From assembly GCF_014191355.1 (NCBI RefSeq), contig NZ_JACHWM010000005.1, positions 186,001-250,000 of the forward strand: 64,000 nt of DNA, written 5' to 3'. This DNA is from Methylobacterium sp. R2-1 (lineage in GTDB: Bacteria > Pseudomonadota > Alphaproteobacteria > Rhizobiales > Beijerinckiaceae). The notes below the pieces were generated by a model, which made no database searches, was not told the DNA's origin, and saw only the letters and a list, made by a program, of their open reading frames with translations. This document shows positions 1-64,000 of this stretch, piece by piece (the first letter of the stretch is position 1; each line of letters begins with the position of its first letter). Position numbers and translations under genes: made by a program.

Positions 1-62
1 TGCCCGGCAGTCCGCTGATGACGCTGGCCGATCCTGACGGGGTGCGCAACTTCCTCAACTGA
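1..62 (+). CDS. C-terminal end of a protein running in from the left edge
   Basis: An open frame enters from the left edge and stops at TGA 60-62. Only about 19 residues are visible, ending DGVRNFLN. That is too short to assign a family. It converges with the sensor kinase gene, whose stop lies a few bases further on, leaving no room for a separate terminator. Confidence 0.55.
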   Translation, partial: PGSPLMTLADPDGVRNFLN

Positions 63-68
63 GCGCGT

Positions 69-1496
69 CTAGACCGCACCGGCCGGCAGACTCAGCGTGA
101 CGGCGAGCCCCGGCCCATTGTCAGCAAGATCGAGGCTGCCGCCGTGAAGCCGGGCGACGGCGCTGACGAGGCTGAGCCCGAGGCCGAAGCCGGGGCGTGA
201 GCGGGCGGCGTCGAGACGTACGAACCGGTCGAGCACCCGCCCGCGCTCCTCTTCCGGGATGCCGGGGCCGCGATCCGCCACGGTAAGCCGGATGACACCG
301 TCGGCGCGCACGGCGCTGACCGCGACCGGCTGCGGACTGGCTTCGGGCGATCGGACGCCGTACTTGATGGCATTGTCGATGAGGTTGGCCATCGCTTGGC
401 CCACCAGTTCGCGATTGCCGTCGAGGATCAGATTCGGCTCGGTGCGGACGGTCAGGCTCATACCCTTGTCTTCGGCGAGCGGCTCGTAGAGTTCGGCCAC
501 CTCCCGTGCCACCTCCCCGACGTCGAAACGGCGGATGCTCTCCGGCGCGTTGCCGGCTTCCAGGCGAGCGATGGTGAGCAGCGCGTTGAACACCCGGATC
601 AGCCCGTCGCTATCCTCGATCACGCCCTCGATCGCCTCACGGAGGGCCTCCGGCGTTTCGGCAGTGCGCAGGGCCTCGTCTGCACGGTTGCGCAGACGGG
701 TCAGGGGCGTCTTGAGGTCGTGGGCGATATTGTCGGAGACCTCCTTCATGCCGCGCATCAACTCGCCGATGCGCTCCAGCATTAGGTTCAGGTTCTGGGC
801 GAGGCGGTCCAGTTCGTCCCCGGTGCCGGCGACCCGCAGGCGCCCGTCGAGATCGCCCGCCATGATGGTGCGGGTCGTCTCGGTCATGTCGTCCACGCGC
901 TTCAGCACGCGGCTCGCCACGAACCAGCCGCCGAGCACGCCGAGTACTACGACCAGCGCGAGCGAGGAACCGAAGGTGTTTCCGATTGCCGCGCGCAGGC
1001 GATCGCGCTCCTCGGTGTCGCGGCCGACGAGAAGGCGAAAGCCGCCGGCCAGAGTGAAGACCCGCATGATCGCGCGGTGGTCGCTCTGGTCCGGCTCGGA
1101 GCCGCGTCCGTAGTAGCCCTCGTACTGGCCCGGCCGGGCGAGGATGTCGGCCGAGACGCGGCTGACATTGCCGACGATGTGCTCGCCTGCGGGCGTGGTG
1201 ACGAGGTAGAGCGAGGCGCCCGGCTCCTTGGCGCGCCGCTCCACCACGGCGATGAGTCGGCGCAGACCGCCCGCCGTGTACTGCTCGGACAGACCGTTGA
1301 TCTCGGCGTCGATGGTCGAGACGATCTGATCGTCCAGAACCCGCCGCGCGTTCCAGGCGACGTAACCGAGCCCGAGTGAGGCCAGCACCGCGAACAGGAC
1401 GAGGTAGGCGAGCGACAGCTTGAACGCCGTCGTTCGGAAGATCTTCCCGAGACGCGCGAGGAGTCCGTCCTGCGGCGGCGATGCAGCGGGATTCAC
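69..1496 (-). CDS. Two-component sensor histidine kinase
   Basis: Inner-membrane sensor kinase of 475 residues. A membrane segment lies at about residues 25-48 and a second at about 178-195, enclosing a periplasmic sensor region. A HAMP linker follows (about 195-250), then a dimerisation box HDLKTPL with the likely phospho-acceptor His259. The ATPase domain shows an N box (NLIDNAIKYG, about 371-380), DRGPGIP and GFGLGLS. Its start codon overlaps the stop of the response regulator by four bases, so the pair is co-translated. The stimulus cannot be read from the sequence. The partner of this orthodox EnvZ/QseC-like kinase is almost certainly the adjacent regulator. Confidence 0.93.
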   Translation of the reverse strand: MNPAASPPQDGLLARLGKIFRTTAFKLSLAYLVLFAVLASLGLGYVAWNARRVLDDQIVSTIDAEINGLSEQYTAGGLRRLIAVVERRAKEPGASLYLVTTPAGEHIVGNVSRVSADILARPGQYEGYYGRGSEPDQSDHRAIMRVFTLAGGFRLLVGRDTEERDRLRAAIGNTFGSSLALVVVLGVLGGWFVASRVLKRVDDMTETTRTIMAGDLDGRLRVAGTGDELDRLAQNLNLMLERIGELMRGMKEVSDNIAHDLKTPLTRLRNRADEALRTAETPEALREAIEGVIEDSDGLIRVFNALLTIARLEAGNAPESIRRFDVGEVAREVAELYEPLAEDKGMSLTVRTEPNLILDGNRELVGQAMANLIDNAIKYGVRSPEASPQPVAVSAVRADGVIRLTVADRGPGIPEEERGRVLDRFVRLDAARSRPGFGLGLSLVSAVARLHGGSLDLADNGPGLAVTLSLPAGAV

Positions 1497-2191
1497 GAGG
1501 GCTGAGGCTCGTCGGCCCGGATGACGTAGCCTGCACCGCGGACCGTGTGGATCATCGGGTGCTCGAAGCCGCGATCGATCTTCGAGCGCAGGCGCGAGAC
1601 GTGGACGTCGATGACGTTGGTCTGCGGATCGAAGTGGTAGTCCCAGACATGCTCCAGCAGCATCGTCCGGGTCACGACCTGTCCGGCATGGCGCATGAGG
1701 TATTCGAGCAACCGGAACTCGCGCGGCTGCAGTACGATCTCGCGGCCCGCCCGCGTCACCCGGTGCGAGAGCCGGTCGAGTTCGAGACCGCCGACCCGGT
1801 AGGCGGTGGCCTCGCCGGAGCCGGTCGCGGCGGTGCGACGGCGGGCCAGCACCTCGCTACGGGCGAGAAGCTCGGAGAAGGCATAGGGCTTGGGAAGGTA
1901 GTCGTCGCCCCCCGCCCGCAGCCCCTTCACCCGGTCGTCCACTTGACCGAGCGCGGAGAGGATGAGGACGGGCGTGGCGATCTCCTGCTCACGCAAGGAG
2001 CGCACAAGCGAGAGCCCGTCGAGCTTCGGCAGCATGCGATCGACGATCAGCACGTCGTAATCGCCCTCGCGGGCAAGCGCGTATCCATCGAGGCCGTCGC
2101 CCGCATGGTCCACGGCGTGCCCGGCTTCCCGGAACGCTTTGACCAGATAGGCAGCGGCCTCGCGGTCGTCCTCGATGATGAGCAGGCGCAT
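1493..2191 (-). CDS. OmpR/PhoB-family response regulator
   Basis: DNA-binding response regulator of 232 residues. The receiver domain (1-120) has the acidic pocket E7/D8/D9, the phospho-acceptor Asp51 (IVDRMLPK) and the conserved Lys in the YLPKPY stretch. The C-terminal winged helix (about 130-225) has the usual VWDYHFDPQTNVIDVHVSRL signature. It lies 26 bases downstream of the OsmC-family gene and overlaps the kinase start by four bases, so the two-component pair may be transcribed partly from the upstream transporter/OsmC operon. Family assignment is secure; target genes are unknown. Confidence 0.94.
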   Translation of the reverse strand: MRLLIIEDDREAAAYLVKAFREAGHAVDHAGDGLDGYALAREGDYDVLIVDRMLPKLDGLSLVRSLREQEIATPVLILSALGQVDDRVKGLRAGGDDYLPKPYAFSELLARSEVLARRRTAATGSGEATAYRVGGLELDRLSHRVTRAGREIVLQPREFRLLEYLMRHAGQVVTRTMLLEHVWDYHFDPQTNVIDVHVSRLRSKIDRGFEHPMIHTVRGAGYVIRADEPQPS

Positions 2192-2217
2192 GACGCCCGT
2201 TCAATACGCTTCGCCTC

Positions 2218-2727
2218 TCAGGAGCGCGAGGCGTTCACAGACAATTCCGGCTTGTGGTTGAGGGTCTGGAACACGACGCAGTAGCGTTCCGTGAGCTTCA
2301 GGAGCTGGTCGAGCTTCTCCTGCGGGGCGTCGGTGTCGAGATCGAATTTGAGGCGGATCGAGCGGAAGCCGACCGGTGCCTCCTTGTCGACACCGAGCGT
2401 GCCGCGGAAGTCGAGGTCGCCCTCGGCGCTGACCGTGCCGGCCTTGAGCGGAATCTCGAGCGCGGTCGCCACCGCCTTCACCGTTACCCCCGCACAGGCG
2501 ACGAGCGCTTCGAGCAGCATGTCGCCGGAGCAGAGTTCGGCGCCGGAGCCGCCGGTGGCGGGGTGCAGGCCGGCAACCGCCAGGGCGCGGCCGGTCTCGA
2601 CCTTGCAGGCGATGCTGGTGTCGTCCAGCGAGCCCTTCGCCTTGAGCGTGATAACGGCAGCGTCCGGTGCCTCGCGGTACTTGTTCTTGAGCGGGGCCTG
2701 GAGAGCGCGCAGGGCGTTGGCGTCCAT
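2218..2727 (-). CDS. OsmC-family protein (thiol peroxidase type)
   Basis: Cytosolic protein of 169 residues with the OsmC fold. Proteins of this family reduce organic hydroperoxides using two cysteines. Here the candidates are Cys78 (ALVACAGVT) and Cys150 (RYCVVFQTL), placed as in the family; Cys41 and Cys66 are extra. It lies 73 bases downstream of the ABC ATPase on the same strand, suggesting it is the last gene of the sulfonate-type transporter operon, perhaps handling thiol or peroxide by-products. Substrate specificity is not shown by the sequence. Confidence 0.85.
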   Translation of the reverse strand: MDANALRALQAPLKNKYREAPDAAVITLKAKGSLDDTSIACKVETGRALAVAGLHPATGGSGAELCSGDMLLEALVACAGVTVKAVATALEIPLKAGTVSAEGDLDFRGTLGVDKEAPVGFRSIRLKFDLDTDAPQEKLDQLLKLTERYCVVFQTLNHKPELSVNASRS

Positions 2728-2800
2728 GGATTTCCTCCGGTTTTCTTGGCGGGTTTTCTTGGTGGGCCGGACTTAGCGGTTTTCGCGCGCGGACAACACC

Positions 2801-3580
2801 TCAGAACGAGCTGCCGCCGGCGAGTTGCGGTGCACGGGAAGCATCGCGCGGCCGCAGTGAATGATCGAGGGCGGACAGGATCGTGCGGGTCGCCGCCTCG
2901 CTGGCCGGCGCCGCCGGGTCGCGCGGCCGGCGCATCGGCAGGACCACCGTGTCGTCGAGGTGGCCGGGGTGCGGGCGCATGACGATGGCGCGGTCGGCGA
3001 GCGCCACCGCCTCCGCCACGTCATGGGTGACGATCAGCACGGTCGGCCGCACCTCCTCCCACAGGGCGAGGAGGTGGCGGTGGAGATCCTTGCGGGTGAA
3101 GGCATCGAGCGCCGAGAATGGTTCGTCGAGGAGCAGCACCCGCGGGCTGGCGACGAAAGCGCGCGCGATCGAGACGCGCTGCTGCTGTCCGCCCGACAAT
3201 TCGCGGGGCCAGCGCCCGGCATGCCCAACGAGGCCCACGCGCTCGAGAGCGTGGGCGATCCGCTCCCGCCGCTCGCGCTTCGGCTGATGTTCGATGCCGA
3301 AGCCGACATTGTCGGCGACAGTGAGCCAAGGCAGCAGGCGCGGCTCTTGGAATACGAGGCCGACGCCGGGATGGGGCCCGGTGATCGGCTCGCCGTCGAG
3401 CGCGATCCGGCCGGCACTAGGGTGGTCGAGGCCGGCGATGAGGCGCAGCAGCGTGGTCTTCCCGCAGCCGGAACCGCCGATCAGCGCGACGATCTCGGCA
3501 TTCGGTACGTCGAGGTCGATGCCTTCCAGCGCGCGCGTGCCGTCGGCATAGGTCTTGGAAAGGCTCTGGATGCTCAGCAT
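2801..3580 (-). CDS. ABC transporter ATP-binding protein, SsuB/TauB type
   Basis: ATPase subunit (259 residues) of an importer for sulfonate, taurine or nitrate-like solutes. Walker A is GGSGCGKT (35-42), the Q-loop glutamine is about 88, the signature LSGGQ begins at 128 and Walker B LLLDEP is about 149-154. The start was set at ATG 3578-3580, because the frame continues upstream into the permease gene without homology-like sequence. It follows the permease stop by only seven bases. The family is clear. The choice among SsuB, TauB and NrtD-like roles is not, and the OsmC neighbour slightly favours organosulfur. Confidence 0.9.
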   Translation of the reverse strand: MLSIQSLSKTYADGTRALEGIDLDVPNAEIVALIGGSGCGKTTLLRLIAGLDHPSAGRIALDGEPITGPHPGVGLVFQEPRLLPWLTVADNVGFGIEHQPKRERRERIAHALERVGLVGHAGRWPRELSGGQQQRVSIARAFVASPRVLLLDEPFSALDAFTRKDLHRHLLALWEEVRPTVLIVTHDVAEAVALADRAIVMRPHPGHLDDTVVLPMRRPRDPAAPASEAATRTILSALDHSLRPRDASRAPQLAGGSSF

Positions 3581-3587
3581 GGCGGCC

Positions 3588-4433
3588 TCACAGCGTATCC
3601 CGCGCGGTGTCCTGCCAGCGCACCAGCGGGCCGGTGAGCGCGACGAGCACGGCATCGGCCGCCTTGCCCACGACGGCGAAGCTGATGATCGCGGCCAGGA
3701 TCTGATCGGGTTTGCTGAATTGCTGGCCGTCGAGGAGCAGGTAGCCGAGGCCTTCGGAGGCGCCCATCAGCTCGGCGGCGACCACGAACAGGAAGCCGAG
3801 GCCAAGACCGGTGCGAAGCGCCGTCAGGGTCGCCGGCAGCACGGCCGGCAGGAGGATGCGCCGGGCAAGCGCCAGCTTCGAGAGGCGGAAGATGCGGCCG
3901 ACCTCCACCAGCTTGCGATCGACCGAAGCGATGGCGCCGGCCACGCCGACGTAGACGGGAAAGAACACGCCGACCGCGATCAGGGCAACCTTCGGCGTCT
4001 CGAGGATCCCGAACCAGAGGATGAACAGCGGCACCCAGGCGAGGGAGGGTACGGCGCGCAGCGCCTGGAGGCTGGGATCGACCAGCCAGCGCAAGGCGGG
4101 CAGCGTCGCGGTGAGCGCGCCCGCGAGGATGCCGGCGCTCGCCCCAAAGGCGAAGCCGAGCCCGACCCTGATCAGGGTCGCCTCGACATGGGTCCAGATT
4201 TCGCCCGAGGCCGCGAGCGTCCAGAGCGCGGCACCGACCCGACTCGGCGGCGGGAGCAGGCGTCCGGAGGCGACTCCTGCCGCGACGGCGACCTCCCAGC
4301 CGAGTGCCAGAGCGAGCGGCACCAGCAAGCCGAGCGCCAACCGCGCGCCGGTGCCGAGGACAGCGACGCGCCCCGGACGGGCGGACGGAGCAGACTGCTC
4401 CTCGTCAGAGGACAGGATTGCCGGAGCACTCAT
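3588..4433 (-). CDS. ABC transporter permease, SsuC/TauC type
   Basis: Inner-membrane permease of 281 residues with about six hydrophobic segments. It carries the BPD-type EAA loop region (VDRKLVEVGRIFRLSKLAL, about 170-188) typical of the nitrate/sulfonate/taurine importer family. It sits between the binding-protein gene (69 bases upstream) and the ATPase gene (seven bases downstream) in the standard A-C-B order of ssu/tau operons. Its role is to move the solute delivered by the periplasmic binding protein. Confidence 0.9.
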   Translation of the reverse strand: MSAPAILSSDEEQSAPSARPGRVAVLGTGARLALGLLVPLALALGWEVAVAAGVASGRLLPPPSRVGAALWTLAASGEIWTHVEATLIRVGLGFAFGASAGILAGALTATLPALRWLVDPSLQALRAVPSLAWVPLFILWFGILETPKVALIAVGVFFPVYVGVAGAIASVDRKLVEVGRIFRLSKLALARRILLPAVLPATLTALRTGLGLGFLFVVAAELMGASEGLGYLLLDGQQFSKPDQILAAIISFAVVGKAADAVLVALTGPLVRWQDTARDTL

Positions 4434-4502
4434 ACCAGTCTCGTACAGCTCTCTCGGCTCACCGCAACAGCATCCGGGCGGCGCCGAGCGCCCACGCTGC
4501 GT

Positions 4503-5477
4503 TCAGCGGGCCGGGGCCGGGTTGAACTGCGGATCGATCAGGCCGTCGACCGCTGCCGCCACATCGGTGGAAGCCGGAATGACGCCGGCCTGCTGCAGCG
4601 CCAGGCCGGCGGCGCGAATGCTCTCGGCCTGGGCCGGGCCGACGGCGGGCTGGCTCAGGTCCGTGCGCTCGAGCTGCTTGGCGATGACGGCCTCAGGAAG
4701 TTTGGTCGCCGAGACGAGGGCGTTCTTCAGGGCTTCCGGATTGGCGAGCGCGTAGGCGCGAGCCTGCTCATAAGCCGCGATGACGACCTTCACGAGGTCG
4801 GGGTGCGCCTTGGCGAAGTCCTCGCGCACATCGAGCACGCCCCAAGTGTTGGCGCTCGGATCGCGGTAGAACAGAACGTCGTCATTCTCGATCTCGGCGG
4901 CGGCCATCATCGGGTCGAGGCCGGCCCAGGCATCGACGTCGCCACGGTCGAGCGCCGTCCGGCCGTCCGCGTGCTGGAGCAGGACGAGCTTGGCGTCCTT
5001 CTCGGTCAGCCCGGCGCTCTGGAGCGCGCGGATCAGGAAGATGTGCGGATCAGTGCCGCGGGTGACCGCGATACGCTTGCCCTTGAGATCGGCAGGCTTG
5101 GCGATCCCCGTGTCCTTGCGGGTGACGAGGGCGGTCCATTCCGGTCGGGAGAAGGCGTAGACGACCTTGACCGGATTGCCGTTGATCCGGGCCAGCAGCG
5201 CCGCGGCCCCGGCCGAGGAGCCGAAGTCGATCGCGCTGCCGTTGAGGAATTCCAGCGCCTTGTTGGAGCCGAGCGACTGGACCCAGCGCACCTTGATGCC
5301 GCGGGCCTTCAGCGCCTCCTCCAGAAAGCCCTTTTCCTTCAGGACGAGGCTGACCGGATTGTAAGTGGCCCAGTCCAGACGGATCTCGCTCACATCTGCC
5401 GCGCGCAGGTCCGAACCCGCCGCAAGGAGGCCGAGCAATCCGGCGAATGCGGACAGGACGGTGCGGCGTCGGATCAT
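4503..5477 (-). CDS. Periplasmic substrate-binding protein, SsuA-like (aliphatic sulfonate/taurine/nitrate family)
   Basis: Protein of 324 residues with an N-terminal export signal (MIRRR, then a hydrophobic run to about residue 27 ending LRAADV). The mature part resembles SsuA-type binding proteins: a WATYNPVSLVLKEKGF opening, GSSAGAAALLARINGNPVKVVYAF and DVDAWAGLDPMMA. ATG 5475-5477 was chosen because a GGGAG ribosome site precedes it and the signal peptide begins there; the frame is open further upstream but lacks protein-like sequence. First gene of the transporter operon, divergent from glnD with about 160 bases between them, which must hold both promoters. Confidence 0.88.
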   Translation of the reverse strand: MIRRRTVLSAFAGLLGLLAAGSDLRAADVSEIRLDWATYNPVSLVLKEKGFLEEALKARGIKVRWVQSLGSNKALEFLNGSAIDFGSSAGAAALLARINGNPVKVVYAFSRPEWTALVTRKDTGIAKPADLKGKRIAVTRGTDPHIFLIRALQSAGLTEKDAKLVLLQHADGRTALDRGDVDAWAGLDPMMAAAEIENDDVLFYRDPSANTWGVLDVREDFAKAHPDLVKVVIAAYEQARAYALANPEALKNALVSATKLPEAVIAKQLERTDLSQPAVGPAQAESIRAAGLALQQAGVIPASTDVAAAVDGLIDPQFNPAPAR

Positions 5478-5637
5478 GCGGCTGTCTCCCTCGTCGGCCC
5501 GGATCGATGTCCGGATCCACCCGATGGCTAAAACAGTCACGTTCGTTTCGTCAAACGGAAAATTCGCCGAACAGAACGGCTGGGTTGCGTGCAACCGGCC
5601 GGTGCCGCCGCCGGCTTTACATGCTAACGGAACGGCC

Positions 5638-8424
5638 ATGTTCGACCCCGTTCCCGTCCTGGAAAAGATCGTCGCGTCCCTCGATCGGGACGCGCGTGAG
5701 CCCACCAAGTTGCGGGGGCTTCTGGTACCCGAGTTGCGCAAGGTGATCGAGACCGGGCACCGGGAGGCCGAACGTCTCCTCATGAAGGAACGGGACGGAA
5801 TCGCCTGTGCGCAACGGCTGAGCCGTCTCACCGACGCAGTGGTGCGGGCGATCTACGATGCCGTGGTCTGGCGCCTCTATCCCAACGACAATCCCTCTAC
5901 CGGCGAGCAACTCGCGATCGTCGCCACCGGCGGCTACGGGCGCGGAACGATGGCGCCGGGCTCGGACATCGATCTCCTGTTCCTGCTGCCCTACAAGCAG
6001 ACCGCGTGGTCCGAGAGCGTCGTCGAAGCGATGCTCTACGTACTCTGGGACCTGAAGTTGAAGGTTGGCCACGCGACGCGCTCGGTCGAGGAATGTCTGC
6101 GCGAGGGCCGTGCCGACATGACGATCCGCACCGCTTTGCTCGAATCCCGCTTCCTGTTCGGCTCGCGCGCGCTGTTCGAGGAGATGGTCACCCGCTTCGA
6201 TACCGAGCTGGTGATCGGCACGGCCACGGAGTTCGTGGAAGCCAAGCTCCGCGAGCGCGACGCTCGCGTCGCCAAGGCGGGCGCGTCGCGCTACCTCGTC
6301 GAGCCCAACGTCAAGGACGGCAAGGGGGGGCTGCGCGACCTCAACACCCTGTTCTGGATCGCCAAGTACACCTACCGGGTGCGGGATCAAGTCGAGCTGG
6401 TTCATGCCGGCCTGTTCACGCCGGACGAGTACAAGCTGTTCGAGCGCTGCGAGGAGTTCCTGTGGCGGGTGCGTTGCCACATCCACTTCGTGACCGGCCG
6501 AGCGGAGGAGCGGCTTTCCTTCGGGCTCCAGCCCAAGATCGCCGAGCGGCTCGGCTTCGGCGCCCGCGGCGGCCTCTCGGGCGTCGAGCGCTTCATGAAG
6601 GCCTACTTCCTGATCGCCAAGGATGTCGGCGACCTCACCGCCATCGTCTGTGCGGAACTCGAAGCGCGTCACGCCAAGCGTACACCGGTGCTCGACCGCT
6701 GGATCGGCCGCTTCCGCGATCGGTTCCGCGCGACCTCGATCGAGGCGGAAGATTTCTGGATCGACAATGGCCGGGTCAACATCCGCGGCGAGGACGCCTT
6801 CGAGCGGGATCCGATCAACCTGATCCGCCTGTTCTGGCTTGCCGACCGGCATAACCTGCCGATCCACCCCGATGCGGCGCGGCTGGCCAACCGCTCGCTC
6901 CGGCTCATCACCCACACGGTGCGCGTCGATGCGGAGGCCAACCGGCTCTTCCTCGACATCCTCATCTCGAAGAACGCGCCGGAGACGATCCTGCGGTCGA
7001 TGAACGAGGCCGGCGTGCTCGGCCGTTTCATCCCGGAATTCGGCCGCATCGTCGCGATGATGCAGTTCAACATGTACCACCACTACACGGTGGACGAGCA
7101 CCTGCTGCGCTCGATCGGCGTCCTGGCAGCGATCGATTCCGGCCGGGTGCGCGAGGAGCACCCGCTCGCCTCGCGCCTCATCGACACGATTCACAACCGC
7201 CGCGCCCTCTACGTCGCGATCCTGCTGCACGACATCGCCAAGGGGCGGCCGGAGGATCACTCGACCGCCGGTGCCGCCATTGCCCGCAAGCTCGGGCCGC
7301 GCTTCGGGCTCAGCCAAGCGGAGACCGAGACGGTGTCCTGGCTCGTCGAGCACCACCTGCTCATGTCGATGACGGCGCAGAGCCGCGACCTGTCCGACCA
7401 CAAGACCATCGAGAAGTTTGCGAGCGAGGTGCAGAGCCTGGAACGCCTGAAGCTCCTCGCAATTCTCACCGTCGCCGACATCAAGGCGGTGGGACCCGGC
7501 GTGTGGACGGCCTGGAAGGGCACGCTGCTTCGCACCCTCTACGACGAGACCGAGGTTGTCCTGTCCGGCGGCCACTCGGAAATCGCCCGAACCGACCGCG
7601 TGCGGTTGATCCAGATGGCACTGCGCGAGCAACTCTCGGACTGGCACAGCGACACCTTCGACGCCTACGCCGCGCGTCACAATCAAGCCTACTGGCTCAA
7701 GGTGGACAGTACGCGCCACTTCAAGAACGCCCGATTCCTGCGCACGGTGATGGAGGAGGGCCGTACCAGCGCCACGACCTACGAGACCGATCCGGTGCGC
7801 GGCGTGACCGAGTTGACGGTCTACTCGCCCGACCATCCGCGCCTGCTCGCCATCATCACCGGCGCCTGTGCGACGATGGGCGGCAACATCGTCGATGCGC
7901 AGATCTTCACGACGACCGACGGCTTCGCGCTCGATTCGATCTTCATCTCCCGTGCCTTCGAACGGGACGAGGACGAGTTGCGCCGCGCCGGCCGCATCGC
8001 CACGGCGATCGAGCGGGCGCTCAAGGGCGAGATCAAGATCGCCGAACTCGTCGCCGACAAGCACCCGAAGCAGCCGCCCAAGACCTTCCTCGTGCCGCCG
8101 GACGTGTCGATCGACAACGCCCTGTCGAGCCGCGAAACCGTGGTGGAGATCACCGGCCTCGACCGGCCGGGCCTGCTCTACGAGCTGACGACGGCGCTGA
8201 ACCGCCTGAGCCTCAACATCACCTCGGCGCATGTGGCGACCTTCGGCGAGCGGGCGGTGGACGTGTTCTACGTGACCGACCTGACCGGCACCCGCGTGGT
8301 GCAGCCCGACCGACTCGCGATGATCCGCGCCGCGGTGATGGAGGTGTTCGCCAGCGACGTCGCCGCACTGCGCGCCGAAGGCCTCGACGCGTTGGTCGAT
8401 TCGCCGCCTCCGCGTGAGTTGTAG
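5638..8424 (+). CDS. glnD: PII uridylyltransferase / uridylyl-removing enzyme
   Basis: Bifunctional nitrogen sensor of 928 residues that uridylylates PII proteins when glutamine is low and removes UMP when it is high. The nucleotidyltransferase motif GGYGRG...GSDIDLLFL lies at about residues 98-120, the HD-type hydrolase motif HDIAKGRPEDHS at about 529-540, and two C-terminal ACT domains at about 725-800 and 835-915. These match the full-length GlnD order. Start ATG 5638 gives MFDPVPVLEKI; its ribosome site is weak. It neighbours a nitrogen/sulfur-type ABC importer on the opposite strand, though a functional link is only inference. Confidence 0.97.
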   Translation: MFDPVPVLEKIVASLDRDAREPTKLRGLLVPELRKVIETGHREAERLLMKERDGIACAQRLSRLTDAVVRAIYDAVVWRLYPNDNPSTGEQLAIVATGGYGRGTMAPGSDIDLLFLLPYKQTAWSESVVEAMLYVLWDLKLKVGHATRSVEECLREGRADMTIRTALLESRFLFGSRALFEEMVTRFDTELVIGTATEFVEAKLRERDARVAKAGASRYLVEPNVKDGKGGLRDLNTLFWIAKYTYRVRDQVELVHAGLFTPDEYKLFERCEEFLWRVRCHIHFVTGRAEERLSFGLQPKIAERLGFGARGGLSGVERFMKAYFLIAKDVGDLTAIVCAELEARHAKRTPVLDRWIGRFRDRFRATSIEAEDFWIDNGRVNIRGEDAFERDPINLIRLFWLADRHNLPIHPDAARLANRSLRLITHTVRVDAEANRLFLDILISKNAPETILRSMNEAGVLGRFIPEFGRIVAMMQFNMYHHYTVDEHLLRSIGVLAAIDSGRVREEHPLASRLIDTIHNRRALYVAILLHDIAKGRPEDHSTAGAAIARKLGPRFGLSQAETETVSWLVEHHLLMSMTAQSRDLSDHKTIEKFASEVQSLERLKLLAILTVADIKAVGPGVWTAWKGTLLRTLYDETEVVLSGGHSEIARTDRVRLIQMALREQLSDWHSDTFDAYAARHNQAYWLKVDSTRHFKNARFLRTVMEEGRTSATTYETDPVRGVTELTVYSPDHPRLLAIITGACATMGGNIVDAQIFTTTDGFALDSIFISRAFERDEDELRRAGRIATAIERALKGEIKIAELVADKHPKQPPKTFLVPPDVSIDNALSSRETVVEITGLDRPGLLYELTTALNRLSLNITSAHVATFGERAVDVFYVTDLTGTRVVQPDRLAMIRAAVMEVFASDVAALRAEGLDALVDSPPPREL

Positions 8425-8516
8425 GAGGCGATGGCGAAGCGCTCGCTTGATTTCGCGGTTTGCCCGAATGATATCAGCCCCATCCCGGAACACTTCGAGA
8501 TCTGATCGATCGCACG

Positions 8517-9119
8517 ATGATGGCTGACGACATGGAGAAGCAGGAGCGGCACAACGGCGCTGAGGCGGAGGTTCCGCCGCAGCCCGCCACCGCGGGCGCG
8601 GATGCGGAAGGCCTCGCGGCCGCCATCGCGGAGCGCGACGAGTTCAAGGATCGCCTGCTGCGCACGCTGGCCGAGATGGAGAACCTGCGCCGCCGCACCG
8701 AGCGCGAGGTTGCCGATGCCCGCACCTATGCGGTGACGAACTTCGCCCGCGACATGCTCAACACCGCCGACAACATCCGCCGCGCCCTCGACAGCGTGCC
8801 GGCCGATGCGCGGGCGGGCGCCGAAGGAGCCTTCAAGGGACTGATCGAGGGCATCGACCTGACGGAGCGGGATCTGACCAAGACGCTGGAGCGCCACGGC
8901 GTGAAAGTGGTCGATCCGCAAGGTCAGCGCTTCGACCCGAACCGGCATCAGGCCATGTTCGAGGTACCGAATGCCGAGGTGCCGAACGGGACCGTGGTCC
9001 AGGTGGTTCAGACCGGATACGTCATCGGCGACCGGACTCTGCGCCCGGCCCTCGTCGGCGTCTCCAAGGGGGGTCCGAAGCCCGAGGCCAACAAGGACAA
9101 GCCCGCCGACGCGGCATAA
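8517..9119 (+). CDS. grpE: Nucleotide exchange factor GrpE
   Basis: Cochaperone of DnaK (200 residues) that releases ADP. The N-terminal tail is acidic and disordered. A long coiled coil spans about residues 38-75 ([20 protein letters not shown] and onwards), and the C-terminal beta domain ends in the family signature [15 protein letters not shown] (about 172-186). Two tandem ATGs open the gene. It stands alone 92 bases after glnD. hrcA, which often precedes grpE in other bacteria, is about 48 kb away here, and I see no CIRCE element upstream. A strong shared terminator follows. Confidence 0.96.
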
Positions 9120-9141
9120 CGCGCCGCTGTCGTCGAGAACG

Positions 9142-9173
9142 AAAAAGGCCGGCACCGCTGCGCCGGCCTTTTT
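9142..9173. terminator. Bidirectional Rho-independent terminator between grpE and pheA
   Basis: Perfect 12-bp stem, AAAAAGGCCGGC at 9142-9153 pairing with its complement at 9162-9173, with an eight-base loop. It has an A-run on one side and a T-run on the other, so it can stop transcription from both convergent genes (grpE on plus, pheA on minus). Confidence 0.9.
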
Positions 9174-9187
9174 CATGTCCGCCTTCG

Positions 9188-10045
9188 CTACTCCGCCGCC
9201 TGCCGCGTCGTCTCGCGGAACGGATGGGCCGGGTATGTGCCGATGATGCGCAGCTCCTTCGAGAAGTAGCGCAGCTCTTCGAGGGCCCGGCGCAGGCCGT
9301 CGTCCTCAGGATGTCCGTCGACCTCGGCGTAGAACTGGGTCGCGGTGAACTGGCCTTCGACCATGTAGCTCTCGAGCTTCGACATGTTGACGCCGTTCGT
9401 GGCGAAGCCGCCGAGCGCCTTGTAGAGCGCCGCCGGGATGTTGCGGACCCGGAAGATGAAGCTCGTCACCGTCGGGCCGTTGCCCGGTTCGATCTCGGCG
9501 GGCTCGGGCGAGAACACCACGAAGCGCGTGGTGTTGTGCGCCTCGTCCTCGACGTCGCGCTCCAGGATGTCGAGACCGTAGACCTCGGCCGCCATGGCCG
9601 GGGCGAGCGCCGCGCGGCAGGGGTCGCGCGCCTCAGCCACCTCGCGGGCGGCGCCGGCCGTGTCGCCGGCCACGACCGCCTTGAGGCCGAGGCGACGGAT
9701 GATCCGGCGGCACTGGCCAAGCGCGTGGATATGGCTGTGCACGCTCGTCAGCCGCTCCGCGCTCCCGCCCGGCAAGGCCATGAGCTGGAAGTGAATCGGC
9801 AGGAAGTGCTCGGCGATGATGTGCAGCCGCGAGGTCGGGATCAGGTGGTGGATGTCGGCGACCCGGCCGGCGATCGAATTCTCGATCGGGATCATCGCGA
9901 GGCCTGCCTTCCCCTCGTTCACCGCGGCGAAAGCATCCTCGAAGGTGGCGCAGGGCAGCGCGGTCCAGCCGGGATAGGCCTGCGAGCAGATGATGTGCGA
10001 GTTGGCGCCGGGCTCGCCCTGATAGGCAATGGTACGATCGGTCAT
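9188..10045 (-). CDS. pheA: Prephenate dehydratase
   Basis: Enzyme of 285 residues converting prephenate to phenylpyruvate in phenylalanine synthesis. The N-terminal half has the PDT fold opening IAYQGEPGANSH and the ENSIAGRV segment. The catalytic TRF motif is in HNTTRFVVFS (about 172-180), and a C-terminal ACT domain (about 195-270) contains NGVNMSKLESYM, which mediates phenylalanine feedback. It is monofunctional: no chorismate mutase domain is present. It lies 16 bases downstream of kdsB on the same strand and is probably cotranscribed with it. Confidence 0.95.
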   Translation of the reverse strand: MTDRTIAYQGEPGANSHIICSQAYPGWTALPCATFEDAFAAVNEGKAGLAMIPIENSIAGRVADIHHLIPTSRLHIIAEHFLPIHFQLMALPGGSAERLTSVHSHIHALGQCRRIIRRLGLKAVVAGDTAGAAREVAEARDPCRAALAPAMAAEVYGLDILERDVEDEAHNTTRFVVFSPEPAEIEPGNGPTVTSFIFRVRNIPAALYKALGGFATNGVNMSKLESYMVEGQFTATQFYAEVDGHPEDDGLRRALEELRYFSKELRIIGTYPAHPFRETTRQAAE

Positions 10046-10061
10046 CGGTGTTTCAGCGGGT

Positions 10062-10805
10062 TCAGTTGAGGCGGCGGACGGCGAGGAGCGTGCGGGCGCG
10101 CTCCAGATCGGCGGGGGTGTCGACGCCGAGCGGCAGATCCTCGACGATCATGGCGTCGATGCGCATGCCGGCCTCCAGCGCGCGCAGTTGCTCCAGCTTC
10201 TCCCGCCGTTCCAGTTCGCCCTGCGGCAGGGCGACGAACCGCGCGAGCGCCTTCCGGCGATAGGCGTAGAGGCCGATATGGTGGAGCAGCGGCCCTTCCC
10301 CCCAGGGGGCGCGGGCGCGGGTGAAGGCGAGCGCCCGCAGACGGTTCGGTCCCACCGTGTGGCCGATGATCTTGACCACGTTCGGATCGTCCATATCCTC
10401 GGGCCGGTGGATCACCGCGCAGAGGGTGGCGATGTCGACCTGCGGGTCGGCCAGTGGCGTCACGGCCGCGGCGATGATCGCCGGGTCGATGGTCGGCAGA
10501 TCGCCCTGCAGGTTGACGACGACATCGTGGTTGCCGTCCGGATCGACGATCTCCAGCGCCTCCGCGAGGCGATCGGAGCCAGAGGGGTGATCGGCCCGGG
10601 TCATTACGGCCAATCCGCCCTGCGCCTCGATCGCGTCGGCGATCGCGTCGGTATCGGTGGCCACCACGACAGGTCCGATGCCCGCCTCCACGGCGCGGCG
10701 CCAGACATGCACGATCATTGGTGCGCCTGCGATGTCGGCGAGCGGCTTCGACGGAAGCCGGGTCGCGGCGAGGCGTGCTGGAATCAGGATCAGGGGATCG
10801 GACAT
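10062..10805 (-). CDS. kdsB: 3-deoxy-manno-octulosonate cytidylyltransferase
   Basis: Cytosolic CMP-Kdo synthetase (247 residues) that activates Kdo for lipid A core assembly. Visible hallmarks are the nucleotide-binding opening [17 protein letters not shown] (about 5-21), [15 protein letters not shown] and [10 protein letters not shown]. Length matches the family. It is first of a two-gene unit with pheA. Its start faces the cytochrome c gene across a 297-base region that must hold both promoters. Confidence 0.95.
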
Positions 10806-11102
10806 GGCCTGGGGCAGTGAGACGAGCGTCGGGCTAGCGGACAGGGGCGGCTCTAGCAGCGGCGATCCGGCTTGTCATGGCCGTCCCCGGCGTCCCTCCG
10901 GTGCGGCAGGGCTGCAACGGGCGAGGCCCGCACGCTCGAAGCTTGTGACGAATAACGGTGTGCGACAGCGCGCAGCGTGCCTGGCCCATTGTCAAGATCG
11001 GGCCCAAGCGGCTAATCACCCTTGAAATCCTCCAAAGTCCGGCGTCTGCCCGTCGGGCCCTCATCCGCCGGGTCCTGATCCCGTGCGCCGGAGCTGTCGA
11101 GC
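10806..11102. other. Intergenic region between divergent kdsB and cytochrome c genes
   Basis: About 297 bases with no convincing coding frame. The short frames that cross it have arginine/serine/proline-rich translations typical of chance reading in GC-rich DNA. It should contain the promoters for kdsB (leftward) and the cytochrome (rightward). I see no distinct operator or RNA structure. Confidence 0.5.
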
Positions 11103-12008
11103 ATGGATTCCTTCGAGCTGAACAAGGTTGCGGGCGCTGTCCTGGGTGCCCTCCTGTTCGCGGTCGGGTCGGGCTTCGTGGCGGAGCTGATCTATCATCC
11201 AAAGCCCGCCGGAAGCGCCGGCTACCCCCTGCCCGAACCGGAGCCGAAGAGCGCCGGCGGCGCCGCCGAGGCGCCGAAGGCCGAGCCTATCGCCGTGCGG
11301 CTCGCCACCGCCGATGCCGACAAGGGCAAGGGTGGCACCAAGGCCTGCCAAGCCTGCCACAGCTTCGAGAAGGGTGGCCCCAACAAGGTCGGCCCCGATC
11401 TTTGGGACGTCGTGGAGCGCCAGAAGGCCCACCATGAGGGCTTCGACTACTCCGCCGGCCTGAAGGAGAAGGGCGGCACCTGGACCTACGAGGATCTCGA
11501 CCACTTCCTCGAGAACCCGAAGGGCTACGTGAAGGGTACCAAGATGGCGTTTGCCGGCATCAGCTCGCCGACCGAACGCGCCAACGTCATCGCCTATCTC
11601 CGGACCCTCTCCGAAAGCCCGAAGCCGCTGCCGGCCGCCGAGAAGAAGGCTGAGACGGCGCCGGCGGATGACAAGAAGGCCGAGGCCGCCAAGCCGGCGG
11701 AGGGCAAGGCCGAGGACAAGGCCTCCGGCAAGTCCGAGGAGAGGCCGGTCGAGAGCGCGACCGGCAACAAGGACAAGGCGCCCGAGACCAACGCGCCGAA
11801 GGGCGACACTCAGTCCGGTGACGGCAAGGACACCACCCGTCCGGTCCCGGCGCCGCAGGTCCAGCCGCAGCGCAACGAGGTCGCCCCGACCCAGGCCCCG
11901 GAGGCCAAGCCGTCGGGCGATATTCCGACCAAGGCGGCCCCCGGCTCCGAAAGCACCCCGGCCACTGAGCCGCCGGCCAAGGCCGATCCCGAGGCACCTA
12001 AGCCGTAA
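11103..12008 (+). CDS. Membrane-anchored cytochrome c (CycM-like) with a long charged C-terminal tail
   Basis: Protein of 301 residues. An uncleaved N-terminal anchor (about residues 10-30) is followed by a proline/alanine linker. A class I cytochrome c domain (about 65-172) has heme motif CQACH (Cys82, Cys85, His86) and a likely axial Met148 in GTKMAF. This matches CycM-type cytochromes that carry electrons from the bc1 complex to the aa3 oxidase. Beyond residue 172 is a tail of about 125 residues rich in Lys, Ala, Glu and Pro, absent from the roughly 180-residue CycM proteins I know. The heme assignment is certain; the CycM orthology is likely. Confidence 0.88.
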   Translation: MDSFELNKVAGAVLGALLFAVGSGFVAELIYHPKPAGSAGYPLPEPEPKSAGGAAEAPKAEPIAVRLATADADKGKGGTKACQACHSFEKGGPNKVGPDLWDVVERQKAHHEGFDYSAGLKEKGGTWTYEDLDHFLENPKGYVKGTKMAFAGISSPTERANVIAYLRTLSESPKPLPAAEKKAETAPADDKKAEAAKPAEGKAEDKASGKSEERPVESATGNKDKAPETNAPKGDTQSGDGKDTTRPVPAPQVQPQRNEVAPTQAPEAKPSGDIPTKAAPGSESTPATEPPAKADPEAPKP

Positions 12009-12033
12009 GGCGGGGTGGCGAACTGAATTCTCG

Positions 12034-12061
12034 AAGGCCGGGCCCTGCAAAGCCCGGCCTT
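12034..12061. terminator. Rho-independent terminator after the cytochrome c gene
   Basis: Perfect 10-bp stem, AAGGCCGGGC at 12034-12043 pairing with 12052-12061, with an eight-base loop, then further T residues to 12064. The 3' half plus the following bases is nearly identical to the terminator downstream of grpE. Confidence 0.88.
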
Positions 12062-12181
12062 TTTCATGTCCTGGCGCCCGGCCCTGGCGCCTGCGCGCTC
12101 GCGGCGGGTTGGCGCCGGACCCGGGCTCGTCCTAGAACGGCGCCCGACTGACCTCTCACAGGACCGGGAGACCGCGCCAAC

Positions 12182-14107
12182 GTGACGGAAAACGCCGTGA
12201 TCGCTCGCCGCAGCTTCCTCGCCGGAGCGCTCGTTCTCCTCGGCCTGCGGGGCTCCGCCTCGGCCCAGGAGCCCGCCGAATCGGCCTCGAAGGTCTCTGC
12301 GCGGGAGGCATCCGGCGTGGGTTCGGGTCCTTGGCGCCACGCCCTGACCCTGCTCGGCGAGCCGAAATACGGCCCGGACTTCCAGCACTTCGAGTATGCC
12401 GACCCGAAGGCGCCGGTCGGCGGCATGGTGCGGCTCGGGGCCCAGGGCGGCTTCGACAACCTCAATTTCATCGTCAACGGCCTGAAGGGCGATCTCGAGG
12501 GCGGGATCACCCAGATCTACGACACGCTGATGGAAGATTCCGGCGACGAGCCGTTCTCCTCCTACGGGCTCCTCGCCGAGGGCGTGCGGATCGCCGAGGA
12601 CGCTCAGTGTGTCACCTATCGCCTGCGGCCGAATGCGCGCTGGCACGACGGCAAACCGGTCACCGTCGAGGACGTGATCTGGTCCTTCGACACACTGAAG
12701 GCCAACAGCCCGTTCTACGCCGCCTATTACCACACCGTGGTCAAGGCCGAGCTGGGTGGCGAACGTGAGGTCGTCTTCCGCTTCAGCGAGGCCGGCAACC
12801 GCGAGCTGCCGCAGGTGTTGGGCCAGATGCCGGTACTGCCCAAGCACTGGTGGACCGGTACGGACAAGAACGGCAAGCCGCGCAACGCCACCGAAACGAC
12901 GCTGGAGATTCCGTTGGGGTCCGGACCCTACCGGCTCGCCAGGATCGATGCCGGCCGCTCGGCCGTCTACGAGCGCGTGGCCGATTACTGGGGCAAGGAC
13001 CTGCCGGTGAATCGCGGTCGCAACAATTTCGGCACGGTCCGCTACGAGTATTTTCGCGATGGATCGGTGCTGCTGGAGGCGTTGAAGGGCGACCTCTACG
13101 ACTTCCGCACCGAGAACATCGCCCGCAACTGGGCCACCGCCTACGACGACTTCCCGGCGGTGAAGGAAGGACGCCTGATCAAGGAGGAGTTCCCCGGCCG
13201 CGGTACCGGCATCATGCAGGCCTTTGTGTTCAACCTGCGCCGGGACAAGTTCAAGGACGAGCGCGTGCGCCGTGCCTTCAACCTCGCCCTGAACTTCGAG
13301 GAGATGAACCGGCAGCTGTTCTACAGCCTCTACAGCCGGATCGATTCCTACTTCTACGGCTCGGAACTGGCCTCGTCCGGCCTGCCCGATGGCTTGGAGA
13401 AGGTGATCCTGGAGAGCGTGCGTGACAAGCTGCCCGAGCGCGTCTTCACCGAGACCTACACCAACCCCGTCAACGACACGCCCGAGGCCGTGCGCGCCAA
13501 CTTGCGCAAGGCGGTCGGCCTCCTGCGCGAGGCCGGCTACGAGCTGAAGGGCGGTCGTATGGTCGCCAAGGCGACCGGCGAGCCGCTGACCGTCGAATTT
13601 CTCGAATTTCAGAACGTGTTCGAGCGGGTAATCCTGCCCTACGCCGCGCAGCTCAAGCTGATCGGCATCGAGAGTTCGATCCGGGTGATCGATCAGGCAC
13701 AATACCAGAACCGCCTGCGCAGCTTCGACTTCGACATCACGACCTCGAGTTGGCCGGAATCGCTCTCGCCCGGCAACGAGCAGCGTGAGTTCTGGGGCTC
13801 GGCCGCCGCAGACAAGCCGGGCTCGCGTAACATCGCCGGGATCAAGGATGCGGGTATCGATGCGCTGATCGAGAAGGTGATCTTCGCTCAGGACCGTGAG
13901 ACGCTGGTTGCCGCGACGCACGCTCTCGACCGGGCCCTTCTGGCCCACAACTTCGTGGTGCCGCAATGGTCCTCAGCCGTCACGCGCACCCTCCGCTGGA
14001 ACCGCTTCGGCCGTCCGGCGGTGCTGCCGAAATACGGCGCCTCGGGCTTCCCGACCACGTGGTGGTACGACGAGGCTCTCGCAGCGAAGACGGGGGCACC
14101 GCGATGA
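12182..14107 (+). CDS. YejA-like extracellular solute-binding protein (family 5), first copy
   Basis: Periplasmic oligopeptide/microcin-C-type binding protein of 641 residues, starting at GTG 12182. A twin-arginine export signal is visible (IARRSFLAGALVLLG, ending about ASAQ at residue 30). The mature part has family-5 features: GEPKYGPDFQHFEYADPKAPVGG in the YejA style, RWHDGKPVTVEDV, and a C-terminal GFPTTWWYDEA. The next gene is a paralogue overlapping it by four bases, followed by yejB. It should deliver peptides to the YejB permease. Confidence 0.88.
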   Translation: MTENAVIARRSFLAGALVLLGLRGSASAQEPAESASKVSAREASGVGSGPWRHALTLLGEPKYGPDFQHFEYADPKAPVGGMVRLGAQGGFDNLNFIVNGLKGDLEGGITQIYDTLMEDSGDEPFSSYGLLAEGVRIAEDAQCVTYRLRPNARWHDGKPVTVEDVIWSFDTLKANSPFYAAYYHTVVKAELGGEREVVFRFSEAGNRELPQVLGQMPVLPKHWWTGTDKNGKPRNATETTLEIPLGSGPYRLARIDAGRSAVYERVADYWGKDLPVNRGRNNFGTVRYEYFRDGSVLLEALKGDLYDFRTENIARNWATAYDDFPAVKEGRLIKEEFPGRGTGIMQAFVFNLRRDKFKDERVRRAFNLALNFEEMNRQLFYSLYSRIDSYFYGSELASSGLPDGLEKVILESVRDKLPERVFTETYTNPVNDTPEAVRANLRKAVGLLREAGYELKGGRMVAKATGEPLTVEFLEFQNVFERVILPYAAQLKLIGIESSIRVIDQAQYQNRLRSFDFDITTSSWPESLSPGNEQREFWGSAAADKPGSRNIAGIKDAGIDALIEKVIFAQDRETLVAATHALDRALLAHNFVVPQWSSAVTRTLRWNRFGRPAVLPKYGASGFPTTWWYDEALAAKTGAPR

Positions 14108-15966
14108 GCGCGGGCCCGACCCGTCGGGGCGTCGTCCTCGGGACGGGTGCGCTGGCTCTCGCGAGCGCCCTGCCTCGGCCCCCCCGCGCCGAGGGCACAC
14201 GTCCCGCCCACGGGCTGTCGAGCTTCGGTGAGCTGAAATATGGGCCCGACTTTCCGAACTTCGACTACGTGAACCCGATGGCCCCGCGCGGCGGGCGCTT
14301 CTCGACACAGATCGTCCAGACCTTCGGCAATCAGGCGTTCGACACCTTCGACACGCTCAACCCTTACGTCTTTCGCGGCAACGGCGCGGCCGGCATCAAC
14401 CTCACCTTCGACAGTCTGATGGTGCGCGCGCTCGACGAGCCGGACGCGCTCTACGGCCTCGTCGCCCGCTCGGTCGAGATCAGCCCCGACGGCCTGACCT
14501 ACCGCTTCACGCTTCGTCCGCAGGCGCGCTTCCACGACGGCTCGACCCTGACCGCGAAGGACGCGGCCTTCTCCCTCACCATCCTCAAGGAGAAGGGCCA
14601 TCCAACGATTTCGCAGGTGATCCGTGACGTCGAAGCGGCGACGGCGGAGGGCAACGACACCCTGGTCGTACGCTTCGCCCCCGGCCGCAGCCGCGACCTG
14701 CCGCTGATCGTTGCCGGGCTTCCGATCTTCTCGGCAAAGTTCTTCGAAGGGCGCGACTTCGAGGCTCAGACCCTCACGCCGATGCTCGGCTCCGGTCCTT
14801 ATCAGATCGGGCGGATCGATATCGGCCGCTTCATCGAACTGGAGCGCGTGACCGATTACTGGGCCGCGGATCTGCCCGTCATGGTCGGGCAGAACAACTT
14901 CGATCAGCTCCGCTACGAGTATTTCCGCGACCGGCAGGTGGCGTTCGAGGCGTTCAAGGGCGGCGCCTACACCTACCGCCAGGAATTTACCTCGCGGATC
15001 TGGGCCACGGGCTACGATTTTCCCGCCGTGCGCGAGGGCCGCGTCAAGCGCGAGACCCTGCCCGACACCTCGCCCGCGGCCATCCAGGGCTGGTTCTTCA
15101 ACACCCGCCGCGAAGTGTTCAAGGACGCCCGCGTGCGCGAGGCGATCGGCCTCTGCTTCGACTTTCCCTGGACCAACCGCACGGCGATGTTCGGCTCCTA
15201 CGAGCGCACCGTCTCGTTCTTCCAGAAGACCGACCTGATGGCGACGGGCAAGCCCACGGCGGAAGAGCTGGCCCTGCTCGACCCCTTCAGCGGCCAAGTG
15301 CCGGCCGAGGTCTTCGGCGAGGCATGGACGCCGCCGGTTCCGGACGGCTCGGGCCAGGACCGGGCGCTGCTGGCCCGCGCGGTGGCTTTGCTCAAGGAGG
15401 CGGGCTGCACCCGCGAGGGCGGTAGCCTCCGGCTGCCGAGCGGCAAGCCGATCGAGCTCGAGTTCCTCGATTCGGACTCCGTCTGGGAGCCCATCGTCCA
15501 GCCCTTCATCCGCAATCTCGGGTTGATCGGCATCAAGGCGCGCCAGCGGGCGGTGGATGCCGCGCAGTACCAAGCGCGGGTGCGCGATTTCGACTTCGAC
15601 ATCATCTCCCGCGCCGCCTCGGGCGACGCGACGCCGGGGCCGGAACTGCGCGAGGCCTACGGTTCGCGCGCGGCGGCGATCCCCGGCTCCAACAACCTCG
15701 CCGGCATCAGCGATCCGGTGGTCGACGCCCTGCTCGACCGCATCGCCAATGCCGATTCGCGCGCGGGCCTCACGGTGGCCTGCCGCGCCCTCGACCGGGT
15801 GCTGCGGGCCGGCCGCTACTGGATTCCGATGTGGTACTCGCCCGAGTACCGCCTCGCCCTGTGGGACATGTTCGGCCGCCCGGCGAAGCTGCCGACCTAC
15901 GGGCTCGGCGTACCGGCCCTGTGGTGGTACGACGAAGAGAAGGCGCGCCGGATCGGCCGGGGCTGA
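14104..15966 (+). CDS. YejA-like extracellular solute-binding protein (family 5), second copy
   Basis: Protein of 620 residues with a twin-arginine signal (TRRGVVLGTGALALA, cleaved about residue 30). It is clearly paralogous to the preceding protein: shared GELKYGPDFPNFDYVNPMAPRGG, RFHDGSTLTAKDA and GVPALWWYDEEKAR. ATG 14104 overlaps the preceding stop by four bases, indicating translational coupling; the frame is open further upstream but only as a shadow of the first copy. Tandem YejA genes probably give two ligand specificities for one permease. Confidence 0.88.
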   Translation: MSAGPTRRGVVLGTGALALASALPRPPRAEGTRPAHGLSSFGELKYGPDFPNFDYVNPMAPRGGRFSTQIVQTFGNQAFDTFDTLNPYVFRGNGAAGINLTFDSLMVRALDEPDALYGLVARSVEISPDGLTYRFTLRPQARFHDGSTLTAKDAAFSLTILKEKGHPTISQVIRDVEAATAEGNDTLVVRFAPGRSRDLPLIVAGLPIFSAKFFEGRDFEAQTLTPMLGSGPYQIGRIDIGRFIELERVTDYWAADLPVMVGQNNFDQLRYEYFRDRQVAFEAFKGGAYTYRQEFTSRIWATGYDFPAVREGRVKRETLPDTSPAAIQGWFFNTRREVFKDARVREAIGLCFDFPWTNRTAMFGSYERTVSFFQKTDLMATGKPTAEELALLDPFSGQVPAEVFGEAWTPPVPDGSGQDRALLARAVALLKEAGCTREGGSLRLPSGKPIELEFLDSDSVWEPIVQPFIRNLGLIGIKARQRAVDAAQYQARVRDFDFDIISRAASGDATPGPELREAYGSRAAAIPGSNNLAGISDPVVDALLDRIANADSRAGLTVACRALDRVLRAGRYWIPMWYSPEYRLALWDMFGRPAKLPTYGLGVPALWWYDEEKARRIGRG

Positions 15967-15975
15967 GGATCATCC

Positions 15976-17073
15976 ATGCTCGCCTACATCCTGCGCCGCG
16001 TCGCGCTGATGATTCCGACCATCCTTGGAATCATGCTCATTACCTTCGCCATCATCCAGTTCGCCCCCGGCGGCCCGGTGGAGCGAGTGCTCGCCCAGCT
16101 TCAGGGGCAGCAGGAGGGCTCACTCTCGCGGATCACCGGTGGGCAGGGTGACCTCGGAGGCGGGGTGGCCCGCGGCGGCGGTGAATCTTCGAAGTATCGC
16201 GGCGCGCAGGGGCTCGATCCGGCCTTCATCAAGAAGCTCGAAGCGCAATTCGGCTTCGACAAGCCCGCCTATGAGCGCTTCGGCAAGATGCTGTGGGACT
16301 ACCTCCGCTTCGATTTCGGTCGCAGCTATTTCCGCGATGTCTCGGTGCTGGAGCTGATCAAGGAGAAGCTTCCGGTCTCGATCTCGCTCGGCCTGTGGAT
16401 GACACTGATCTCCTACGCGATCTCGATCCCGCTCGGCATCCGCAAGGCGGTCGCCGACGGCTCCCGCTTCGACGTCTGGACCTCGGCGGTCGTCATCGTC
16501 GGCTACGCGATCCCGAGCTTCCTGTTCGGCATCCTCTTGGTGATTCTGTTCGCGGGCGGCTCGTTTCTGCAGATCTTCCCCTTGCGCGGCCTCACCTCGG
16601 AGAACTTCGAGTCGCTGAGCGTCTGGGGCAAAGCGGTAGACTACGCCTGGCACCTGGTTCTGCCGCTCTCCGCGCTCGTGCTCGGCGCTTTCGCCACCTC
16701 GACCCTGCTGACCAAGAACTCGTTCCTGGACGAGATCCGCAAGCAGTACGTCGTGACTGCCCGCATGAAGGGCCTCACCGAGCGGCGGGTCCTCTACGGC
16801 CACGTCTTCCGCAACGCGATGCTGATCGTGATCGCGGGCTTTCCCGGCGCCTTCATCACCGCCTTCTTCACCGGCTCGCTGCTGATCGAGACGATCTTCT
16901 CCCTCGACGGTCTCGGGCTCCTGTCCTTCAACTCCATCGTCGGCCGCGACTATCCGGTGGTGTTCGCTACGCTCTACATCTTCTCTCTGCTCGGCCTGGC
17001 CGTGAATCTCTTGTCCGACCTCACCTACACCTGGATCGATCCGCGCATCGACTTCTCGGCCCGAGGCGCCTGA
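15976..17073 (+). CDS. yejB: Microcin C / peptide ABC transporter permease YejB
   Basis: Inner-membrane permease of 365 residues. The N-terminal segment [22 protein letters not shown]-like is followed by a periplasmic insert rich in glycine, about residues 45-75, that distinguishes YejB from DppB. EAA-loop sequence is present ([21 protein letters not shown]). It starts nine bases after the second binding-protein gene. Unusually, the expected second permease (yejE) and fused ATPase (yejF) do not follow: the next gene is a GNAT acetyltransferase. Confidence 0.92.
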
Positions 17074-17142
17074 CACGCGCGCCCTGTTTGCCGGCTGCGC
17101 GGCCGACTGCTATCGGCGCGCACCCGCCGCCGGACGCCACCC

Positions 17143-17676
17143 GTGACCGCCCTCCCCCTCGTGATCCGTCCCGAACATCCGGACGACGCCCCGGCAATCG
17201 AGCGGCTGCACGCGCGCGCCTTCGGCCCTGGCCGCTTCGCCCGCACCGCGTACCGCTTGCGCGAGGGCGCCGCGCCCCTGCCCGATCTCTGCCTGACGGC
17301 ACTCGTCGGCACCTATCTCGTCGGCTCGGTACGGATCGGCCCGGCCGAGGCTGAGGGCGGGTCGCTCCTTGTCCTCGGACCGCTGACCGTCGATCCGAGC
17401 TTTTCGGACCGTGGCATCGGCACCAGCCTGATGCAGGCGAGCCTCGATGCCGCCCGCGCCGCCGGACACGGCCTCGTCGTCCTCGTCGGTGACGCACCCT
17501 ACTACCGCCGTTTCGGCTTCCAGCCCGTGCCCACCGGCCGGCTGGCCCTTCCGGGGCCGGTCGATCCCGCGCGCTTCCTCTGGCTCGAACTGACGGAAGG
17601 TGCGAGCGCCGGACTCTCCGGAGTGATCCGGCCGCCGCGCGGCGCGCACGGCACGTCACAACACGGCCCCGCTTGA
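17143..17676 (+). CDS. GNAT-family N-acetyltransferase (YhbS-like)
   Basis: Protein of 177 residues starting at GTG 17143. It has the acetyl-CoA-binding core of the GNAT fold: LGPLTVDPSFSDRGIGTSLMQASLDAA (about 85-112, with the R/Q-x-x-G-x-G/A-type loop DRGIGT) and GDAPYYRRFGFQPVP (about 120-134), as in YhbS-like acetyltransferases. The acceptor is unknown. It lies 69 bases after yejB and its stop overlaps a possible TTG start of the acyl-CoA synthetase gene. Confidence 0.85.
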   Translation: MTALPLVIRPEHPDDAPAIERLHARAFGPGRFARTAYRLREGAAPLPDLCLTALVGTYLVGSVRIGPAEAEGGSLLVLGPLTVDPSFSDRGIGTSLMQASLDAARAAGHGLVVLVGDAPYYRRFGFQPVPTGRLALPGPVDPARFLWLELTEGASAGLSGVIRPPRGAHGTSQHGPA

Positions 17677-17735
17677 CCCTCAGGGGTGGGGATCGGACAC
17701 CGGGGCAAACGCAAAGATCACGGGAAACGCCTGCC

Positions 17736-19268
17736 GTGCCGCCCCTAGACGACCGCCAGCCACCGCCCCGCTTCAACGCGGCCCGTTACTGCCTCGCAGA
17801 GAATGCCCGGCTGCGCGGCGACAAGACCGCGCTGATCATGGTCGGTGAGGGCAGCACGGTCAGTCGCCTCACCTATGCCGAGGCCGACCGGGCGGTGCGC
17901 GGCATCGCGGCGGGGCTGCTCGGCCTCGGGCTGAAGGCCGGCGACCGGGTGATGATCCGCATGGGCAACGAGGCCGACTACGTGCTGGTCTATTTCGGTG
18001 CACTCGCCGCCGGACTTGTCGCCCTGCCCTCCTCGCCGCAACTGACGGTCGATGAGGCCGCCTTCCTGATAGAGAATGCCGGCGTCGCCGCCATGGTGAC
18101 CGGTGAGGGCTTTTCGGATTCCAGCGGTGCTGCGGACTGCATCCAACTCAACTCCGAAACAATCGCGGGGATGAAGGCGGGCGAGCCACTCGCCGACTAC
18201 GCCGACACCGCCGCCGACGACCCGGCGACTCTCGTCTACACCTCCGGCACCACGAGCCGCCCGAAAGGCGTGCTCCACGCCCACCGCGCCATCTGGGGCC
18301 GCCGGCCCATGCACGCGCACTGGCTCGGGCTGACCGAGTCCGACGTCATGCTGCATGCCGGCACCATGAACTGGACTTACACGCTGGGCGTCGGCATCAC
18401 CGACCCCTGGGCCTGCGGCGCAACCACGGTGCTCTACAACGGTCCGCGCGACCGCGCGATCTGGCCCCGCCTGATCGCCGAGCAGGGCGCGACGGTCTTC
18501 GCGGCGGTGCCGAGCGTCTACCGCCAGATCCTCAAATACGCCGATCTCTCCGAGCACGACCTCTCGCGTCTGCGCCACGGCGTGACCGCGGGTGAGGCAC
18601 TCTCGCCCGACCTTCTCGAGGCCTGGACGAAAGCAACGGGGAAGCCGCTCTACGAGGCGCTCGGCATGAGCGAGATCTCGACTTACGTGTCGAGCGGTCC
18701 GACCATCCCCGTGCGGCCCGGCTCGCCCGGCCGGCAACAACCGGGACGCCGCGTCGCGATCCTGCCCGTCGAGGGCCCGCCCGAGCCGCTGCCGACGGGC
18801 GAGTCAGGCCTGCTGGCGATCCACCGCACCGATCCCGGCCTGATGCTCGGCTACTGGCAGCGGCCGGAGGAAGAGGCGGCGGTGATGCACGGCGCGTGGT
18901 TCGCCGGCGGCGATCTCGCGAGCCTCGACGCCGACGGCTACGTCTGGTTCCACGGTCGCAACGACGACCTGATGAATGCCATGGGCTACCGCGTTTCGCC
19001 CGTCGAAGTGGAAGGCGTACTGGCCGGTCATCCCGACGTCGCCGAGGTCGGCGTGACGGAGTTGGCCGTGCGTGCCGATCTACGGGTCATCGCCGCCTTC
19101 GTGGTTCTCCGCTCCGGCGCCGACCCTGACGAGGAGGCGCTGATAGCGTGGTGCGGCGAGCGGCTGGCCGCCTACAAGGCGCCCCGCACCATCCGTTTCC
19201 TCGACGCGCTGCCGCGCACCGCCAATGGCAAGGTTCAACGCAAGCGCCTCGCGGAAGCCGCCGGGTAA
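17736..19268 (+). CDS. AMP-binding acyl-CoA synthetase
   Basis: ANL-superfamily adenylating enzyme, 510 residues from GTG 17736. It activates a carboxylic acid with ATP and joins it to CoA. The P-loop LVYTSGTTSRPKG is at about residues 165-177, EALGMSEISTYVS marks the A5 region, GGDLASLDADGYVWFHGRNDD the A7/A8 hinge, and the catalytic lysine is near the end in RTANGKVQRKRL. An in-frame TTG at 17673, overlapping the acetyltransferase stop, would add 21 residues without family-like sequence, so the GTG is preferred. Resembles benzoate- or medium-chain acyl ligases; substrate uncertain. Confidence 0.87.
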   Translation: MPPLDDRQPPPRFNAARYCLAENARLRGDKTALIMVGEGSTVSRLTYAEADRAVRGIAAGLLGLGLKAGDRVMIRMGNEADYVLVYFGALAAGLVALPSSPQLTVDEAAFLIENAGVAAMVTGEGFSDSSGAADCIQLNSETIAGMKAGEPLADYADTAADDPATLVYTSGTTSRPKGVLHAHRAIWGRRPMHAHWLGLTESDVMLHAGTMNWTYTLGVGITDPWACGATTVLYNGPRDRAIWPRLIAEQGATVFAAVPSVYRQILKYADLSEHDLSRLRHGVTAGEALSPDLLEAWTKATGKPLYEALGMSEISTYVSSGPTIPVRPGSPGRQQPGRRVAILPVEGPPEPLPTGESGLLAIHRTDPGLMLGYWQRPEEEAAVMHGAWFAGGDLASLDADGYVWFHGRNDDLMNAMGYRVSPVEVEGVLAGHPDVAEVGVTELAVRADLRVIAAFVVLRSGADPDEEALIAWCGERLAAYKAPRTIRFLDALPRTANGKVQRKRLAEAAG

Positions 19269-19328
19269 CCGTGCTTGTTCGCACAGAATCCGGCCGCTAG
19301 AGCAATGGCGCCGCGCGTAACGAGACCC

Positions 19329-20111
19329 ATGGCCCCGCTCCCGATCTCCGTCTTCATCATCGTCAAGAACGAGGCCGATCGCATCGGTGCCACCATCGCC
19401 GCGGTGCGTGAGCTTGCCGACGACATCGTTGTGGTCGATTCCGGCTCGACCGACGGGACGCAGGCGCTCGCGGCCTCCCTCGGCGCCCGGGTGATCCACA
19501 ACGACTGGCCGGGTTACGGCCGGCAGAAGCGCTTCGCGGAAGGGCAGTGCCGCCACGACTGGGTGTTCAACCTCGACGCCGACGAGGTGGTGCCCGCCGA
19601 CCTCGCCGAGCAGATCCGTTCCGTCTTCGCGAACGGCGAACCGGCCCACGCCGCGTGGTCCATCCCCATCGCCGAAATCTTCCCCGGCGAGACGCGCCCC
19701 CATCCCTGGGCCTACGTCCTGACCCCGGTCCGGCTCTACCGGCGGGACTTGAGCACCTACTCCACCTCGCCGGTCCATGACCGAGTGGTACTGGGGCCGG
19801 GCGTCACCACGGGGCGGATCAAGGGACGCATCCACCATTTCTCGGTGCGCTCGCTCGGCGACCAACTCGACAAGCTCAACCGGTACTCCGACCAGCAAGC
19901 GGACGACCTGGATGCTCGCGGCGTGACGATCTCATCTTGGCGCCTCTATGTGGAATTGCCGGGCAACTTCCTGAAAGCCTATTTCGGCCGCCGCCACTTC
20001 GTGCGCGGCGCCTACGGTTTCCTCACGGCGATGAACTACGCGATCTCCCGCCACCTGCGCGTGGCCAAGCATTACGAGCGCCGCGTCACAACCCCGCGCC
20101 GACCGGGTTGA
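19329..20111 (+). CDS. Glycosyltransferase family 2 (LPS-core WaaE/KdtX-like)
   Basis: Protein of 260 residues with a GT-A fold. It opens PISVFIIVKNEADRIG and has VVVDSGSTDGTQ (about 35-46) and the metal-binding FNLDADEVV (about 83-91). The pattern matches WaaE/KdtX-like transferases that decorate the lipopolysaccharide core. In-frame ATG at 19305 or TTG at 19275 are alternative starts adding 8 or 18 residues; 19329 begins right at the conserved strand. It lies just upstream of tRNA-Ser. Confidence 0.85.
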   Translation: MAPLPISVFIIVKNEADRIGATIAAVRELADDIVVVDSGSTDGTQALAASLGARVIHNDWPGYGRQKRFAEGQCRHDWVFNLDADEVVPADLAEQIRSVFANGEPAHAAWSIPIAEIFPGETRPHPWAYVLTPVRLYRRDLSTYSTSPVHDRVVLGPGVTTGRIKGRIHHFSVRSLGDQLDKLNRYSDQQADDLDARGVTISSWRLYVELPGNFLKAYFGRRHFVRGAYGFLTAMNYAISRHLRVAKHYERRVTTPRRPG

Positions 20112-20146
20112 CCCGCCGCCCCGGAGCTTCTACAGCCGAGCGGCGG

Positions 20147-20239
20147 GGAGACGTGGCCGAGAGGCTGAAGGCACTCGTTTGCTAAATGAGCATACCCCTA
20201 ATAAGGGTATCGAGGGTTCGAATCCCTCCGTCTCCGCCA
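20147..20239 (+). tRNA. tRNA-Ser, anticodon GCT
   Basis: Acceptor stem GGAGACG (20147-20153) pairs with CGTCTCC (20229-20235). The anticodon loop CGTTTGCTAAATG shows GCT. A long variable arm (ACCCCTAATAAGGGT) identifies a class II serine tRNA, and GGTTCGAATCC is the T arm. The 3' CCA is encoded at 20237-20239. It reads serine codons AGC/AGU. Confidence 0.97.
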
Positions 20240-20761
20240 CTCACTTTTCGTTATATTGTAATGAGCTAGCAAAGCATCGGCGAGGTGCTTCGTTGCAGCT
20301 TCATGGCTCCGGACTTGTAGCAGCTCCCTGCCCTTCCACCCCAAGCTGTCGATGCCCGCATTTGCCTGTTGAGCATTGTCGGCGTGCTGAGCGCACCAGC
20401 CGCCACCTGACTTTCCAGATGCAGCGATCAGCAACCGGCCTTCCATCCAACGCTTAGTGATCGTCGTTCAGCCGATGCAGCCGCTCGGGAGTGGTACGGA
20501 CGCTTTCGGCCGATTGTAATCTCAAGCGTACGGGCCGAGACCCAGGCACGCGGGTCACATTTCAGGTTCAACCCGCGCCGGACCGGCAAGCCGTCAGGTC
20601 GCGAGCGTGGCAAGGCTCATGCAGATCAAGGCAGGCGGTTCGAGACCGCGGCGGTCGGCACCGCGACATGCCGGAAGGTGGCGGCGAACAAACAGCCGGG
20701 CGCCGGGTTAGCCGGCCAGTGGCCCGGAACGCTCCGATCCGGCAGTACGTCGAGGACTTTC
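20240..20761. other. Gene-poor stretch downstream of tRNA-Ser
   Basis: About 520 bases with no credible gene. Its first 200 bases look less GC-rich than the surroundings and hold only short frames with no protein-like sequence. Position directly after a tRNA 3' end is a classic integration point, but I find no second copy of the tRNA 3' end in the window, and no integrase follows. It could be a scar of an old insertion or simple intergenic DNA. Confidence 0.4.
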
Positions 20762-21637
20762 ATGACCAGTGACAGGGCTCGATCGGAGCCGATCCGGCGC
20801 GGAGCGGATCTCGGTGCCACGCTGACGCGAGGTCTGCTCGCGGGTGCCGCCGGTGTCGCCGCAATGACGCTTGCCGAGAAGGTCGAGCAGCACGTGACGG
20901 GACGGCCGAACTCCTTCGTTCCGGCTCATACGCTTCGCCGCATCCTCGGCTTACCGGCAAGGCCGGACCGAGAGCGGATCGGCCTCAACTGGACCATGCA
21001 CTGGGGCCAGGGCATCGCCCTTGGCCCGCTCAGGATGCTCATGGCCGAGCGCGGCATGCGCGGTTCGGTGGCCTCGTTCCTGTTCCTGAACATCCGCCTG
21101 ATCAACGATCAGGCGCTCGAGAACCTGACCGGCGCCGGCGCGCCGCCCTGGACTTGGCCGCGCGACGAGCAGCGGATCGATCTGCTGCACAAGGCGATCT
21201 ATGCCTTTGTGGCAGGGTACGTGGCCGATCAGCTCGCGCAGAACGCGGATCGCGAACGGCGACACGGCCATGCCGATGACGGACGGACTTCGACGACCGA
21301 TGACGGGAGGGGCCTTCTCCGGAACACGCGTCCGCGCCGTCCGCGATCCGACGGCCGCTTGAGAAGGCCGCCGGAACCAGGACAAGCGGCGAGCAACGCA
21401 GCAAACCGAGCGTTCGGCGTACGGGTGGATGTGCCCGGGCGCTCCGACCGCGACAGCATCCCAGTGCTCGTGATCGCGAGGGACGAACAAGAGGCCGAAC
21501 TCGTTGCCGCCGAAGCAGCCGGCTCGAACGCTCAGGCCGAAGTGTTTCGGGAGCTGACCGCGGCGGAGATCAGGGAGCATCGCCTCGATCTGAACAGACG
21601 CGGCAGCGTCACGACCCTGGCCGTGCTCAACCTCTAG
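20762..21637 (+). CDS. Hypothetical protein, two-part
   Basis: Protein of 291 residues, unknown function. The N-terminal part (about 1-165) has a hydrophobic stretch GLLAGAAGVAAMTLAEKVEQ, then motifs LNWTMHWGQGIALGPLRMLM and GAPPWTWPRDEQRIDLLHKAIYAF, suggesting a conserved small membrane-associated family. A low-complexity Arg/Asp/Gly linker (about 165-220) leads to a distinct C-terminal part that reads like a small alpha/beta domain (SIPVLVIARDEQEAELVAAE). ATG 20762 was chosen over upstream starts because family-like sequence begins after it. A frameshift or gene fusion in the linker is possible. Confidence 0.55.
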   Translation: MTSDRARSEPIRRGADLGATLTRGLLAGAAGVAAMTLAEKVEQHVTGRPNSFVPAHTLRRILGLPARPDRERIGLNWTMHWGQGIALGPLRMLMAERGMRGSVASFLFLNIRLINDQALENLTGAGAPPWTWPRDEQRIDLLHKAIYAFVAGYVADQLAQNADRERRHGHADDGRTSTTDDGRGLLRNTRPRRPRSDGRLRRPPEPGQAASNAANRAFGVRVDVPGRSDRDSIPVLVIARDEQEAELVAAEAAGSNAQAEVFRELTAAEIREHRLDLNRRGSVTTLAVLNL

Positions 21638-21726
21638 CACCAACGATCTGCAGGCACCCGGCCCTCGCGGAAAGCCGATGCGCCTGACGCGCGCCTGACG
21701 TCGCCAGGACAGGTTCGGTGGCTCGC

Positions 21727-23079
21727 TCATGCCGCTCGACTGTGCACGGCGGCGGATGTCCCGAGATGCGCGTCGAAGAGTGCCGCCACGTTTCGGACGA
21801 AGGGCCTCGCATCCTCCGGAACGCGCAGCACGGCGCCCTCGCGCCTGACCAGGCCGTGCGCCGTGAGCGTGGGCAATCGAGGAAGGGACGCGAGCAGAGC
21901 ATCCGGATCCCGGCCGTAGGATCGCGAGACGTCCGCGACATCGACGGCGAAATCGCACATGATCCGCTCGATGAGCGCCGCCCGCAGCCGGTCTTCCGAC
22001 GTCAGGACATAGCCCTTGAGCGTCGCGAACTCGCCCCGCTCGATGCGTTCGGCGTAGGTGCGAAGCACCAGATCGTTCTGCACGTAACCCTGCGGAAGGC
22101 GCCCGATCGCCGAGGCACCGAAGCCGATCAGCGCATCGCTAGAGTCCGTGGTGTAGCCCTGAAAGTTGCGGCGAAGCTCACCTTTCGCACGCGCGGCCGC
22201 CATCGAATCCTCCGGCCGGGCATAGTGGTCGAGTCCGATCCGCCGGTAGCCGGCCCGCATGAGTGTTTCCGCGATGGCCTCCGCCTGTGCCCGCCGGGCG
22301 GCGCCATCCGGCAGCATCGCCTCGTCGATCCGGCGCTGATGCTTCTTGAAGCTGGGCACATGCGCATAGCCGAACACCGCCAGTCGGTCGGGCCGGAGCG
22401 CCAAGCATTGCCGCACCGTCTCGATACAGGACTGCACGCTCTGATGCGGCAGGCCGTAGATCAGGTCGAGATTGATCCCGTGAATGCCGGCCGCTCGCAG
22501 CCCGGTGACAGCCGCTTCGGTGACGGCGTAGTCCTGGCGGCGGCGGATTGCGTCCTGCACCAACGGGTCGAAGCTCTGAACACCGAGGCTCGCCCGCGTG
22601 ACGCCCGCCTCGCCGAGCGCGCGCATCATTGCGGGCGCGAGTGTGCGCGGATCGACCTCGACGGCGATTTCGGCGTTCGGGGCGAACGGGAACTTGTCAC
22701 GCAGAAACGCGGTGAGGTCGCGGAAGGCCTCGGGCTCCATGATGGTCGGCGTGCCACCTCCGAAATGGACGTGACGCACCAATGGCGGGTGTTCCAGATG
22801 CCCGACCACCAAGCCCACCTCACGCTTGAGCGTCGCGAGGTAATCGGCAACGGGCGCGTCATGTTGGGTGATGTGCGTGTGGCAACCGCAGTACCAGCAC
22901 ATCGACCGGCAGAACGGGACGTGCAGATAGAGAGAAGCCGTCGCGCCCGCCGGGAGCGCGCGCAGCCACGCGGCATAGGCCGCCGGATCGATCTCGCCGG
23001 TGAAGTGCGGGCTGGCCGGATAGCTCGTGTAGCGGGGAAGCCGCTCGTCTCCGTAGAGTGTCTTCAACTCCTCCCGCAT
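21727..23079 (-). CDS. hemN: Oxygen-independent coproporphyrinogen III dehydrogenase
   Basis: Radical-SAM enzyme of 450 residues that makes protoporphyrinogen IX without oxygen. The cluster motif is C57-x3-C61-x2-C64 with the HemN-specific extra Cys66 (CRSMCWYCGC). HFGGGTPT and GVQSFDP follow, with the C-terminal HemN domain after about residue 330. Length is typical of true HemN. An FNR/FixK-type box lies about 90 bases upstream of the start codon, consistent with induction at low oxygen. The gene stands alone on this strand. Confidence 0.95.
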   Translation of the reverse strand: MREELKTLYGDERLPRYTSYPASPHFTGEIDPAAYAAWLRALPAGATASLYLHVPFCRSMCWYCGCHTHITQHDAPVADYLATLKREVGLVVGHLEHPPLVRHVHFGGGTPTIMEPEAFRDLTAFLRDKFPFAPNAEIAVEVDPRTLAPAMMRALGEAGVTRASLGVQSFDPLVQDAIRRRQDYAVTEAAVTGLRAAGIHGINLDLIYGLPHQSVQSCIETVRQCLALRPDRLAVFGYAHVPSFKKHQRRIDEAMLPDGAARRAQAEAIAETLMRAGYRRIGLDHYARPEDSMAAARAKGELRRNFQGYTTDSSDALIGFGASAIGRLPQGYVQNDLVLRTYAERIERGEFATLKGYVLTSEDRLRAALIERIMCDFAVDVADVSRSYGRDPDALLASLPRLPTLTAHGLVRREGAVLRVPEDARPFVRNVAALFDAHLGTSAAVHSRAA

Positions 23080-23162
23080 GCGCGCCGCTCCCTGGTGACT
23101 GCCGGCGGCTCCCGCCGCCTCGTCTCGGGCGCAGGGTTAAGGGATCGCTTCCCGCACGGGCT

Positions 23163-23176
23163 TTGATGTGGCTCAA
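23163..23176 (-). promoter_or_regulatory. FNR/FixK-type box upstream of hemN
   Basis: Read on the minus strand the site is TTGAGCCACATCAA, a full match to TTGA-N6-TCAA and one base off the strict FNR consensus TTGAT-N4-ATCAA. It is centred about 90 bases before the hemN start codon, a normal distance for an activator site. Regulation of hemN by FnrN/FixK proteins is well known in alphaproteobacteria. Confidence 0.7.
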
Positions 23177-23294
23177 TCCTGCGGCTGCCATCGCGTGGGG
23201 CAGGCCGATCCGCACGCCGAGGCCTTGCCACGTGCCGGTTCAGGACCTCGACGCGCCTCACGGCACCGTTAGCGGGCGGCTCATTGCGCTCGAC

Positions 23295-24416
23295 TCAGAC
23301 CGCCGGAAGCGGCTCCGGCTCGTTGGCGAAATGCTTTGAGAGCTTGAGTCCCTGTGCCTGATAGTTCGAGCCGGCGCCCGCGCCGTAGAGGGTCGCCGGC
23401 CGCGCCAGCATGCGCTCGTAGACAAGGCGCCCGACGATCTGGCCGTCCTCCAGCAGGAACGGGACGTCGCGGGAGCGCACCTCCAGGACAGCGCGGGCAC
23501 CGGCGCCCCCTGCCTCACTGAGGCCGAAGCCGGGATCGAAGAAGCCGGCATAGTGAACGCGGAACTCGCCGACGAGGGGATCGAACGGGACCATCTCTGC
23601 CGCGTGGTCGGCGGGCACCCGCACCGCCTCTTTCGAGGCCAGGATGTAGAATTGGCCGGGATCGAGGATCAGCGTGCGGCTGCCGTCCGCGGACAGCGGT
23701 TCCCAGAAGTCCCGCGTGCGGTGACCGCGCGGCCGGTCCACATCGATCAGGCCGGTGTGACGCTTCGCCCGGTAGCCGATCAGGCCGTCGAAGCCCGCGA
23801 GATCGACCGAGACCGGCACGCCGCCCTGGAGCGAGGGCGTCACCGCATCGATCAGCGGATCGCTGGCGTGGAGCGCGGCGAGTTCGGCCTCGCGCAGCCG
23901 CGGATCGCCCTGTCGGAAGCGGATCTGCGACAGGCGCGAGCCGGTTCGAACCCGAACCGGAAAGGTTCGCGGCGAGATCTCGGCATAGAGCTGGCCGGCA
24001 TAGCCCGCCTCGATCTGGTCGAAGGCGCTGGCCCGATCGGTGATGACGCGGGTGAACACGTCGATGCGCCCTGTCGAGCTTTTCGGGTTGGCGCTGGCGC
24101 TGAGTTCGCGGGGCAGCGCCAGAGCCTCCTGAAGCTCTGCGATGTAGACGCAGCCCGTCTCCAGCACGGCGCCCCTGGTCAGGTCGATCTCGTGCAGCGC
24201 GAACGCCTCGACGCAGGCCGCCACCGAGCGTTCGCCGCCGGGCAGGAAGCTGGTGCGCACTCGGTAGGCGCGGGTGCCGAGCCGAAGGTCGAGGCTCGCG
24301 GGCTGAATCTGGTCGGCGGCGTAGACGGTCGCGGGGCGGATCGCCCCGGCCTCCGTCAGCGCCGTGATGGCCTGCGCCGGCAGGATGCCGGATGCGGCCG
24401 GCACGTCTCCGCTCAT
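23295..24416 (-). CDS. dcd: dCTP deaminase (long alphaproteobacterial form)
   Basis: 2'-deoxycytidine 5'-triphosphate deaminase of 373 residues, roughly twice the length of E. coli Dcd, with two dUTPase-like halves. This long form is usual in Rhizobiales. Visible motifs include IQPASLDLRLG (about 35-45), SANPKSSTGRIDVFTR (about 118-133) and, in the second half, LTLILDPGQFY-like and VHYAGFFDPGFG. It supplies dUMP precursors for thymidylate. ATG 24414-24416 overlaps the stop of an upstream membrane-protein gene by four bases. Confidence 0.9.
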   Translation of the reverse strand: MSGDVPAASGILPAQAITALTEAGAIRPATVYAADQIQPASLDLRLGTRAYRVRTSFLPGGERSVAACVEAFALHEIDLTRGAVLETGCVYIAELQEALALPRELSASANPKSSTGRIDVFTRVITDRASAFDQIEAGYAGQLYAEISPRTFPVRVRTGSRLSQIRFRQGDPRLREAELAALHASDPLIDAVTPSLQGGVPVSVDLAGFDGLIGYRAKRHTGLIDVDRPRGHRTRDFWEPLSADGSRTLILDPGQFYILASKEAVRVPADHAAEMVPFDPLVGEFRVHYAGFFDPGFGLSEAGGAGARAVLEVRSRDVPFLLEDGQIVGRLVYERMLARPATLYGAGAGSNYQAQGLKLSKHFANEPEPLPAV

Positions 24417-24904
24417 CGTCCCGTCCCCTCGCCTCTTTTTTTGGCCTCGGCCGCCGCGCGCTCCGCCGCCTCGATTACGACCACCATCCTCGCAAGCGCC
24501 AGCCGGGCACAGGCCCCCATTGCCACGAGGCCGGCCAGCGCGCTCGCGAGCAGCGGGAACAGGTCGGGCCGCAGCCCCGACGCGACGGCCACCACCGCAG
24601 CACCGATCCACGTCGCATTCCCGAGCGCGAGCATCGGCGAAGGCAAGGCGTGGAACTCAGTCTCTACGCCCGTCCGCTGCCGGACCGCCCGAGCCACGAT
24701 CCGCGCCGCGGCGTCGAGGCCGAGCGCCAGAACCAGCGCGAGCGCCGGCCAGCGGTTCTGGGCCGGATTGCCGTACGCGAAGACGAGAGCCAGACCGAGC
24801 GTCAGGACGATCCCGAGGACGGTGCCGGCCGTGATGGGCGCGCGGTCAGGCCGCGCGGTCTCCACGGCCCCCTCCAAGCCTTCCCGGTGCGAAGCGTTCG
24901 GCAC
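24413..24904 (-). CDS. Hypothetical integral membrane protein upstream of dcd
   Basis: Protein of about 163 residues from GTG 24904, or 199 from ATG 25012. The shorter start is favoured by a GGAG-like ribosome site and by the basic, unstructured look of the extra 36 residues. Four hydrophobic segments are visible (TVLGIVLTLGLALVFAY, WPALALVLALGLDAAARI, ATWIGAAVVAVASGL and LLASALAGLVAMGACARLAL). A Lys/Arg/Glu-rich tail ends the protein. Its stop overlaps the dcd start (ATGA), so the two are coupled. No function can be assigned. Confidence 0.65.
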   Translation of the reverse strand: MPNASHREGLEGAVETARPDRAPITAGTVLGIVLTLGLALVFAYGNPAQNRWPALALVLALGLDAAARIVARAVRQRTGVETEFHALPSPMLALGNATWIGAAVVAVASGLRPDLFPLLASALAGLVAMGACARLALARMVVVIEAAERAAAEAKKRGEGTGR

Positions 24905-25029
24905 GTGGTCTCCGGCCTCCGCCCACCGTAGGATACCGTGATTGACGAGGTTTCTGGCGCCACGTACCACGGCGCGTCGCAGATGTCGCGATGCGGCCTG
25001 CGTGCCGTCCACGGAGATGCTTTCACGCG

Positions 25030-25422
25030 ATGTACAAGGCCGAGACGCGCGGCATCACGGTGACGGTGGAGCCCCGATTTGTCGAGGAGGAGTCCTCGCC
25101 GGGGGAGAGCCGCTACTTCTTCGCCTACACCGTCGAAATCGTGAATAACGGGAGCGAGCAGGTGCAGCTCCGCTCGCGCCACTGGCGGATCATCGACGGG
25201 CGCGGTGCCTGCCAAGAGGTGCGCGGCGCCGGCGTCGTCGGCAAGCAGCCGGTGCTCGAGCCGGGCGAGTCGTTCAGCTACACCAGCGGCTGCCCCCTCA
25301 CCACACCGGACGGCCTGATGGCCGGCAGCTACACGATGTCCACGATCGGCGGCGAGAGCTTCGAGGCGGAGATCCCGGCCTTCTCGCTGGACTCGCCCCA
25401 TATGCGCCGCGTCGTCCATTGA
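25030..25422 (+). CDS. apaG: ApaG protein
   Basis: Protein of 130 residues with the ApaG immunoglobulin-like fold, associated with divalent-cation and diadenosine-nucleotide phenotypes. Family signatures are [15 protein letters not shown] (about 27-41), [13 protein letters not shown] and GEYF-like [27 protein letters not shown] 25030 follows a weak ribosome site and starts right at the conserved domain; ATG 24991 would add 13 residues without similarity. Its stop codon overlaps the start of argE. Confidence 0.93.
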
Positions 25423-26594
25423 CGGCGCCGGCAAGCGGCACCCGCTTCACGCCGCTGGAGCTTCTCGAGCGGCTCGTCGCGTTCGACACCGAAAGTTCGA
25501 AGTCGAACCTCGCGCTGATCGACTTCGTGGCCGGTTACCTCGACGGCTGGGGGGTGCCGCATGTCCGAGTGCCGAACGCGGACGGTGACAAGGCCGCGCT
25601 ATTCGCCACCCTGGGGCCGGTGACCGACGGCGGCATCGTGCTCTCCGGCCATACAGACGTGGTTCCGGTGACGGGACAGGCCTGGACCAGCGACCCGTTC
25701 CGCCTGCGCGTCGTCGACGGCCGCGCCTACGGTCGGGGCGCCGTCGATATGAAGGGGTTCGATGCCCTCGCGCTTGCCCTCGTGCCTGCGGCGCTGGAAG
25801 CCGGGCTGACGCGGCCGATCCATATCCTGCTCTCCTACGACGAGGAGACGACCTGCCTCGGCGTCACCGACACCATCGCCCGCTTCGGCACGAACTTGCC
25901 GCGGCCCGGCGCGGTGATCGTCGGCGAGCCGACCGGAATGCAGGTGGCGGACGCGCACAAGAGCGTCGTGACCTACAGCACCACCGTGCATGGCCACGCG
26001 GCGCATTCGGCAAAACCGGGACTCGGCGCCAATGCGGTGATGGCGGCGGCCGACCTGATCGCGGAGCTGAACCGTATCGCTGACGCGATGATCGCCCGCG
26101 GCGACGCCTCCGGCCGGTTCGACCCGCCGAACACCACGGTCCATGTCGGCATGATCGAGGGCGGCACCGCGCGCAACATCCTGCCGAAGCTCTGCACCTT
26201 CCTGTGGGAGTTCCGCGCCTTGCCTGACCTCGATATGGCCGAGATCCCCGCCCTCTTCGCGGCGGCCTGCGAGCGGGTCACGCGGGACCGTCTCAACCGC
26301 TACGGCGATTACGGGCGCATCGAGACGATCGAGGAGGTGTCGGTGCCAGGGCTCGCGCCCGATCCCGGCTCGGAGGCCGAGCGGCTGGCCCTGCGGCTCG
26401 CCGGCCGCAACGCCACCATCACCGTTCCCTATGCCACCGAGGCCGGGCGCTTCCAGCGTGCCGGTATCCCGACCGTAGTGTGCGGTCCCGGTTCGATCGA
26501 TCAGGCGCATCAGCCGGACGAGTTCATCACCCTCGAAGAACTCGGCCGCGGCGAGGCCTTCATGCGCCGGCTGGTCGAGGCCTGCGCCCACTGA
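25419..26594 (+). CDS. argE: Acetylornithine deacetylase
   Basis: M20-family metalloamidase of 391 residues that removes acetate from N-acetylornithine in arginine synthesis. The metal-site motifs are [11 protein letters not shown] (about 73-83), [13 protein letters not shown] (about 105-117) and YDEETTCLG (about 143-151), with the dimerisation domain in the middle. The start appears to be TTG 25419, overlapping the apaG stop; no better in-frame start precedes the conserved opening. The bestrophin-like gene begins ten bases later. Confidence 0.9.
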
Positions 26595-26604
26595 TGCCGA
26601 TGCG

Positions 26605-27525
26605 ATGATCGTCCGTCCCCGTCCCGGCCTTCTGACGATCCTGTTCGCGCTGCGCGGCTCGGTCCTGCCGAAGGTCGCACCGCAGGTCATCGCAATCGCC
26701 GCGCTCTCCTTCCTCGTCGTCGCGGTCGAGCAGCGGCACGCCGAGTGGTTTCCCGTCACCGCCGGCATCGGCCCCTTCACCCTGGTCGGCCTCGCTCTCT
26801 CGATCTTCTTGAGCTTCCGCAACGGCGCCTGCTACGACCGCTGGTGGGAGGCGCGGCGGGCCTGGGGCAGCCTCATTGTGGAGATGCGCGGCCTCGCCCG
26901 ATTGCTGCCGGCCCTGTTGCCGCAGCCCGAGCACGACGCCCTGCGCCGCCGCTCCCTGCGCCACGCGGCCGGCTTTACCCACGCCCTGCACGCCCGCCTG
27001 CGCGGGCTCGACGAGGCTGAGGCGCTCGCGCCCTGGCTGCCGCCGGAGGAACTCGCCGCCCTCGGACAGAGGCCGAGCGGGGCCGACGCGGCGCTGACGG
27101 GCCTGACGCGGGATCTTGCGGCGGCCACGAAAGCCGGTGCGCTGAGCGACGTCCTGTTCACGAGCCTGGAGCACAAGATCGCCAGCCTGTCCGCGATTCA
27201 GGCAACCTGCGAGCGCATCCACGGGACGCCACTGCCCTTCGCCTACACGCTGCTGCTCTACCGCACGGCCTGGCTCTACTGCCTGCTGCTGCCGTTCGGG
27301 CTCGCTGGTTCGCTCGGCTGGTCGACGCCGATCATCGCCGCGCTCGTCGCCTACGCCTTCTTCGGCCTCGACGCGCTCGGCGATGAACTGGAGGAGCCGT
27401 TCGGCACCGACGCCAACGACCTGCCCCTCGACGCCCTGCTGCACGCGGCGGACGCGGCGATCCTCGACGCGCTCGGCGAGACCGGACGCGAACCGCCGAA
27501 GGCCGACCGGTTCATGCTTCGATAG
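26605..27525 (+). CDS. Bestrophin-family chloride-channel-like membrane protein
   Basis: Protein of 306 residues of the bacterial bestrophin (YneE) family. An N-terminal hydrophobic pair (about 28-42 and 52-70) is followed by the hallmark FRNGACYDRWWEARRAWG (about 72-89), where bestrophins have the conserved R-x-x-x-x-x-RWWEAR stretch. A second hydrophobic pair (about 215-255) precedes the DALGDELEEPFGTDANDLPLD segment, also diagnostic. It probably forms a pentameric anion or cation channel. It lies ten bases after argE and may be read through from it. Confidence 0.88.
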   Translation: MIVRPRPGLLTILFALRGSVLPKVAPQVIAIAALSFLVVAVEQRHAEWFPVTAGIGPFTLVGLALSIFLSFRNGACYDRWWEARRAWGSLIVEMRGLARLLPALLPQPEHDALRRRSLRHAAGFTHALHARLRGLDEAEALAPWLPPEELAALGQRPSGADAALTGLTRDLAAATKAGALSDVLFTSLEHKIASLSAIQATCERIHGTPLPFAYTLLLYRTAWLYCLLLPFGLAGSLGWSTPIIAALVAYAFFGLDALGDELEEPFGTDANDLPLDALLHAADAAILDALGETGREPPKADRFMLR

Positions 27526-27597
27526 GGCCAGCCCGCCCGACTCGACCGCATGACGGTTGGCAGAGCGTGAAGCGGCAGATTCCACATGAACCCGCAC

Positions 27598-28641
27598 TCA
27601 ACCCGCGTCTGATCCAGTGGAGCGGTAGCCGGAAGTGCGCGCTGCGCGCGCCCTCACGATGGCGATCAAGGTGTCGAAGGCCGGGGCTGTGAGCGAGCGG
27701 CTCGCGGCAAGATAATAGGTCTCCCAGCCGACCGACACGAAGTCGAGGCCGAGCCGGTCGGCGGCAGCCCGCACGCCGAGTCCGGCGTCGGCCTCTCCAC
27801 AGGCAATCACCGCGGCGACCGCCTGGTGCGTGAACTCCTCTAACGCGTAGCCGTGGATCGCGGTGGACGAGAGTCCAGCCTCCGCTAACATGCGGTCGAA
27901 CCAGCGTCGCGTGCCCGATCCCCGCTGGCGGTTGACGTAGCGCACTCCTTCCGCGGTCAGGTCGGCAAGGGTGCGGATGCCAAGCGGATTGCCGGGCGCG
28001 AGCAGCAGACCCTGCTCGCGCTCGAACAGGGGATACGACACGAACTCGGTGCTCGTCTTGACGCCGGCGAAGGGGCCATCCGGCTCTCCCGCGTCCTGCA
28101 TTCCGCAATGGAAACCGGCCGCGTCGACGCCTCCGTCGAGGAGGAGCTTCACTGCCGCACTGCTGCCCATCACCGACAGCTCGATTGTGTCGTGCTCGGC
28201 CGGGATCTCGCGCAGAACCTCGATCAGAAGAGGATCGTGGCTCGCCGCGAGCGTCAGTGCTCCCCCCTGGCCCGTGAGCAGGCGGCGCAGGCGATGCTCA
28301 ATGGCGCGGGTCTCACGCCCGAGACTTGCATCCAATCCCGTGAGTGCCGCGGTGAACGCCTCCGCCAGAGCGGATCCGAACTCCGTGAGTTCCGAGCCTT
28401 GGCCGCGGGTCTTCCGCACGAGCGACTGACCCAGCGCGCGCTCGTAGGCCTGAAGGCGCGCCCAGGCCGCGCGGTAGGATAGGCCGAGCGTCTCGGCGAA
28501 GCCCTTGATCGATCCGGTCCGTCCGATGGCTTCGAACAGCACCAGCAGGTCGATCACCTCGAGCGCGTTCGAACCGATCTGCACCGTACCACCGAGCTTG
28601 AGATCGACGGCCACGGGCACCTTATCGGCAGCCGTAATCAT
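27598..28641 (-). CDS. ModE-like transcriptional regulator with a binding-protein-type sensor domain
   Basis: Protein of 347 residues. An N-terminal winged helix (about 25-95: LLVLFEAIGRTGSIKGFAETLGLSYRAAWARLQAYERALG) matches the ModE/LysR-type fold. The rest (about 110-340) resembles a periplasmic binding protein of the molybdate/tungstate type used here inside the cell (LTLAASHDPLLIEVL, GFHCGM, RYVNRQRGSGTRRWFDRML). Such one-component regulators often respond to molybdate or tungstate. Its position upstream of formate-metabolism genes fits a role in controlling a molybdoenzyme, but the target is inferred. Confidence 0.8.
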   Translation of the reverse strand: MITAADKVPVAVDLKLGGTVQIGSNALEVIDLLVLFEAIGRTGSIKGFAETLGLSYRAAWARLQAYERALGQSLVRKTRGQGSELTEFGSALAEAFTAALTGLDASLGRETRAIEHRLRRLLTGQGGALTLAASHDPLLIEVLREIPAEHDTIELSVMGSSAAVKLLLDGGVDAAGFHCGMQDAGEPDGPFAGVKTSTEFVSYPLFEREQGLLLAPGNPLGIRTLADLTAEGVRYVNRQRGSGTRRWFDRMLAEAGLSSTAIHGYALEEFTHQAVAAVIACGEADAGLGVRAAADRLGLDFVSVGWETYYLAASRSLTAPAFDTLIAIVRARAARTSGYRSTGSDAG

Positions 28642-28656
28642 ATTGATGCCTCTCCA

Positions 28657-28671
28657 GTTGTCGGAGACAAC
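28657..28671. promoter_or_regulatory. Inverted repeat in the divergent promoter region of the ModE-like gene
   Basis: GTTGTC-GGA-GACAAC is a perfect six-base inverted repeat centred 23 bases upstream of the ModE-like start codon. A second, weaker palindrome (ACACG-GAGA-CGTGT) lies at 28685-28698. The first is well placed to be an autoregulatory operator for the divergent regulator; this is inference from position and symmetry. Confidence 0.4.
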
Positions 28672-28759
28672 CAGATACTTCGAAACACGGAGACGTGTCG
28701 TGGCTCGGCGAACGACGTCCCCATGCTTCGCGAGGCAGAGACCGCCCGGCAGACCTCAG

Positions 28760-29545
28760 ATGTCCTCAAACGAATTCATTTCCTATCTCTACGCCGGGCC
28801 TTCCGCATCGGGCCGTTCCAGCGCGCAGCTGGCAAGCCAAAGAGCCGCGGTCGATCAGCATGTCCGCGGACGTGGGCGCCTCGTCGCGGAGATCGCTGCG
28901 GTCGAGCAGGAACGGCAGGGCGTGGCGGGCGCGCGCTTGCAGGACGCTCTGGCCCGGTGCCGCCGCTGTGGCGCAACGCTGCTGATGGCCGACTTCCGCG
29001 CCGTCAGTGACGACTGCGTCTTCCTACGCGACTTGAGCAACGCGCTGCGCCGGTTGGATCTGCGCTTCGCTGCCGTGGACAGCCCGCAGGTGAGCGAACT
29101 GATGCTCGGCATCATGGCGGCATTGGCGGAGGCCGAAGACAGATCGGGCGTGACATGCACCCCGGAAACGATGGCCCGCCGAGGCGAGTTCTACGCCCGC
29201 TTCACCGCCGAAGGGCGGGCGCGAACGGCGGCTGGCAGGACTAGTCTGCCGGCTTTCGGATACGAGCGGCCTCACCTTCCGGCGGAGAGTCGGCTCCGTG
29301 GGACGAGTGCGCAGCGCAGCCAGGAGAGGGCGGAGGGCGTCGCACCGATCCTGAGCGAGATCCGCGCAGCGGGTGCGCTGACGCTGGAACAGGTCGCCAA
29401 CGCGCTCAACGCCTTAGGCGTCCCTTCGGCCCGGGGGAACCGCTGGTACCCGATGCAGGTGACCCGGGTCGAAACGCGTCTGGCCACCGAATACGCCGCC
29501 GTGGGGCAGAAGAGCCGCTCGTTCGCACACCCCCTTCACGCCTGA
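28760..29545 (+). CDS. Serine recombinase-like protein, probably catalytically dead
   Basis: Protein of 261 residues with the layout of the resolvase/invertase family: an N-terminal strand FISYLYAGPSASGRSSAQLASQ, the LRRLDLRFAAVDSPQVSEL...GIMAALAEAED core and a C-terminal helical stretch (GVAPILSEIRAAGALTLEQVANALNALGVPSARGNRW) shared with recombinases. The normal YxRVSTxxQ opening and the arginines of the RLSRD motif are altered (YLYAGPSAS; FRAVSDD), so strand cleavage is unlikely. It is either a decaying mobile-element remnant or a domesticated DNA-binding protein. Confidence 0.65.
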   Translation: MSSNEFISYLYAGPSASGRSSAQLASQRAAVDQHVRGRGRLVAEIAAVEQERQGVAGARLQDALARCRRCGATLLMADFRAVSDDCVFLRDLSNALRRLDLRFAAVDSPQVSELMLGIMAALAEAEDRSGVTCTPETMARRGEFYARFTAEGRARTAAGRTSLPAFGYERPHLPAESRLRGTSAQRSQERAEGVAPILSEIRAAGALTLEQVANALNALGVPSARGNRWYPMQVTRVETRLATEYAAVGQKSRSFAHPLHA

Positions 29546-29585
29546 TTTCACGCGAGAAATCGAGACCGGTCCGGATCTTCGAGGG

Positions 29586-29894
29586 ATGGCTGCTTCTCTG
29601 ACCGTCGGCGATCTGTTCAAGGCCAAGGCCGTCACCGACGAGCAGGTGAACGCGGCGGTCGAACAATATCTCGCGGAGCCCAGGACATCGGCGCATCCGA
29701 TCGCGGAGGGCTACACCGTCGATCTCGCAGCCGCCGTCGCGGGGCACGGCTGGGCGAGCCAGCTCACGGCCAATCCCGATTCCCATCCCGTGCTGAAGCG
29801 GGCAGCGGTTCAGACAGCGATTCTGCTGGCGCGCGCGCGGAAGGCAAGAAGGTTGGTCAAAAAGGGCCGGGCCAACCAACCGGCCGAGCGATGA
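29586..29894 (+). CDS. Small hypothetical protein
   Basis: Protein of 102 residues, family not recognised. It is soluble-looking, with an N-terminal helix-rich part (SLTVGDLFKAKAVTDEQVNAAVEQYL) and a basic C-terminal helix (ARARKARRLVKKGR) that could contact nucleic acid. It begins 40 bases after the recombinase-like gene in the same direction and may travel with it. The start ATG 29586 lacks a strong ribosome site. Confidence 0.5.
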   Translation: MAASLTVGDLFKAKAVTDEQVNAAVEQYLAEPRTSAHPIAEGYTVDLAAAVAGHGWASQLTANPDSHPVLKRAAVQTAILLARARKARRLVKKGRANQPAER

Positions 29895-29992
29895 ATCCGT
29901 CGGCTCTTCCAACACCGCTGACTTCGTCGGCGGGCTTCGGCATGCACCTGCATACGTCCATGCCGGCGAGGCTCCGAATCGAACGCTGAGGT

Positions 29993-30868
29993 TCAGGCCT
30001 TGGGTCCGGTACGGTCCTGATCCTCCATGTCGGGCGCGACCTGCCCGAAATTGAGCACCGAGACCAGCGTGACGCCGCCGACCACGTTGCCGAGCAGCGT
30101 CGGCACGAAGAAGCTGGTGACGTATCTCGTGAAGTTTATCTCGCCGGTGGCAACGAGGTAGAAGGCGTCGACCGAGCCGGCGACGATATGGGCGAGGCCG
30201 CACATCGAGACCAGCCACGTCATCAGGATAACGATGAAGGGCGCCGCCGAGCCCGTGGCCGGCAGGATCCACACCATCAGCGCGATCAGCCAGCCTGCGA
30301 ACACCGCCTTGATCACCGTGGTCCAGAACGGGTCCTCAATGGTGTGGCGGCTGATCTCGGCGAACGCCTCTCGCACTTCCGGTTTGAACGCATCGGTATG
30401 GGCCAGCACCGAGGCGATGACGATGGTCGCCAGAATGTTGGCGACGAGCACGATGCTCCAAAGCCGCAGGACCCGCAGCAACGCGCCGAACGTGCGTTCG
30501 GTCAGGAGCGGCAGGATCGGCGTGACGGTGTTCTCCGTGAAGAGTTGCTGGCGCCCGAGAACGACGATGAGGAAGCCGATCGAGTAGCCCATGCTCACGA
30601 CGAGCTCGGCCCAGGGCTCGTGCGGTAGATGCCCCTTCAGCACGCCGGGAACGATCAGCGAGAAGCCCATGGTGAGCCCGGCGGAGAAGCCCGACAGAGA
30701 GAGCGCCAGCGCCGTGCGGCGCATCTCGTCCTCACCCTCACGGCGGATGATCTCGTGCAGGATCAGCGCGTCCGGGCGATGCGCCTTCTCGACCTGGGCA
30801 TCGTCCCTCTCGCGGGTATGGGCGCCGTGTGTCCTGGTTTCTCCCTGGGAGCCAGAGTCTTGGGACAT
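29993..30868 (-). CDS. Formate/nitrite transporter family membrane protein
   Basis: Inner-membrane protein of 291 residues in the FNT family (YfdC-like branch). After a hydrophilic N-terminus of about 50 residues, six membrane segments follow with FNT features: GFSAGLTMGFSLIVPGVL, the loop GRQQLFTENTVTPILPLL (about 105-122), and CGLAHIVAGSVDAFYL. The family forms pentameric channels for formate, nitrite or similar small anions. Closeness to a formate dehydrogenase locus suggests formate, though YfdC-like members are not well characterised. Confidence 0.88.
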   Translation of the reverse strand: MSQDSGSQGETRTHGAHTRERDDAQVEKAHRPDALILHEIIRREGEDEMRRTALALSLSGFSAGLTMGFSLIVPGVLKGHLPHEPWAELVVSMGYSIGFLIVVLGRQQLFTENTVTPILPLLTERTFGALLRVLRLWSIVLVANILATIVIASVLAHTDAFKPEVREAFAEISRHTIEDPFWTTVIKAVFAGWLIALMVWILPATGSAAPFIVILMTWLVSMCGLAHIVAGSVDAFYLVATGEINFTRYVTSFFVPTLLGNVVGGVTLVSVLNFGQVAPDMEDQDRTGPKA

Positions 30869-30979
30869 GCGGCCCTCGCTGGTCGTCTCGTCGCAGCCTA
30901 ACGTACGGCAGCGCTTGCGCGCTCCCCGCGTCTGGAGATCTATTTCATGGGACGTGGAGCCGTGTCGGCAACAAGAGGC

Positions 30980-31732
30980 CTATGCCCGGAGCCCGGCCAG
31001 CAAGGCCTCGACCGCCGCCCGCGCCGCCGCCACCGCGTCCGCGTCGCGCCCGCGCACGACGATGCGGTTGCGGAAACCATCCGGCGTCATCGAGGGGTAG
31101 GAACCGATCGACACGCTTCCGTGAGCCGCAGCGATCTCTCGGAGACCGTCGGCGAAGTTGCCCTCGGGAATCGCGCCCGCCTCGATCGTCTCGGACATCA
31201 CCGGCGCGTTGCCCGTCAGCGTCGGGCGGATCTCATCGAGCATCGCTTGCATGATCTGCGGCACGCCCGCCATGACGAAGACGTTGCCGAGCCGAAAGCC
31301 CGGCGCCTTCGACACCGGATTGGCGATCAAGTCGGCCCCGTCGGGAATGCGGGCCATGCGTAGGCGGGCCTCGTTCAGGTCCTCCGGCCGGTGCCGCTCC
31401 AGCAGCATGGCGCGGGCCCGCGGATCGACGTCGATTCCGACGCCGAAGGCCTCCGCCACGCTGTCGGCGGTGATGTCGTCGTGGGTCGGTCCGATGCCGC
31501 CGGAGGTGAATACATAGGTGTAGCGCGCCCGCAGCGCGTTCACCGCAGCGATGATCTCGTCCTTCACGTCCGGCACGATGCGCACCTCGCGCAGGTCCAC
31601 GCCGATTTCGGTCAGCATGTCGGCGATGGTGCCGATATTCTTGTCCTTGGTGCGGCCCGAGAGGATCTCGTCGCCGATGACGAGGATCGCGGCGGTGATG
31701 TCGGAACTCTGCGAGTTGGAACTCTGGGACAT
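30980..31732 (-). CDS. Molybdopterin-binding (MoaB/CinA N-terminal) domain protein
   Basis: Protein of 250 residues. The MoCF-binding fold is clear: AILVIGDEILSGRTKDKN (about 15-32) and FTSGGIGPTHDDITADSVAEAFG (about 72-94). It corresponds to the stand-alone N-terminal domain of CinA, without the nicotinamide-nucleotide amidase domain. In this family it is called competence/damage-inducible protein A; other members have ADP-ribose pyrophosphatase activity. ATG 31732 was chosen; the frame continues upstream through a low-quality stretch toward sfsA on the other strand. Confidence 0.87.
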   Translation of the reverse strand: MSQSSNSQSSDITAAILVIGDEILSGRTKDKNIGTIADMLTEIGVDLREVRIVPDVKDEIIAAVNALRARYTYVFTSGGIGPTHDDITADSVAEAFGVGIDVDPRARAMLLERHRPEDLNEARLRMARIPDGADLIANPVSKAPGFRLGNVFVMAGVPQIMQAMLDEIRPTLTGNAPVMSETIEAGAIPEGNFADGLREIAAAHGSVSIGSYPSMTPDGFRNRIVVRGRDADAVAAARAAVEALLAGLRA

Positions 31733-31815
31733 GAAGCCTCGGGGGCGATGATCGGGGTGGAAGCTAGGGCGCGGATGCGCGAAAGCGAAAGCCCATCCCG
31801 CCTCGCCCAGCCTCA

Positions 31816-32562
31816 ATGCGTTTTCCCGCTCCCCTGATCGAAGGGCGCCTCGTGCGGCGCTACAAGCGCTTCCTTGCCGACGTGACGCTCGCCGACGGCA
31901 CGATGGTGACGGCGCATTGCGCCAATCCCGGCGCGATGTTGGGGCTCAACACGGAAGGGTTCCGCGTGCTTCTCTCGCCGTCGACCAACCCGGCCCGAAA
32001 GCTCGGGTTCTCGTGGGAACTGGTGGAGGCGGACCTGCCCGGCGGCCCGCAATGGGTCGGCATCAACACGGCGCGGCCCAATGCCCTCGTCGCCGAGGCG
32101 TTTCGCGAAAACAAGCTCGCGCCGCTCGTTGGCTACGAGACATTCCGGCCGGAGGTCGCTTACGGAAAGGCGAGCCGCGTCGATTTCCTGGCGAGCGGCG
32201 ACGGCCTGCCGCCCTGCCATGTCGAGGTGAAGAACTGCCACCTGATGCGGCGGACGGGGCTCGCCGAGTTCCCCGATTGCAAGGCGGCCCGCTCGGCCCG
32301 CCACATGGAGGAACTGGCCGGGGTCGTGGCCGCGGGCGGCCGGGCGATGCTGATCGTGGTGATCCAGATGCGGGCGGAGGCCTTCGACGTCGCCCGCGAC
32401 ATCGACCCGGCTTTCGATCGCGCAATGCGGGCGGCCCTGACGGCAGGGGTCGAGGCTTCCGCCTATACCTGCGCGGTCGGGCCGGAGGGCGTTGCGATCG
32501 ACGCGCCGGTCCCGATCCTCACGCCGGGCGCACCCCGTCCGTCCGCTCGAACATCAGGTTGA
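31816..32562 (+). CDS. sfsA: Sugar fermentation stimulation protein homologue
   Basis: Protein of 248 residues of the SfsA family, thought to bind DNA or nucleotides. Family motifs are LIEGRLVRRYKRFLADV (about 6-22), TAHCANPGAMLGL (about 34-46), RVDFLASG and the acidic/lysine site HVEVKNCHLM reminiscent of nuclease folds. Its 3' end overlaps the end of the convergent FkbM methyltransferase gene by 44 bases. Confidence 0.93.
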   Translation: MRFPAPLIEGRLVRRYKRFLADVTLADGTMVTAHCANPGAMLGLNTEGFRVLLSPSTNPARKLGFSWELVEADLPGGPQWVGINTARPNALVAEAFRENKLAPLVGYETFRPEVAYGKASRVDFLASGDGLPPCHVEVKNCHLMRRTGLAEFPDCKAARSARHMEELAGVVAAGGRAMLIVVIQMRAEAFDVARDIDPAFDRAMRAALTAGVEASAYTCAVGPEGVAIDAPVPILTPGAPRPSARTSG

Positions 32563-33364
32563 GCCGGGTACGGGCGATCTGGCGGTAGCCGTATTGGTGA
32601 AGCAGGCTCTGCAGGTCGGTCTGCCACTGGTCGGCGCCGTTCTCGATGATGAGCAGCGACGGAAGCAGGGAAGCCGGCGCATCGCGCAGGAACGGCTCCA
32701 GGATCAGATCCTCGGCGCCCTCGACATCGAGCTTGATCGCGTCGATGCGCTCGATCCGTTCCGAACGGCAGAGGTCCACCAGCGTCACGGCCGGCACGCG
32801 CACGGTCGCGTTCTTGTGGGTACCGACGATCTTCACGCTCGATTCGCCGCGGTTGCGCGGATCGATGAACAGGGTCAGCTCGCCCCCCTTGTCCGCGACC
32901 GCGCAGGCGATGGCCTTGACCGTGCCGAACGGATTCTGCCCGATATTGAAGGTCAGCCGATCGAACACGTCTGGCTGCGGCTCCACCGCGAGGATGCGGG
33001 CGCGGGGCCCGGTGAAAGCCGCCACGAACAGCGCATAGGCGCCGATATTGGCACCGATATCGAGGAACACCGCGTCGTCGGCGAGGCGCTGTTTCAGGAG
33101 AGCGCGCTCCTGCGGGTCGAAGAACTGCGGGGTGAAGAGCACCTTCTTCTCGCAGTTGTTGTTGTAGGGATGTAGCCGCATCCGCGCGCCGTAACGCTCG
33201 ACGTCGAGCGGCCGGCCGCGCAGCATCGAGATGGCGAGCCGGCGCAGGAACATCGCCATCCGGCGGGCGCGCCAGGACTGCTCGGGAAGCTTCTGAGTAC
33301 GCTCCGCGATCCGCGCGACGAGGCCGGTGGGGGCGTAGGTGCCGTAGGGCGAGGTATCCGTCAT
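32519..33364 (-). CDS. FkbM-family methyltransferase
   Basis: SAM-dependent methyltransferase of 281 residues. Motif I is VFLDIGANIGAYALFVAAF (about 98-116), followed by ILAVEPQPDVFDRLTFNI and, later, DAIKLDVEGAEDLILEPFL (about 198-216), which is diagnostic for the FkbM family. Members methylate sugars or other small substrates, often in surface polysaccharides; the substrate here is unknown. ATG 33362-33364 was chosen since upstream sequence is not family-like. Tail-to-tail overlap with sfsA. Confidence 0.85.
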   Translation of the reverse strand: MTDTSPYGTYAPTGLVARIAERTQKLPEQSWRARRMAMFLRRLAISMLRGRPLDVERYGARMRLHPYNNNCEKKVLFTPQFFDPQERALLKQRLADDAVFLDIGANIGAYALFVAAFTGPRARILAVEPQPDVFDRLTFNIGQNPFGTVKAIACAVADKGGELTLFIDPRNRGESSVKIVGTHKNATVRVPAVTLVDLCRSERIERIDAIKLDVEGAEDLILEPFLRDAPASLLPSLLIIENGADQWQTDLQSLLHQYGYRQIARTRLNLMFERTDGVRPA

Positions 33365-33506
33365 CGTCTCGGGGTGATGCCAGCCCGGCGGGGCCGCGGC
33401 AAGTCGGGTGCCATCGAGCGGGCTCGGCGCCAAATGCCGCCGGTTGTCGCAAGAAGCCTTCGCGCGGCCTTTGACATCGGTGCTTCGGCACCCGAAGACA
33501 CGGATC

Positions 33507-34280
33507 ATGCAGAGCTTCGACTCCGACGGCGTACAGATCGCCTATATCGACGTGCCGGCCAAGGAAGGGGCTTCGGGCGGCGGCGACCCGATTCTCCTGA
33601 TCCACGGCTTCGCCTCGAATCATGCGGTAAACTGGGTCAATACGCTGTGGGTTCGGTATCTGTCGGAGGCGGGCTACCGGGTCATCGCCCTCGACAACCG
33701 TGGCCACGGGCAGAGCGAGAAGCTCTACGACCCTGCCGCCTACACCTCAGACCAAATGGCGGGCGACGCGGTGCGGCTCCTGCGCCATCTCGGCATCGGG
33801 CGCGCGGACGTGATGGGCTATTCCATGGGCGCGCGCATCGCCGCGCATATGGCGCTCGATCACCCGGCGGAGGTCCGCTCGCTGCTGATCGGCGGCCTCG
33901 GCTTCAACCTCGTGGATGGACGCGGCCTGCCGCAGGGCATCGCCGAGGCGCTGGAAGCGCCGCCCGGTGTGCCCGCGCCGAACCCGACAGCCGCCTCTTT
34001 CCGCACCTTCGCCGAGCAGACCAAGAGCGACCTGAGGGCGCTCGCCGCCTGCATCCGCGCCTCGCGCCAGACGCTGTCGCGCGCCGAACTCTCGGCCATC
34101 GACACGCCGGCCCTGATCTCGGTCGGCACGCTCGACACGGTGGCGGGCTCTGGCCCGGAACTGGCCAAGCTGATGCCGAACGCCCGCGCCCTCGACCTGC
34201 CGAATCGCGACCACTCAACAGCGGTCGGCGACCGTCTGCACCGCAAGGGCGTTCTGGAGTTCCTGGAGCAGCGGCCGTAG
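33507..34280 (+). CDS. Alpha/beta hydrolase
   Basis: Protein of 257 residues with a canonical alpha/beta-hydrolase fold. The oxyanion motif LLIHGFAS lies at about 30-37, DNRGHGQS at about 63-70, the nucleophile Ser106 in GYSMGAR, an acidic residue in GTLDTVAG and the catalytic His near the end (RDHSTAV). Substrate unknown. ATG 33507 was chosen, just upstream of the first strand. Divergent from the methyltransferase gene with 142 bases between them. Confidence 0.88.
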   Translation: MQSFDSDGVQIAYIDVPAKEGASGGGDPILLIHGFASNHAVNWVNTLWVRYLSEAGYRVIALDNRGHGQSEKLYDPAAYTSDQMAGDAVRLLRHLGIGRADVMGYSMGARIAAHMALDHPAEVRSLLIGGLGFNLVDGRGLPQGIAEALEAPPGVPAPNPTAASFRTFAEQTKSDLRALAACIRASRQTLSRAELSAIDTPALISVGTLDTVAGSGPELAKLMPNARALDLPNRDHSTAVGDRLHRKGVLEFLEQRP

Positions 34281-34416
34281 CTTCACAGCTCGACGGTCGA
34301 GCGTGCCCGTATCGGCGCCGGCCGATCCGGACGACCTATCGGTGGTAGATCGTTTGACTGACTGCCCCCGAAGTCGGGTCCGCATCTAAGTTGCGGACAC
34401 GCTTCAGGATGGGGCC

Positions 34417-34881
34417 ATGCCGAGTCAGACGTCAGGGATCGCCGGAGACCGCATCCTTCGCTCGGTCGTGGCGGATGCGTTCGCCACCGCACTCATCGTC
34501 CTCGCGATCCTCCTGCTGGTGCTCGGCGGCGCGGCGCTGGCGAGGCCGAAGCTCACCTATGCCGCGGGCAAGGTCGTCGGCATGAGCAACCTGTCAACGG
34601 ACGAGGGCTGCCTGCCGGCTACGATGACGGGCCGGGTCGTGAAGCGGGAGTTCGGCCGCGACGGCCTCTACCTTCAGTCGGTCGTCGTCGAGGAGAAGTC
34701 CGGCCAGCGCAGCTTCATCAACGTCGAGGACGGCTATCGCAACCTCGACGCCGCCACCAACGGTGCCGTGAAGCACGCCCTCGAAACGATCCTGACGGCC
34801 GGCCGGAAGGTGTCGCTTCGCGTGCTCGGATGCGGGGCAGCGGCGCGGCAACTGACACTCGACGCCGTGCGGCCGATCTGA
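34417..34881 (+). CDS. Hypothetical protein with one membrane segment
   Basis: Protein of 154 residues, unrecognised family. One hydrophobic segment (about 19-42: DAFATALIVLAILLLVLGGAALA) anchors it. The remaining roughly 110 residues are hydrophilic with two cysteines (DEGCLPA and LGCGAAA) that could form a periplasmic disulfide, consistent with an exported domain. It stands alone between the hydrolase and the convergent ABC-2 exporter genes. Confidence 0.65.
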   Translation: MPSQTSGIAGDRILRSVVADAFATALIVLAILLLVLGGAALARPKLTYAAGKVVGMSNLSTDEGCLPATMTGRVVKREFGRDGLYLQSVVVEEKSGQRSFINVEDGYRNLDAATNGAVKHALETILTAGRKVSLRVLGCGAAARQLTLDAVRPI

Positions 34882-34911
34882 GCGGAGCGGCGGTGCTCCG
34901 CGGCGTTTTCG

Positions 34912-35691
34912 TCAGCTCTTCAGCCGGTACCCCGTGCGGAAGATGTAGGTCACGAGCCCGAGGCACAGTGCCAGGAAGGCCAACGTCGCGGCGATGCTGA
35001 CGCCGACCGCCACGTCACCCTTGCCGAAGAAGGCCCAGCGGAAGCCGCTCACGAGGTAGACGACCGGATTGAACAGGCTCACCGCGCGCCAGAACGGCGG
35101 CAGCATCTCGATGGAGTAGAAGCTTCCGCCGAGAAACGTCAGCGGCGTGACGATGAGGAGCGGCACGAGCTGCAGCTTCTCGAATCCGTCCGCCCACAGG
35201 CCGATCACGAAGCCGAACAGGCTGAAGGTGAGCGCCGTCAGCAGCAGGAAGAACACCATCCAGACCGGGTGCTCGATGTGCAGCGGCACGAACAGCGAGG
35301 CCGTGGCGAGGATGATGAGGCCGATGACGATCGACTTCGTCGCCGCCGCGCCGACATAGCCGAGCACGACCTCGAACGGCGAGATCGGCGCCGAGAGCAG
35401 CTCGTAGATCGTGCCGGCAAAGCGCGGAAAGTAGATGCCGAAGGCGGCGTTCGAGACGCTCTGCGTCAACAGCGAGAGCATGATCAGCCCCGGTACGATG
35501 AAGGCGCCGTAGGGAACGCCATCGACCGTCTGCATCCGCGAGCCGATGGCAGCGCCGAACACCACGAAATAGAGCGAGGTGGAGATCACCGGCGCGACGA
35601 TGCTCTGCAGGGCCGTGCGCCAGAACCGGGCCATCTCAAAGCGGTAGATGGCGAGGACCGCCGGGACGTTCAGCATGGATACGCCCTTCAT
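34912..35691 (-). CDS. ABC-2 type exporter permease
   Basis: Inner-membrane protein of 259 residues with six hydrophobic segments of the ABC-2 family. It has the signature-like [23 protein letters not shown] loop (about 95-117) and the later [32 protein letters not shown] stretch typical of these exporters. Its start overlaps the end of the ATPase gene by four bases. Cargo cannot be inferred; family members export polysaccharides, drugs or lipids. Confidence 0.9.
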
Positions 35692-36614
35692 GCGCGCTCG
35701 CGGACGAGATCGACGAAGATGTCTTCGAGCGAACTCTGGCTGGTATCGAGATCGGTGAAAGCGATGCCGGCCTTGGCCAGTTCGCTGAGCAAGCCGGTGA
35801 TGCCGGTGCGCTCGCGCCGGGTCTCGTAGGTGTAGACGAGGGTGCGCCCGCCCTCGCCGATCTGAAGATCGTGCCGGGCGAGGTTGTCGGGCAGAGCGGC
35901 GACCGGCTCGCGCAGATGCAAGATGAGTTGCTTCTTGCCGAGCTTGCGCATCAGCTCGACCTTGTCCTCGACGAGGATGATCTCGCCCTTGCGGATCACG
36001 CCCACCCGGTCAGCCATCTCCTCGGCCTCCTCGATGTAGTGGGTGGTGAGAATCACCGTGACGCCCTGCTCGCGCAGGCGACGCACGAGGCGCCACATGT
36101 CCTGGCGCAGCTCCACATCGACGCCCGCCGTCGGCTCGTCGAGGAACAGCACCTGCGGCTCGTGAGCGAGCGCCTTGGCGATCAGGACCCGGCGCTTCAT
36201 GCCCCCGGAGAGCTGCATGATGCGGCTCTCGCGCTTGTCGTAGAGGGAGAGATCCTTGAGCACCCGCTCGATATGGGCCGGGTCCTTGGCAAGCCCGAAC
36301 AGGCCGCGGCTGAAGCTCACCGTGTCCCAAACCTTCTCGAAGGCGTCGGTGGTGAGTTCCTGCGGCACCAGCCCGATCATCCGGCGCGCCGCACGGTACG
36401 CGCTGAGAATGTCGTGGCCGCCGACGCGGATCTGGCCCGTGCTCGGCGTGACGATCCCGCAGACGACATTGATGAGGGTCGATTTGCCGGCGCCGTTCGG
36501 CCCCAGCAATGCGAAGATCTCGCCCTTGGCGATGTCGAGGCTCACGTCGCGGAGGGCGTGAAGGCCCGAGGCGTAGACCTTCGACAGGTTCGCGATCGAG
36601 ACGATCGGTGGCAT
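35688..36614 (-). CDS. ABC-2 type exporter ATP-binding protein
   Basis: ATPase of 308 residues. Walker A is GPNGAGKS (about 39-46), the signature LSGGMKRR is about 139-146 and Walker B is [12 protein letters not shown] (about 158-169), the GVD variant typical of DrrA/CcmA-like exporters. The C-terminal third (about 230-308) is an extra regulatory domain usual in this group. ATG 36612-36614 was chosen from motif spacing. It forms a two-gene operon with the overlapping permease. Confidence 0.92.
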
Positions 36615-36829
36615 CGGGGCTCGGGGCTGGCGAGTGGGCCGCGCGCTATAGCACGGGGAGCGGAGCCGCGAACCCCGCGATAGCCGGTTACATTTCCCGC
36701 CGTTTCCCCGCCCTCGGCGCCCGATCCGCGGAACCAGCCAGCGCTCCAGGGTTTGACGGATTGTTCTCCTGCGACAAAACATCTCCTATCCGACCTGCCC
36801 TCGATGCGATGGCGGGTCGTTTTTTGTGC

Positions 36830-38869
36830 TCAGCCCGGCAGTCGTCCGGCGGCCTCGCGCTCGCGCAGGTAGTCCTCGGTCGTGCGCGGCTTGGCCGGCG
36901 GCGCCGCGTGCGGGTCGAACCCCTGGGTCAGCGCCGCCTCGACGCGGCAATCGTCGCACATCATCAGCGAGCGGATGCGCTGCTCCCCGGCTTCTCCTGA
37001 GAACATCCAGTGCCGCTCGCGCAGCTTGCCGATCACCCGCTCGATGGTGGCGCGGGTGCCGAACGGCTTGGCGCAGGTGATGCAGCAGAACGGCTCCTCC
37101 TCCTTCACGATCCGGCGGGGGGCTGCCCAAGCCTCGAAGTCGATCTGCGGCTTCAGGCTGATCACGTCCTCCGGGCAGGTGGCTGCGCACAGGCCGCACT
37201 GCACGCACAGGCTCTCCTCGAAGGCGAGCAGCGGCCGGTCGGCGCTGTCCGATAGTGCATGGGTCGGGCAGGCACCGACGCAGGAGAGGCAGAGCGTGCA
37301 GTCCTCCGTGCGGAATGCGAGCCCGCCGAACGGTGCCCCGGCCGCCAGCGGCACCGCGGCGACCGGCGTCGGTGCGGCGGCGTGCATCTCGCGGAATGCC
37401 AGGCGCAGCATCTCGCGCTTGCCACCGGCGGGCACGAAGCCGGCGGGAGCCGCGGTCGCGCGACCGGGAAGCTGCGAGCGGAGCGCCGCGCCGAGCGCGT
37501 CCGGGTCATCGGTCTCGATCAGGGCGACGGTCGGCGCCTCCGTGCCGGTGCCGTAGCCGAGGGCGTCGGCGAGCGTCCGGCTCAGGCTGACGGTGCGGTG
37601 CAGGCTGTCGAGGTCGTGCTTCGAGCGCCCCCGGACGAGCACGCGCACCCCGGCCGCGCCGTAGGCGAACAGGGCGGCCAGAACCTCGGGGCCGAGTTGC
37701 GTCACCTCGTTGACGCGCACCGGCAGGACGTGCGCCGGCAGGCCGTCACCGTAGCGGCCGAGCGCGTCGATCAGCGGCTCACCATGGTCGCCATCGTGGA
37801 ACAGCACCACCGCGTCGGCGCCGCCCGCCGCCCGGTAGGCGCGCATCAGGCTGCGCAGGCGGCGCATCAGCGCGTCGGCCGGCGGCAGGGCGTAGTTGGC
37901 CGCGCCGGTGGGACAGACGGCGGCGCAGCTTCCGCAGCCGGCACAGACGTAGGGATCGATCGCCACCGTATCGCCGGCGGATGCAATCGCCCCGGTCGGG
38001 CAGACGTCGAGGCAGCGCGTGCAGCCGGTGATGCGCGAGCGGGAATGCGCGCAGAGCTCGCCGCGGAAATCGATGAAGCGGGTCTTGTCGAACTCGCCGA
38101 CGAGATGGGAGGCCGCCATCACCGCGCGCTCGACCGCCGCCGGGTCGCGCGGGTCGGCGCGCAGATAGCCGCTGCGCAGCTCGTGCGCGGGGAAGAGTGG
38201 CGTGCCACCGGTCAGATCGAGGATGAGGTCGCAGGTCGAGTTCGCGCCATCGCGCCCCGGGCCGAACGTGAGATGCGTGCGCGAGGACGGTGCCGGCAGG
38301 GCGTAGTCGTCGATGCGAAGCTCGAACGCGCCGAGATGGCCGGTCGCGCCGCGCACCGTGCCGCGGATCACCGGGAACTCGTTGCGGCGGAGCGGCGCGA
38401 TCTCGCCCGGCCGGCTCAAGAGCACTGTGACGTCGAGATGATCGGCCAATCGCCGCCCGGCGTCGATCGCGACCTCGTCGCGGCCGTAGATCAGGGCGAC
38501 GCCGCGGCTCTCCAGCGGCACCGTGCCAGCGACGGGAACCGCCTCCGCGGCCGCAGCCAGAAGAGCTGCCATTTTCGGGCCCGCTCGATCAGCCTGCGAC
38601 GACCAGCCGGCCGTCTCGCGGATCTTGGCGAAGGTGATGCGCTCCTCCGCTTCCAGTTCGGCCGCGAACTCCTCGAAGAGCGGTGCCTGAAGCGTGCAAG
38701 AGACGGTGATCGGGACACCCGTCGCCACGGCTTCACGGTAGCGGTCGAGTTCACGACCGCAGAGCTGGTCGGCGGTGCGCACGCGACCGCCGCAGCCCTT
38801 TTCCAGAGCCGCGACATCGAGCGGCATCGTCTTCTCGCAAGAACAGGCGAACACGAGACGATCGGACAC
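36830..38869 (-). CDS. Four-cluster [4Fe-4S] polyferredoxin of the FDH3 locus
   Basis: Iron-sulfur protein of 679 residues, divergent from the FDH3 accessory operon. Two ferredoxin pairs are visible: around Cys283/286/290 with Cys309/312/315/319, and Cys524/527/530/534 with Cys555/558/561/565. Each follows the CxxCxxCxxxCP pattern. Extra cysteines occur at the N-terminus (FACSCEKT, C9/C11) and near the C-terminus (CCITC about 595-599; CDDC about 638-641), suggesting further metal sites. Similar proteins accompany this type of formate dehydrogenase. The most likely role is electron transfer or cofactor maturation; neither has been shown here. Confidence 0.85.
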   Translation of the reverse strand: MSDRLVFACSCEKTMPLDVAALEKGCGGRVRTADQLCGRELDRYREAVATGVPITVSCTLQAPLFEEFAAELEAEERITFAKIRETAGWSSQADRAGPKMAALLAAAAEAVPVAGTVPLESRGVALIYGRDEVAIDAGRRLADHLDVTVLLSRPGEIAPLRRNEFPVIRGTVRGATGHLGAFELRIDDYALPAPSSRTHLTFGPGRDGANSTCDLILDLTGGTPLFPAHELRSGYLRADPRDPAAVERAVMAASHLVGEFDKTRFIDFRGELCAHSRSRITGCTRCLDVCPTGAIASAGDTVAIDPYVCAGCGSCAAVCPTGAANYALPPADALMRRLRSLMRAYRAAGGADAVVLFHDGDHGEPLIDALGRYGDGLPAHVLPVRVNEVTQLGPEVLAALFAYGAAGVRVLVRGRSKHDLDSLHRTVSLSRTLADALGYGTGTEAPTVALIETDDPDALGAALRSQLPGRATAAPAGFVPAGGKREMLRLAFREMHAAAPTPVAAVPLAAGAPFGGLAFRTEDCTLCLSCVGACPTHALSDSADRPLLAFEESLCVQCGLCAATCPEDVISLKPQIDFEAWAAPRRIVKEEEPFCCITCAKPFGTRATIERVIGKLRERHWMFSGEAGEQRIRSLMMCDDCRVEAALTQGFDPHAAPPAKPRTTEDYLREREAAGRLPG

Positions 38870-38899
38870 GATTGAACCTGAGACGAGCGGGAGAGCGGG

Positions 38900-38921
38900 A
38901 GACCCCTTCGCGCCGGGGTCT
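38900..38921. other. Hairpin in the divergent FDH3 promoter region
   Basis: AGACCCC (38900-38906) pairs perfectly with GGGGTCT (38915-38921) across an eight-base loop. It lies between the divergent polyferredoxin and lipoate-ligase-like genes, where promoters for both must sit. It may be an operator or part of a 5' leader; there is no T-run to make it a terminator. Confidence 0.35.
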
Positions 38922-38995
38922 GCCTTCCATATACTCGCATCATTCTAAAACGACGAACGGACATGCGGGCGCAGGCGGCCCGCCCGATACGGCTC

Positions 38996-39760
38996 ATGAC
39001 CTCCCAACTCGACACTGGCTCATTGGACTTGCGCCCCGCACCGCTCATCCTGCCGCCGGCCTTCACTGGACTCGTCACGGCAGGCTTTCCGGGCGCGGCC
39101 GGGCAGGCCCGCCGGTTGGCGGAGGCAGGCGAGGCGGAGGCCGGCACACTCCTCATGGAGGAGCACGACGACGTCATCGCGCTCGCCGTAGTGCTGGCGC
39201 CAACCGAGCCGCTCGCCACGGCGCGGCGGGCCTTCTTTGTCGGGATGCAGGCGTTGGCCGATGCGGTCGGCACCTTCGGACCGCCCGAAATCCCGGTGAC
39301 CTTCCTGTGGCCCGACACCCTGACCTTCAATGGTGCCCGTCTCGGCGGCGGCGCGCTGCACTGGCCCGAGAGCTGCAGCGAGATGGAGACGCCGGATTGG
39401 CTCGTCTTCTCGGCGATGCTGATCGCCTCCAAGCCAAATGCGGGCGATCCGGGCTTCACGCCCGACTCCACCTCGCTGGAGGAAGAAGGTTTTCCCAAGG
39501 AGCTGCGCGAGCCGCTGGTGGAGAGTTTTGCCCGCCACCTCACCAAGGCGTTCGAGATCTGGAGCGAGGACGGCGCCGCGCGCTCGACGGGACGCTACCT
39601 CGCCCGCCTCGCGCTGCCGCCGGGCGTGCAGGTGACGATCGAGCCGAGCGGGGACGCCCGGCTCGTCCACGCCGACGGCCGCAGCGAGGCGCTGCCGCTT
39701 CGACCGGCGCTGGTCGCGCCCTCGTGGCACGACCCGGCCACCGGCACGGTGCGGCTGTGA
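38996..39760 (+). CDS. Biotin/lipoate protein ligase-like protein (DUF4444 type) of the FDH3 operon
   Basis: Protein of 254 residues, first gene of the FDH3 operon. The N-terminal 180 residues resemble the biotin/lipoate ligase fold (AGTLLMEEHDDVIALAVVLAP, FLWPDTLTFNGARLGG), and a small C-terminal domain follows. I do not see the GRGRxGRxW loop of BirA, so ordinary biotin transfer is doubtful. ATG 38996 is used; ATG 38963 would add 11 basic residues. Its stop overlaps the next start (GTGA). A role in maturing the dehydrogenase is inferred from the locus. Confidence 0.78.
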   Translation: MTSQLDTGSLDLRPAPLILPPAFTGLVTAGFPGAAGQARRLAEAGEAEAGTLLMEEHDDVIALAVVLAPTEPLATARRAFFVGMQALADAVGTFGPPEIPVTFLWPDTLTFNGARLGGGALHWPESCSEMETPDWLVFSAMLIASKPNAGDPGFTPDSTSLEEEGFPKELREPLVESFARHLTKAFEIWSEDGAARSTGRYLARLALPPGVQVTIEPSGDARLVHADGRSEALPLRPALVAPSWHDPATGTVRL

Positions 39761-40335
39761 CTCCGACCCTGACTTCGGGCAAGCTGCCGCGTACCCTGCG
39801 GCTCGACCCCTCCGACACCTTCGTCTTCGCGCAGGCCGCCGAGCCCGGCGAGTGGGCGGTGACCGGCTCGTTCCTGTTCTTCGATGTCGACCTGTCCGCC
39901 CTGGCGGGAAAGGACCGGGCGGCGTTCCGCTCCGGCTTCGTCGGCGTGCGCAGCCTCGGCTTCTCGACCCTCGTCGTCGTCAGCGAGGCGAGCGACGCGG
40001 AACGCGAGGCCGCGATCGAGGACCTCGCCCGCCACATCCACGAGCGCTTCGGCGCACCGGATCGCGAAGCCGCCCGCGCCGCCGCGCGCGAAGAGATCGA
40101 AGTCGCGGCGTCCCTCTGCAACCTGCCGGTCGGCAGCGTGGTGGCAATGCATCGAAGCGAGCGCGACGGCGAGATCGCGGAGGAGTTCCGCACGCTGCAC
40201 CAGCGCGCGCCGGGCGCGGACCCGCTGCACGGACGCGCCTTCCACTTCGTCGAGACGGACGAGGACGGACCGGATGAACAGGCCGACCTCGTGGGACTTC
40301 TGAAGGATGCCTCCGCGGGGGCTGAGAGAGCATGA
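39757..40335 (+). CDS. DUF6505-like protein of the FDH3 operon
   Basis: Soluble protein of 192 residues, starting at GTG 39757 within the stop of the preceding gene. It opens KLPRTLRLDPSDTFVFAQAAEPGEW and has an FVGVRSLGFSTLVVVSEAS segment and a C-terminal FHFVETDEDGPDEQADLVGLL. No enzymatic motif is recognised. The same frame is open for about 880 bases upstream, but that part is a shadow of the ligase-like gene. Coupled by 4-base overlaps on both sides. Confidence 0.75.
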   Translation: MTPTLTSGKLPRTLRLDPSDTFVFAQAAEPGEWAVTGSFLFFDVDLSALAGKDRAAFRSGFVGVRSLGFSTLVVVSEASDAEREAAIEDLARHIHERFGAPDREAARAAAREEIEVAASLCNLPVGSVVAMHRSERDGEIAEEFRTLHQRAPGADPLHGRAFHFVETDEDGPDEQADLVGLLKDASAGAERA

Positions 40336-41342
40336 CCGAGTTCTGGGTTTCGAGCGGCCACCACCTGACGCAGCGCACCGAAGGCGGTGGGCTTGCCGTC
40401 ACCGATGAGCTGATCCTCGCCTATCTGGCGCGCCCCGAACTGGTGCCGCCGGAGGAGGCGTGCGCGGCAGAGCGCGCCCTGCACGCGGGCTTGCTCGCCG
40501 ATCCGCGTCGGTCCGTGACGAGCGACGATATTCGGAAAATCGCGGACGCGGATGCGCGGGAGAACTGGGAGGTGATGCTCGCCTTTCGCGACCGCTTGCT
40601 CGCGGCTCGCTCGGTCGAGGCAGCCTATCTCGCGCTGGTCCGCGGTGGATTGCAGGGCGTGCCGGGGCTGTTCCTGACCCAGCTCGTTCACCTGATCCTG
40701 CGCAACGCGCTCGATGCATGCGAGGACCCGTTCGTGCTGCGGGCCGCCGAGCTGTTCTTCCGTTCCCAGCGGGTCAGCCTGCACGAGGGTGCGGTGCTGC
40801 TCGCCGACGCCGAGGTGATCGAGGCACGCGAAGGCGGCGCGCCGCTCTCGCCCCTGGTCTCCATGCTCGGCAAGGAGGCGGCCAGCGAACTCGACGTGCT
40901 CAACGAGGAGAACGCCTGGACCTACTGGAGCCGGTCGGACGCCTTCACCATGGCGCTTAATCTCGGCTCCAGCGGACGAAGCCGGGAAGGGCTGGCGCGG
41001 GCAATCGAGGCCTTCGTGCGCCACCTCCTCAACGCCGAGGTCACGGTCGTGCCCCTCGATCGGATGGAGGATCCCGACTGGCGCTGGTTCGTCGGGCTCG
41101 ACGCCGAGGGCACGCGGATCGGCAATGCGCTCTGGCACGGCGAGGCCCTCGATGATGCCGCACGCGAGCGGGTGATCGCGGTGTTCAGCCTCACCTTCGC
41201 CGATGCCACCCAGGTCGACCCCCGGGTCGGCGATCGGCCGGTCTACCTGCTGCTCGCTATGACCCCTGACAAGACCGTGCAGCTCAAGCCCCAAAATATC
41301 GTCGTCGGATTGCCGCTGGTCTCCGACCGAGCCGCTGCGTGA
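40332..41342 (+). CDS. DUF6352-like protein of the FDH3 operon
   Basis: Soluble protein of 336 residues; family of unknown function. It opens EFWVSSGHHLTQR and contains a central helical region (LVHLILRNALDACEDPFVLRAAELFFRSQRVSL, about 115-148) and a more sheet-rich C-terminal half (WRWFVGLDAEGTRIGN). The ATG overlaps the preceding stop (ATGA). No catalytic residues can be named. The conserved placement beside FDH genes suggests a chaperone or cofactor-handling role. Confidence 0.78.
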   Translation: MTEFWVSSGHHLTQRTEGGGLAVTDELILAYLARPELVPPEEACAAERALHAGLLADPRRSVTSDDIRKIADADARENWEVMLAFRDRLLAARSVEAAYLALVRGGLQGVPGLFLTQLVHLILRNALDACEDPFVLRAAELFFRSQRVSLHEGAVLLADAEVIEAREGGAPLSPLVSMLGKEAASELDVLNEENAWTYWSRSDAFTMALNLGSSGRSREGLARAIEAFVRHLLNAEVTVVPLDRMEDPDWRWFVGLDAEGTRIGNALWHGEALDDAARERVIAVFSLTFADATQVDPRVGDRPVYLLLAMTPDKTVQLKPQNIVVGLPLVSDRAAA

Positions 41343-41350
41343 GGCTGACC

Positions 41351-41893
41351 ATGACACTGGACAACACGCCGCAAACGCTGCCGCAAGGATTGCCGGAAGA
41401 CCGCTTCGAGGTCGGCATCATCGTGGCCCGCCGTCGCCTGAAAGGACCGTGGGCGAGCCATGCCTGGATGCCGGTCGCGGCCCTGCCGGCGGTGCCGCAG
41501 GCCGCACCCTGGACCCAGCTCTCCGAGACGGAGGAGGAGGCGACCTTCTACGCGGGCGCCCACGAGGTCACGCTGCACATCGCCGAGACGTCGCATTACC
41601 GCGACAATCTCGTCTCCGGCCGCCCCTCCCTCTGGGTGACGCTGCACGCCACGGCAGATGACACCTACGAAGTCGCGAGCGTCACCGCCGATCCCTACGA
41701 GGGCGAATCGATGGCGGAGGGCATAGGCGAGATCGTCGAGGCGGTGCCGATGCCGCCCGAGGTGCAGGCCAAGCTGCTCGCCTTCTTCGAGGCGTTCCAC
41801 ATCGAGCGCAGGTTCGAGAAGCGCAAACGCGACCGCGCCGACCCCGAAGCCCTGGCCCGCCGCGCCCCCGGCACGCAGGGGAAGCCGGAATGA
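41351..41893 (+). CDS. DUF3305 protein of the FDH3 operon
   Basis: Soluble protein of 180 residues from ATG 41351; GTG 41339, overlapping the preceding stop, is an equally possible start adding four residues. Family features are FEVGIIVARRRLKGPWASHAWMP near the N-terminus and MPPEVQAKLLAFFEAFHIERRFEKRKRDRADPEAL near the C-terminus. It always pairs with a DUF3306 gene in loci of this type, as here, where the stop overlaps the next ATG. Function unknown. Confidence 0.82.
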   Translation: MTLDNTPQTLPQGLPEDRFEVGIIVARRRLKGPWASHAWMPVAALPAVPQAAPWTQLSETEEEATFYAGAHEVTLHIAETSHYRDNLVSGRPSLWVTLHATADDTYEVASVTADPYEGESMAEGIGEIVEAVPMPPEVQAKLLAFFEAFHIERRFEKRKRDRADPEALARRAPGTQGKPE

Positions 41894-42603
41894 GCGACAA
41901 CTTCCTCTCCCGCTGGGCCCGCCGCAAAGGAGCCGTCCGCGCCGCCGAACGGTCGGAGCCGCCCGCCGCCGCGGACACGGCCGGTGTTGCTGAGGCCCTC
42001 GACACTGCGCATCCACCGGGCGAAGCCGAGACTCCCCTGCGAACGGAGAAAGTCGACGCCGCCGACCATCCGGAAACCGTGCCGGACGATCTGCTGGCGA
42101 GCCTTCCGTCTCTCGAGGCCCTGACGCCGGACACCGACCTGACCGCCTTCCTCCAAGCCGGTGTTCCGACGGCGCTGCGCAATGCGGCCCTGCGGCGGAT
42201 GTGGTCGCTCGACCCAGCGATCCGGGACTTCGTCAGCGAGGCGCGGGAATACGCCTATGATTGGAACATGCCGGGCGGTGTACCCGGCATGGGGCCCCTT
42301 CTGCCGACCGACGACGTGAAGGCGATGCTGAAGCGCGTCATCGACGGCGTCCCTGTCGAGGTCGAGGAGGAGCCCGACGCCGAGCCGCCGGAGGTCGCGG
42401 CGGCGCCTCAGGAAGGCTCTGCGGAGGCGGCCGTTGCCGACGGCCCGGAGCTTGAAGCTGTCACCCGGTTCGAGGAGGCGGCATCGCCGACGGCAGATCC
42501 GGGGCTGCAGGTCGCCGGTATGGCCGATGTCCATTTCGAAGCCGCAGAATCGTCACCTCTTCGGCCCCGCCTGCGGCGCCATGGAGGGGCGATGCCCTCA
42601 TAA
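41890..42603 (+). CDS. DUF3306 protein of the FDH3 operon
   Basis: Protein of 237 residues. The N-terminal FLSRWARRKGAVRAAER signature is characteristic of DUF3306; a mid-region LRRMWSLDPAIRDFVSEAREYAYDWNMPGGVPGMGPL (about 98-135) is the conserved core. The C-terminal 90 residues are acidic and low complexity. No membrane segment or catalytic motif is seen. Start overlaps the DUF3305 stop by four bases; an 85-base gap then precedes the TorD gene. Confidence 0.82.
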   Translation: MSDNFLSRWARRKGAVRAAERSEPPAAADTAGVAEALDTAHPPGEAETPLRTEKVDAADHPETVPDDLLASLPSLEALTPDTDLTAFLQAGVPTALRNAALRRMWSLDPAIRDFVSEAREYAYDWNMPGGVPGMGPLLPTDDVKAMLKRVIDGVPVEVEEEPDAEPPEVAAAPQEGSAEAAVADGPELEAVTRFEEAASPTADPGLQVAGMADVHFEAAESSPLRPRLRRHGGAMPS

Positions 42604-42688
42604 TTCACGCGCATTTCGATTGCGGCAAAGCCAAACGCTTTTTATTATCGGTCCAAACAAGACGGTCCTGCATGCGGACCCGAGGGAC

Positions 42689-43327
42689 ATGATGGGTTCG
42701 GTTGCGTCGGTGATGGCACTTCGGGGAGATGAGGTGTCTGGCGTCGCCGGTGTGCCGGACGACATCGATCTCCTGCGCGCGCAGCAATACGATCTCCTGG
42801 CGGCCCTGCTCGGGCGTGCGCCGGACGCGTCGCTGCTGGCGGCACTCGCCGCACTCAAGAACGGCGACGGTGTTCTCGGCCATCAGGTCGCGACCCTGCG
42901 ACGCGCAGCGGCCGAGACCGACTCGGAGATGGTCGAACGCGAGTACTTCGCGCTGTTCATCGGCGTCGGCCGCGGCGAACTCCTCCCTTACGCCTCCTAC
43001 TATCTCACCGGCTTCCTCAACGAGCGTCCGCTCGCCCGGGTGCGCGAGGACTTCGCCGCGCTCGGCATCGAGCGGAACGAGTCGATGTGCGAGCCGGAGG
43101 ATCATCTCGCGATCCTCCTGGAGGTGATGGCGGGCCTGGCAGCGGGCCGGTTCGAGGCGGAGCCCGGCCTGCAGGCCCGCTTCTTCGCCCGCCACATCGA
43201 GCCCTGGGCCGAACGGTTCTTCACCGACCTGGAGAACGCGAAAGCGGGGCGGTTCTACCGCGCGGTCGGCGGGCTCGGCCGCGCCTTCATCGAGATCGAG
43301 GCAGAGGCCTTCGCCATGGAAGGCTGA
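42689..43327 (+). CDS. TorD-family molybdoenzyme chaperone
   Basis: Cytosolic chaperone of 212 residues, expected to hold the Tat signal of the formate dehydrogenase catalytic subunit until its cofactor is inserted. The TorD/DmsD fold is shown by LLRAQQYDLLAALLGRAPD (about 28-46), EREYFALFIGVGRGELLPYASYYLTGFL (about 90-117) and the EPEDHLAILLEVMAGLA motif (about 138-154). ATG 42689 is followed immediately by another in-frame ATG. Operon position just before the Tat peptide and fdh3A supports the role. Confidence 0.9.
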   Translation: MMGSVASVMALRGDEVSGVAGVPDDIDLLRAQQYDLLAALLGRAPDASLLAALAALKNGDGVLGHQVATLRRAAAETDSEMVEREYFALFIGVGRGELLPYASYYLTGFLNERPLARVREDFAALGIERNESMCEPEDHLAILLEVMAGLAAGRFEAEPGLQARFFARHIEPWAERFFTDLENAKAGRFYRAVGGLGRAFIEIEAEAFAMEG

Positions 43328-43403
43328 AGGGCTTCTCCATCGTGACAAGTGGGATTGGGGCGCGTTGCAGGAGAGCAGGCAGCCGCCGAAGGAGACGAGG
43401 GTG

Positions 43404-43649
43404 ATGCGACAGGATCCGAAGACGCTCGGTCGTCGCCAGTTCTTTCGGGCGCTCGGCGGCAGCACGGTGGCCGCCGCGGCGGCGGTCGCCTCGCCGATGG
43501 GCGCGACCGAGGCTCAGGCCTACGATCCCGGCAACGACGAGACCAAAGCCCGGTATCGGGAGAGCGACCATGTGAAGGCGTTCTACCGCACCAACGGCTA
43601 CGAGACCCTCAAGAAGAACACCGATCCGGCGTCGACCGGTCCGAAGTGA
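43404..43649 (+). CDS. Small twin-arginine peptide of the formate dehydrogenase region
   Basis: Protein of 81 residues of the family known as formate-dehydrogenase-region Tat target. The signal LGRRQFFRALGGSTVAAAAAV is followed by about 40 residues (ETKARYRESDHVKAFYRTNGYETLKK) that form the conserved part. ATG 43404 follows an AAGGAG ribosome site at the right distance. It lies seven bases before fdh3A. Its function is not known; it may be a small subunit or an assembly factor exported with the enzyme. Confidence 0.87.
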   Translation: MRQDPKTLGRRQFFRALGGSTVAAAAAVASPMGATEAQAYDPGNDETKARYRESDHVKAFYRTNGYETLKKNTDPASTGPK

Positions 43650-43656
43650 GGCTGCC

Positions 43657-46599
43657 ATGCTGATCAAGCGCAAGAGCGGCGACGCTGCTCGCACCAAGCA
43701 CCAGGCCGTCGCCGCCGGCCTCGCGTCGGGCGTGCTCGACCGCCGCGCCTTCCTCCGCAAGTCCGGGCTGACCGCCGGTGCGCTCGCCGCCGCCGGCACG
43801 ATCCAACTCGGCTCGGTGCGCAAGGCGCAGGCCGCCGGCTCCTCCGCTGTCGGGCCGGACACGGTCATCAAGAAGAACGTCTGCACCCATTGCTCGGTTG
43901 GCTGCACGGTCACGGCCGAAGTCGTGAACGGCGTCTGGGTCGGCCAGGAGCCGTCCTACGCCAGCCCGATCAACCGCGGCACGCACTGCGCCAAGGGCGC
44001 GGCCATCCGCGAACTCGTCTCGTCCGACCGCCGCCTCAAGTACCCGATGAAGCTCGAGGGCGGGCAGTGGAAGCGGATCTCGTGGGATCAGGCCTACGAA
44101 GAGATCGGCGACAAGCTGATACAGATCCGCGAGAAGAACGGCGCCGACTCGGTCTATTGGCTGGGTTCGGCCAAGTTCACCAACGAGGCCTCCTACCTGA
44201 TGCGCAAGTTCGCGGCCCTGTGGGGCACGAACTCGGTCGACCATCAGGCGCGGATTTGCCACTCGACCACGGTGGCGGGCGTGGCCAACACCTGGGGCTA
44301 CGGCGCCCAGACCAATTCCTACAACGACATCCGCAACGCCAAGACGATGATCATCCTCGGCGGCAACCCCGCCGAGGCGCACCCGGTCTCCCTGCAGCAC
44401 GTGTTGTCGGGCAAGGAGATCAACCGCGCGAACATGATCGTCATCGATCCGCGCTTCACCCGCACGGCAGCGCACGCCACCGAGTATGTGCGCATCCGCT
44501 CCGGCACCGACATTCCGGTGGTCTGGGGCATCCTCTGGCACATCTTCCAGAATGGCTGGGAGGACAAGGAGTTCATCGCCCAGCGCGTCTACGCGATGGA
44601 CGACGTGCGCAAGGAAGTCGCCAAGTGGACGCCCGACGAGGTGGAGCGTGTCTCCGGCGTGCCGGGCGAGCAGCTCAGGCGCGTGGCGGAGAAGTTCGCC
44701 AAGGAGAAGCCCGCGACCCTGATCTGGTGCATGGGCGCGACCCAGCACACGGTCGGCACGGCGAACGTGCGCGCGCTCTGCATCCTGTGCCTGGCCACCG
44801 GCAACGTCGGCAAGCCGGGAACGGGTGCCAACATCTTCCGCGGCCACACCAACGTGCAGGGCGCGACCGATCTCGGCCTCGATGTGACGTCGCTGCCGCT
44901 CTATTACGGCCTCGTCGAGGGCGGCTGGCGCCACTGGGCCCGCGTCTGGGAGGTCGAGTACGAGTGGCTGCAGTCGCGCTTCGATGAGGTTCCGGCGAAG
45001 GGCGGCCGCAAGGCGCGCACCCGCAAGGAGAACATGGAGGCGCCCGGCATCACCTCGACCCGCTGGTTCGACGCCGTGAACCTGCCGCCGGAGCAGATCG
45101 ACCAGCGCAGCCCGGTCAAGGCCTTCATGGTGTTCGGGCACGGCGGCAACACCGTCACCCGCATGCCCGAGGCCATCGAGGGCATGAACAAGCTGGAATT
45201 GCTCGTCGTCGCCGACCCGCACCCGACGACCTTCGCCGCGCTCGATGCCCGGCAGGACAACACCTACCTCCTGCCGATCTGCACCTCGCTCGAGATGGAC
45301 GGCTCCCGCACAGCCTCGAACCGCTCGCTGCAATGGGGCGAGCAGATCGTGAAGCCGGCCTTCGAGTCCAAGACCGACTACGAAGTGCTCTACCGGCTCG
45401 CGCAGAAACTCGGCTTCGCCGATAAGCTCTGCAAGAACATCAAGGTCGTCGATGGCGTCCCCGAGGCGGAAGACATCCTTCGGGAGATCAACCGCGGCGG
45501 CTGGTCCACGGGCTATTGCGGCCAGTCGCCGGAGCGGCTGAAGGCGCATATGCGCAACCAGCACAAGTTCGACCTCGTGACGCTGCGTGCGCCCAAGGAC
45601 GATCCGGAGGTCGGCGGCGACTATTACGGACTGCCCTGGCCTTGCTGGGGCAAGCCGGAGCTGCGCCATCCGGGCTCGGCGATCCTCTACAACACGAACC
45701 TTCACGTGAAGGACGGCGGCGGCGGCTTCCGCGCGCGGTTCGGCACCGAGCGCAACGGCCAGACGCTGCTCGCCGAGAACTCCTTCTCGAAGGGTTCGGA
45801 CCTGACCGACGGCTATCCCGAATTCACTTTCGGGGTGTTCAAGAAACTCGGCTGGGACAAGGATCTGACCCCGGAGGAACTCGCCACCATCCTGAAAATC
45901 GGCGGCGAGAAGCCCGATACCGTAAGTTGGGCGACCGACCTCTCGGGCGGCATCCAGCGCGTCTGCCTCGATCACGGCGTCTCGCCCTTCGGCAACGGCA
46001 AGGCCCGGGCCAACGCCTGGAACCTGCCGGATCCGGTGCCGGTCCACCGCGAGCCGATCTACTCGCCGCGGCCCGAACTGGTAGCGAAGTACCCGACCCG
46101 TCCCGACGAGCGGCAGCTGCGCATGCCCAATATCGGCTTCTCGGTGCAGAAGTCGGTGGTGGATCGCGGCGTCGCCAAGGACTTCCCGATCATCCTCACC
46201 TCCGGTCGCCTCGTCGAGTACGAGGGCGGCGGCGAGGAGACCCGCTCGAATCCGTGGCTCGCCGAGCTCCAGCAGGACATGTTCGTCGAGATCAACACCG
46301 GGGATGCGGCCGAGCGCGGCATCAAGGACGGTCAGTGGGTCTGGGTCTCGGGTGCCGAGAACAACGCCAAGACCAAGGTCAAGGCGCTGGTGACCGACCG
46401 TGTCGGTAAGGGCGTCGCGTTCATGCCCTTCCACTTCTCCGGTTGGTACCAGGGCAAGGACATGCGCGACTTCTACCCGAAGGGCACCGACCCGGTGGTG
46501 CTCGGCGAGAGCGTGAACACCGTGACCACCTACGGCTTCGATCCTGTGACGGGCATGCAGGAAACGAAGTGCACCCTGTGCCAGATCGCAGCGGCCTGA
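43657..46599 (+). CDS. fdh3A: Formate dehydrogenase 3 catalytic (alpha) subunit
   Basis: Molybdopterin oxidoreductase of 980 residues, oxidising formate to CO2 in the periplasm. A Tat signal (RRAFLRKSGLTAGAL, about 29-45) precedes the [4Fe-4S] site Cys76/79/83/111 (CTHCSVGC...GTHCAKG). The active-site ligand is Cys201 with His202 (ARICHSTTV), the cysteine form of the position held by selenocysteine in E. coli FdnG. The molybdopterin-binding C-terminal domain includes ILTSGRLVEYEGGGEETRS. It ends in a CTLC motif. Assignment to FDH3 of Methylobacterium rests on the associated genes. Confidence 0.95.
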   Translation: MLIKRKSGDAARTKHQAVAAGLASGVLDRRAFLRKSGLTAGALAAAGTIQLGSVRKAQAAGSSAVGPDTVIKKNVCTHCSVGCTVTAEVVNGVWVGQEPSYASPINRGTHCAKGAAIRELVSSDRRLKYPMKLEGGQWKRISWDQAYEEIGDKLIQIREKNGADSVYWLGSAKFTNEASYLMRKFAALWGTNSVDHQARICHSTTVAGVANTWGYGAQTNSYNDIRNAKTMIILGGNPAEAHPVSLQHVLSGKEINRANMIVIDPRFTRTAAHATEYVRIRSGTDIPVVWGILWHIFQNGWEDKEFIAQRVYAMDDVRKEVAKWTPDEVERVSGVPGEQLRRVAEKFAKEKPATLIWCMGATQHTVGTANVRALCILCLATGNVGKPGTGANIFRGHTNVQGATDLGLDVTSLPLYYGLVEGGWRHWARVWEVEYEWLQSRFDEVPAKGGRKARTRKENMEAPGITSTRWFDAVNLPPEQIDQRSPVKAFMVFGHGGNTVTRMPEAIEGMNKLELLVVADPHPTTFAALDARQDNTYLLPICTSLEMDGSRTASNRSLQWGEQIVKPAFESKTDYEVLYRLAQKLGFADKLCKNIKVVDGVPEAEDILREINRGGWSTGYCGQSPERLKAHMRNQHKFDLVTLRAPKDDPEVGGDYYGLPWPCWGKPELRHPGSAILYNTNLHVKDGGGGFRARFGTERNGQTLLAENSFSKGSDLTDGYPEFTFGVFKKLGWDKDLTPEELATILKIGGEKPDTVSWATDLSGGIQRVCLDHGVSPFGNGKARANAWNLPDPVPVHREPIYSPRPELVAKYPTRPDERQLRMPNIGFSVQKSVVDRGVAKDFPIILTSGRLVEYEGGGEETRSNPWLAELQQDMFVEINTGDAAERGIKDGQWVWVSGAENNAKTKVKALVTDRVGKGVAFMPFHFSGWYQGKDMRDFYPKGTDPVVLGESVNTVTTYGFDPVTGMQETKCTLCQIAAA

Positions 46600-46616
46600 G
46601 AGGAGCGACCCGAACT

Positions 46617-47213
46617 ATGGCCCGGATGAAGTTCCTCTGCGACGCGGACCGCTGCATCGAGTGCAACGCCTGCGTCACCGCCTGCAAGAACGAGCACGAG
46701 GTGCCGTGGGGCATCAATCGCCGCCGCGTCGTCACCCTCAACGATGGCAAGCCCGGCGAGCGCTCGGTCTCGATGGCCTGCATGCACTGCACCGACGCGC
46801 CCTGTGCGGCGGTGTGCCCCGTGAACTGCTTCTACACCACCGCCGACGCGGTGGTTCTGCACTCCAAGGACATCTGCATCGGCTGCGGCTACTGCTTCTA
46901 CGCCTGCCCGTTCGGCGCGCCCCAGTACCCGCGCGTCGGGAACTTCGGTTCGCGCGGCAAGATGGACAAGTGCACCTACTGCTCCGGCGGCCCCGAGCCC
47001 GACTTCTCGACCGCCGAGTACGAGAAGTACGGCTCGAACCGTCTGGCGGAAGGCAAGCTGCCGCTCTGCGCCGAGATGTGCTCGACCAAGGCGCTGCTCG
47101 CGGGTGACGGCGAGATGATCGCCGAGATCTACAAGCAGCGGGTGATCAAACGCGGCTACGGCTCCGGCGCCTGGGGCTGGAAGACGGCCTATCGCGAGAC
47201 CGTGGCGATCTGA
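46617..47213 (+). CDS. fdh3B: Formate dehydrogenase 3 iron-sulfur (beta) subunit
   Basis: Protein of 198 residues with four [4Fe-4S] motifs carrying electrons from the alpha to the gamma subunit: CIECNACVTACKNEH (about 13-27), CMHCTDAPCAAVCPV, CIGCGYCFYACPFGAP and the split CTYC...CAEMC. It lacks the C-terminal membrane helix of E. coli FdnH. ATG 46617 follows a GGAG ribosome site, 17 bases after fdh3A. A strong hairpin separates it from fdh3C. Confidence 0.94.
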   Translation: MARMKFLCDADRCIECNACVTACKNEHEVPWGINRRRVVTLNDGKPGERSVSMACMHCTDAPCAAVCPVNCFYTTADAVVLHSKDICIGCGYCFYACPFGAPQYPRVGNFGSRGKMDKCTYCSGGPEPDFSTAEYEKYGSNRLAEGKLPLCAEMCSTKALLAGDGEMIAEIYKQRVIKRGYGSGAWGWKTAYRETVAI

Positions 47214-47219
47214 GCCCGA

Positions 47220-47250
47220 GCAGGCGCGGGCTTTCCACGCCCGCGCCTGC
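47220..47250 (+). other. Stable intra-operon hairpin between fdh3B and fdh3C
   Basis: Twelve-base perfect stem: GCAGGCGCGGGC (47220-47231) with its complement at 47239-47250, loop of seven bases. No T-run follows, so it is more likely an mRNA-stability or processing structure setting the ratio of fdh3AB to fdh3C than a terminator. Confidence 0.65.
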
Positions 47251-47281
47251 AAGCTGTGACGACCCTTCGAAAGGAACGCCG

Positions 47282-48319
47282 ATGCGGCGGGCGACGACCT
47301 TCCTCAGCACCCTTCTCCTGGCGGTGATGCTCCTCGCGGTGCCCGGCGCGTTCGGCCCGGCCCAAGCGCAGAACCCGATCCAGGCCGACGGCCAGAACCC
47401 GATGGGCGCCCGGCCGACCGCGGATTCGGTCAACGAGGAATTCCTGTTCAAGCAGGAATCCAAGATCCAGGGTCGCGTCTCGATTCCAGACCGGAAGTCG
47501 GCCAACCTGATCCAGCCGCAGGGCCGCGAGTATCAGAACTTCCGCGAGCGCTGGCTGCCCTGGATCGGGGCTCTCGTCATCCTCGGCATGCTGGCGGCGC
47601 TCGGCGCGTTCTTCCTGTTCCGCGGCCGGATCATGATGGAGCACAGCCAGGAATCGGGGAAGAAGATCCTGCGCTTCAACGCCTTCGAGCGCTTCACCCA
47701 CTGGATGACAGCGGTGTGTTTCATCATCCTGTCGCTGTCGGGCCTGAACTACATCTTCGGCAAGCGGCTGCTGATGCCGCTGATCGGCCCGGAAGCGTTC
47801 GGCGCCATCGCGCAGTGGGCGAAGTACAGCCACGTCTATCTCGCGTGGCCGTTCATGCTCGGCGTCGCCTTCATGTTCGTCCTCTGGATCAAGGACAACA
47901 TCCCGAGCAAGGTCGATTGGGCCTGGATCAAGGCAGGCGGCGGCTTCATCGGCAAAGGCCACCCCCATGCCGGCCGCTTCAATGCGGGCCAGAAGGGCGT
48001 GTTCTGGATGGTCGCCGGCTTTGGCGCAGCAATGGCCGTCACCGGCCTGATGATGCTGTTCCCGTTCGCTCTCACCGACATCAACGGGATGCAGGTGATG
48101 CAGGTGATCCACTCGGTGATCGGCATCGTCTTCATCGCCGGCATCCTCGCTCACATCTACATCGGCACGCTGGGCATGGAGGGCGCCTACGACGCCATGG
48201 GCAGCGGCCAAGTCGATCTCGCCTGGGCGCGCGCGCACCACGACCTGTGGGTCGAGCAGGAGCAGGCGCGCACCGCAAGCGGCCCGCAGCTCAAAGGCCA
48301 TCCTGCGCCTGCAGAGTAA
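47282..48319 (+). CDS. fdh3C: Formate dehydrogenase 3 cytochrome b (gamma) subunit
   Basis: Membrane anchor of 345 residues passing electrons to the quinone pool. An N-terminal signal peptide (ending about AQAQ) is followed by a periplasmic stretch, then membrane segments at about residues 95-115, 140-160, 185-202, 240-260 and 275-295. Candidate heme-ligating histidines are in NAFERFTHWMTA, KYSHVYLAW, and HSVIGIVFIAGILAHIYIG near the end, as in FdnI-type subunits. ATG 47282 follows an AAAGGAA ribosome site. Confidence 0.93.
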   Translation: MRRATTFLSTLLLAVMLLAVPGAFGPAQAQNPIQADGQNPMGARPTADSVNEEFLFKQESKIQGRVSIPDRKSANLIQPQGREYQNFRERWLPWIGALVILGMLAALGAFFLFRGRIMMEHSQESGKKILRFNAFERFTHWMTAVCFIILSLSGLNYIFGKRLLMPLIGPEAFGAIAQWAKYSHVYLAWPFMLGVAFMFVLWIKDNIPSKVDWAWIKAGGGFIGKGHPHAGRFNAGQKGVFWMVAGFGAAMAVTGLMMLFPFALTDINGMQVMQVIHSVIGIVFIAGILAHIYIGTLGMEGAYDAMGSGQVDLAWARAHHDLWVEQEQARTASGPQLKGHPAPAE

Positions 48320-48415
48320 GGATAAGGGGGGACCGGCGGCGCAGGCCGGTCACCGTCTAAGGGCAAGACCACCTGCGCTGACCGAGGCCCCGGGGCCTCA
48401 ACGGAAGACACGACC

Positions 48416-48661
48416 ATGAAAGCCTTCATCGCCGCCATCATCGCCGCCATCGCCCTCGGGGTGCTGGCGATGTTCGCGCTCACGAGCAATCAGAAGTTTG
48501 CCTATCAGGCCTTCGCAACCTCCGGCGCCCGTGTCTCGGAGCCTGGCACCAACCTCGTCGGTCCCCGCTGGAACGGCGACCCGGCTCCGGACGAGTACGG
48601 CTCCGAGGCCGAACCGCACGGCAAGGCCGAGGGAACGGCCTCGCATCCGAAGCGCTCCTGA
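48416..48661 (+). CDS. Small membrane/exported protein downstream of fdh3C
   Basis: Protein of 81 residues. An N-terminal hydrophobic segment (KAFIAAIIAAIALGVLAMFAL) is followed by a hydrophilic part with GTNLVGPRWNG. No cleavage site is obvious, so it may be a single-span anchor. It lies 96 bases after fdh3C on the same strand and 43 bases before another exported protein, so it may belong to the FDH3 transcript. Family not recognised; similar length to small subunits of respiratory complexes. Confidence 0.65.
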   Translation: MKAFIAAIIAAIALGVLAMFALTSNQKFAYQAFATSGARVSEPGTNLVGPRWNGDPAPDEYGSEAEPHGKAEGTASHPKRS

Positions 48662-48704
48662 GCGCGGACCGACACGAAGAGCGGACAATCGACGGAGTGA
48701 CCCG

Positions 48705-49313
48705 ATGAAGCCTTCGCCCATCACCCGGCATTTGGCCGGCAGCCTCGTGGCGTACGCGCTCCTCGTCGGGGTCGCTGCGGCGCAGGACGCAGGACAGTCC
48801 GCTCCGCCCGCCGCACCGCAGGTCGCTTCCGGAAAGCCGGCTAATCTTTGCCAGGAACTGGTCGCCTTCGTGAAACAGCCGGAACCGGCCAACAAGGCGG
48901 CCGCGACGCCGCAGCAGCAGGCAACTGCGGTCTCGAACCCGTCAGGCAAGACAGAGGGAGGCAAGCCAGCGGATGGCGGCGAGCCTCAGAAGTCGTCGGG
49001 CCTGAGCGGCGCCGTCAGCGAGACCGGCAACGGCCCCACGCCAGGCAAGCAGTCCGGCAACCAAGCCGGTGAACCGACGATGAAACCGCATGCCAAGGCC
49101 AATGCCGAGGCGAAAAATCCCCCACCCCCGGCAGCACCTGCTCCGTCCCCGAAGCCCGACCCAGCGACCGTTGAGAAGATCGAGGCCGCCGCCGGTGCCA
49201 ACGACCTCGCCGCCTGCCGGGAGGCTGCCCGCTCGATGCGCGTCGCCGGCGTCGTCATGCCGCCGCCCCTGCTCGCGCTCTCGGCGCTCGATCTGAAGTT
49301 CTTTCAGCAGTAA
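48705..49313 (+). CDS. Secreted Pro/Ala-rich protein downstream of FDH3
   Basis: Protein of 202 residues with a signal peptide (LAGSLVAYALLVGVAAAQ, cleaved near residue 26). The mature protein has a short N-terminal part with one cysteine (ANLCQELVAFVKQP), a long low-complexity Pro/Gly/Lys/Ala linker (about 60-150) and a C-terminal helical part with a second cysteine (NDLAACREAARSMRVAG). ATG 48705 follows a GGAG site. Unknown function; the two ends could be joined by a disulfide. Co-oriented with the FDH3 operon. Confidence 0.65.
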   Translation: MKPSPITRHLAGSLVAYALLVGVAAAQDAGQSAPPAAPQVASGKPANLCQELVAFVKQPEPANKAAATPQQQATAVSNPSGKTEGGKPADGGEPQKSSGLSGAVSETGNGPTPGKQSGNQAGEPTMKPHAKANAEAKNPPPPAAPAPSPKPDPATVEKIEAAAGANDLAACREAARSMRVAGVVMPPPLLALSALDLKFFQQ

Positions 49314-49323
49314 CGCCACGGAT

Positions 49324-49345
49324 GGCGGAGCCGCCCGGCTCCGCC
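49324..49345. terminator. Hairpin between convergent genes after the FDH3 unit
   Basis: GGCGGAGCC (49324-49332) pairs perfectly with GGCTCCGCC (49337-49345) around a four-base loop. It sits between the plus-strand secreted protein and the convergent minus-strand YgjV-like gene. No T-run, so a Rho-assisted or weak terminator. Confidence 0.5.
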
Positions 49346-49350
49346 CACCT

Positions 49351-49944
49351 CTACGCCGCGCCCGGCAACGTTGCGATCGGGCTTGAGTTGGATTCCGGTT
49401 CGACCGCTCCGCCGCGGGCCAGGGCGATCACCAGGGCCGCGATCGTGAGCAGATCGCAGGTCAGGCCGAAGACCGACCCAACCAGCATGTTGTGTATTAG
49501 CCAGCACGAAGACGCCCCGAGGAAGAGCCGGCGCATGGCCTGCGCATTGCCCTGAAGGCGTGCAGTCGTCGCGAGCAGCGATCCAAGCCCGGCGCAGGCC
49601 GAGGGCCAGCCGTTCCAGGTTGCAAGCGTGAGGCCGAGGGCGACGAGGCTGCTCGCCAGGAACAGCGGAGCCACCCAGGCCGCGCGCGAAGCCGGTCCGA
49701 TCCAGCGGGCCGCCACCACGCTCTGCATCACGGAGACGAGGCACATCGCCGTGCCGGTCTGCGCGCCGAGCCGCAGGAAATGCAGCGCGAAGCAGCCCGA
49801 GCACGCTGCCGAGGTGAGCAGGATCAAACTTCGCCGCGGCATCATTCCGCCGACGAAGCCGAGACAGAGCCCTAAGCTTCCAAACAGGTCGAGGTGTTCA
49901 CGCGCGGCATTCCACGCAAGGGCGGCGAGATCTGCGGGGGACAT
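49351..49944 (-). CDS. YgjV-family inner-membrane protein
   Basis: Integral membrane protein of 197 residues with about six hydrophobic segments, resembling the uncharacterised YgjV family: FGSLGLCLGFVGGMM, LHFLRLGAQTGTAMCLVSVMQSVVAARW and SSCWLIHNMLVGSVFGLTCDLL. The His-Phe pair in the ALHFLRLG region and the WLIHN motif are features I associate with this family. It is monocistronic. Transport substrate unknown. Confidence 0.75.
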   Translation of the reverse strand: MSPADLAALAWNAAREHLDLFGSLGLCLGFVGGMMPRRSLILLTSAACSGCFALHFLRLGAQTGTAMCLVSVMQSVVAARWIGPASRAAWVAPLFLASSLVALGLTLATWNGWPSACAGLGSLLATTARLQGNAQAMRRLFLGASSCWLIHNMLVGSVFGLTCDLLTIAALVIALARGGAVEPESNSSPIATLPGAA

Positions 49945-50195
49945 GATGGGGGTCTCGAACGACGCGTCCGTTGCTCGTTTTGACGATCGTTCCGCTGGGG
50001 CTTGTTCTTGGTTTTGCCTTCGTTTTCTTTTCTGAGCCTTACGAAAGCAGTGCCGACCGAGTGCAATGGCGCGTCCGTCTTGATCAATGCGCTATTCCTG
50101 CAGGGTAACCGGATCGTTAATGCCGCGAGAAGGCTCACCCAGCGTGGCACCAACGCCTCACTTGTGAAGCATCGGGCGACGCCGCGATCGATGAG
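49945..50195. other. Intergenic region before the TetR/RND operon
   Basis: Together with the operators this 317-base region separates divergent transcription units. It has a T-rich patch around 50000-50035 but no credible gene. Short frames read through it have no protein-like character. Promoters for the YgjV-like gene and for the efflux operon must lie here. Confidence 0.45.
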
Positions 50196-50231
50196 AATGA
50201 ACGTTCATTGACACGAGAATGAACGTTCACT
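50196..50231. promoter_or_regulatory. Tandem TetR-type operators
   Basis: Two near-identical palindromes, AATGAACGTTCATT (50196-50209) and AATGAACGTTCACT (50218-50231), are spaced 22 bases centre to centre, two helical turns. TGAACGTTCA is typical of AcrR/TetR-type operators. They lie 31 bases before the first gene of the operon that encodes a TetR regulator, so autoregulation is very likely. Confidence 0.8.
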
Positions 50232-50261
50232 ATCAAGCTCTGGCAGCGTTGGAGTTGGGCC

Positions 50262-50582
50262 ATGGGCATGTCTGTCAGGGATCGGGCGTCTTTCCTTCAC
50301 GCTTTCGGTCTCGGTACCGATCTCGGTCTGGCTGCAGCGCAGGAGAGCTTCAGCCCGCTGCGCGTTCTCCGCTCGGTCTGCACCCCGGCGAATCTGCTCC
50401 TTTGCGTCGTCGTCACCTTCGGCTGGTTCGCACTGATCGGCTGGACCGGCGCCGGACCGGACGGCTGGCAGGCGCGTCTCTGCGCCGATCTCGACCTTCA
50501 GCCACGGGCCTGCGCGAGCGTGCGGCTCACCGATGAGGCGGGCCGCACCGCCGCCATGAGCAGCGTAGGAACGTCGTCATGA
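50262..50582 (+). CDS. Small membrane protein heading the RND efflux operon
   Basis: Protein of 106 residues with one clear membrane segment (about 44-61: NLLLCVVVTFGWFALIGW) and a periplasmic-looking tail containing two cysteines (ARLCADLDLQPRACASV) that may form a disulfide. It is the first gene after the operators. Its stop overlaps the tetR start by four bases, so it is translated with the regulator. No family recognised. Could modulate the pump or be a leader-type gene. Confidence 0.65.
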   Translation: MGMSVRDRASFLHAFGLGTDLGLAAAQESFSPLRVLRSVCTPANLLLCVVVTFGWFALIGWTGAGPDGWQARLCADLDLQPRACASVRLTDEAGRTAAMSSVGTSS

Positions 50583-51214
50583 GTGCAGCGACCGGCGCCG
50601 TCATCGACGCCCGAAACGGACAGGCGGCCCGGCGCGAGCATATTCTCGACGCGGCTGAAGCCTGCTTCGTCCGCAATGGCTTTCATCGCACCACGATGCA
50701 GGACCTCGCCCGCGAGGCTTCGATGAGCCCGGGCAACATCTACCGATATTTCGACTCGAAGGAGGCGGTCGTCCTCGGGCTGGCCGAGCGAGACCGCGAG
50801 CGCGGCGCCGTCCTCGTCGAGGCGATGGAGCGGGCCGGCGACAAGCGTGCCGTGCTGATGGGCGTACTCGCCCGCTTCTTCCTCGATATCACCCGCGAGG
50901 CGGCGATCCTGCGCCTCGACGTCTGGGCGGAGTCGACCCGCAATCCGGCTATCGGAACCATGGTCGAGCATGGCGACGAAGACGGGCGCACCTGGCTCAT
51001 CGAGATGTTCGACGCGATCAAGACCTCGCCGGACTGCGATTCCGCCGCCCTGTTCGATGCCGTCGCTCCGCTGATGAAGGGCATCATCGTGAGCCGTGCG
51101 CTGAGCGCCGAGTACGATGCCGGTCCAGCCGTGGCGCAGCTTCAGGCCGTGATCGATGCCGGTCTGTCCGGTCCGTTCCCCCTCCCCCGCCTCGATCTGG
51201 AGACCGGCCGATGA
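50579..51214 (+). CDS. TetR-family transcriptional regulator
   Basis: Repressor of 211 residues. The HTH region is about residues 20-65 (ARREHILDAAEACFVRNGF, then MQDLAREASMSPGNIYRYFDSKEAVV). The ligand-binding C-terminal domain is of the common TetR_C type. It most likely binds the tandem palindromes upstream of the operon and controls the adaptor and pump genes that follow. Overlaps neighbours by four bases on both sides. Confidence 0.93.
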   Translation: MSAATGAVIDARNGQAARREHILDAAEACFVRNGFHRTTMQDLAREASMSPGNIYRYFDSKEAVVLGLAERDRERGAVLVEAMERAGDKRAVLMGVLARFFLDITREAAILRLDVWAESTRNPAIGTMVEHGDEDGRTWLIEMFDAIKTSPDCDSAALFDAVAPLMKGIIVSRALSAEYDAGPAVAQLQAVIDAGLSGPFPLPRLDLETGR

Positions 51215-52452
51215 GACGCGTCCGGACTTTCGCGCTCCCCGCTCTCCTGCTCGCCGCCACGGCTCTCGTTCCGGTGCGGGCCGAGACCGCCCCGCCTTCG
51301 GTGAAGACCGCACCGGCGCCCGTCGTCAGCGTGATCGGGGCCGAGCGGCGCGAGATCATCGAGAGCGTCGTCGTCACCGGCACGCTGGTGCCGCGCGACG
51401 AGATCCTGGTGACGCCCGAGATCGACGGCTATCGCCTCGTCGAGCTGCTGACCGAGGAGGGCATGCGCGTCGAGAAGGGACAGGTGCTCGCTCGCCTCAA
51501 CCGCGACCTGATCGACCGCCAGCTCGTCCAGCAGAACGCACTGATCGACAAGGCGAGCGCTGCGGTGCCGCAGGCGCAGAGCAACATCGAGCAGGCGGAA
51601 GCTGCCGAACTCGAAGCGCATCTTGCCTATGACCGCGCCAAGCAACTGATCCAGACCGGCAACACCACCGCCGTGATCATGGAGGGCCGCACCGCCGCCC
51701 TGCGGCAGGCAGAGGGCAAGCTCGCCTTCGCCCGCAACGGACTTGCGATGGCCAAGGCGGAGCTGGCTCAGGCCAAGGCCGTGCGCGACGAACTCGAATT
51801 GCGGCTTGCCCGCACCGAAATCCGTGCACCGGAAGCCGGTATCGTCAGCCGCCGCACGGCACGGGTGGGCATGGCGACCTCGTCGTCGGCCGAGCCGCTG
51901 TTCCGGCTGATCGCCCGCGGCGAGATCGAGCTGGAGGCGGAGGTCATTGAGACCAAGCTGCCGCTACTGCGCGAAGGCGCCCCGGCCTTCATCGAGACCG
52001 GCGAGGGTGAGCGGGTCGCAGGCAGCGTGCGTGCGGTCTACCCGGAGGTCGACAGGGCGAGCCGGCTGGGCAAGGTCCGCGTCCGCCTCGATCCCGATCC
52101 GCGCCTGCGCATCGGCACCTTCGCTCGCGGCGCAGTCGAACTCGCCCGGACCCGCGGCGTCACCGTGCCCCAGGCCTCCGTCCTCTACGGCGGCGGCAAG
52201 CGCAGCTCGGTGCTGGTCGTCGCGGACGACAAGGTCGAGTCCCGCGAGGTTCGCACCGGCCTGAGCGACGAAGACGACATCGAGATCCGTTCCGGCCTCT
52301 CGGAGGGCGAGCGGGTGGTCGCCCGCGCCGGCAGCTTCCTGCGCGACGGCGACCGCGTGCGCTCGGTCACGCTCGCCCGGCAGGGTCAGACGCCCTCCGC
52401 GGTCTCCGGCACACCCTCGCCGCAGGCCACCGCCGACGCAGCACTACGCTGA
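51211..52452 (+). CDS. RND efflux periplasmic adaptor (membrane fusion protein)
   Basis: Adaptor of 413 residues linking the inner-membrane pump to an outer-membrane channel. Signal peptide (FALPALLLAATALVPVRAE), a split lipoyl/barrel-sandwich domain (VVTGTLVPRDEILVTPEIDG and RTEIRAPEAGIVSRRTARVG), an alpha hairpin between them (about 100-190) and beta-barrel and membrane-proximal domains after. Pairing with the TetR gene upstream and the RND gene downstream is conclusive. No outer-membrane channel gene follows, so the channel must be shared. Confidence 0.93.
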   Translation: MRRVRTFALPALLLAATALVPVRAETAPPSVKTAPAPVVSVIGAERREIIESVVVTGTLVPRDEILVTPEIDGYRLVELLTEEGMRVEKGQVLARLNRDLIDRQLVQQNALIDKASAAVPQAQSNIEQAEAAELEAHLAYDRAKQLIQTGNTTAVIMEGRTAALRQAEGKLAFARNGLAMAKAELAQAKAVRDELELRLARTEIRAPEAGIVSRRTARVGMATSSSAEPLFRLIARGEIELEAEVIETKLPLLREGAPAFIETGEGERVAGSVRAVYPEVDRASRLGKVRVRLDPDPRLRIGTFARGAVELARTRGVTVPQASVLYGGGKRSSVLVVADDKVESREVRTGLSDEDDIEIRSGLSEGERVVARAGSFLRDGDRVRSVTLARQGQTPSAVSGTPSPQATADAALR

Positions 52453-52502
52453 GGCGGCTTCCGCCTCGGCTCCATCGACATCCATTCTGACGGGTTGCCC
52501 CG

Positions 52503-55500
52503 ATGCGCCTGAACATCTCCGCCTGGGCGATCCGCAATCCGATCGCCCCCCTCGTCCTGTTCCTCGTGCTGGTGGTGCTCGGCCTCGTCAGCTTCCGGGG
52601 ACTCGCGGTCACGCGCATGCCGAACGTGGACGTGCCGATCGTCTCGGTCACGATCACGCAGGGCGGCGCGGCCCCCTCCGAGCTTCAGACCCAGGTCACG
52701 AAATGGGTCGAGGACTCAATCGCGGGCGTTCGCGGGGTCAAGCACATCACCTCGGCGATCACGGAAGGCTCCTCCGTCACCACGGTCGAGTTCCGCCTCG
52801 AGGTGAACACCGACCGGGCCGTCAACGATGTGAAGGATGCGGTCTCCAAGATCCGCATCAACCTGCCCCGCACCATCGACGAGCCGATCATCCAGCGCGT
52901 CGAGATCACCGGCCTGCCGATCCTCATCTACGGCGTGAAATCACCGGCGATGACGCCGGCCGACCTGTCCTGGTTCGTCGAGGATAAGGTCGCCCGCACG
53001 CTCCAGGGGGTGAAGGGCGTCGGCGGTGTCGAGCGCGTCGGCGGTGTCGCCCGCGAGATACGCATCACGCCCCTGCCCGACCGGTTGCTCGCGCTCGGCA
53101 TCACCGCGGCGGACGTTAACAAACAGGTGCGCGTCACCTCCGCCGATCTCGCGGGCGGCCGCGGCGAGGTCGGCGGACGCGAGCAGTCAATCCGGACGCT
53201 CGCTGCCTCGCGCACCATCCGCGACCTGAAAGCCACCTCCATCGTCCTGCCCGGCGGGCGCAAGGTGCGCCTCGACGACCTCGCCACGGTCGAGGATTCA
53301 ATCGAGGAGCCGCGCACCTTTGCCCGCTTCAACGGCGAGCCCGTGGTCGCCTTCTCCGTCTCCCGCGGCTCGGGGGCGAGCGACGCCGAAGTCGCGGCGG
53401 GCGTCGAGAAGAAGATCGCCGAGTTCGCCGAGACCTATCCCGACATCCAGTTCCAGGAGATCGACTCCTCGGTCGCGGCGACGCGGGGCAGCTACGCCTC
53501 GGCCATGCATACGCTGATGGAGGGCGCCGCGCTCGCCGTCATCGTGGTGTTCCTGTTCCTGCGCGACTGGCGCGCCACCGTGATCGCGGCGGTGGCCCTG
53601 CCGCTCTCGGTCTTCCCGACCTTCTGGGCCATGGACGCACTCGGCTTCACCCTCAACGGCATCAGCCTGCTCGCGATCACCCTTGTCACCGGCATTCTCG
53701 TCGACGATGCCATCGTCGAGATCGAGAACGTCGTGCGCCACATGCGGCTCGGCAAATCGCCCTACCGCGCCTCGATCGAGGGCGCCGACGAGATCGGGCT
53801 CGCCGTCATCGCCATCACCGCGACCCTGATCGCGGTCTTCGCCCCCGTCTCGTTCATGGGCGGCATCGCCGGCCGCTACTTCATCCAGTTCGGCCTGACC
53901 ATCGCGGTGTCGGTGTTCATGTCGCTGCTGGTAGCGCGTCTCATCACGCCGCTCTTGGCAGCCTACTTCCTGCGCGACCACGGCCACGCCGAGGAGCGCG
54001 AAGGTTTGGTGATGCGCGCCTATACCCGCCTCGTCGGCTGGTCGGTGCGCCACAAGTGGATCACCCTGATGGTCGGGCTCGCGCTGTTTGCCGGCTCGAT
54101 CGTCTCGACCAAGCTCCTGCCCTCGGGTTTCATCCCGAAGCAGGACAATGCCCGCACCCTGTTCATGGTCGAACTGGCACCCGGCGCCCGGCTCCCCGAC
54201 ACGATCGCCGTCGCCGACCGCGTGGTCGAGCGCATCCGCACCCTGCCTGAGGTCGCCTCGGTCTTCGTGGATGGTGGCCGGCAGGCCGGCGGCAAGAAGG
54301 AGACGCGGCTCGCCACGCTGATCGTCAACCTGAGCCCGAAGAGCGAGCGGGTGAAGCGGCAATGGACCATCGAGTCCGAGATCGCCGCCCTGCTGGCGCA
54401 GGAGCCCGACATCCGCTCCTGGACCCTGCGCGACAGCGGCCAGCGCGATCTCGCCCTCGTCGTCAGCGGCCCCGACGTCGATGTCGTGACCGAGGTCGCC
54501 GCGCGGCTCCAGCGCGACATGGCGGCGATTCCGCACCTCGTCTCGGTGATGTCGACGGCGCCGTTGAACCGCACCGAGGTGCGCATCCGCCCGAAGGAGG
54601 GCGCGGCGGCCGATCTCGGCGTCTCGACCGATGTCATCGCCGAAACCGTGCGCGTCGGCACCATCGGCGACATCGGCATCAACCTCGCCAAGTTTAACGC
54701 GGCCGACCGCCAGGTGCCGATCCGGGTGCAGCTCCCAGAGAGCGCCCGCGGCGCGGTCGCCCGGCTCGAGAATCTAAAGGTGCCGGCCAAGAACGGCACG
54801 GCGGTGCCGCTCGCGGCAGTGGCCGACATCGAGCTCGACCAAGGCCCCGGCGCGATCGAGCGCTACGACCGCGCCGTGCGCGTGGCGGTCGAGGCCAACA
54901 TGGAGGGCTCGGACGCGCTCGGCTCGCTGATCGAGCAGGCGCTGGCCACGCCGACAGCCAAGAGCCTGCCGCCCGGCGTCACCATCAAGCAGACCGGCGA
55001 TGCCGAGATCATGCAGGAGGTCTTCTCCGGCTTCCTCATGGCGATGGGCGCCGGCATCATGATGGTCTACGCCGTGCTGGTGCTGCTGTTCGGTTCCTTC
55101 CTCCAGCCGCTCACCATCCTGTTCTCGCTGCCGCTCTCGATCGGCGGGGCGATCCTCGGCCTGTTGATCTGCCACATGCCGATCTCGATGCCCGTCGTCA
55201 TCGGCATCCTGATGCTGATGGGTCTGGTGACGAAGAACGCGATCATGCTCGTGGACTTCGCCGTCGAGGAGATGGCCCGCGGCGTCGATCGCGTCACCGC
55301 CATCGTCGATGCCGGGCGCAAGCGGGCGCGTCCGATCGTCATGACCACCATCGCCATGGCCGCCGGCATGGTGCCGTCTGCCATGGCGCTCGGCATCGGC
55401 GGCGAGTTCCGCGCGCCGATGGCCGTGGCGGTGATCGCCGGCCTCATCGTCTCGACCCTGCTCTCCCTGGTCTTCGTCCCGGCGGTGTTCCTGCTGATGG

Positions 55501-55601
55501 ACAGCCTCGGCAACGGGATCGGGCGCCTGCTCGGCCGCTTCGTCGGTCCGCGTGACGAACCGGAGGATGCGCCTGTCCCGGCCGCCGCGGTTCACCGGTA
55601 G
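52503..55601 (+). CDS. RND-family multidrug efflux permease
   Basis: Proton-driven pump of 1032 residues with the AcrB/MdtB layout: 12 membrane segments and two large periplasmic loops. The N-terminal ISAWAIRNPIAPLVLFLVLVVLGLVSF opening, the proton-relay aspartates in GILVDDAIVEIENVV (TM4, about residues 397-411) and the matching TM10-11 region VTKNAIMLVDFAVEE are present. It is most similar in style to the single-component-type HAE1 pumps of alphaproteobacteria. Drug range unknown. A strong terminator follows. Confidence 0.95.
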   Translation: MRLNISAWAIRNPIAPLVLFLVLVVLGLVSFRGLAVTRMPNVDVPIVSVTITQGGAAPSELQTQVTKWVEDSIAGVRGVKHITSAITEGSSVTTVEFRLEVNTDRAVNDVKDAVSKIRINLPRTIDEPIIQRVEITGLPILIYGVKSPAMTPADLSWFVEDKVARTLQGVKGVGGVERVGGVAREIRITPLPDRLLALGITAADVNKQVRVTSADLAGGRGEVGGREQSIRTLAASRTIRDLKATSIVLPGGRKVRLDDLATVEDSIEEPRTFARFNGEPVVAFSVSRGSGASDAEVAAGVEKKIAEFAETYPDIQFQEIDSSVAATRGSYASAMHTLMEGAALAVIVVFLFLRDWRATVIAAVALPLSVFPTFWAMDALGFTLNGISLLAITLVTGILVDDAIVEIENVVRHMRLGKSPYRASIEGADEIGLAVIAITATLIAVFAPVSFMGGIAGRYFIQFGLTIAVSVFMSLLVARLITPLLAAYFLRDHGHAEEREGLVMRAYTRLVGWSVRHKWITLMVGLALFAGSIVSTKLLPSGFIPKQDNARTLFMVELAPGARLPDTIAVADRVVERIRTLPEVASVFVDGGRQAGGKKETRLATLIVNLSPKSERVKRQWTIESEIAALLAQEPDIRSWTLRDSGQRDLALVVSGPDVDVVTEVAARLQRDMAAIPHLVSVMSTAPLNRTEVRIRPKEGAAADLGVSTDVIAETVRVGTIGDIGINLAKFNAADRQVPIRVQLPESARGAVARLENLKVPAKNGTAVPLAAVADIELDQGPGAIERYDRAVRVAVEANMEGSDALGSLIEQALATPTAKSLPPGVTIKQTGDAEIMQEVFSGFLMAMGAGIMMVYAVLVLLFGSFLQPLTILFSLPLSIGGAILGLLICHMPISMPVVIGILMLMGLVTKNAIMLVDFAVEEMARGVDRVTAIVDAGRKRARPIVMTTIAMAAGMVPSAMALGIGGEFRAPMAVAVIAGLIVSTLLSLVFVPAVFLLMDSLGNGIGRLLGRFVGPRDEPEDAPVPAAAVHR

Positions 55602-55677
55602 CGCGGCAGCCCGACCGTCATCGCGCCTTTCCGCAAGGCGCTCCACCATCGCGCCGCTCGCTTGAAGCGCGCGATAC

Positions 55678-55727
55678 ACCGGCCGGCCCGTGCACCGCCC
55701 CCTCGCACGAGCCGGCCGGTCGTCTTT
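55678..55727 (+). terminator. Terminator of the RND efflux operon
   Basis: Outer stem ACCGGCCGGC (55678-55687) with GCCGGCCGGT (55711-55720), an inner stem CGTGC (55689-55693) with GCACG (55705-55709), then CGTCTTTC. A two-tier hairpin between the pump gene and the convergent transporter gene. Confidence 0.75.
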
Positions 55728-55751
55728 CAATAATGCCGCCGTCGCAGGCCC

Positions 55752-56711
55752 TCAGATGTCCCGGCCCTGATAGATTTCGGGCTCGTCGATGCGTCGGGCC
55801 CTGGCCAGCGGGAGGAGGCGCCCGTCGATGGCCACGAGTCCGCACCCGATGAGGACCATCCCGCCATAGTGGCGCACGTCCAAGTGCTCACCCAGCACGA
55901 GCGCTCCGAGCAGGATGGCGGAAACCGGGATCAGGAAGGTGACGAGCAGGAGATTGGTGGCTACGGCGGTCGCCAAAAGGCGGAAATACAGAAGATAGGC
56001 CAGCGCCGTGGGCAGGATCGCGATCCCGAGCACCGCGGCCCAGACCGGCGCACCCGGCATCGTCAGTGCCCACGGCCGATCCACCACTAGCGCGACGGGC
56101 AGGAGCAGGAGCGTGGACGCCGTGACCTGCCCTGCAGCGGTCGCGAGAGGCCGGACGCCGAGACGGCGGAAGCGTCGTCCGAAGATTCCGGCGAAGGCGT
56201 AGGACAGGGCCGCAGCGAGCACGGCGATCCGCGCCGGGATGTGGCTGTCCATTTCGGAGAAAGCGGAGGATCCGACCATCACAGCGACGCCCCCGAAACC
56301 AATCAGCACGCCCGCGAGCTTGTTGCCGGTCATCCGCTCGTCGGAGGTCAGCAGGTGGGCGACGACGACGGTGAAGAGCGGGGTCGTCGCATTGAGAATG
56401 GCGGCAAGGCCGGAGGCGATCTGCGTCTGGCCCCAGACGATGAGCAGAAACGGCACGACGTTGTTGAGGAGGCCCATCCCGACGAAGGCGATCCAAACTT
56501 CACTGCTCCGGGGTCGGTCGATGCCGGCGAGCGGCAGGGCTAGATTGAGGATCAGCGCAGCGATCCCGACCCGCAGGACGACGAGCGTCAGAGGCGGCAG
56601 GGCGGAGAGGGCCACGCCGGTGAAGAAGAATGATCCGCCCCAGAGCACGGACAGGACGAGCAGCATCGCCCATTGGGACGCGGACATGGGGCGGTTGACA
56701 GCGGGCGACAT
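55752..56711 (-). CDS. DMT-superfamily (EamA) transporter
   Basis: Inner-membrane protein of 319 residues with ten hydrophobic segments in two EamA repeats (about 12-140 and 155-290). The first repeat shows LVLSVLWGGSFFFTGVAL and the second FAGIFGRRFRRL and PVSAILLGALVLGEHLDVRHYGGMVLIGCGL, all typical of RhaT/YdcZ-like exporters. Substrate unknown. Single gene, convergent with the RND operon. Confidence 0.9.
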   Translation of the reverse strand: MSPAVNRPMSASQWAMLLVLSVLWGGSFFFTGVALSALPPLTLVVLRVGIAALILNLALPLAGIDRPRSSEVWIAFVGMGLLNNVVPFLLIVWGQTQIASGLAAILNATTPLFTVVVAHLLTSDERMTGNKLAGVLIGFGGVAVMVGSSAFSEMDSHIPARIAVLAAALSYAFAGIFGRRFRRLGVRPLATAAGQVTASTLLLLPVALVVDRPWALTMPGAPVWAAVLGIAILPTALAYLLYFRLLATAVATNLLLVTFLIPVSAILLGALVLGEHLDVRHYGGMVLIGCGLVAIDGRLLPLARARRIDEPEIYQGRDI

Positions 56712-56820
56712 CGCGAGCCTCCGGCAGGTGTGATCAAGCCCTGCCTACGGCTTCGTTCGGATGCGCCGCTTCCCGTTTCCTGCTCTCACATCGCGTCTTG
56801 CGGCCGGTGGGCAGCGATCC

Positions 56821-57918
56821 TCACCGCGACCGATCGAGCAGGCCGGAGACCACGCGGGCGGTATAGTCGACCATCGGTACGATGCGGGAATAGTTGAGCC
56901 GCGTCGGACCGATCACGCCGACGACGCCGACGATCTTCTGCGCGCCGTCGCGGAAGGGCGCGGCGATCATTGAGGAGCCGGAAAGCGAAAAGAGCTTGTT
57001 CTCCGAGCCGATGAAGATGCGCACGCCGTCGCCCTGCTCGGCGCGCGCCAGCAGCTCGATCACGTCCTTCTGTGTCTCGAGGTCGTTGAACAGCAGGCGG
57101 ATGCGTTCGAGGTCTTCGGCCGCGCGCAGGTCGTCGAGCAGGTTGGCCTGCCCGCGCACGATGAGCTGGCGCGCTTCGGACGGGCCGACCGAGGTGGCGA
57201 GTCCGGCATCGACCAGCCGCTCGGTCAGCGCGTCGAGTTCCCTCTTCATCGCCGTGCGGCCGGCCTCGATGTCGGCGCGCAAGGCATCGAGCGTGCGCCC
57301 GCGCAGGCGGGCATTGAGGAAGTTCGAAGCCTCCTGAAGCGCCCCCGCCGGCAGCCCCGGCGGCAGATCGACCAGCCGGTTCTCCACTGTGCCGTCGATC
57401 GAGACCAGAACCACCAGCGCCCGGTTGGCATCGAGACGGACGAACTCGACATGCTTGAGCCCAGCATCGACCTTGGTAGTCAGCACCACGCCCGCGCCAC
57501 GCGAGATGCCCGAGAGCAGAGAGGAGGCCTCGGCCAGGGCCGAATCGAAGGTGTGGCGCGAGGCCGCTGCCTGCATCTGCGCCTCGATGCGTGTCTTCTC
57601 GGCGAGATCGACGTCGCCGATCTCCATCATCGCATCGACGAAGAAGCGCAGGCCCAGCTCAGTCGGCAGACGCCCGGCGGAGGTGTGGGGCGCGAAGATG
57701 AGCCCGGAATGCTCCAGATCCGCCATGACGTTGCGGATCGAGGCCGGGGACAGGCTCATCGGCAGGATGCGCGCGAGGTTGCGCGACCCGACCGGCTCGC
57801 CGGTGGTGACATAGCTCTCGACGATCTGCCGGAAGATTTCTCGGGCGCGCTCGTTGAGGGCGGAGAGCGCTTGCGGCTGCGGATGCACGATCGGCTGAAC
57901 GGTTTCGACCAAGGACAC
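56821..57918 (-). CDS. hrcA: Heat-inducible transcriptional repressor HrcA
   Basis: Repressor of groE/dnaK-type operons, 365 residues from GTG 57918. The N-terminal HTH ([36 protein letters not shown], about 18-53, then [15 protein letters not shown]) is followed by the GAF-like dimerisation region. C-terminal [29 protein letters not shown] is a strong family signature. An upstream in-frame start (58008) adds 30 residues without similarity. I see no CIRCE element before it. Confidence 0.93.
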
Positions 57919-58131
57919 GAGAACCTGACGAATGATTGTGGGCGCTCGGGGGCCGCCGATCAATCCTCGCGCCCCACGACACGACGGTAGCGGAAGTACC
58001 TGCCGCATTTACGCAGCGAACGTAACCGCGGAAGGGATCATTCGGTGCCCCCGAGTCGTTTGACGGACGGGACCGCGCTTTCGAGCGCGATCCCGCGTAT
58101 CCGTCATTCAAGTGAAAGGGAGCTTCCGACA

Positions 58132-58419
58132 GTGCTTACAGGCGCACGAAAGACCATGGTCAAGGCCGCCGCCCTGGCGATTGCGGTGACCGGCCTCGGG
58201 CTCGCCTCGGCGCCCCGCGCCGCACAGGCCGCTCCTCTCCCGATCTCGACTGAAGCGGCTGCGACGGCGGGCGACGCCATCGAACAGGTGCAGTACCGGC
58301 CGCATCATCGCCACTACGGTCGGCATTATCACACTCGCCGTCACTTGCACCGCCATCACCACTTCCATGGCCCGCGCCATCACCATCACCGCCACCACGG
58401 TCGTCATCGCCGCTGGTGA
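58132..58419 (+). CDS. Histidine-rich small secreted protein
   Basis: Protein of 95 residues from GTG 58132, which has an AGGGAG ribosome site, or 87 from ATG 58156. The signal peptide ([25 protein letters not shown]) ends near residue 33, then a short linker leads to a C-terminal stretch of 38 residues of which 18 are histidines, interspersed with arginine. Such tails bind nickel, copper or zinc; family not otherwise recognised. It sits alone between hrcA and rph and is followed by a strong terminator. Confidence 0.7.
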
Positions 58420-58439
58420 CCGGCCGATAGGGCTTTCCG

Positions 58440-58474
58440 GAGGCCGCCGTCGTGAGACGGCGGCCTCTCTCGTT
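58440..58474 (+). terminator. Terminator after the histidine-rich gene
   Basis: A perfect 12-bp stem, GAGGCCGCCGTC (58440-58451) with GACGGCGGCCTC (58456-58467), GTGA tetraloop, followed by TCTCGTTT. Separates the histidine-rich gene from rph. Confidence 0.85.
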
Positions 58475-58552
58475 TCGGAGCGGACCGGTTGCCGCGGGCG
58501 CCGGCAGCGCCTAAGAGCCCGGCTTCGATTCCGACACGGGAGCTTACCAAGC

Positions 58553-59266
58553 ATGCGCCCCTCGAAGCGCGCGACGGACGCACTGCGCGACGTCACGCTG
58601 GAGCGGGCGGTCGCCCGCTACGCGGAAGGCTCCTGCCTCGTCACCTTCGGCAATACCCGCGTGCTCTGCACCGCCTCGCTGGAAGAGCGCGGCCCGCCGT
58701 GGCTGCGCGGTTCCGGCAAGGGCTGGGTCACGGCGGAATACGCCATGCTGCCCCGCGCCACCCACGAGCGCACCCGCCGCGAGGTCAATTCCGGCAAGCC
58801 GTCCGGCCGAACCCAGGAGATCCAGCGCCTGATCGGCCGCTCCTTGCGTGCCGTCACCAACCTCCCGGCCATCGGTGAGCGCCAGATCACGGTCGATTGC
58901 GACGTGATCCAGGCCGACGGCGGCACCCGCACCGCCTCGATCACCGGCGCCTGGGTGGCGCTGCACGATTGTTTCGCTTGGATGCGTGCGCGTTCGATCA
59001 TCTCGGTCGATCCCCTGAAGGATCACGTCGCGGCGGTCTCCTGCGGCATCTACAAGGGCCAGCCGGTGCTCGATCTCGATTACGCCGAGGATTCGGCCGC
59101 CGAGACGGACGCGAACTTCGTCGTCACCGGCAAGGGCGGCATCGTCGAGGTGCAAGGCACGGCTGAGATGGAGCCGTTCACCGACGAGCAGTTCCTCGAA
59201 TTGCTGCGGCTCGCCAAGGGCGGCGTGGCGCAGCTCATCGAGCTGCAGCGGAAGGTCATCGCGTGA
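58553..59266 (+). CDS. rph: Ribonuclease PH
   Basis: Phosphorolytic 3'-5' exoribonuclease (237 residues) that trims tRNA precursors. Family motifs are [22 protein letters not shown] (about 6-27), [21 protein letters not shown] (about 58-78), [20 protein letters not shown] (about 117-136) and [17 protein letters not shown] (about 165-181). Its stop overlaps the rdgB start (GTGA). The hrcA-rph-rdgB-hemW order is conserved in alphaproteobacteria. Confidence 0.97.
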
Positions 59267-59898
59267 GCGGCCATCGCATCCTCTCCGGCAAGGTCGTCAT
59301 CGCGACCCACAATGCCGGCAAGCTCGTGGAGATGCGCGAGCTGCTGGCGCCCTTCGGCGTCGATGCGGTCTCGGCCGGTGAACTCGGGTTGCCCGAGCCG
59401 GACGAGACCGGCACGATGTTCTCCGAGAACGCGGCGATCAAGGCACTCGCCGCAGCCAAGGCCTCGCGCCTGCCGGCGTTTGCCGACGATTCCGGGCTCT
59501 GCGTCGATGCACTCGACGGCGCGCCGGGTCTGTTCTCCGCCCGCTGGGCCGGCCCGAACAAGGACTTTTCCGGCGCCATGGCGCGGATCGCCACCGAACT
59601 CGACAAGCGCGGCGCCACGGATCGGCGTGCCCACTTCGTCTCGGCCCTCGTCCTCGCCTGGCCCGACGAGCACACCGAGCTGTTCGAGGGTCGCGTCTTC
59701 GGCGACCTCGTGGAGCCGCGCGGTCACCTTGGCTTCGGCTACGATCCAATGTTCCGGCCCGAGGGCATGGACCGCACTTTCGGTGAGATCTCGTCCGAGG
59801 AGAAGCACGGCGTCGATTGGCAGAGCGGGCACGCGCTGTCGCATCGCGCGCGGGCTTTCGTTCTGCTCGCGGAAGCGTGCCTGCGCCGGCCCGGGTGA
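59263..59898 (+). CDS. rdgB: Non-canonical purine NTP pyrophosphatase (RdgB/HAM1)
   Basis: House-cleaning enzyme of 211 residues hydrolysing dITP/XTP. It starts at GTG 59263. Motifs: [17 protein letters not shown] (about 9-25), [25 protein letters not shown] (about 68-92), [21 protein letters not shown] (about 158-178) and SHRARAF (about 194-200). Translationally coupled to rph. Confidence 0.96.
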
Positions 59899-59966
59899 GC
59901 TTTCGCGCGCGTTCCGGCGTGCTTACATCCACATGAAGAGGCCGGCATACGGCTCTCTCCGCCTCA

Positions 59967-60080
59967 ACACCCTCATCCTGAGGTGCCGCGCAGCGGTCTC
60001 GAATGATCTTCCAGGACCCGCGCGATCACTGGAGGATCCCTCAGGCTTGCTCGCGCGGGCACCTCGGGATGAGGACGGTG
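59967..60080. repeat. Palindromic repeat element (REP-like) before hemW
   Basis: CCTCATCCTGAGGTGC (59971-59986) and its near-complement GCACCTCGGGATGAGG (60059-60074; one mismatch) flank about 70 bases that also contain shorter internal pairing (CGCGCGATC/TCGCGCG region). This is the form of short dispersed palindromic elements found between genes in Methylobacterium and related Rhizobiales. It ends only ten bases before the hemW start. Confidence 0.65.
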
Positions 60081-60090
60081 GGGCGGACCA

Positions 60091-61308
60091 ATGAACGGCC
60101 CGCGCGAGCCGAAAAGTTCAGATAGGCCGATGCCCCCCGCGACACCGCCCGACCATCCGACCCGCGACGCGGGTTTCGGGATCTACCTGCACTGGCCGTT
60201 CTGCGCCGCGAAGTGCCCCTACTGCGACTTCAACAGCCATGTCCGCCATGCCGGCGTGGACCAGCCGCGCTTCCTCGCGGCCTTCCGCCGGGAGATCGCC
60301 CACGCCGCATCCCTTGCACCGGGGCGGACCGTCTCCAGCATCTTTCTGGGCGGCGGCACGCCCTCGCTGATGGCACCGGAGACAGTCGCAGGCCTGCTCG
60401 ACGCGGTGGCAGGGGCTTGGAGCGTCGCGCCGGATGCGGAGGTGACGCTGGAGGCCAATCCCACAAGTGTTGAGGCAACGCGCTTTCGCGGCTACCGGAC
60501 GGCGGGGGTCAACCGCGTCTCTCTCGGCGTCCAGGCGCTCGACGACGGCGATCTGAAGCGGCTCGGGCGGCTGCACAGCGTGGCGGAAGCGATGTCCGCG
60601 GTCCGCACCGCGGCGGCGCATTTCGAGCGCTTCTCCTTCGACCTGATCTACGCCCGGCCCGAGCAAACGCCGGCCGCCTGGGCTGCGGAGTTGCGTCGGG
60701 CGATCGAACACGCCGCCGAGCACCTCTCGCTCTACCAGCTCACCATCGAGCCCGGCACGCCGTTCTTCGGCCTCGCCCAGGCTGGCCGCCTCGTGCCCCC
60801 CGACGACGACGCCTCCCGCGCCCTCTACGACGTGACGCAGGAGATCTGCGAGGCCGCGGGCCTGCCAGCCTACGAGATCTCGAACCATTCACGGCCCGGC
60901 GCGCAGTCGCGCCACAACCTGCTCTACTGGCGCTACGGCGAATATGCCGGCATCGGTCCGGGAGCTCATGGTCGCCTTGTCCTCCCGCAGGGTCGCACCG
61001 GCACGCTCACCGAGAAGGCTCCGGAGGGCTGGCTCGCTCGCGTCGAGAGTGTGGGCCACGGCATCGTCGAGACGGAAGCGTTGTCCACCGAGGACCAAGG
61101 CGACGAGTTTCTGATGATGGGCCTGCGCCTCGCGGAGGGTATCGATCCCGCCCGCTATGCGGCGTTGAAGGGCCGCCCGCTCGATGCCGGACGCCTCGAC
61201 GCGCTCGTGACGGACGGCCTCGTGGCGCAGCGCTCCGACGGCCGCATCGCCGCGACCGCCCGCGGTGCGCCGGTGCTCAACGCCGTGGTGGCGGAGCTGG
61301 CGGGCTGA
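60091..61308 (+). CDS. hemW: Radical-SAM heme chaperone HemW
   Basis: Protein of 405 residues often mis-annotated as oxygen-independent coproporphyrinogen oxidase. The cluster motif is C38-x3-C42-x2-C45 followed by DF (CPYCDFNSH), without the fourth cysteine of HemN, which marks HemW, a heme-inserting chaperone. FLGGGTPSLM and VSLGVQALDD follow. ATG 60091 is used, with a GGGGCGGA ribosome site; ATG 60130 is an alternative. The upstream 190 bases hold the palindromic element. Confidence 0.9.
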   Translation: MNGPREPKSSDRPMPPATPPDHPTRDAGFGIYLHWPFCAAKCPYCDFNSHVRHAGVDQPRFLAAFRREIAHAASLAPGRTVSSIFLGGGTPSLMAPETVAGLLDAVAGAWSVAPDAEVTLEANPTSVEATRFRGYRTAGVNRVSLGVQALDDGDLKRLGRLHSVAEAMSAVRTAAAHFERFSFDLIYARPEQTPAAWAAELRRAIEHAAEHLSLYQLTIEPGTPFFGLAQAGRLVPPDDDASRALYDVTQEICEAAGLPAYEISNHSRPGAQSRHNLLYWRYGEYAGIGPGAHGRLVLPQGRTGTLTEKAPEGWLARVESVGHGIVETEALSTEDQGDEFLMMGLRLAEGIDPARYAALKGRPLDAGRLDALVTDGLVAQRSDGRIAATARGAPVLNAVVAELAG

Positions 61309-61312
61309 ACCG

Positions 61313-62518
61313 TCAGATTCCGGACGGTCCAAGCATCTTCGGCGCCGGGCTCACCACACTCGCCGCATTGTCGCGGATCTCGTAGACGGCGAGCGTCCGT
61401 TCGCTCACACCTTCGGGCGAGAAGCGGAAGGTACCATCGACGCCGGAGAAGCCGGCCGGATTTGTCAGAGTCTCATGAGCGAAGCGCTTCGAGCCGTACT
61501 GGCGCACCAGAGCGACGGTCAGCGAGACGGCGTCGTATCCAAGTGAGGCGGTGCGCGGCGGTGCCGCTCCGAAGCGGGACTGATAGCGCTGGGCGAAACC
61601 CATGAAGCCCGCCGTATCGGGTGCGGCGAAGCGGGCACCTTGGAACGCCGGCTGCGCGGCCACGCGCGGATCGTTCCATAGGGCGAGGCCGAGCGGACGT
61701 ACACGGGTCGGCGAGAACCCGACCTTCGTGAGGGCGGGCGCCACGGCCATCAGCCCTTCGGCCGTGTCGGGAACGAACAGCGCATCGGCCTGGGCGCCGC
61801 CGCCCGCGATCACGCGGCGCAGCCGCTCGACCGCCGTGCCGGGATTGCCGGCCGGGTAGCGCTCAAGGCCCACGAGCCGGGCCCCGCGCCGGGCGACCGC
61901 CTCCCGGAACTGCGCCTCGACCGCATTGCCGTAGGTCGTCTCGGGGATCAGAGCGGCAAACGACCGGCGCCCGCCTGCCGTCGCTTCGTCGACGATGCGG
62001 TCCACCTCCGATTGCGGCAGGAAGCTGATGAGATAGACTCCGCGGGCGGCGACGGCCGCATCCGTCGAGAAGGCGATGACCGGCTTGCCCGCTGCGCGCG
62101 CCGCACTCCCCGCCGCCTGAACGCTGCCGGCAAAGAGCGGACCGAGCACCATTTCGGCGCCCTCGGCGAACGCCGCCTGGGCGGATTCCCGCGCGCCCTC
62201 GGGCGTACCGCGGTCGTCCTTCACCAAAATCTGAAGGTTCGGCTTCTGAAAATCCTCGTAGGCGAGCTCGGCGGCATTGCGCAGGGCCGTGCCGACCGCC
62301 GCTCCCTGCCCACTGAGCGGAACGATCAGAGCAACCTTCACCGATCCCGTGCCGATGACGTTGCCGGCCACCGCGGCCGGACCAGGCTCGATTTGCGGCA
62401 CCGCCTGGGCCTCGGGCCGTGGCGCATCCGGAACACCGATGCAGCCCCCGAGGGCGATCCCGAGGCAGAAAAGCGCGGCACCCGCGCGAACCGTCCATCG
62501 TCCGCCGCGTCGCGCCAT
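61313..62518 (-). CDS. LpoA-like penicillin-binding protein activator lipoprotein
   Basis: Outer-membrane-type lipoprotein of 401 residues. A signal with lipobox LGGC (Cys26) is followed by a proline/alanine linker. A periplasmic-binding-protein fold follows (type 1; SVKVALIVPLSGQGAAVGTALRNAAELA, about 60-87; VLGPLFAGSV). It matches the C-terminal domain of LpoA, the activator of PBP1A; the N-terminal TPR part of enterobacterial LpoA is absent, as usual in alphaproteobacteria. A branched-chain amino acid binding-protein relative is the alternative. Convergent with hemW, 4 bases apart. Confidence 0.82.
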   Translation of the reverse strand: MARRGGRWTVRAGAALFCLGIALGGCIGVPDAPRPEAQAVPQIEPGPAAVAGNVIGTGSVKVALIVPLSGQGAAVGTALRNAAELAYEDFQKPNLQILVKDDRGTPEGARESAQAAFAEGAEMVLGPLFAGSVQAAGSAARAAGKPVIAFSTDAAVAARGVYLISFLPQSEVDRIVDEATAGGRRSFAALIPETTYGNAVEAQFREAVARRGARLVGLERYPAGNPGTAVERLRRVIAGGGAQADALFVPDTAEGLMAVAPALTKVGFSPTRVRPLGLALWNDPRVAAQPAFQGARFAAPDTAGFMGFAQRYQSRFGAAPPRTASLGYDAVSLTVALVRQYGSKRFAHETLTNPAGFSGVDGTFRFSPEGVSERTLAVYEIRDNAASVVSPAPKMLGPSGI

Positions 62519-62639
62519 CGCGAGCCCCCCGTCCGAGCGCAATCCAGGGTCACGATGCGGAGAGGCCGGTGAAAAGTAAATGTGAGGCCAAGCCTTTCCC
62601 CGGTCTCCAAAGGCGCGCGGGCATGGCATTGTCGCGGGG

Positions 62640-63590
62640 ATGACACAACGACTCGACAAGCGCCCCGAGGGGCAACCCCGCAGCCCCGCCACCTTCACCG
62701 CCTTCGGCCTCGCCGCCGAGGCCGAGTCCCTTGCGCCGGGGCTCTACGTGGTGGCCACTCCGATCGGCAACCTGCGCGACGTCTCGTTCCGCGCGCTGGC
62801 GACGCTCGCCGCCGCCGATGCGGTGCTCGCCGAGGACACGCGCGTCACCCGCACTCTGCTGATGCATTACGGGATCACGACGCCGCTCGTGTCCTACCAT
62901 GAGCATTCGAACGAGGCGGTGCGCGAGCGGATGGTGATGCGGCTGAAGGCCGGCGAAACCCTGGCGCTGGTCTCAGATGCCGGCACGCCGCTCGTCTCGG
63001 ACCCCGGGTTCAAGCTCGTCCAGGCGGCGATTGCCGCCGGCATCCCCGTGACGCCGATCCCGGGCCCGTCCGCGGTCATGACCGCCATCGTCGCCGCCGG
63101 CCTGCCGACCGACCGCTTCTTCTTCGAGGGGTTCCTGCCGCAGAAGTCGGGTGCCCGGCGCAACCGTCTGGAGGCGCTTGCCACCATTCCCGGCACGCTG
63201 GTGGTGTTCGAGTCGCCGCATCGTCTTCCCGAGATGCTGGCGGATGCGGCCGCCACCCTCGGACCGGAGCGGCCGGCGGCGGTGGCGCGCGAATTGACCA
63301 AGCTCTACGAGACGATCCGCCGCGACAGCCTCGGCGGTCTGGCCGAGGCCTTCGCCCAGGAGGGACCGCCCAAGGGTGAGGTCGTGGTGGTGATCGGCGC
63401 CGCCCCCGAAGACGCCGTCACGCGGGAAGCCGATACAGGACTCGATGCGCGCATCGAGGCGGCGCTCGCCCGCCACTCGATCAAGGATGCGGCGGCCCTC
63501 ATCGCCGACGAGACCGGCCAGCCGAAGCGCGTCGTCTATGCCCGCGCCCTGGCGATTGCCCGCCGGGCCGACGATGAAACCTCGGCCTGA
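62640..63590 (+). CDS. rsmI: 16S rRNA 2'-O-ribose C1402 methyltransferase
   Basis: Methyltransferase of 316 residues acting on 16S rRNA C1402. The tetrapyrrole-methylase fold is shown by [22 protein letters not shown] (about 34-55), [34 protein letters not shown] (about 113-128), [18 protein letters not shown] and [10 protein letters not shown]. Divergent from the LpoA-like gene, the classic yraL/lpoA/yraN arrangement. Confidence 0.95.
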
Positions 63591-63960
63591 TCCGGACGCG
63601 CGGCGCCGGGCCACCCACGGCCGCGGCCACTCGGCCGAAGCGTGGGCGCTGCTGGCCCTGATGCTGAAGGGCTACCGCCCGCTCGCCCGACGCTTCGCGG
63701 CCTCGGGCGGAGAGATCGACCTGATCGTGCGGCGGGGGCGCACGGTCGCCTTCGTCGAGGTCAAGGCACGCGCGACGCTAGACACTGCCGCGATCGCGAT
63801 CGACGCCCGAAAGCGCGCGCGCCTGTCCCGAGCGGCGCGGGCATGGCTCGCGCGTCACCCGCTTCCGGCCGACGCGACCCTGCGGGCGGATGCGGTGTTC
63901 GTGGCGCCGCGCTGTTGGCCGCGCCACCTGCCGAACGCATTCGAGATTGAAGGTTTGTGA
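63574..63960 (+). CDS. YraN-family protein (UPF0102)
   Basis: Protein of 128 residues with a nuclease-like fold of unknown substrate. Characteristic motifs: [24 protein letters not shown] (about 18-41), [25 protein letters not shown] (about 44-68), where the E-x-K pair resembles a restriction-endonuclease-like active site, and a C-terminal [24 protein letters not shown] 63574 overlaps the end of rsmI by 17 bases. Standard neighbour of rsmI. Confidence 0.92.
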
Positions 63961-63973
63961 GGTGCCGGCCGCG

Positions 63974-64000
63974 ATGGGCCAGCTCCGTCAGCCCTCTGCG
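63974..64000 (+). CDS. Possible start of the next gene, cut by the right edge
   Basis: ATG 63974, 13 bases after the yraN stop and preceded by a GAGG-like site, opens a frame that runs to the edge (MGQLRQPSA). Only nine codons are visible, so no product can be named. Confidence 0.25.

Follow-up and report, generated by a model that had tools for sequence, protein, structure and literature searches.

Gene content and layout of the FDH3 region

The window analyzed here is a stretch of 64,000 nucleotides from Methylobacterium sp. R2-1, in which five open reading frames on the forward strand lie ahead of the genes for a formate dehydrogenase (FDH3). Profile searches placed all five in the families named in the initial annotation, each above the Pfam cut-off. 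In particular, a biotin/lipoate ligase-like protein, probably a pseudo-ligase (38996..39760; PF16917, E = 4.7e-56), is followed by a DUF6505 protein whose GTG start overlaps the preceding stop (39757..40335; PF20115, E = 1.9e-54), a DUF6352 protein (40332..41342; PF19879, E = 2.7e-59; AlphaFold pLDDT 91.2), a DUF3305 protein (41339..41893; PF11749, E = 6.7e-38; AlphaFold pLDDT 90.3) and a DUF3306 protein (41890..42603; PF11748, E = 3.1e-21), the alignment of which revealed a basic N-terminal motif, a short conserved core and variable acidic regions. As annotated, these genes were followed on the same strand by those of a TorD/NarJ-family chaperone (42689..43327; PF02613, E = 1.5e-32), a small Tat-signal peptide of formate dehydrogenase regions (43404..43649; TIGR02811, 55.8 bits, cut-off 48.45), the molybdopterin catalytic subunit FdhA, identified by domain matches and carrying its own Tat motif, RRAFLRK (43657..46599), the FDH3 beta subunit (46620..47213, the span covered by the profile, with the true start perhaps slightly upstream; NF038355, 340.8 bits, cut-off 240) and the gamma subunit, a cytochrome b membrane protein (47282..48319; TIGR01583, 154.7 bits, above the cut-off). 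On the reverse strand, a divergent gene encodes a polyferredoxin-like 4Fe-4S protein with Fer4 domains (36830..38869; 679 residues as called), which was a conserved neighbor of the cluster in 77 of 80 named loci.

The gene order and coupling that had been described as fixed and strict were found to be common among relatives but not invariant. The eight genes from the ligase-like gene to FdhA had the same order on one strand in 65 of the 67 named loci holding all eight, which exceeds chance; both exceptions were Aurantimonas loci, and the ligase-like and DUF6505 genes were arranged otherwise in more distant genomes (G047 and those of groups f14 and f38). The four 4-base overlaps between the five frames (GTGA, ATGA, GTGA and ATGA) were all present in the window, although the DUF3305 overlap hinges on the choice of start because an in-frame ATG lies 12 bases further in. 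Among relatives, a 4-nt overlap was observed at 46/75 ligase-like/DUF6505, 65/78 DUF6505/DUF6352, 34/79 DUF6352/DUF3305 and 63/72 DUF3305/DUF3306 junctions.

The five genes do precede TorD, but not directly, as a gap of 85-88 nt holds a conserved non-coding element (42619..42645, forward strand). This element was unique in the window (0 expected); Methylorubrum relatives share it, as do some of those in Methylobacterium. It is a possible promoter or operator of the structural genes, with ATAG-N7-CTAT as a putative protein-binding motif, and its location after DUF3306 and ahead of TorD suggests that the region is split into two transcription units; no sigma-70 promoter was found when positions 38600-43700 were scanned.

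Distribution of the five genes among FDH3 genomes

In a survey of 160 Pseudomonadota genomes, DUF3305, DUF3306 and the FDH3 beta subunit had an identical distribution, all three being present in 21 genomes and absent from the remaining 139, which strongly supports the proposed tie to formate dehydrogenase. FdhABC and TorD shared a region with DUF3305 and DUF3306 in 20/20 other carriers. The pair thus occurred only with its enzyme, the mark of a system-specific maturation factor; this presence pattern reflects dedication to FDH3 and says nothing on the maturation step.

The other three families were lineage-dependent, and all of their carriers fell inside the 21 FDH3 genomes: DUF6352 was found in 9 of the 160 genomes (9/9 inside), DUF6505 in 15 (15/15), and strong ligase-like matches in 14 (14/14). 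DUF3305 and DUF3306 were the only two of the five present in all 21, and the five genes are therefore not one inseparable set. A few copies of the DUF6352, DUF6505 and ligase-like genes lay far from the operon. In a second sample, 23 of 24 DUF6352 genes were in FDH3 genomes, with one exception, whereas only 14 of 24 were within 10 kb, so linkage alone is insufficient as an explanation. Frequent occurrence away from any molybdoenzyme, which the initial annotation had regarded as telling against a joint role, was seen only to a mild degree: DUF6352 and DUF6505 were sometimes distant, yet always in FDH3 genomes of the first sample.

Correlations between gene distance matrices were high for almost every pair of cluster genes not involving FdhC or MoeA; we took them as shared inheritance instead of a sign of interaction. 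A PF16917 match in genome G016 proved to be a BirA-like protein with the GRGR loop and was not counted as an FDH-linked copy. Regarding the make-up of the alignments, A1 and A5 were built without L032 and A3 and A4 without L033 (over-extended ORFs), and L037 was left out of the ligase family model. Alignments A6 and A7 comprised 53 and 58 relatives, respectively, of the 80 loci after reduction for redundancy and truncation; L063, L066, L072, L120 and L135 were left out of A6, and L094 out of A7, by choice.

Sequence features and links to cofactor genes

The ligase-like profile matched PDB entry 3bfm over nearly its whole length (E = 3.5e-89) and BirA chains weakly. The entry, a biotin protein ligase-like homologue, is a structure without assigned function, and a literature search by its code or name returned no relevant paper. 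The GRGR loop, part of the GRGRxGR adenylate loop of biotin protein ligase, was absent from all 79 ligase-like sequences and from the 14 in alignment A2, which bears out the initial annotation. The catalytic lysine, at the position of BirA K183, was missing as well (0/79; L 52, R 21, I 2, V 2, H 1 and M 1), the register being taken from the alignment of BirA to the ligase-like profile; in A2 the same column held R 6, V 3, L 3, S 1 and E 1. Only one of the 79 sequences (L121) had a lysine within two columns of this position. The loss of both features in 79/79 sequences indicates that the protein is probably a pseudo-ligase.

The DUF3305 protein was homologous to the C-terminal half of NF011058, the NCBIfam MobA-DUF3305 family, matching its positions 199-368 (E = 2.5e-20). 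It occupies there the place of MobB in MobA-MobB families; no MobB domain (PF03205) was found in DUF3305, which matched only PF11749 at E-values up to 1. No fused MobA-DUF3305 protein above the NF011058 cut-off was found in 289 genomes; the fusion was seen only as the curated family and, in two genomes, as neighboring genes in the same frame. The order fdhD-mobA-DUF3305-DUF3306 was present at four of the ten best-scoring MobA loci from a MobA-DUF3305 search that matched 146 of the 289 genomes, a proportion that is not a rate because the loci were chosen by score and six of them held no DUF3305 within 3.2-3.7 kb.

Among 28 FDH3 genomes, MobA was distant from FDH3 or on a separate contig in 18 and not listed in 2, the count within 10 kb being 8 and two more falling within 17 kb; FdhD lay within 13 kb in 9 of 21. 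In the window's own genome, both genes are on other contigs, which speaks against the link. Neighbors among the 80 loci included MoeA (39), Mrp (21), MobA (20), FdhD (15) and MobB (15), and a conjugative S. meliloti plasmid carried the gene set together with a transporter, molybdopterin-binding proteins, MobA and FdhD. The Fe-S-related neighbors would fit cluster assembly equally well, which counts against a pterin-cofactor reading.

Whereas FdhA bears a Tat motif, no Tat- or Sec-like signal or membrane helix was predicted in the five window proteins, which are accordingly predicted to be cytoplasmic and should act before export. The window DUF3305 and DUF3306 proteins contained no cysteine, and none of the five had a CxxC or other redox motif. 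Pfam profile searches found neither a DNA-binding domain nor the FdhD domain (PF02634) in any of the five. In the PDB, the DUF3305, DUF6352 and DUF3306 profiles had no match at E-values up to 1, and that of DUF6505 returned antibody chains only (E = 0.38-0.49). The AlphaFold models of DUF3305 (best Foldseek E = 0.11, best VIA Z = 2.5) and DUF6352 (0.82 and 3.3) had no clear PDB relative, which is no proof of a new fold; neither model is like a known cofactor-binding protein, a further point against the cofactor reading.

A proposed role in FDH3 maturation

FdhD is a known sulfurtransferase, and its gene, separate from the five, was present in all 21 FDH3 genomes; FdhD is thus not replaced. The initial annotation had suggested sulfuration, insertion or assembly of the cofactor. 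Linkage to MobA and FdhD favors assembly or insertion, while the retained FdhD and the cysteine-free DUF3305 and DUF3306 disfavor sulfuration. We lean towards the view that the five genes encode dedicated maturation factors of FDH3. The proteins would be cytoplasmic and handle the FdhA(B) precursor ahead of its export by the Tat route, possibly as a physical complex. DUF3305 and DUF3306 would form the core pair, at the step that passes bis-MGD, the product of MobA, to the apoenzyme. DUF3305 may be a MobA-docking adaptor linking MobA to the apoenzyme, and DUF3306 may hold or proofread the precursor together with TorD; sulfur addition would stay with FdhD. The ligase-like, DUF6505 and DUF6352 proteins would constitute an auxiliary module of part of the lineages, the catalytically dead biotin-ligase fold serving as a binding or scaffold protein. 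A handover between DUF3305 and MobA specifically is a tentative proposal, to which we give somewhat less than even weight. Rather doubtful is the fullest version, a cofactor-loading machine of FDH3's own and of an undescribed kind, in which bis-MGD reaches the Tat-bound catalytic subunit through DUF3305 as a MobA-coupled adaptor, DUF3306 and TorD replace FdhE in proofreading, and the dead ligase fold, with DUF6505 and DUF6352, binds the dinucleotide cofactor or its carrier.

Iron-sulfur clusters of FdhA and FdhB, not the pterin cofactor, could instead be what the five proteins assemble or insert, together with the polyferredoxin and Mrp. The frequency of these two neighbors (77/80 and 21/80 loci), the Mrp/NUBPL gene adjoining the ligase-like gene in 7/7 f14 and f38 loci and the proximity of a GBBH-like_N protein in 12 loci of Bradyrhizobium type all fit this explanation, which is nevertheless unlikely given the lack of cysteine in DUF3305 and DUF3306, the lack of CxxC in the other window proteins, and the linkage of DUF3305 to MobA and not to Fe-S genes. 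The five might also join the mature enzyme in a structural or electron-transfer role, since FdhABC are in the same region and the same genomes; the Tat signal of FdhA set against five proteins without export signals, membrane helices or redox motifs makes this slightly less probable still.

Regulation of FDH3 expression, or sensing of formate or metal, is quite improbable: the conserved element just downstream of DUF3306 would suit it, but no DNA-binding domain was found in the five, and the MobA link better fits maturation. Genuine biotin or lipoate ligase activity of the ligase-like protein, with the other four as hitchhikers, is very unlikely; despite the PF16917 match and the weak similarity to BirA, loop and lysine are missing in every sequence compared, and unlinked DUF6352 and DUF6505 genes still co-occur with FDH3. 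We give the least credence of all to replacement of FdhD by the five as the sulfuration system: the initial annotation had suggested sulfuration, and the operon position would suit it, but FdhD is retained in every one of the 21 sampled FDH3 genomes.

Dedicated maturation factors would have several known counterparts. TorD/NarJ-type chaperones are similarly cytoplasmic and dedicated to one exported molybdoenzyme, and TorD has been reported to interact with MobA (PMC10609526), but they belong to different families by profile, and a separate TorD gene is also present. FdhD/FdsC, described as a bis-MGD-binding formate dehydrogenase chaperone (PMC6239281), likewise acts in maturation and neighbors the cluster in part of the genomes, yet is of a different family and is retained alongside. 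FdhE, an accessory protein of periplasmic, Tat-exported formate dehydrogenases (PMC10609526), has four CX2C motifs, unlike the window proteins, and no FdhE-like gene was seen beside FDH3 in the loci scanned.

The occurrence of DUF3305 and DUF3306 beside fdh genes has been known since 2015, when the pair was reported upstream of dmsD-fdhGHI in 60% of those operons; the relevant part of that source labels them putative membrane proteins, assigns no function and does not mention the other three genes (PMC4464133). The membrane label was rejected, as the hydropathy of the window proteins does not support it. In Shewanella, SO4504 and SO4505 are conserved hypotheticals between SO4503 (FdhD) and SO4506 (Fe-S protein) (PMC2535785, PMC5826389), and gene order in related loci suggests that they are DUF3305 and DUF3306. 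Our search of the open-licence literature yielded no functional work on any of these families.

Metal-dependent formate dehydrogenases are sought for CO2 reduction, and maturation of the catalytic subunit is a reported bottleneck for MeFDH1 in E. coli (PMC13396061). If FDH3-type enzymes need the five proteins, constructs with fdhABC and general chaperones alone would fail, and fixably so, which bears on making such enzymes in other hosts. The host genus is one in which a tungsten-cofactor pathway has recently been dissected genetically, the MoeA1-MobB-MobA-FdhD relay to MeFDH1 of M. extorquens; that pathway concerns FDH1, and 'fdh3', 'DUF' and 'TorD' have no occurrence in the main text of the source (PMC13197769). 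Under the maturation reading, four families of unknown function and an unexplained crystal structure, 3bfm, would gain a concrete, testable role.

Gene content and order at the FDH3 locus

Profile searches of the window revealed five ORFs at 38996-42603, encoding a ligase-like protein (PF16917), DUF6505, DUF6352, DUF3305 and DUF3306, which all exceeded the Pfam cut-offs and were followed on the 3' side by TorD, a TIGR02811 Tat peptide, FdhA, FDH3-beta and the gamma subunit (Pfam and NCBIfam profiles). The 4-base overlaps that the initial annotation had described between the five genes were found at all four junctions; in relatives, such overlaps were frequent without being universal. FdhA contained a twin-arginine motif of its own, and inspection by eye revealed no signal peptide in the five window proteins. 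No membrane-type hydrophobic segment was found in the five either, the top 19-residue hydropathy mean being 1.34, compared with 2.55 for the membrane protein FdhC. The 93% identity between the DUF6352 proteins of the window and M. thiocyanatum suggests that the genome is Methylorubrum-like. A 271-aa ORF located 3' of fdh3C (48498-49313) had no Pfam or NCBIfam match and has a relative in locus L032.

Gene order was compared in the best 80 of 542 loci from one DUF6352 profile scan, a set skewed to close relatives. All eight genes from the ligase-like gene through FdhA were present in 67 of these 80 loci, and in 65 of the 67 they followed, on a single strand, the order ligase-like, DUF6505, DUF6352, DUF3305, DUF3306, TorD, Tat peptide and FdhA. 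A divergent polyferredoxin gene usually lay ahead of the cluster (77 of the best 80). The two exceptions were Aurantimonas loci (L100 and L104), where DUF3306-TorD-Tat-FdhABC stood apart from the genes from ligase-like to DUF3305; L103 showed the same split, and the ligase-like gene was not found there. In four f14 and three f38 genomes, from two more distant groups, the ligase-like and DUF6505 genes formed a separate unit adjoining an Mrp/NUBPL gene, with DUF6494 near this unit in three of the four f14 loci. The full set was also found on an annotated plasmid of Bradyrhizobium sp. 131 and, as an FDH3 island, on Sinorhizobium meliloti plasmid pB (L138), which is typed as conjugative; genes for an ABC transporter plus solute-binding protein, two molybdopterin-binding proteins, MobA and FdhD border the pB set.

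Other neighbors were observed at these loci. An ABC permease of the molybdate/tungstate type, scoring below the TupB cut-off, and a helix-turn-helix/PBP_like protein lay beside the FDH3 cluster in 10 of the 80 loci (L105 3951-4853, L127 3285-4019 and relatives, from Aurantimonas, Mesorhizobium and Chelativorans, for example), and S. meliloti had an ABC transporter and an HTH regulator at L138 1-3811, which may point to a supply of tungsten or molybdenum. A protein that combines WD40 repeats with a cytochrome c domain was often found near FDH3 (L026 1425-2723 and relatives; 53 of the best 80 of 542 loci) and could be an electron acceptor or partner of the enzyme.

The gap between DUF3306 and TorD (42604-42688 in the window) contained an ATAG-N7-CTAT palindrome, whose spacing we take to be LysR/OxyR-like, in 36 of 69 loci (Bradyrhizobium, Phreatobacter, Bosea and others). 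The motif occurred elsewhere in the same loci only 4 times in 1.39 Mb, and base-shuffled gaps had it in a mean of 0.135 loci (maximum 2). In 25 further genome stretches (428 kb), it occurred three times, each within this gap (L029, L030 and L040). None was found in the window; Methylorubrum and some Methylobacterium share an unrelated conserved element in the gap, at 42619-42645 of the window. From these conserved elements, a regulated promoter belonging to the structural genes is probable, and in these lineages the five genes would stand at the head of a transcription unit of their own. In the gap of Bradyrhizobium-type loci (L082, L090 and L106, for example), a second palindrome around GGAATAATTCC lies 3' of the first and is reminiscent of iron-responsive (Irr) boxes.

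Co-occurrence with FDH3 across genomes

The initial annotation had raised the question of whether DUF3305 and DUF3306 always accompany an FDH. Among 160 Pseudomonadota genomes of 95 genera (sample 1), profile searches revealed that both were confined to the same 21 genomes (14 genera) as FDH3-beta, and none of the three occurred in the remaining 139. The region fetched around the cluster held FdhA, FdhB, FdhC and TorD in all 20 carriers besides the window, and in 20 of the 21 genomes DUF3305 had a TIGR02811 match no more than about 12 kb away, G111 having no match. DUF6352 (9 genomes), DUF6505 (15) and strong PF16917 matches (14; at least 165 bits, the next score down being 95.9) occurred exclusively among the 21, and two of the nine DUF6352 genes and one of the 15 DUF6505 genes were remote from the cluster. 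In 192 genomes of the class (sample 2), DUF6352 was present in 24, of which 23 also had FDH3; the genome of the sole exception, G166, is in 810 contigs and shows 7% contamination. DUF6352 was within 10 kb of FDH3-beta in 14 of the 24, at 279 kb in one, and on another contig or without FDH3 in nine, and five of 28 FDH3 genomes lacked it. The sampled genomes share kinship, so that these counts are not independent trials.

From the presence counts in both samples, DUF3305-DUF3306 is the universal core within them, and the ligase-like, DUF6505 and DUF6352 genes are a lineage-dependent module. Simple hitchhiking would be an alternative explanation for this association; DUF6352 and DUF6505 co-occur with FDH3 even when unlinked, which argues for a functional tie to FDH3.

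Protein features and the link to MobA

We take the GRGR loop and K183 to be BirA motifs. The lack of a GRGR loop pointed out in the initial annotation extended to all 79 ligase-like sequences, and the K183-aligned column contained L in 52, R in 21, I in 2, V in 2, H in 1, M in 1 and Lys in none; only L121 had a Lys within two columns of it. The ligase-like profile matched PDB 3bfm over nearly its full length (E 3.5e-89) and BirA chains weakly; the PDB entry describes 3bfm as a biotin protein ligase-like protein, with no function assigned. Judged from these residues, the best description of the protein is a ligase fold that does not carry out the chemistry of a ligase. AlphaFold models of DUF6352 (pLDDT 91.2, pTM 0.90) and DUF3305 (pLDDT 90.3, pTM 0.75) were confident, and structure searches gave no better than Foldseek E 0.82 and VIA Z 3.3 for the former and E 0.11 and Z 2.5 for the latter. 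Both predicted folds may be new, absence of a match being no proof.

The window DUF3305 matched positions 199-368 of 382 (E 2.5e-20), the C-terminal half, of NF011058, an NCBIfam family of MobA proteins that also carry DUF3305; in the sibling families NF011056 and NF011057, MobB occupies that place. No protein exceeded the NF011058 cut-off in 289 genomes, and no intact MobA-DUF3305 fusion was seen. The order fdhD-mobA-DUF3305-DUF3306 was found in four of the 10 best-scoring MobA loci (L047, L049, L051 and L054), in two of which mobA and DUF3305 share a frame with a single stop codon between them; DUF3305 was not found in the fetched stretch of the other six. MobA lay within 10 kb of FDH3-beta in 8 of 28 genomes and FdhD within 13 kb in 9 of 21, and neighbors in the best 80 of 542 loci included MoeA (39), Mrp (21), MobA (20), FdhD (15) and MobB (15). 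In the genome of the window, both MobA and FdhD are on other contigs.

Replacement of FdhD by the five genes was considered and rejected, since FdhD is kept in all 21 FDH3 genomes of sample 1 (and in 47 of the 139 others). A screen of the loci for ORFs of 220-420 aa bearing clusters of four to six CxxC motifs revealed no FdhE-like gene; all 21 ORFs with clustered CxxC bore the motifs of FdhB. According to PMC10609526, fdhE is systematically linked to periplasmic FDHs; at the loci screened, its place may be taken by TorD and the DUF pair.

Proposed role in FDH3 maturation

The five proteins most likely act in a cytoplasmic, FDH3-specific maturation ahead of Tat export. Beyond the dedication to FDH3 and the linkage to MobA, we infer that DUF3305 would couple MobA to the FDH3 precursor, DUF3306 and TorD would hold or proofread the precursor, FdhD would sulfurate the cofactor, and the ligase-like protein, DUF6505 and DUF6352 would have an assisting role in some lineages. 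The nearest precedents are the TorD-MobA platform described for TMAO reductase (PMC10609526) and bis-MGD binding by FdhD/FdsC (PMC6239281). A tungsten cofactor relay for M. extorquens FDH1 was mapped by deletion and two-hybrid analysis (PMC13197769); in the main text of that paper, the terms 'fdh3', 'DUF' and 'TorD' do not occur. Parts of the gene set had been noted earlier (PMC4464133; structure 3bfm). The set of five genes is real, specific to FDH3 and strongly conserved, and because these genes are linked to MobA, include a pseudo-ligase and have a nested distribution, a role in cofactor loading is the best hypothesis for them and is directly testable.
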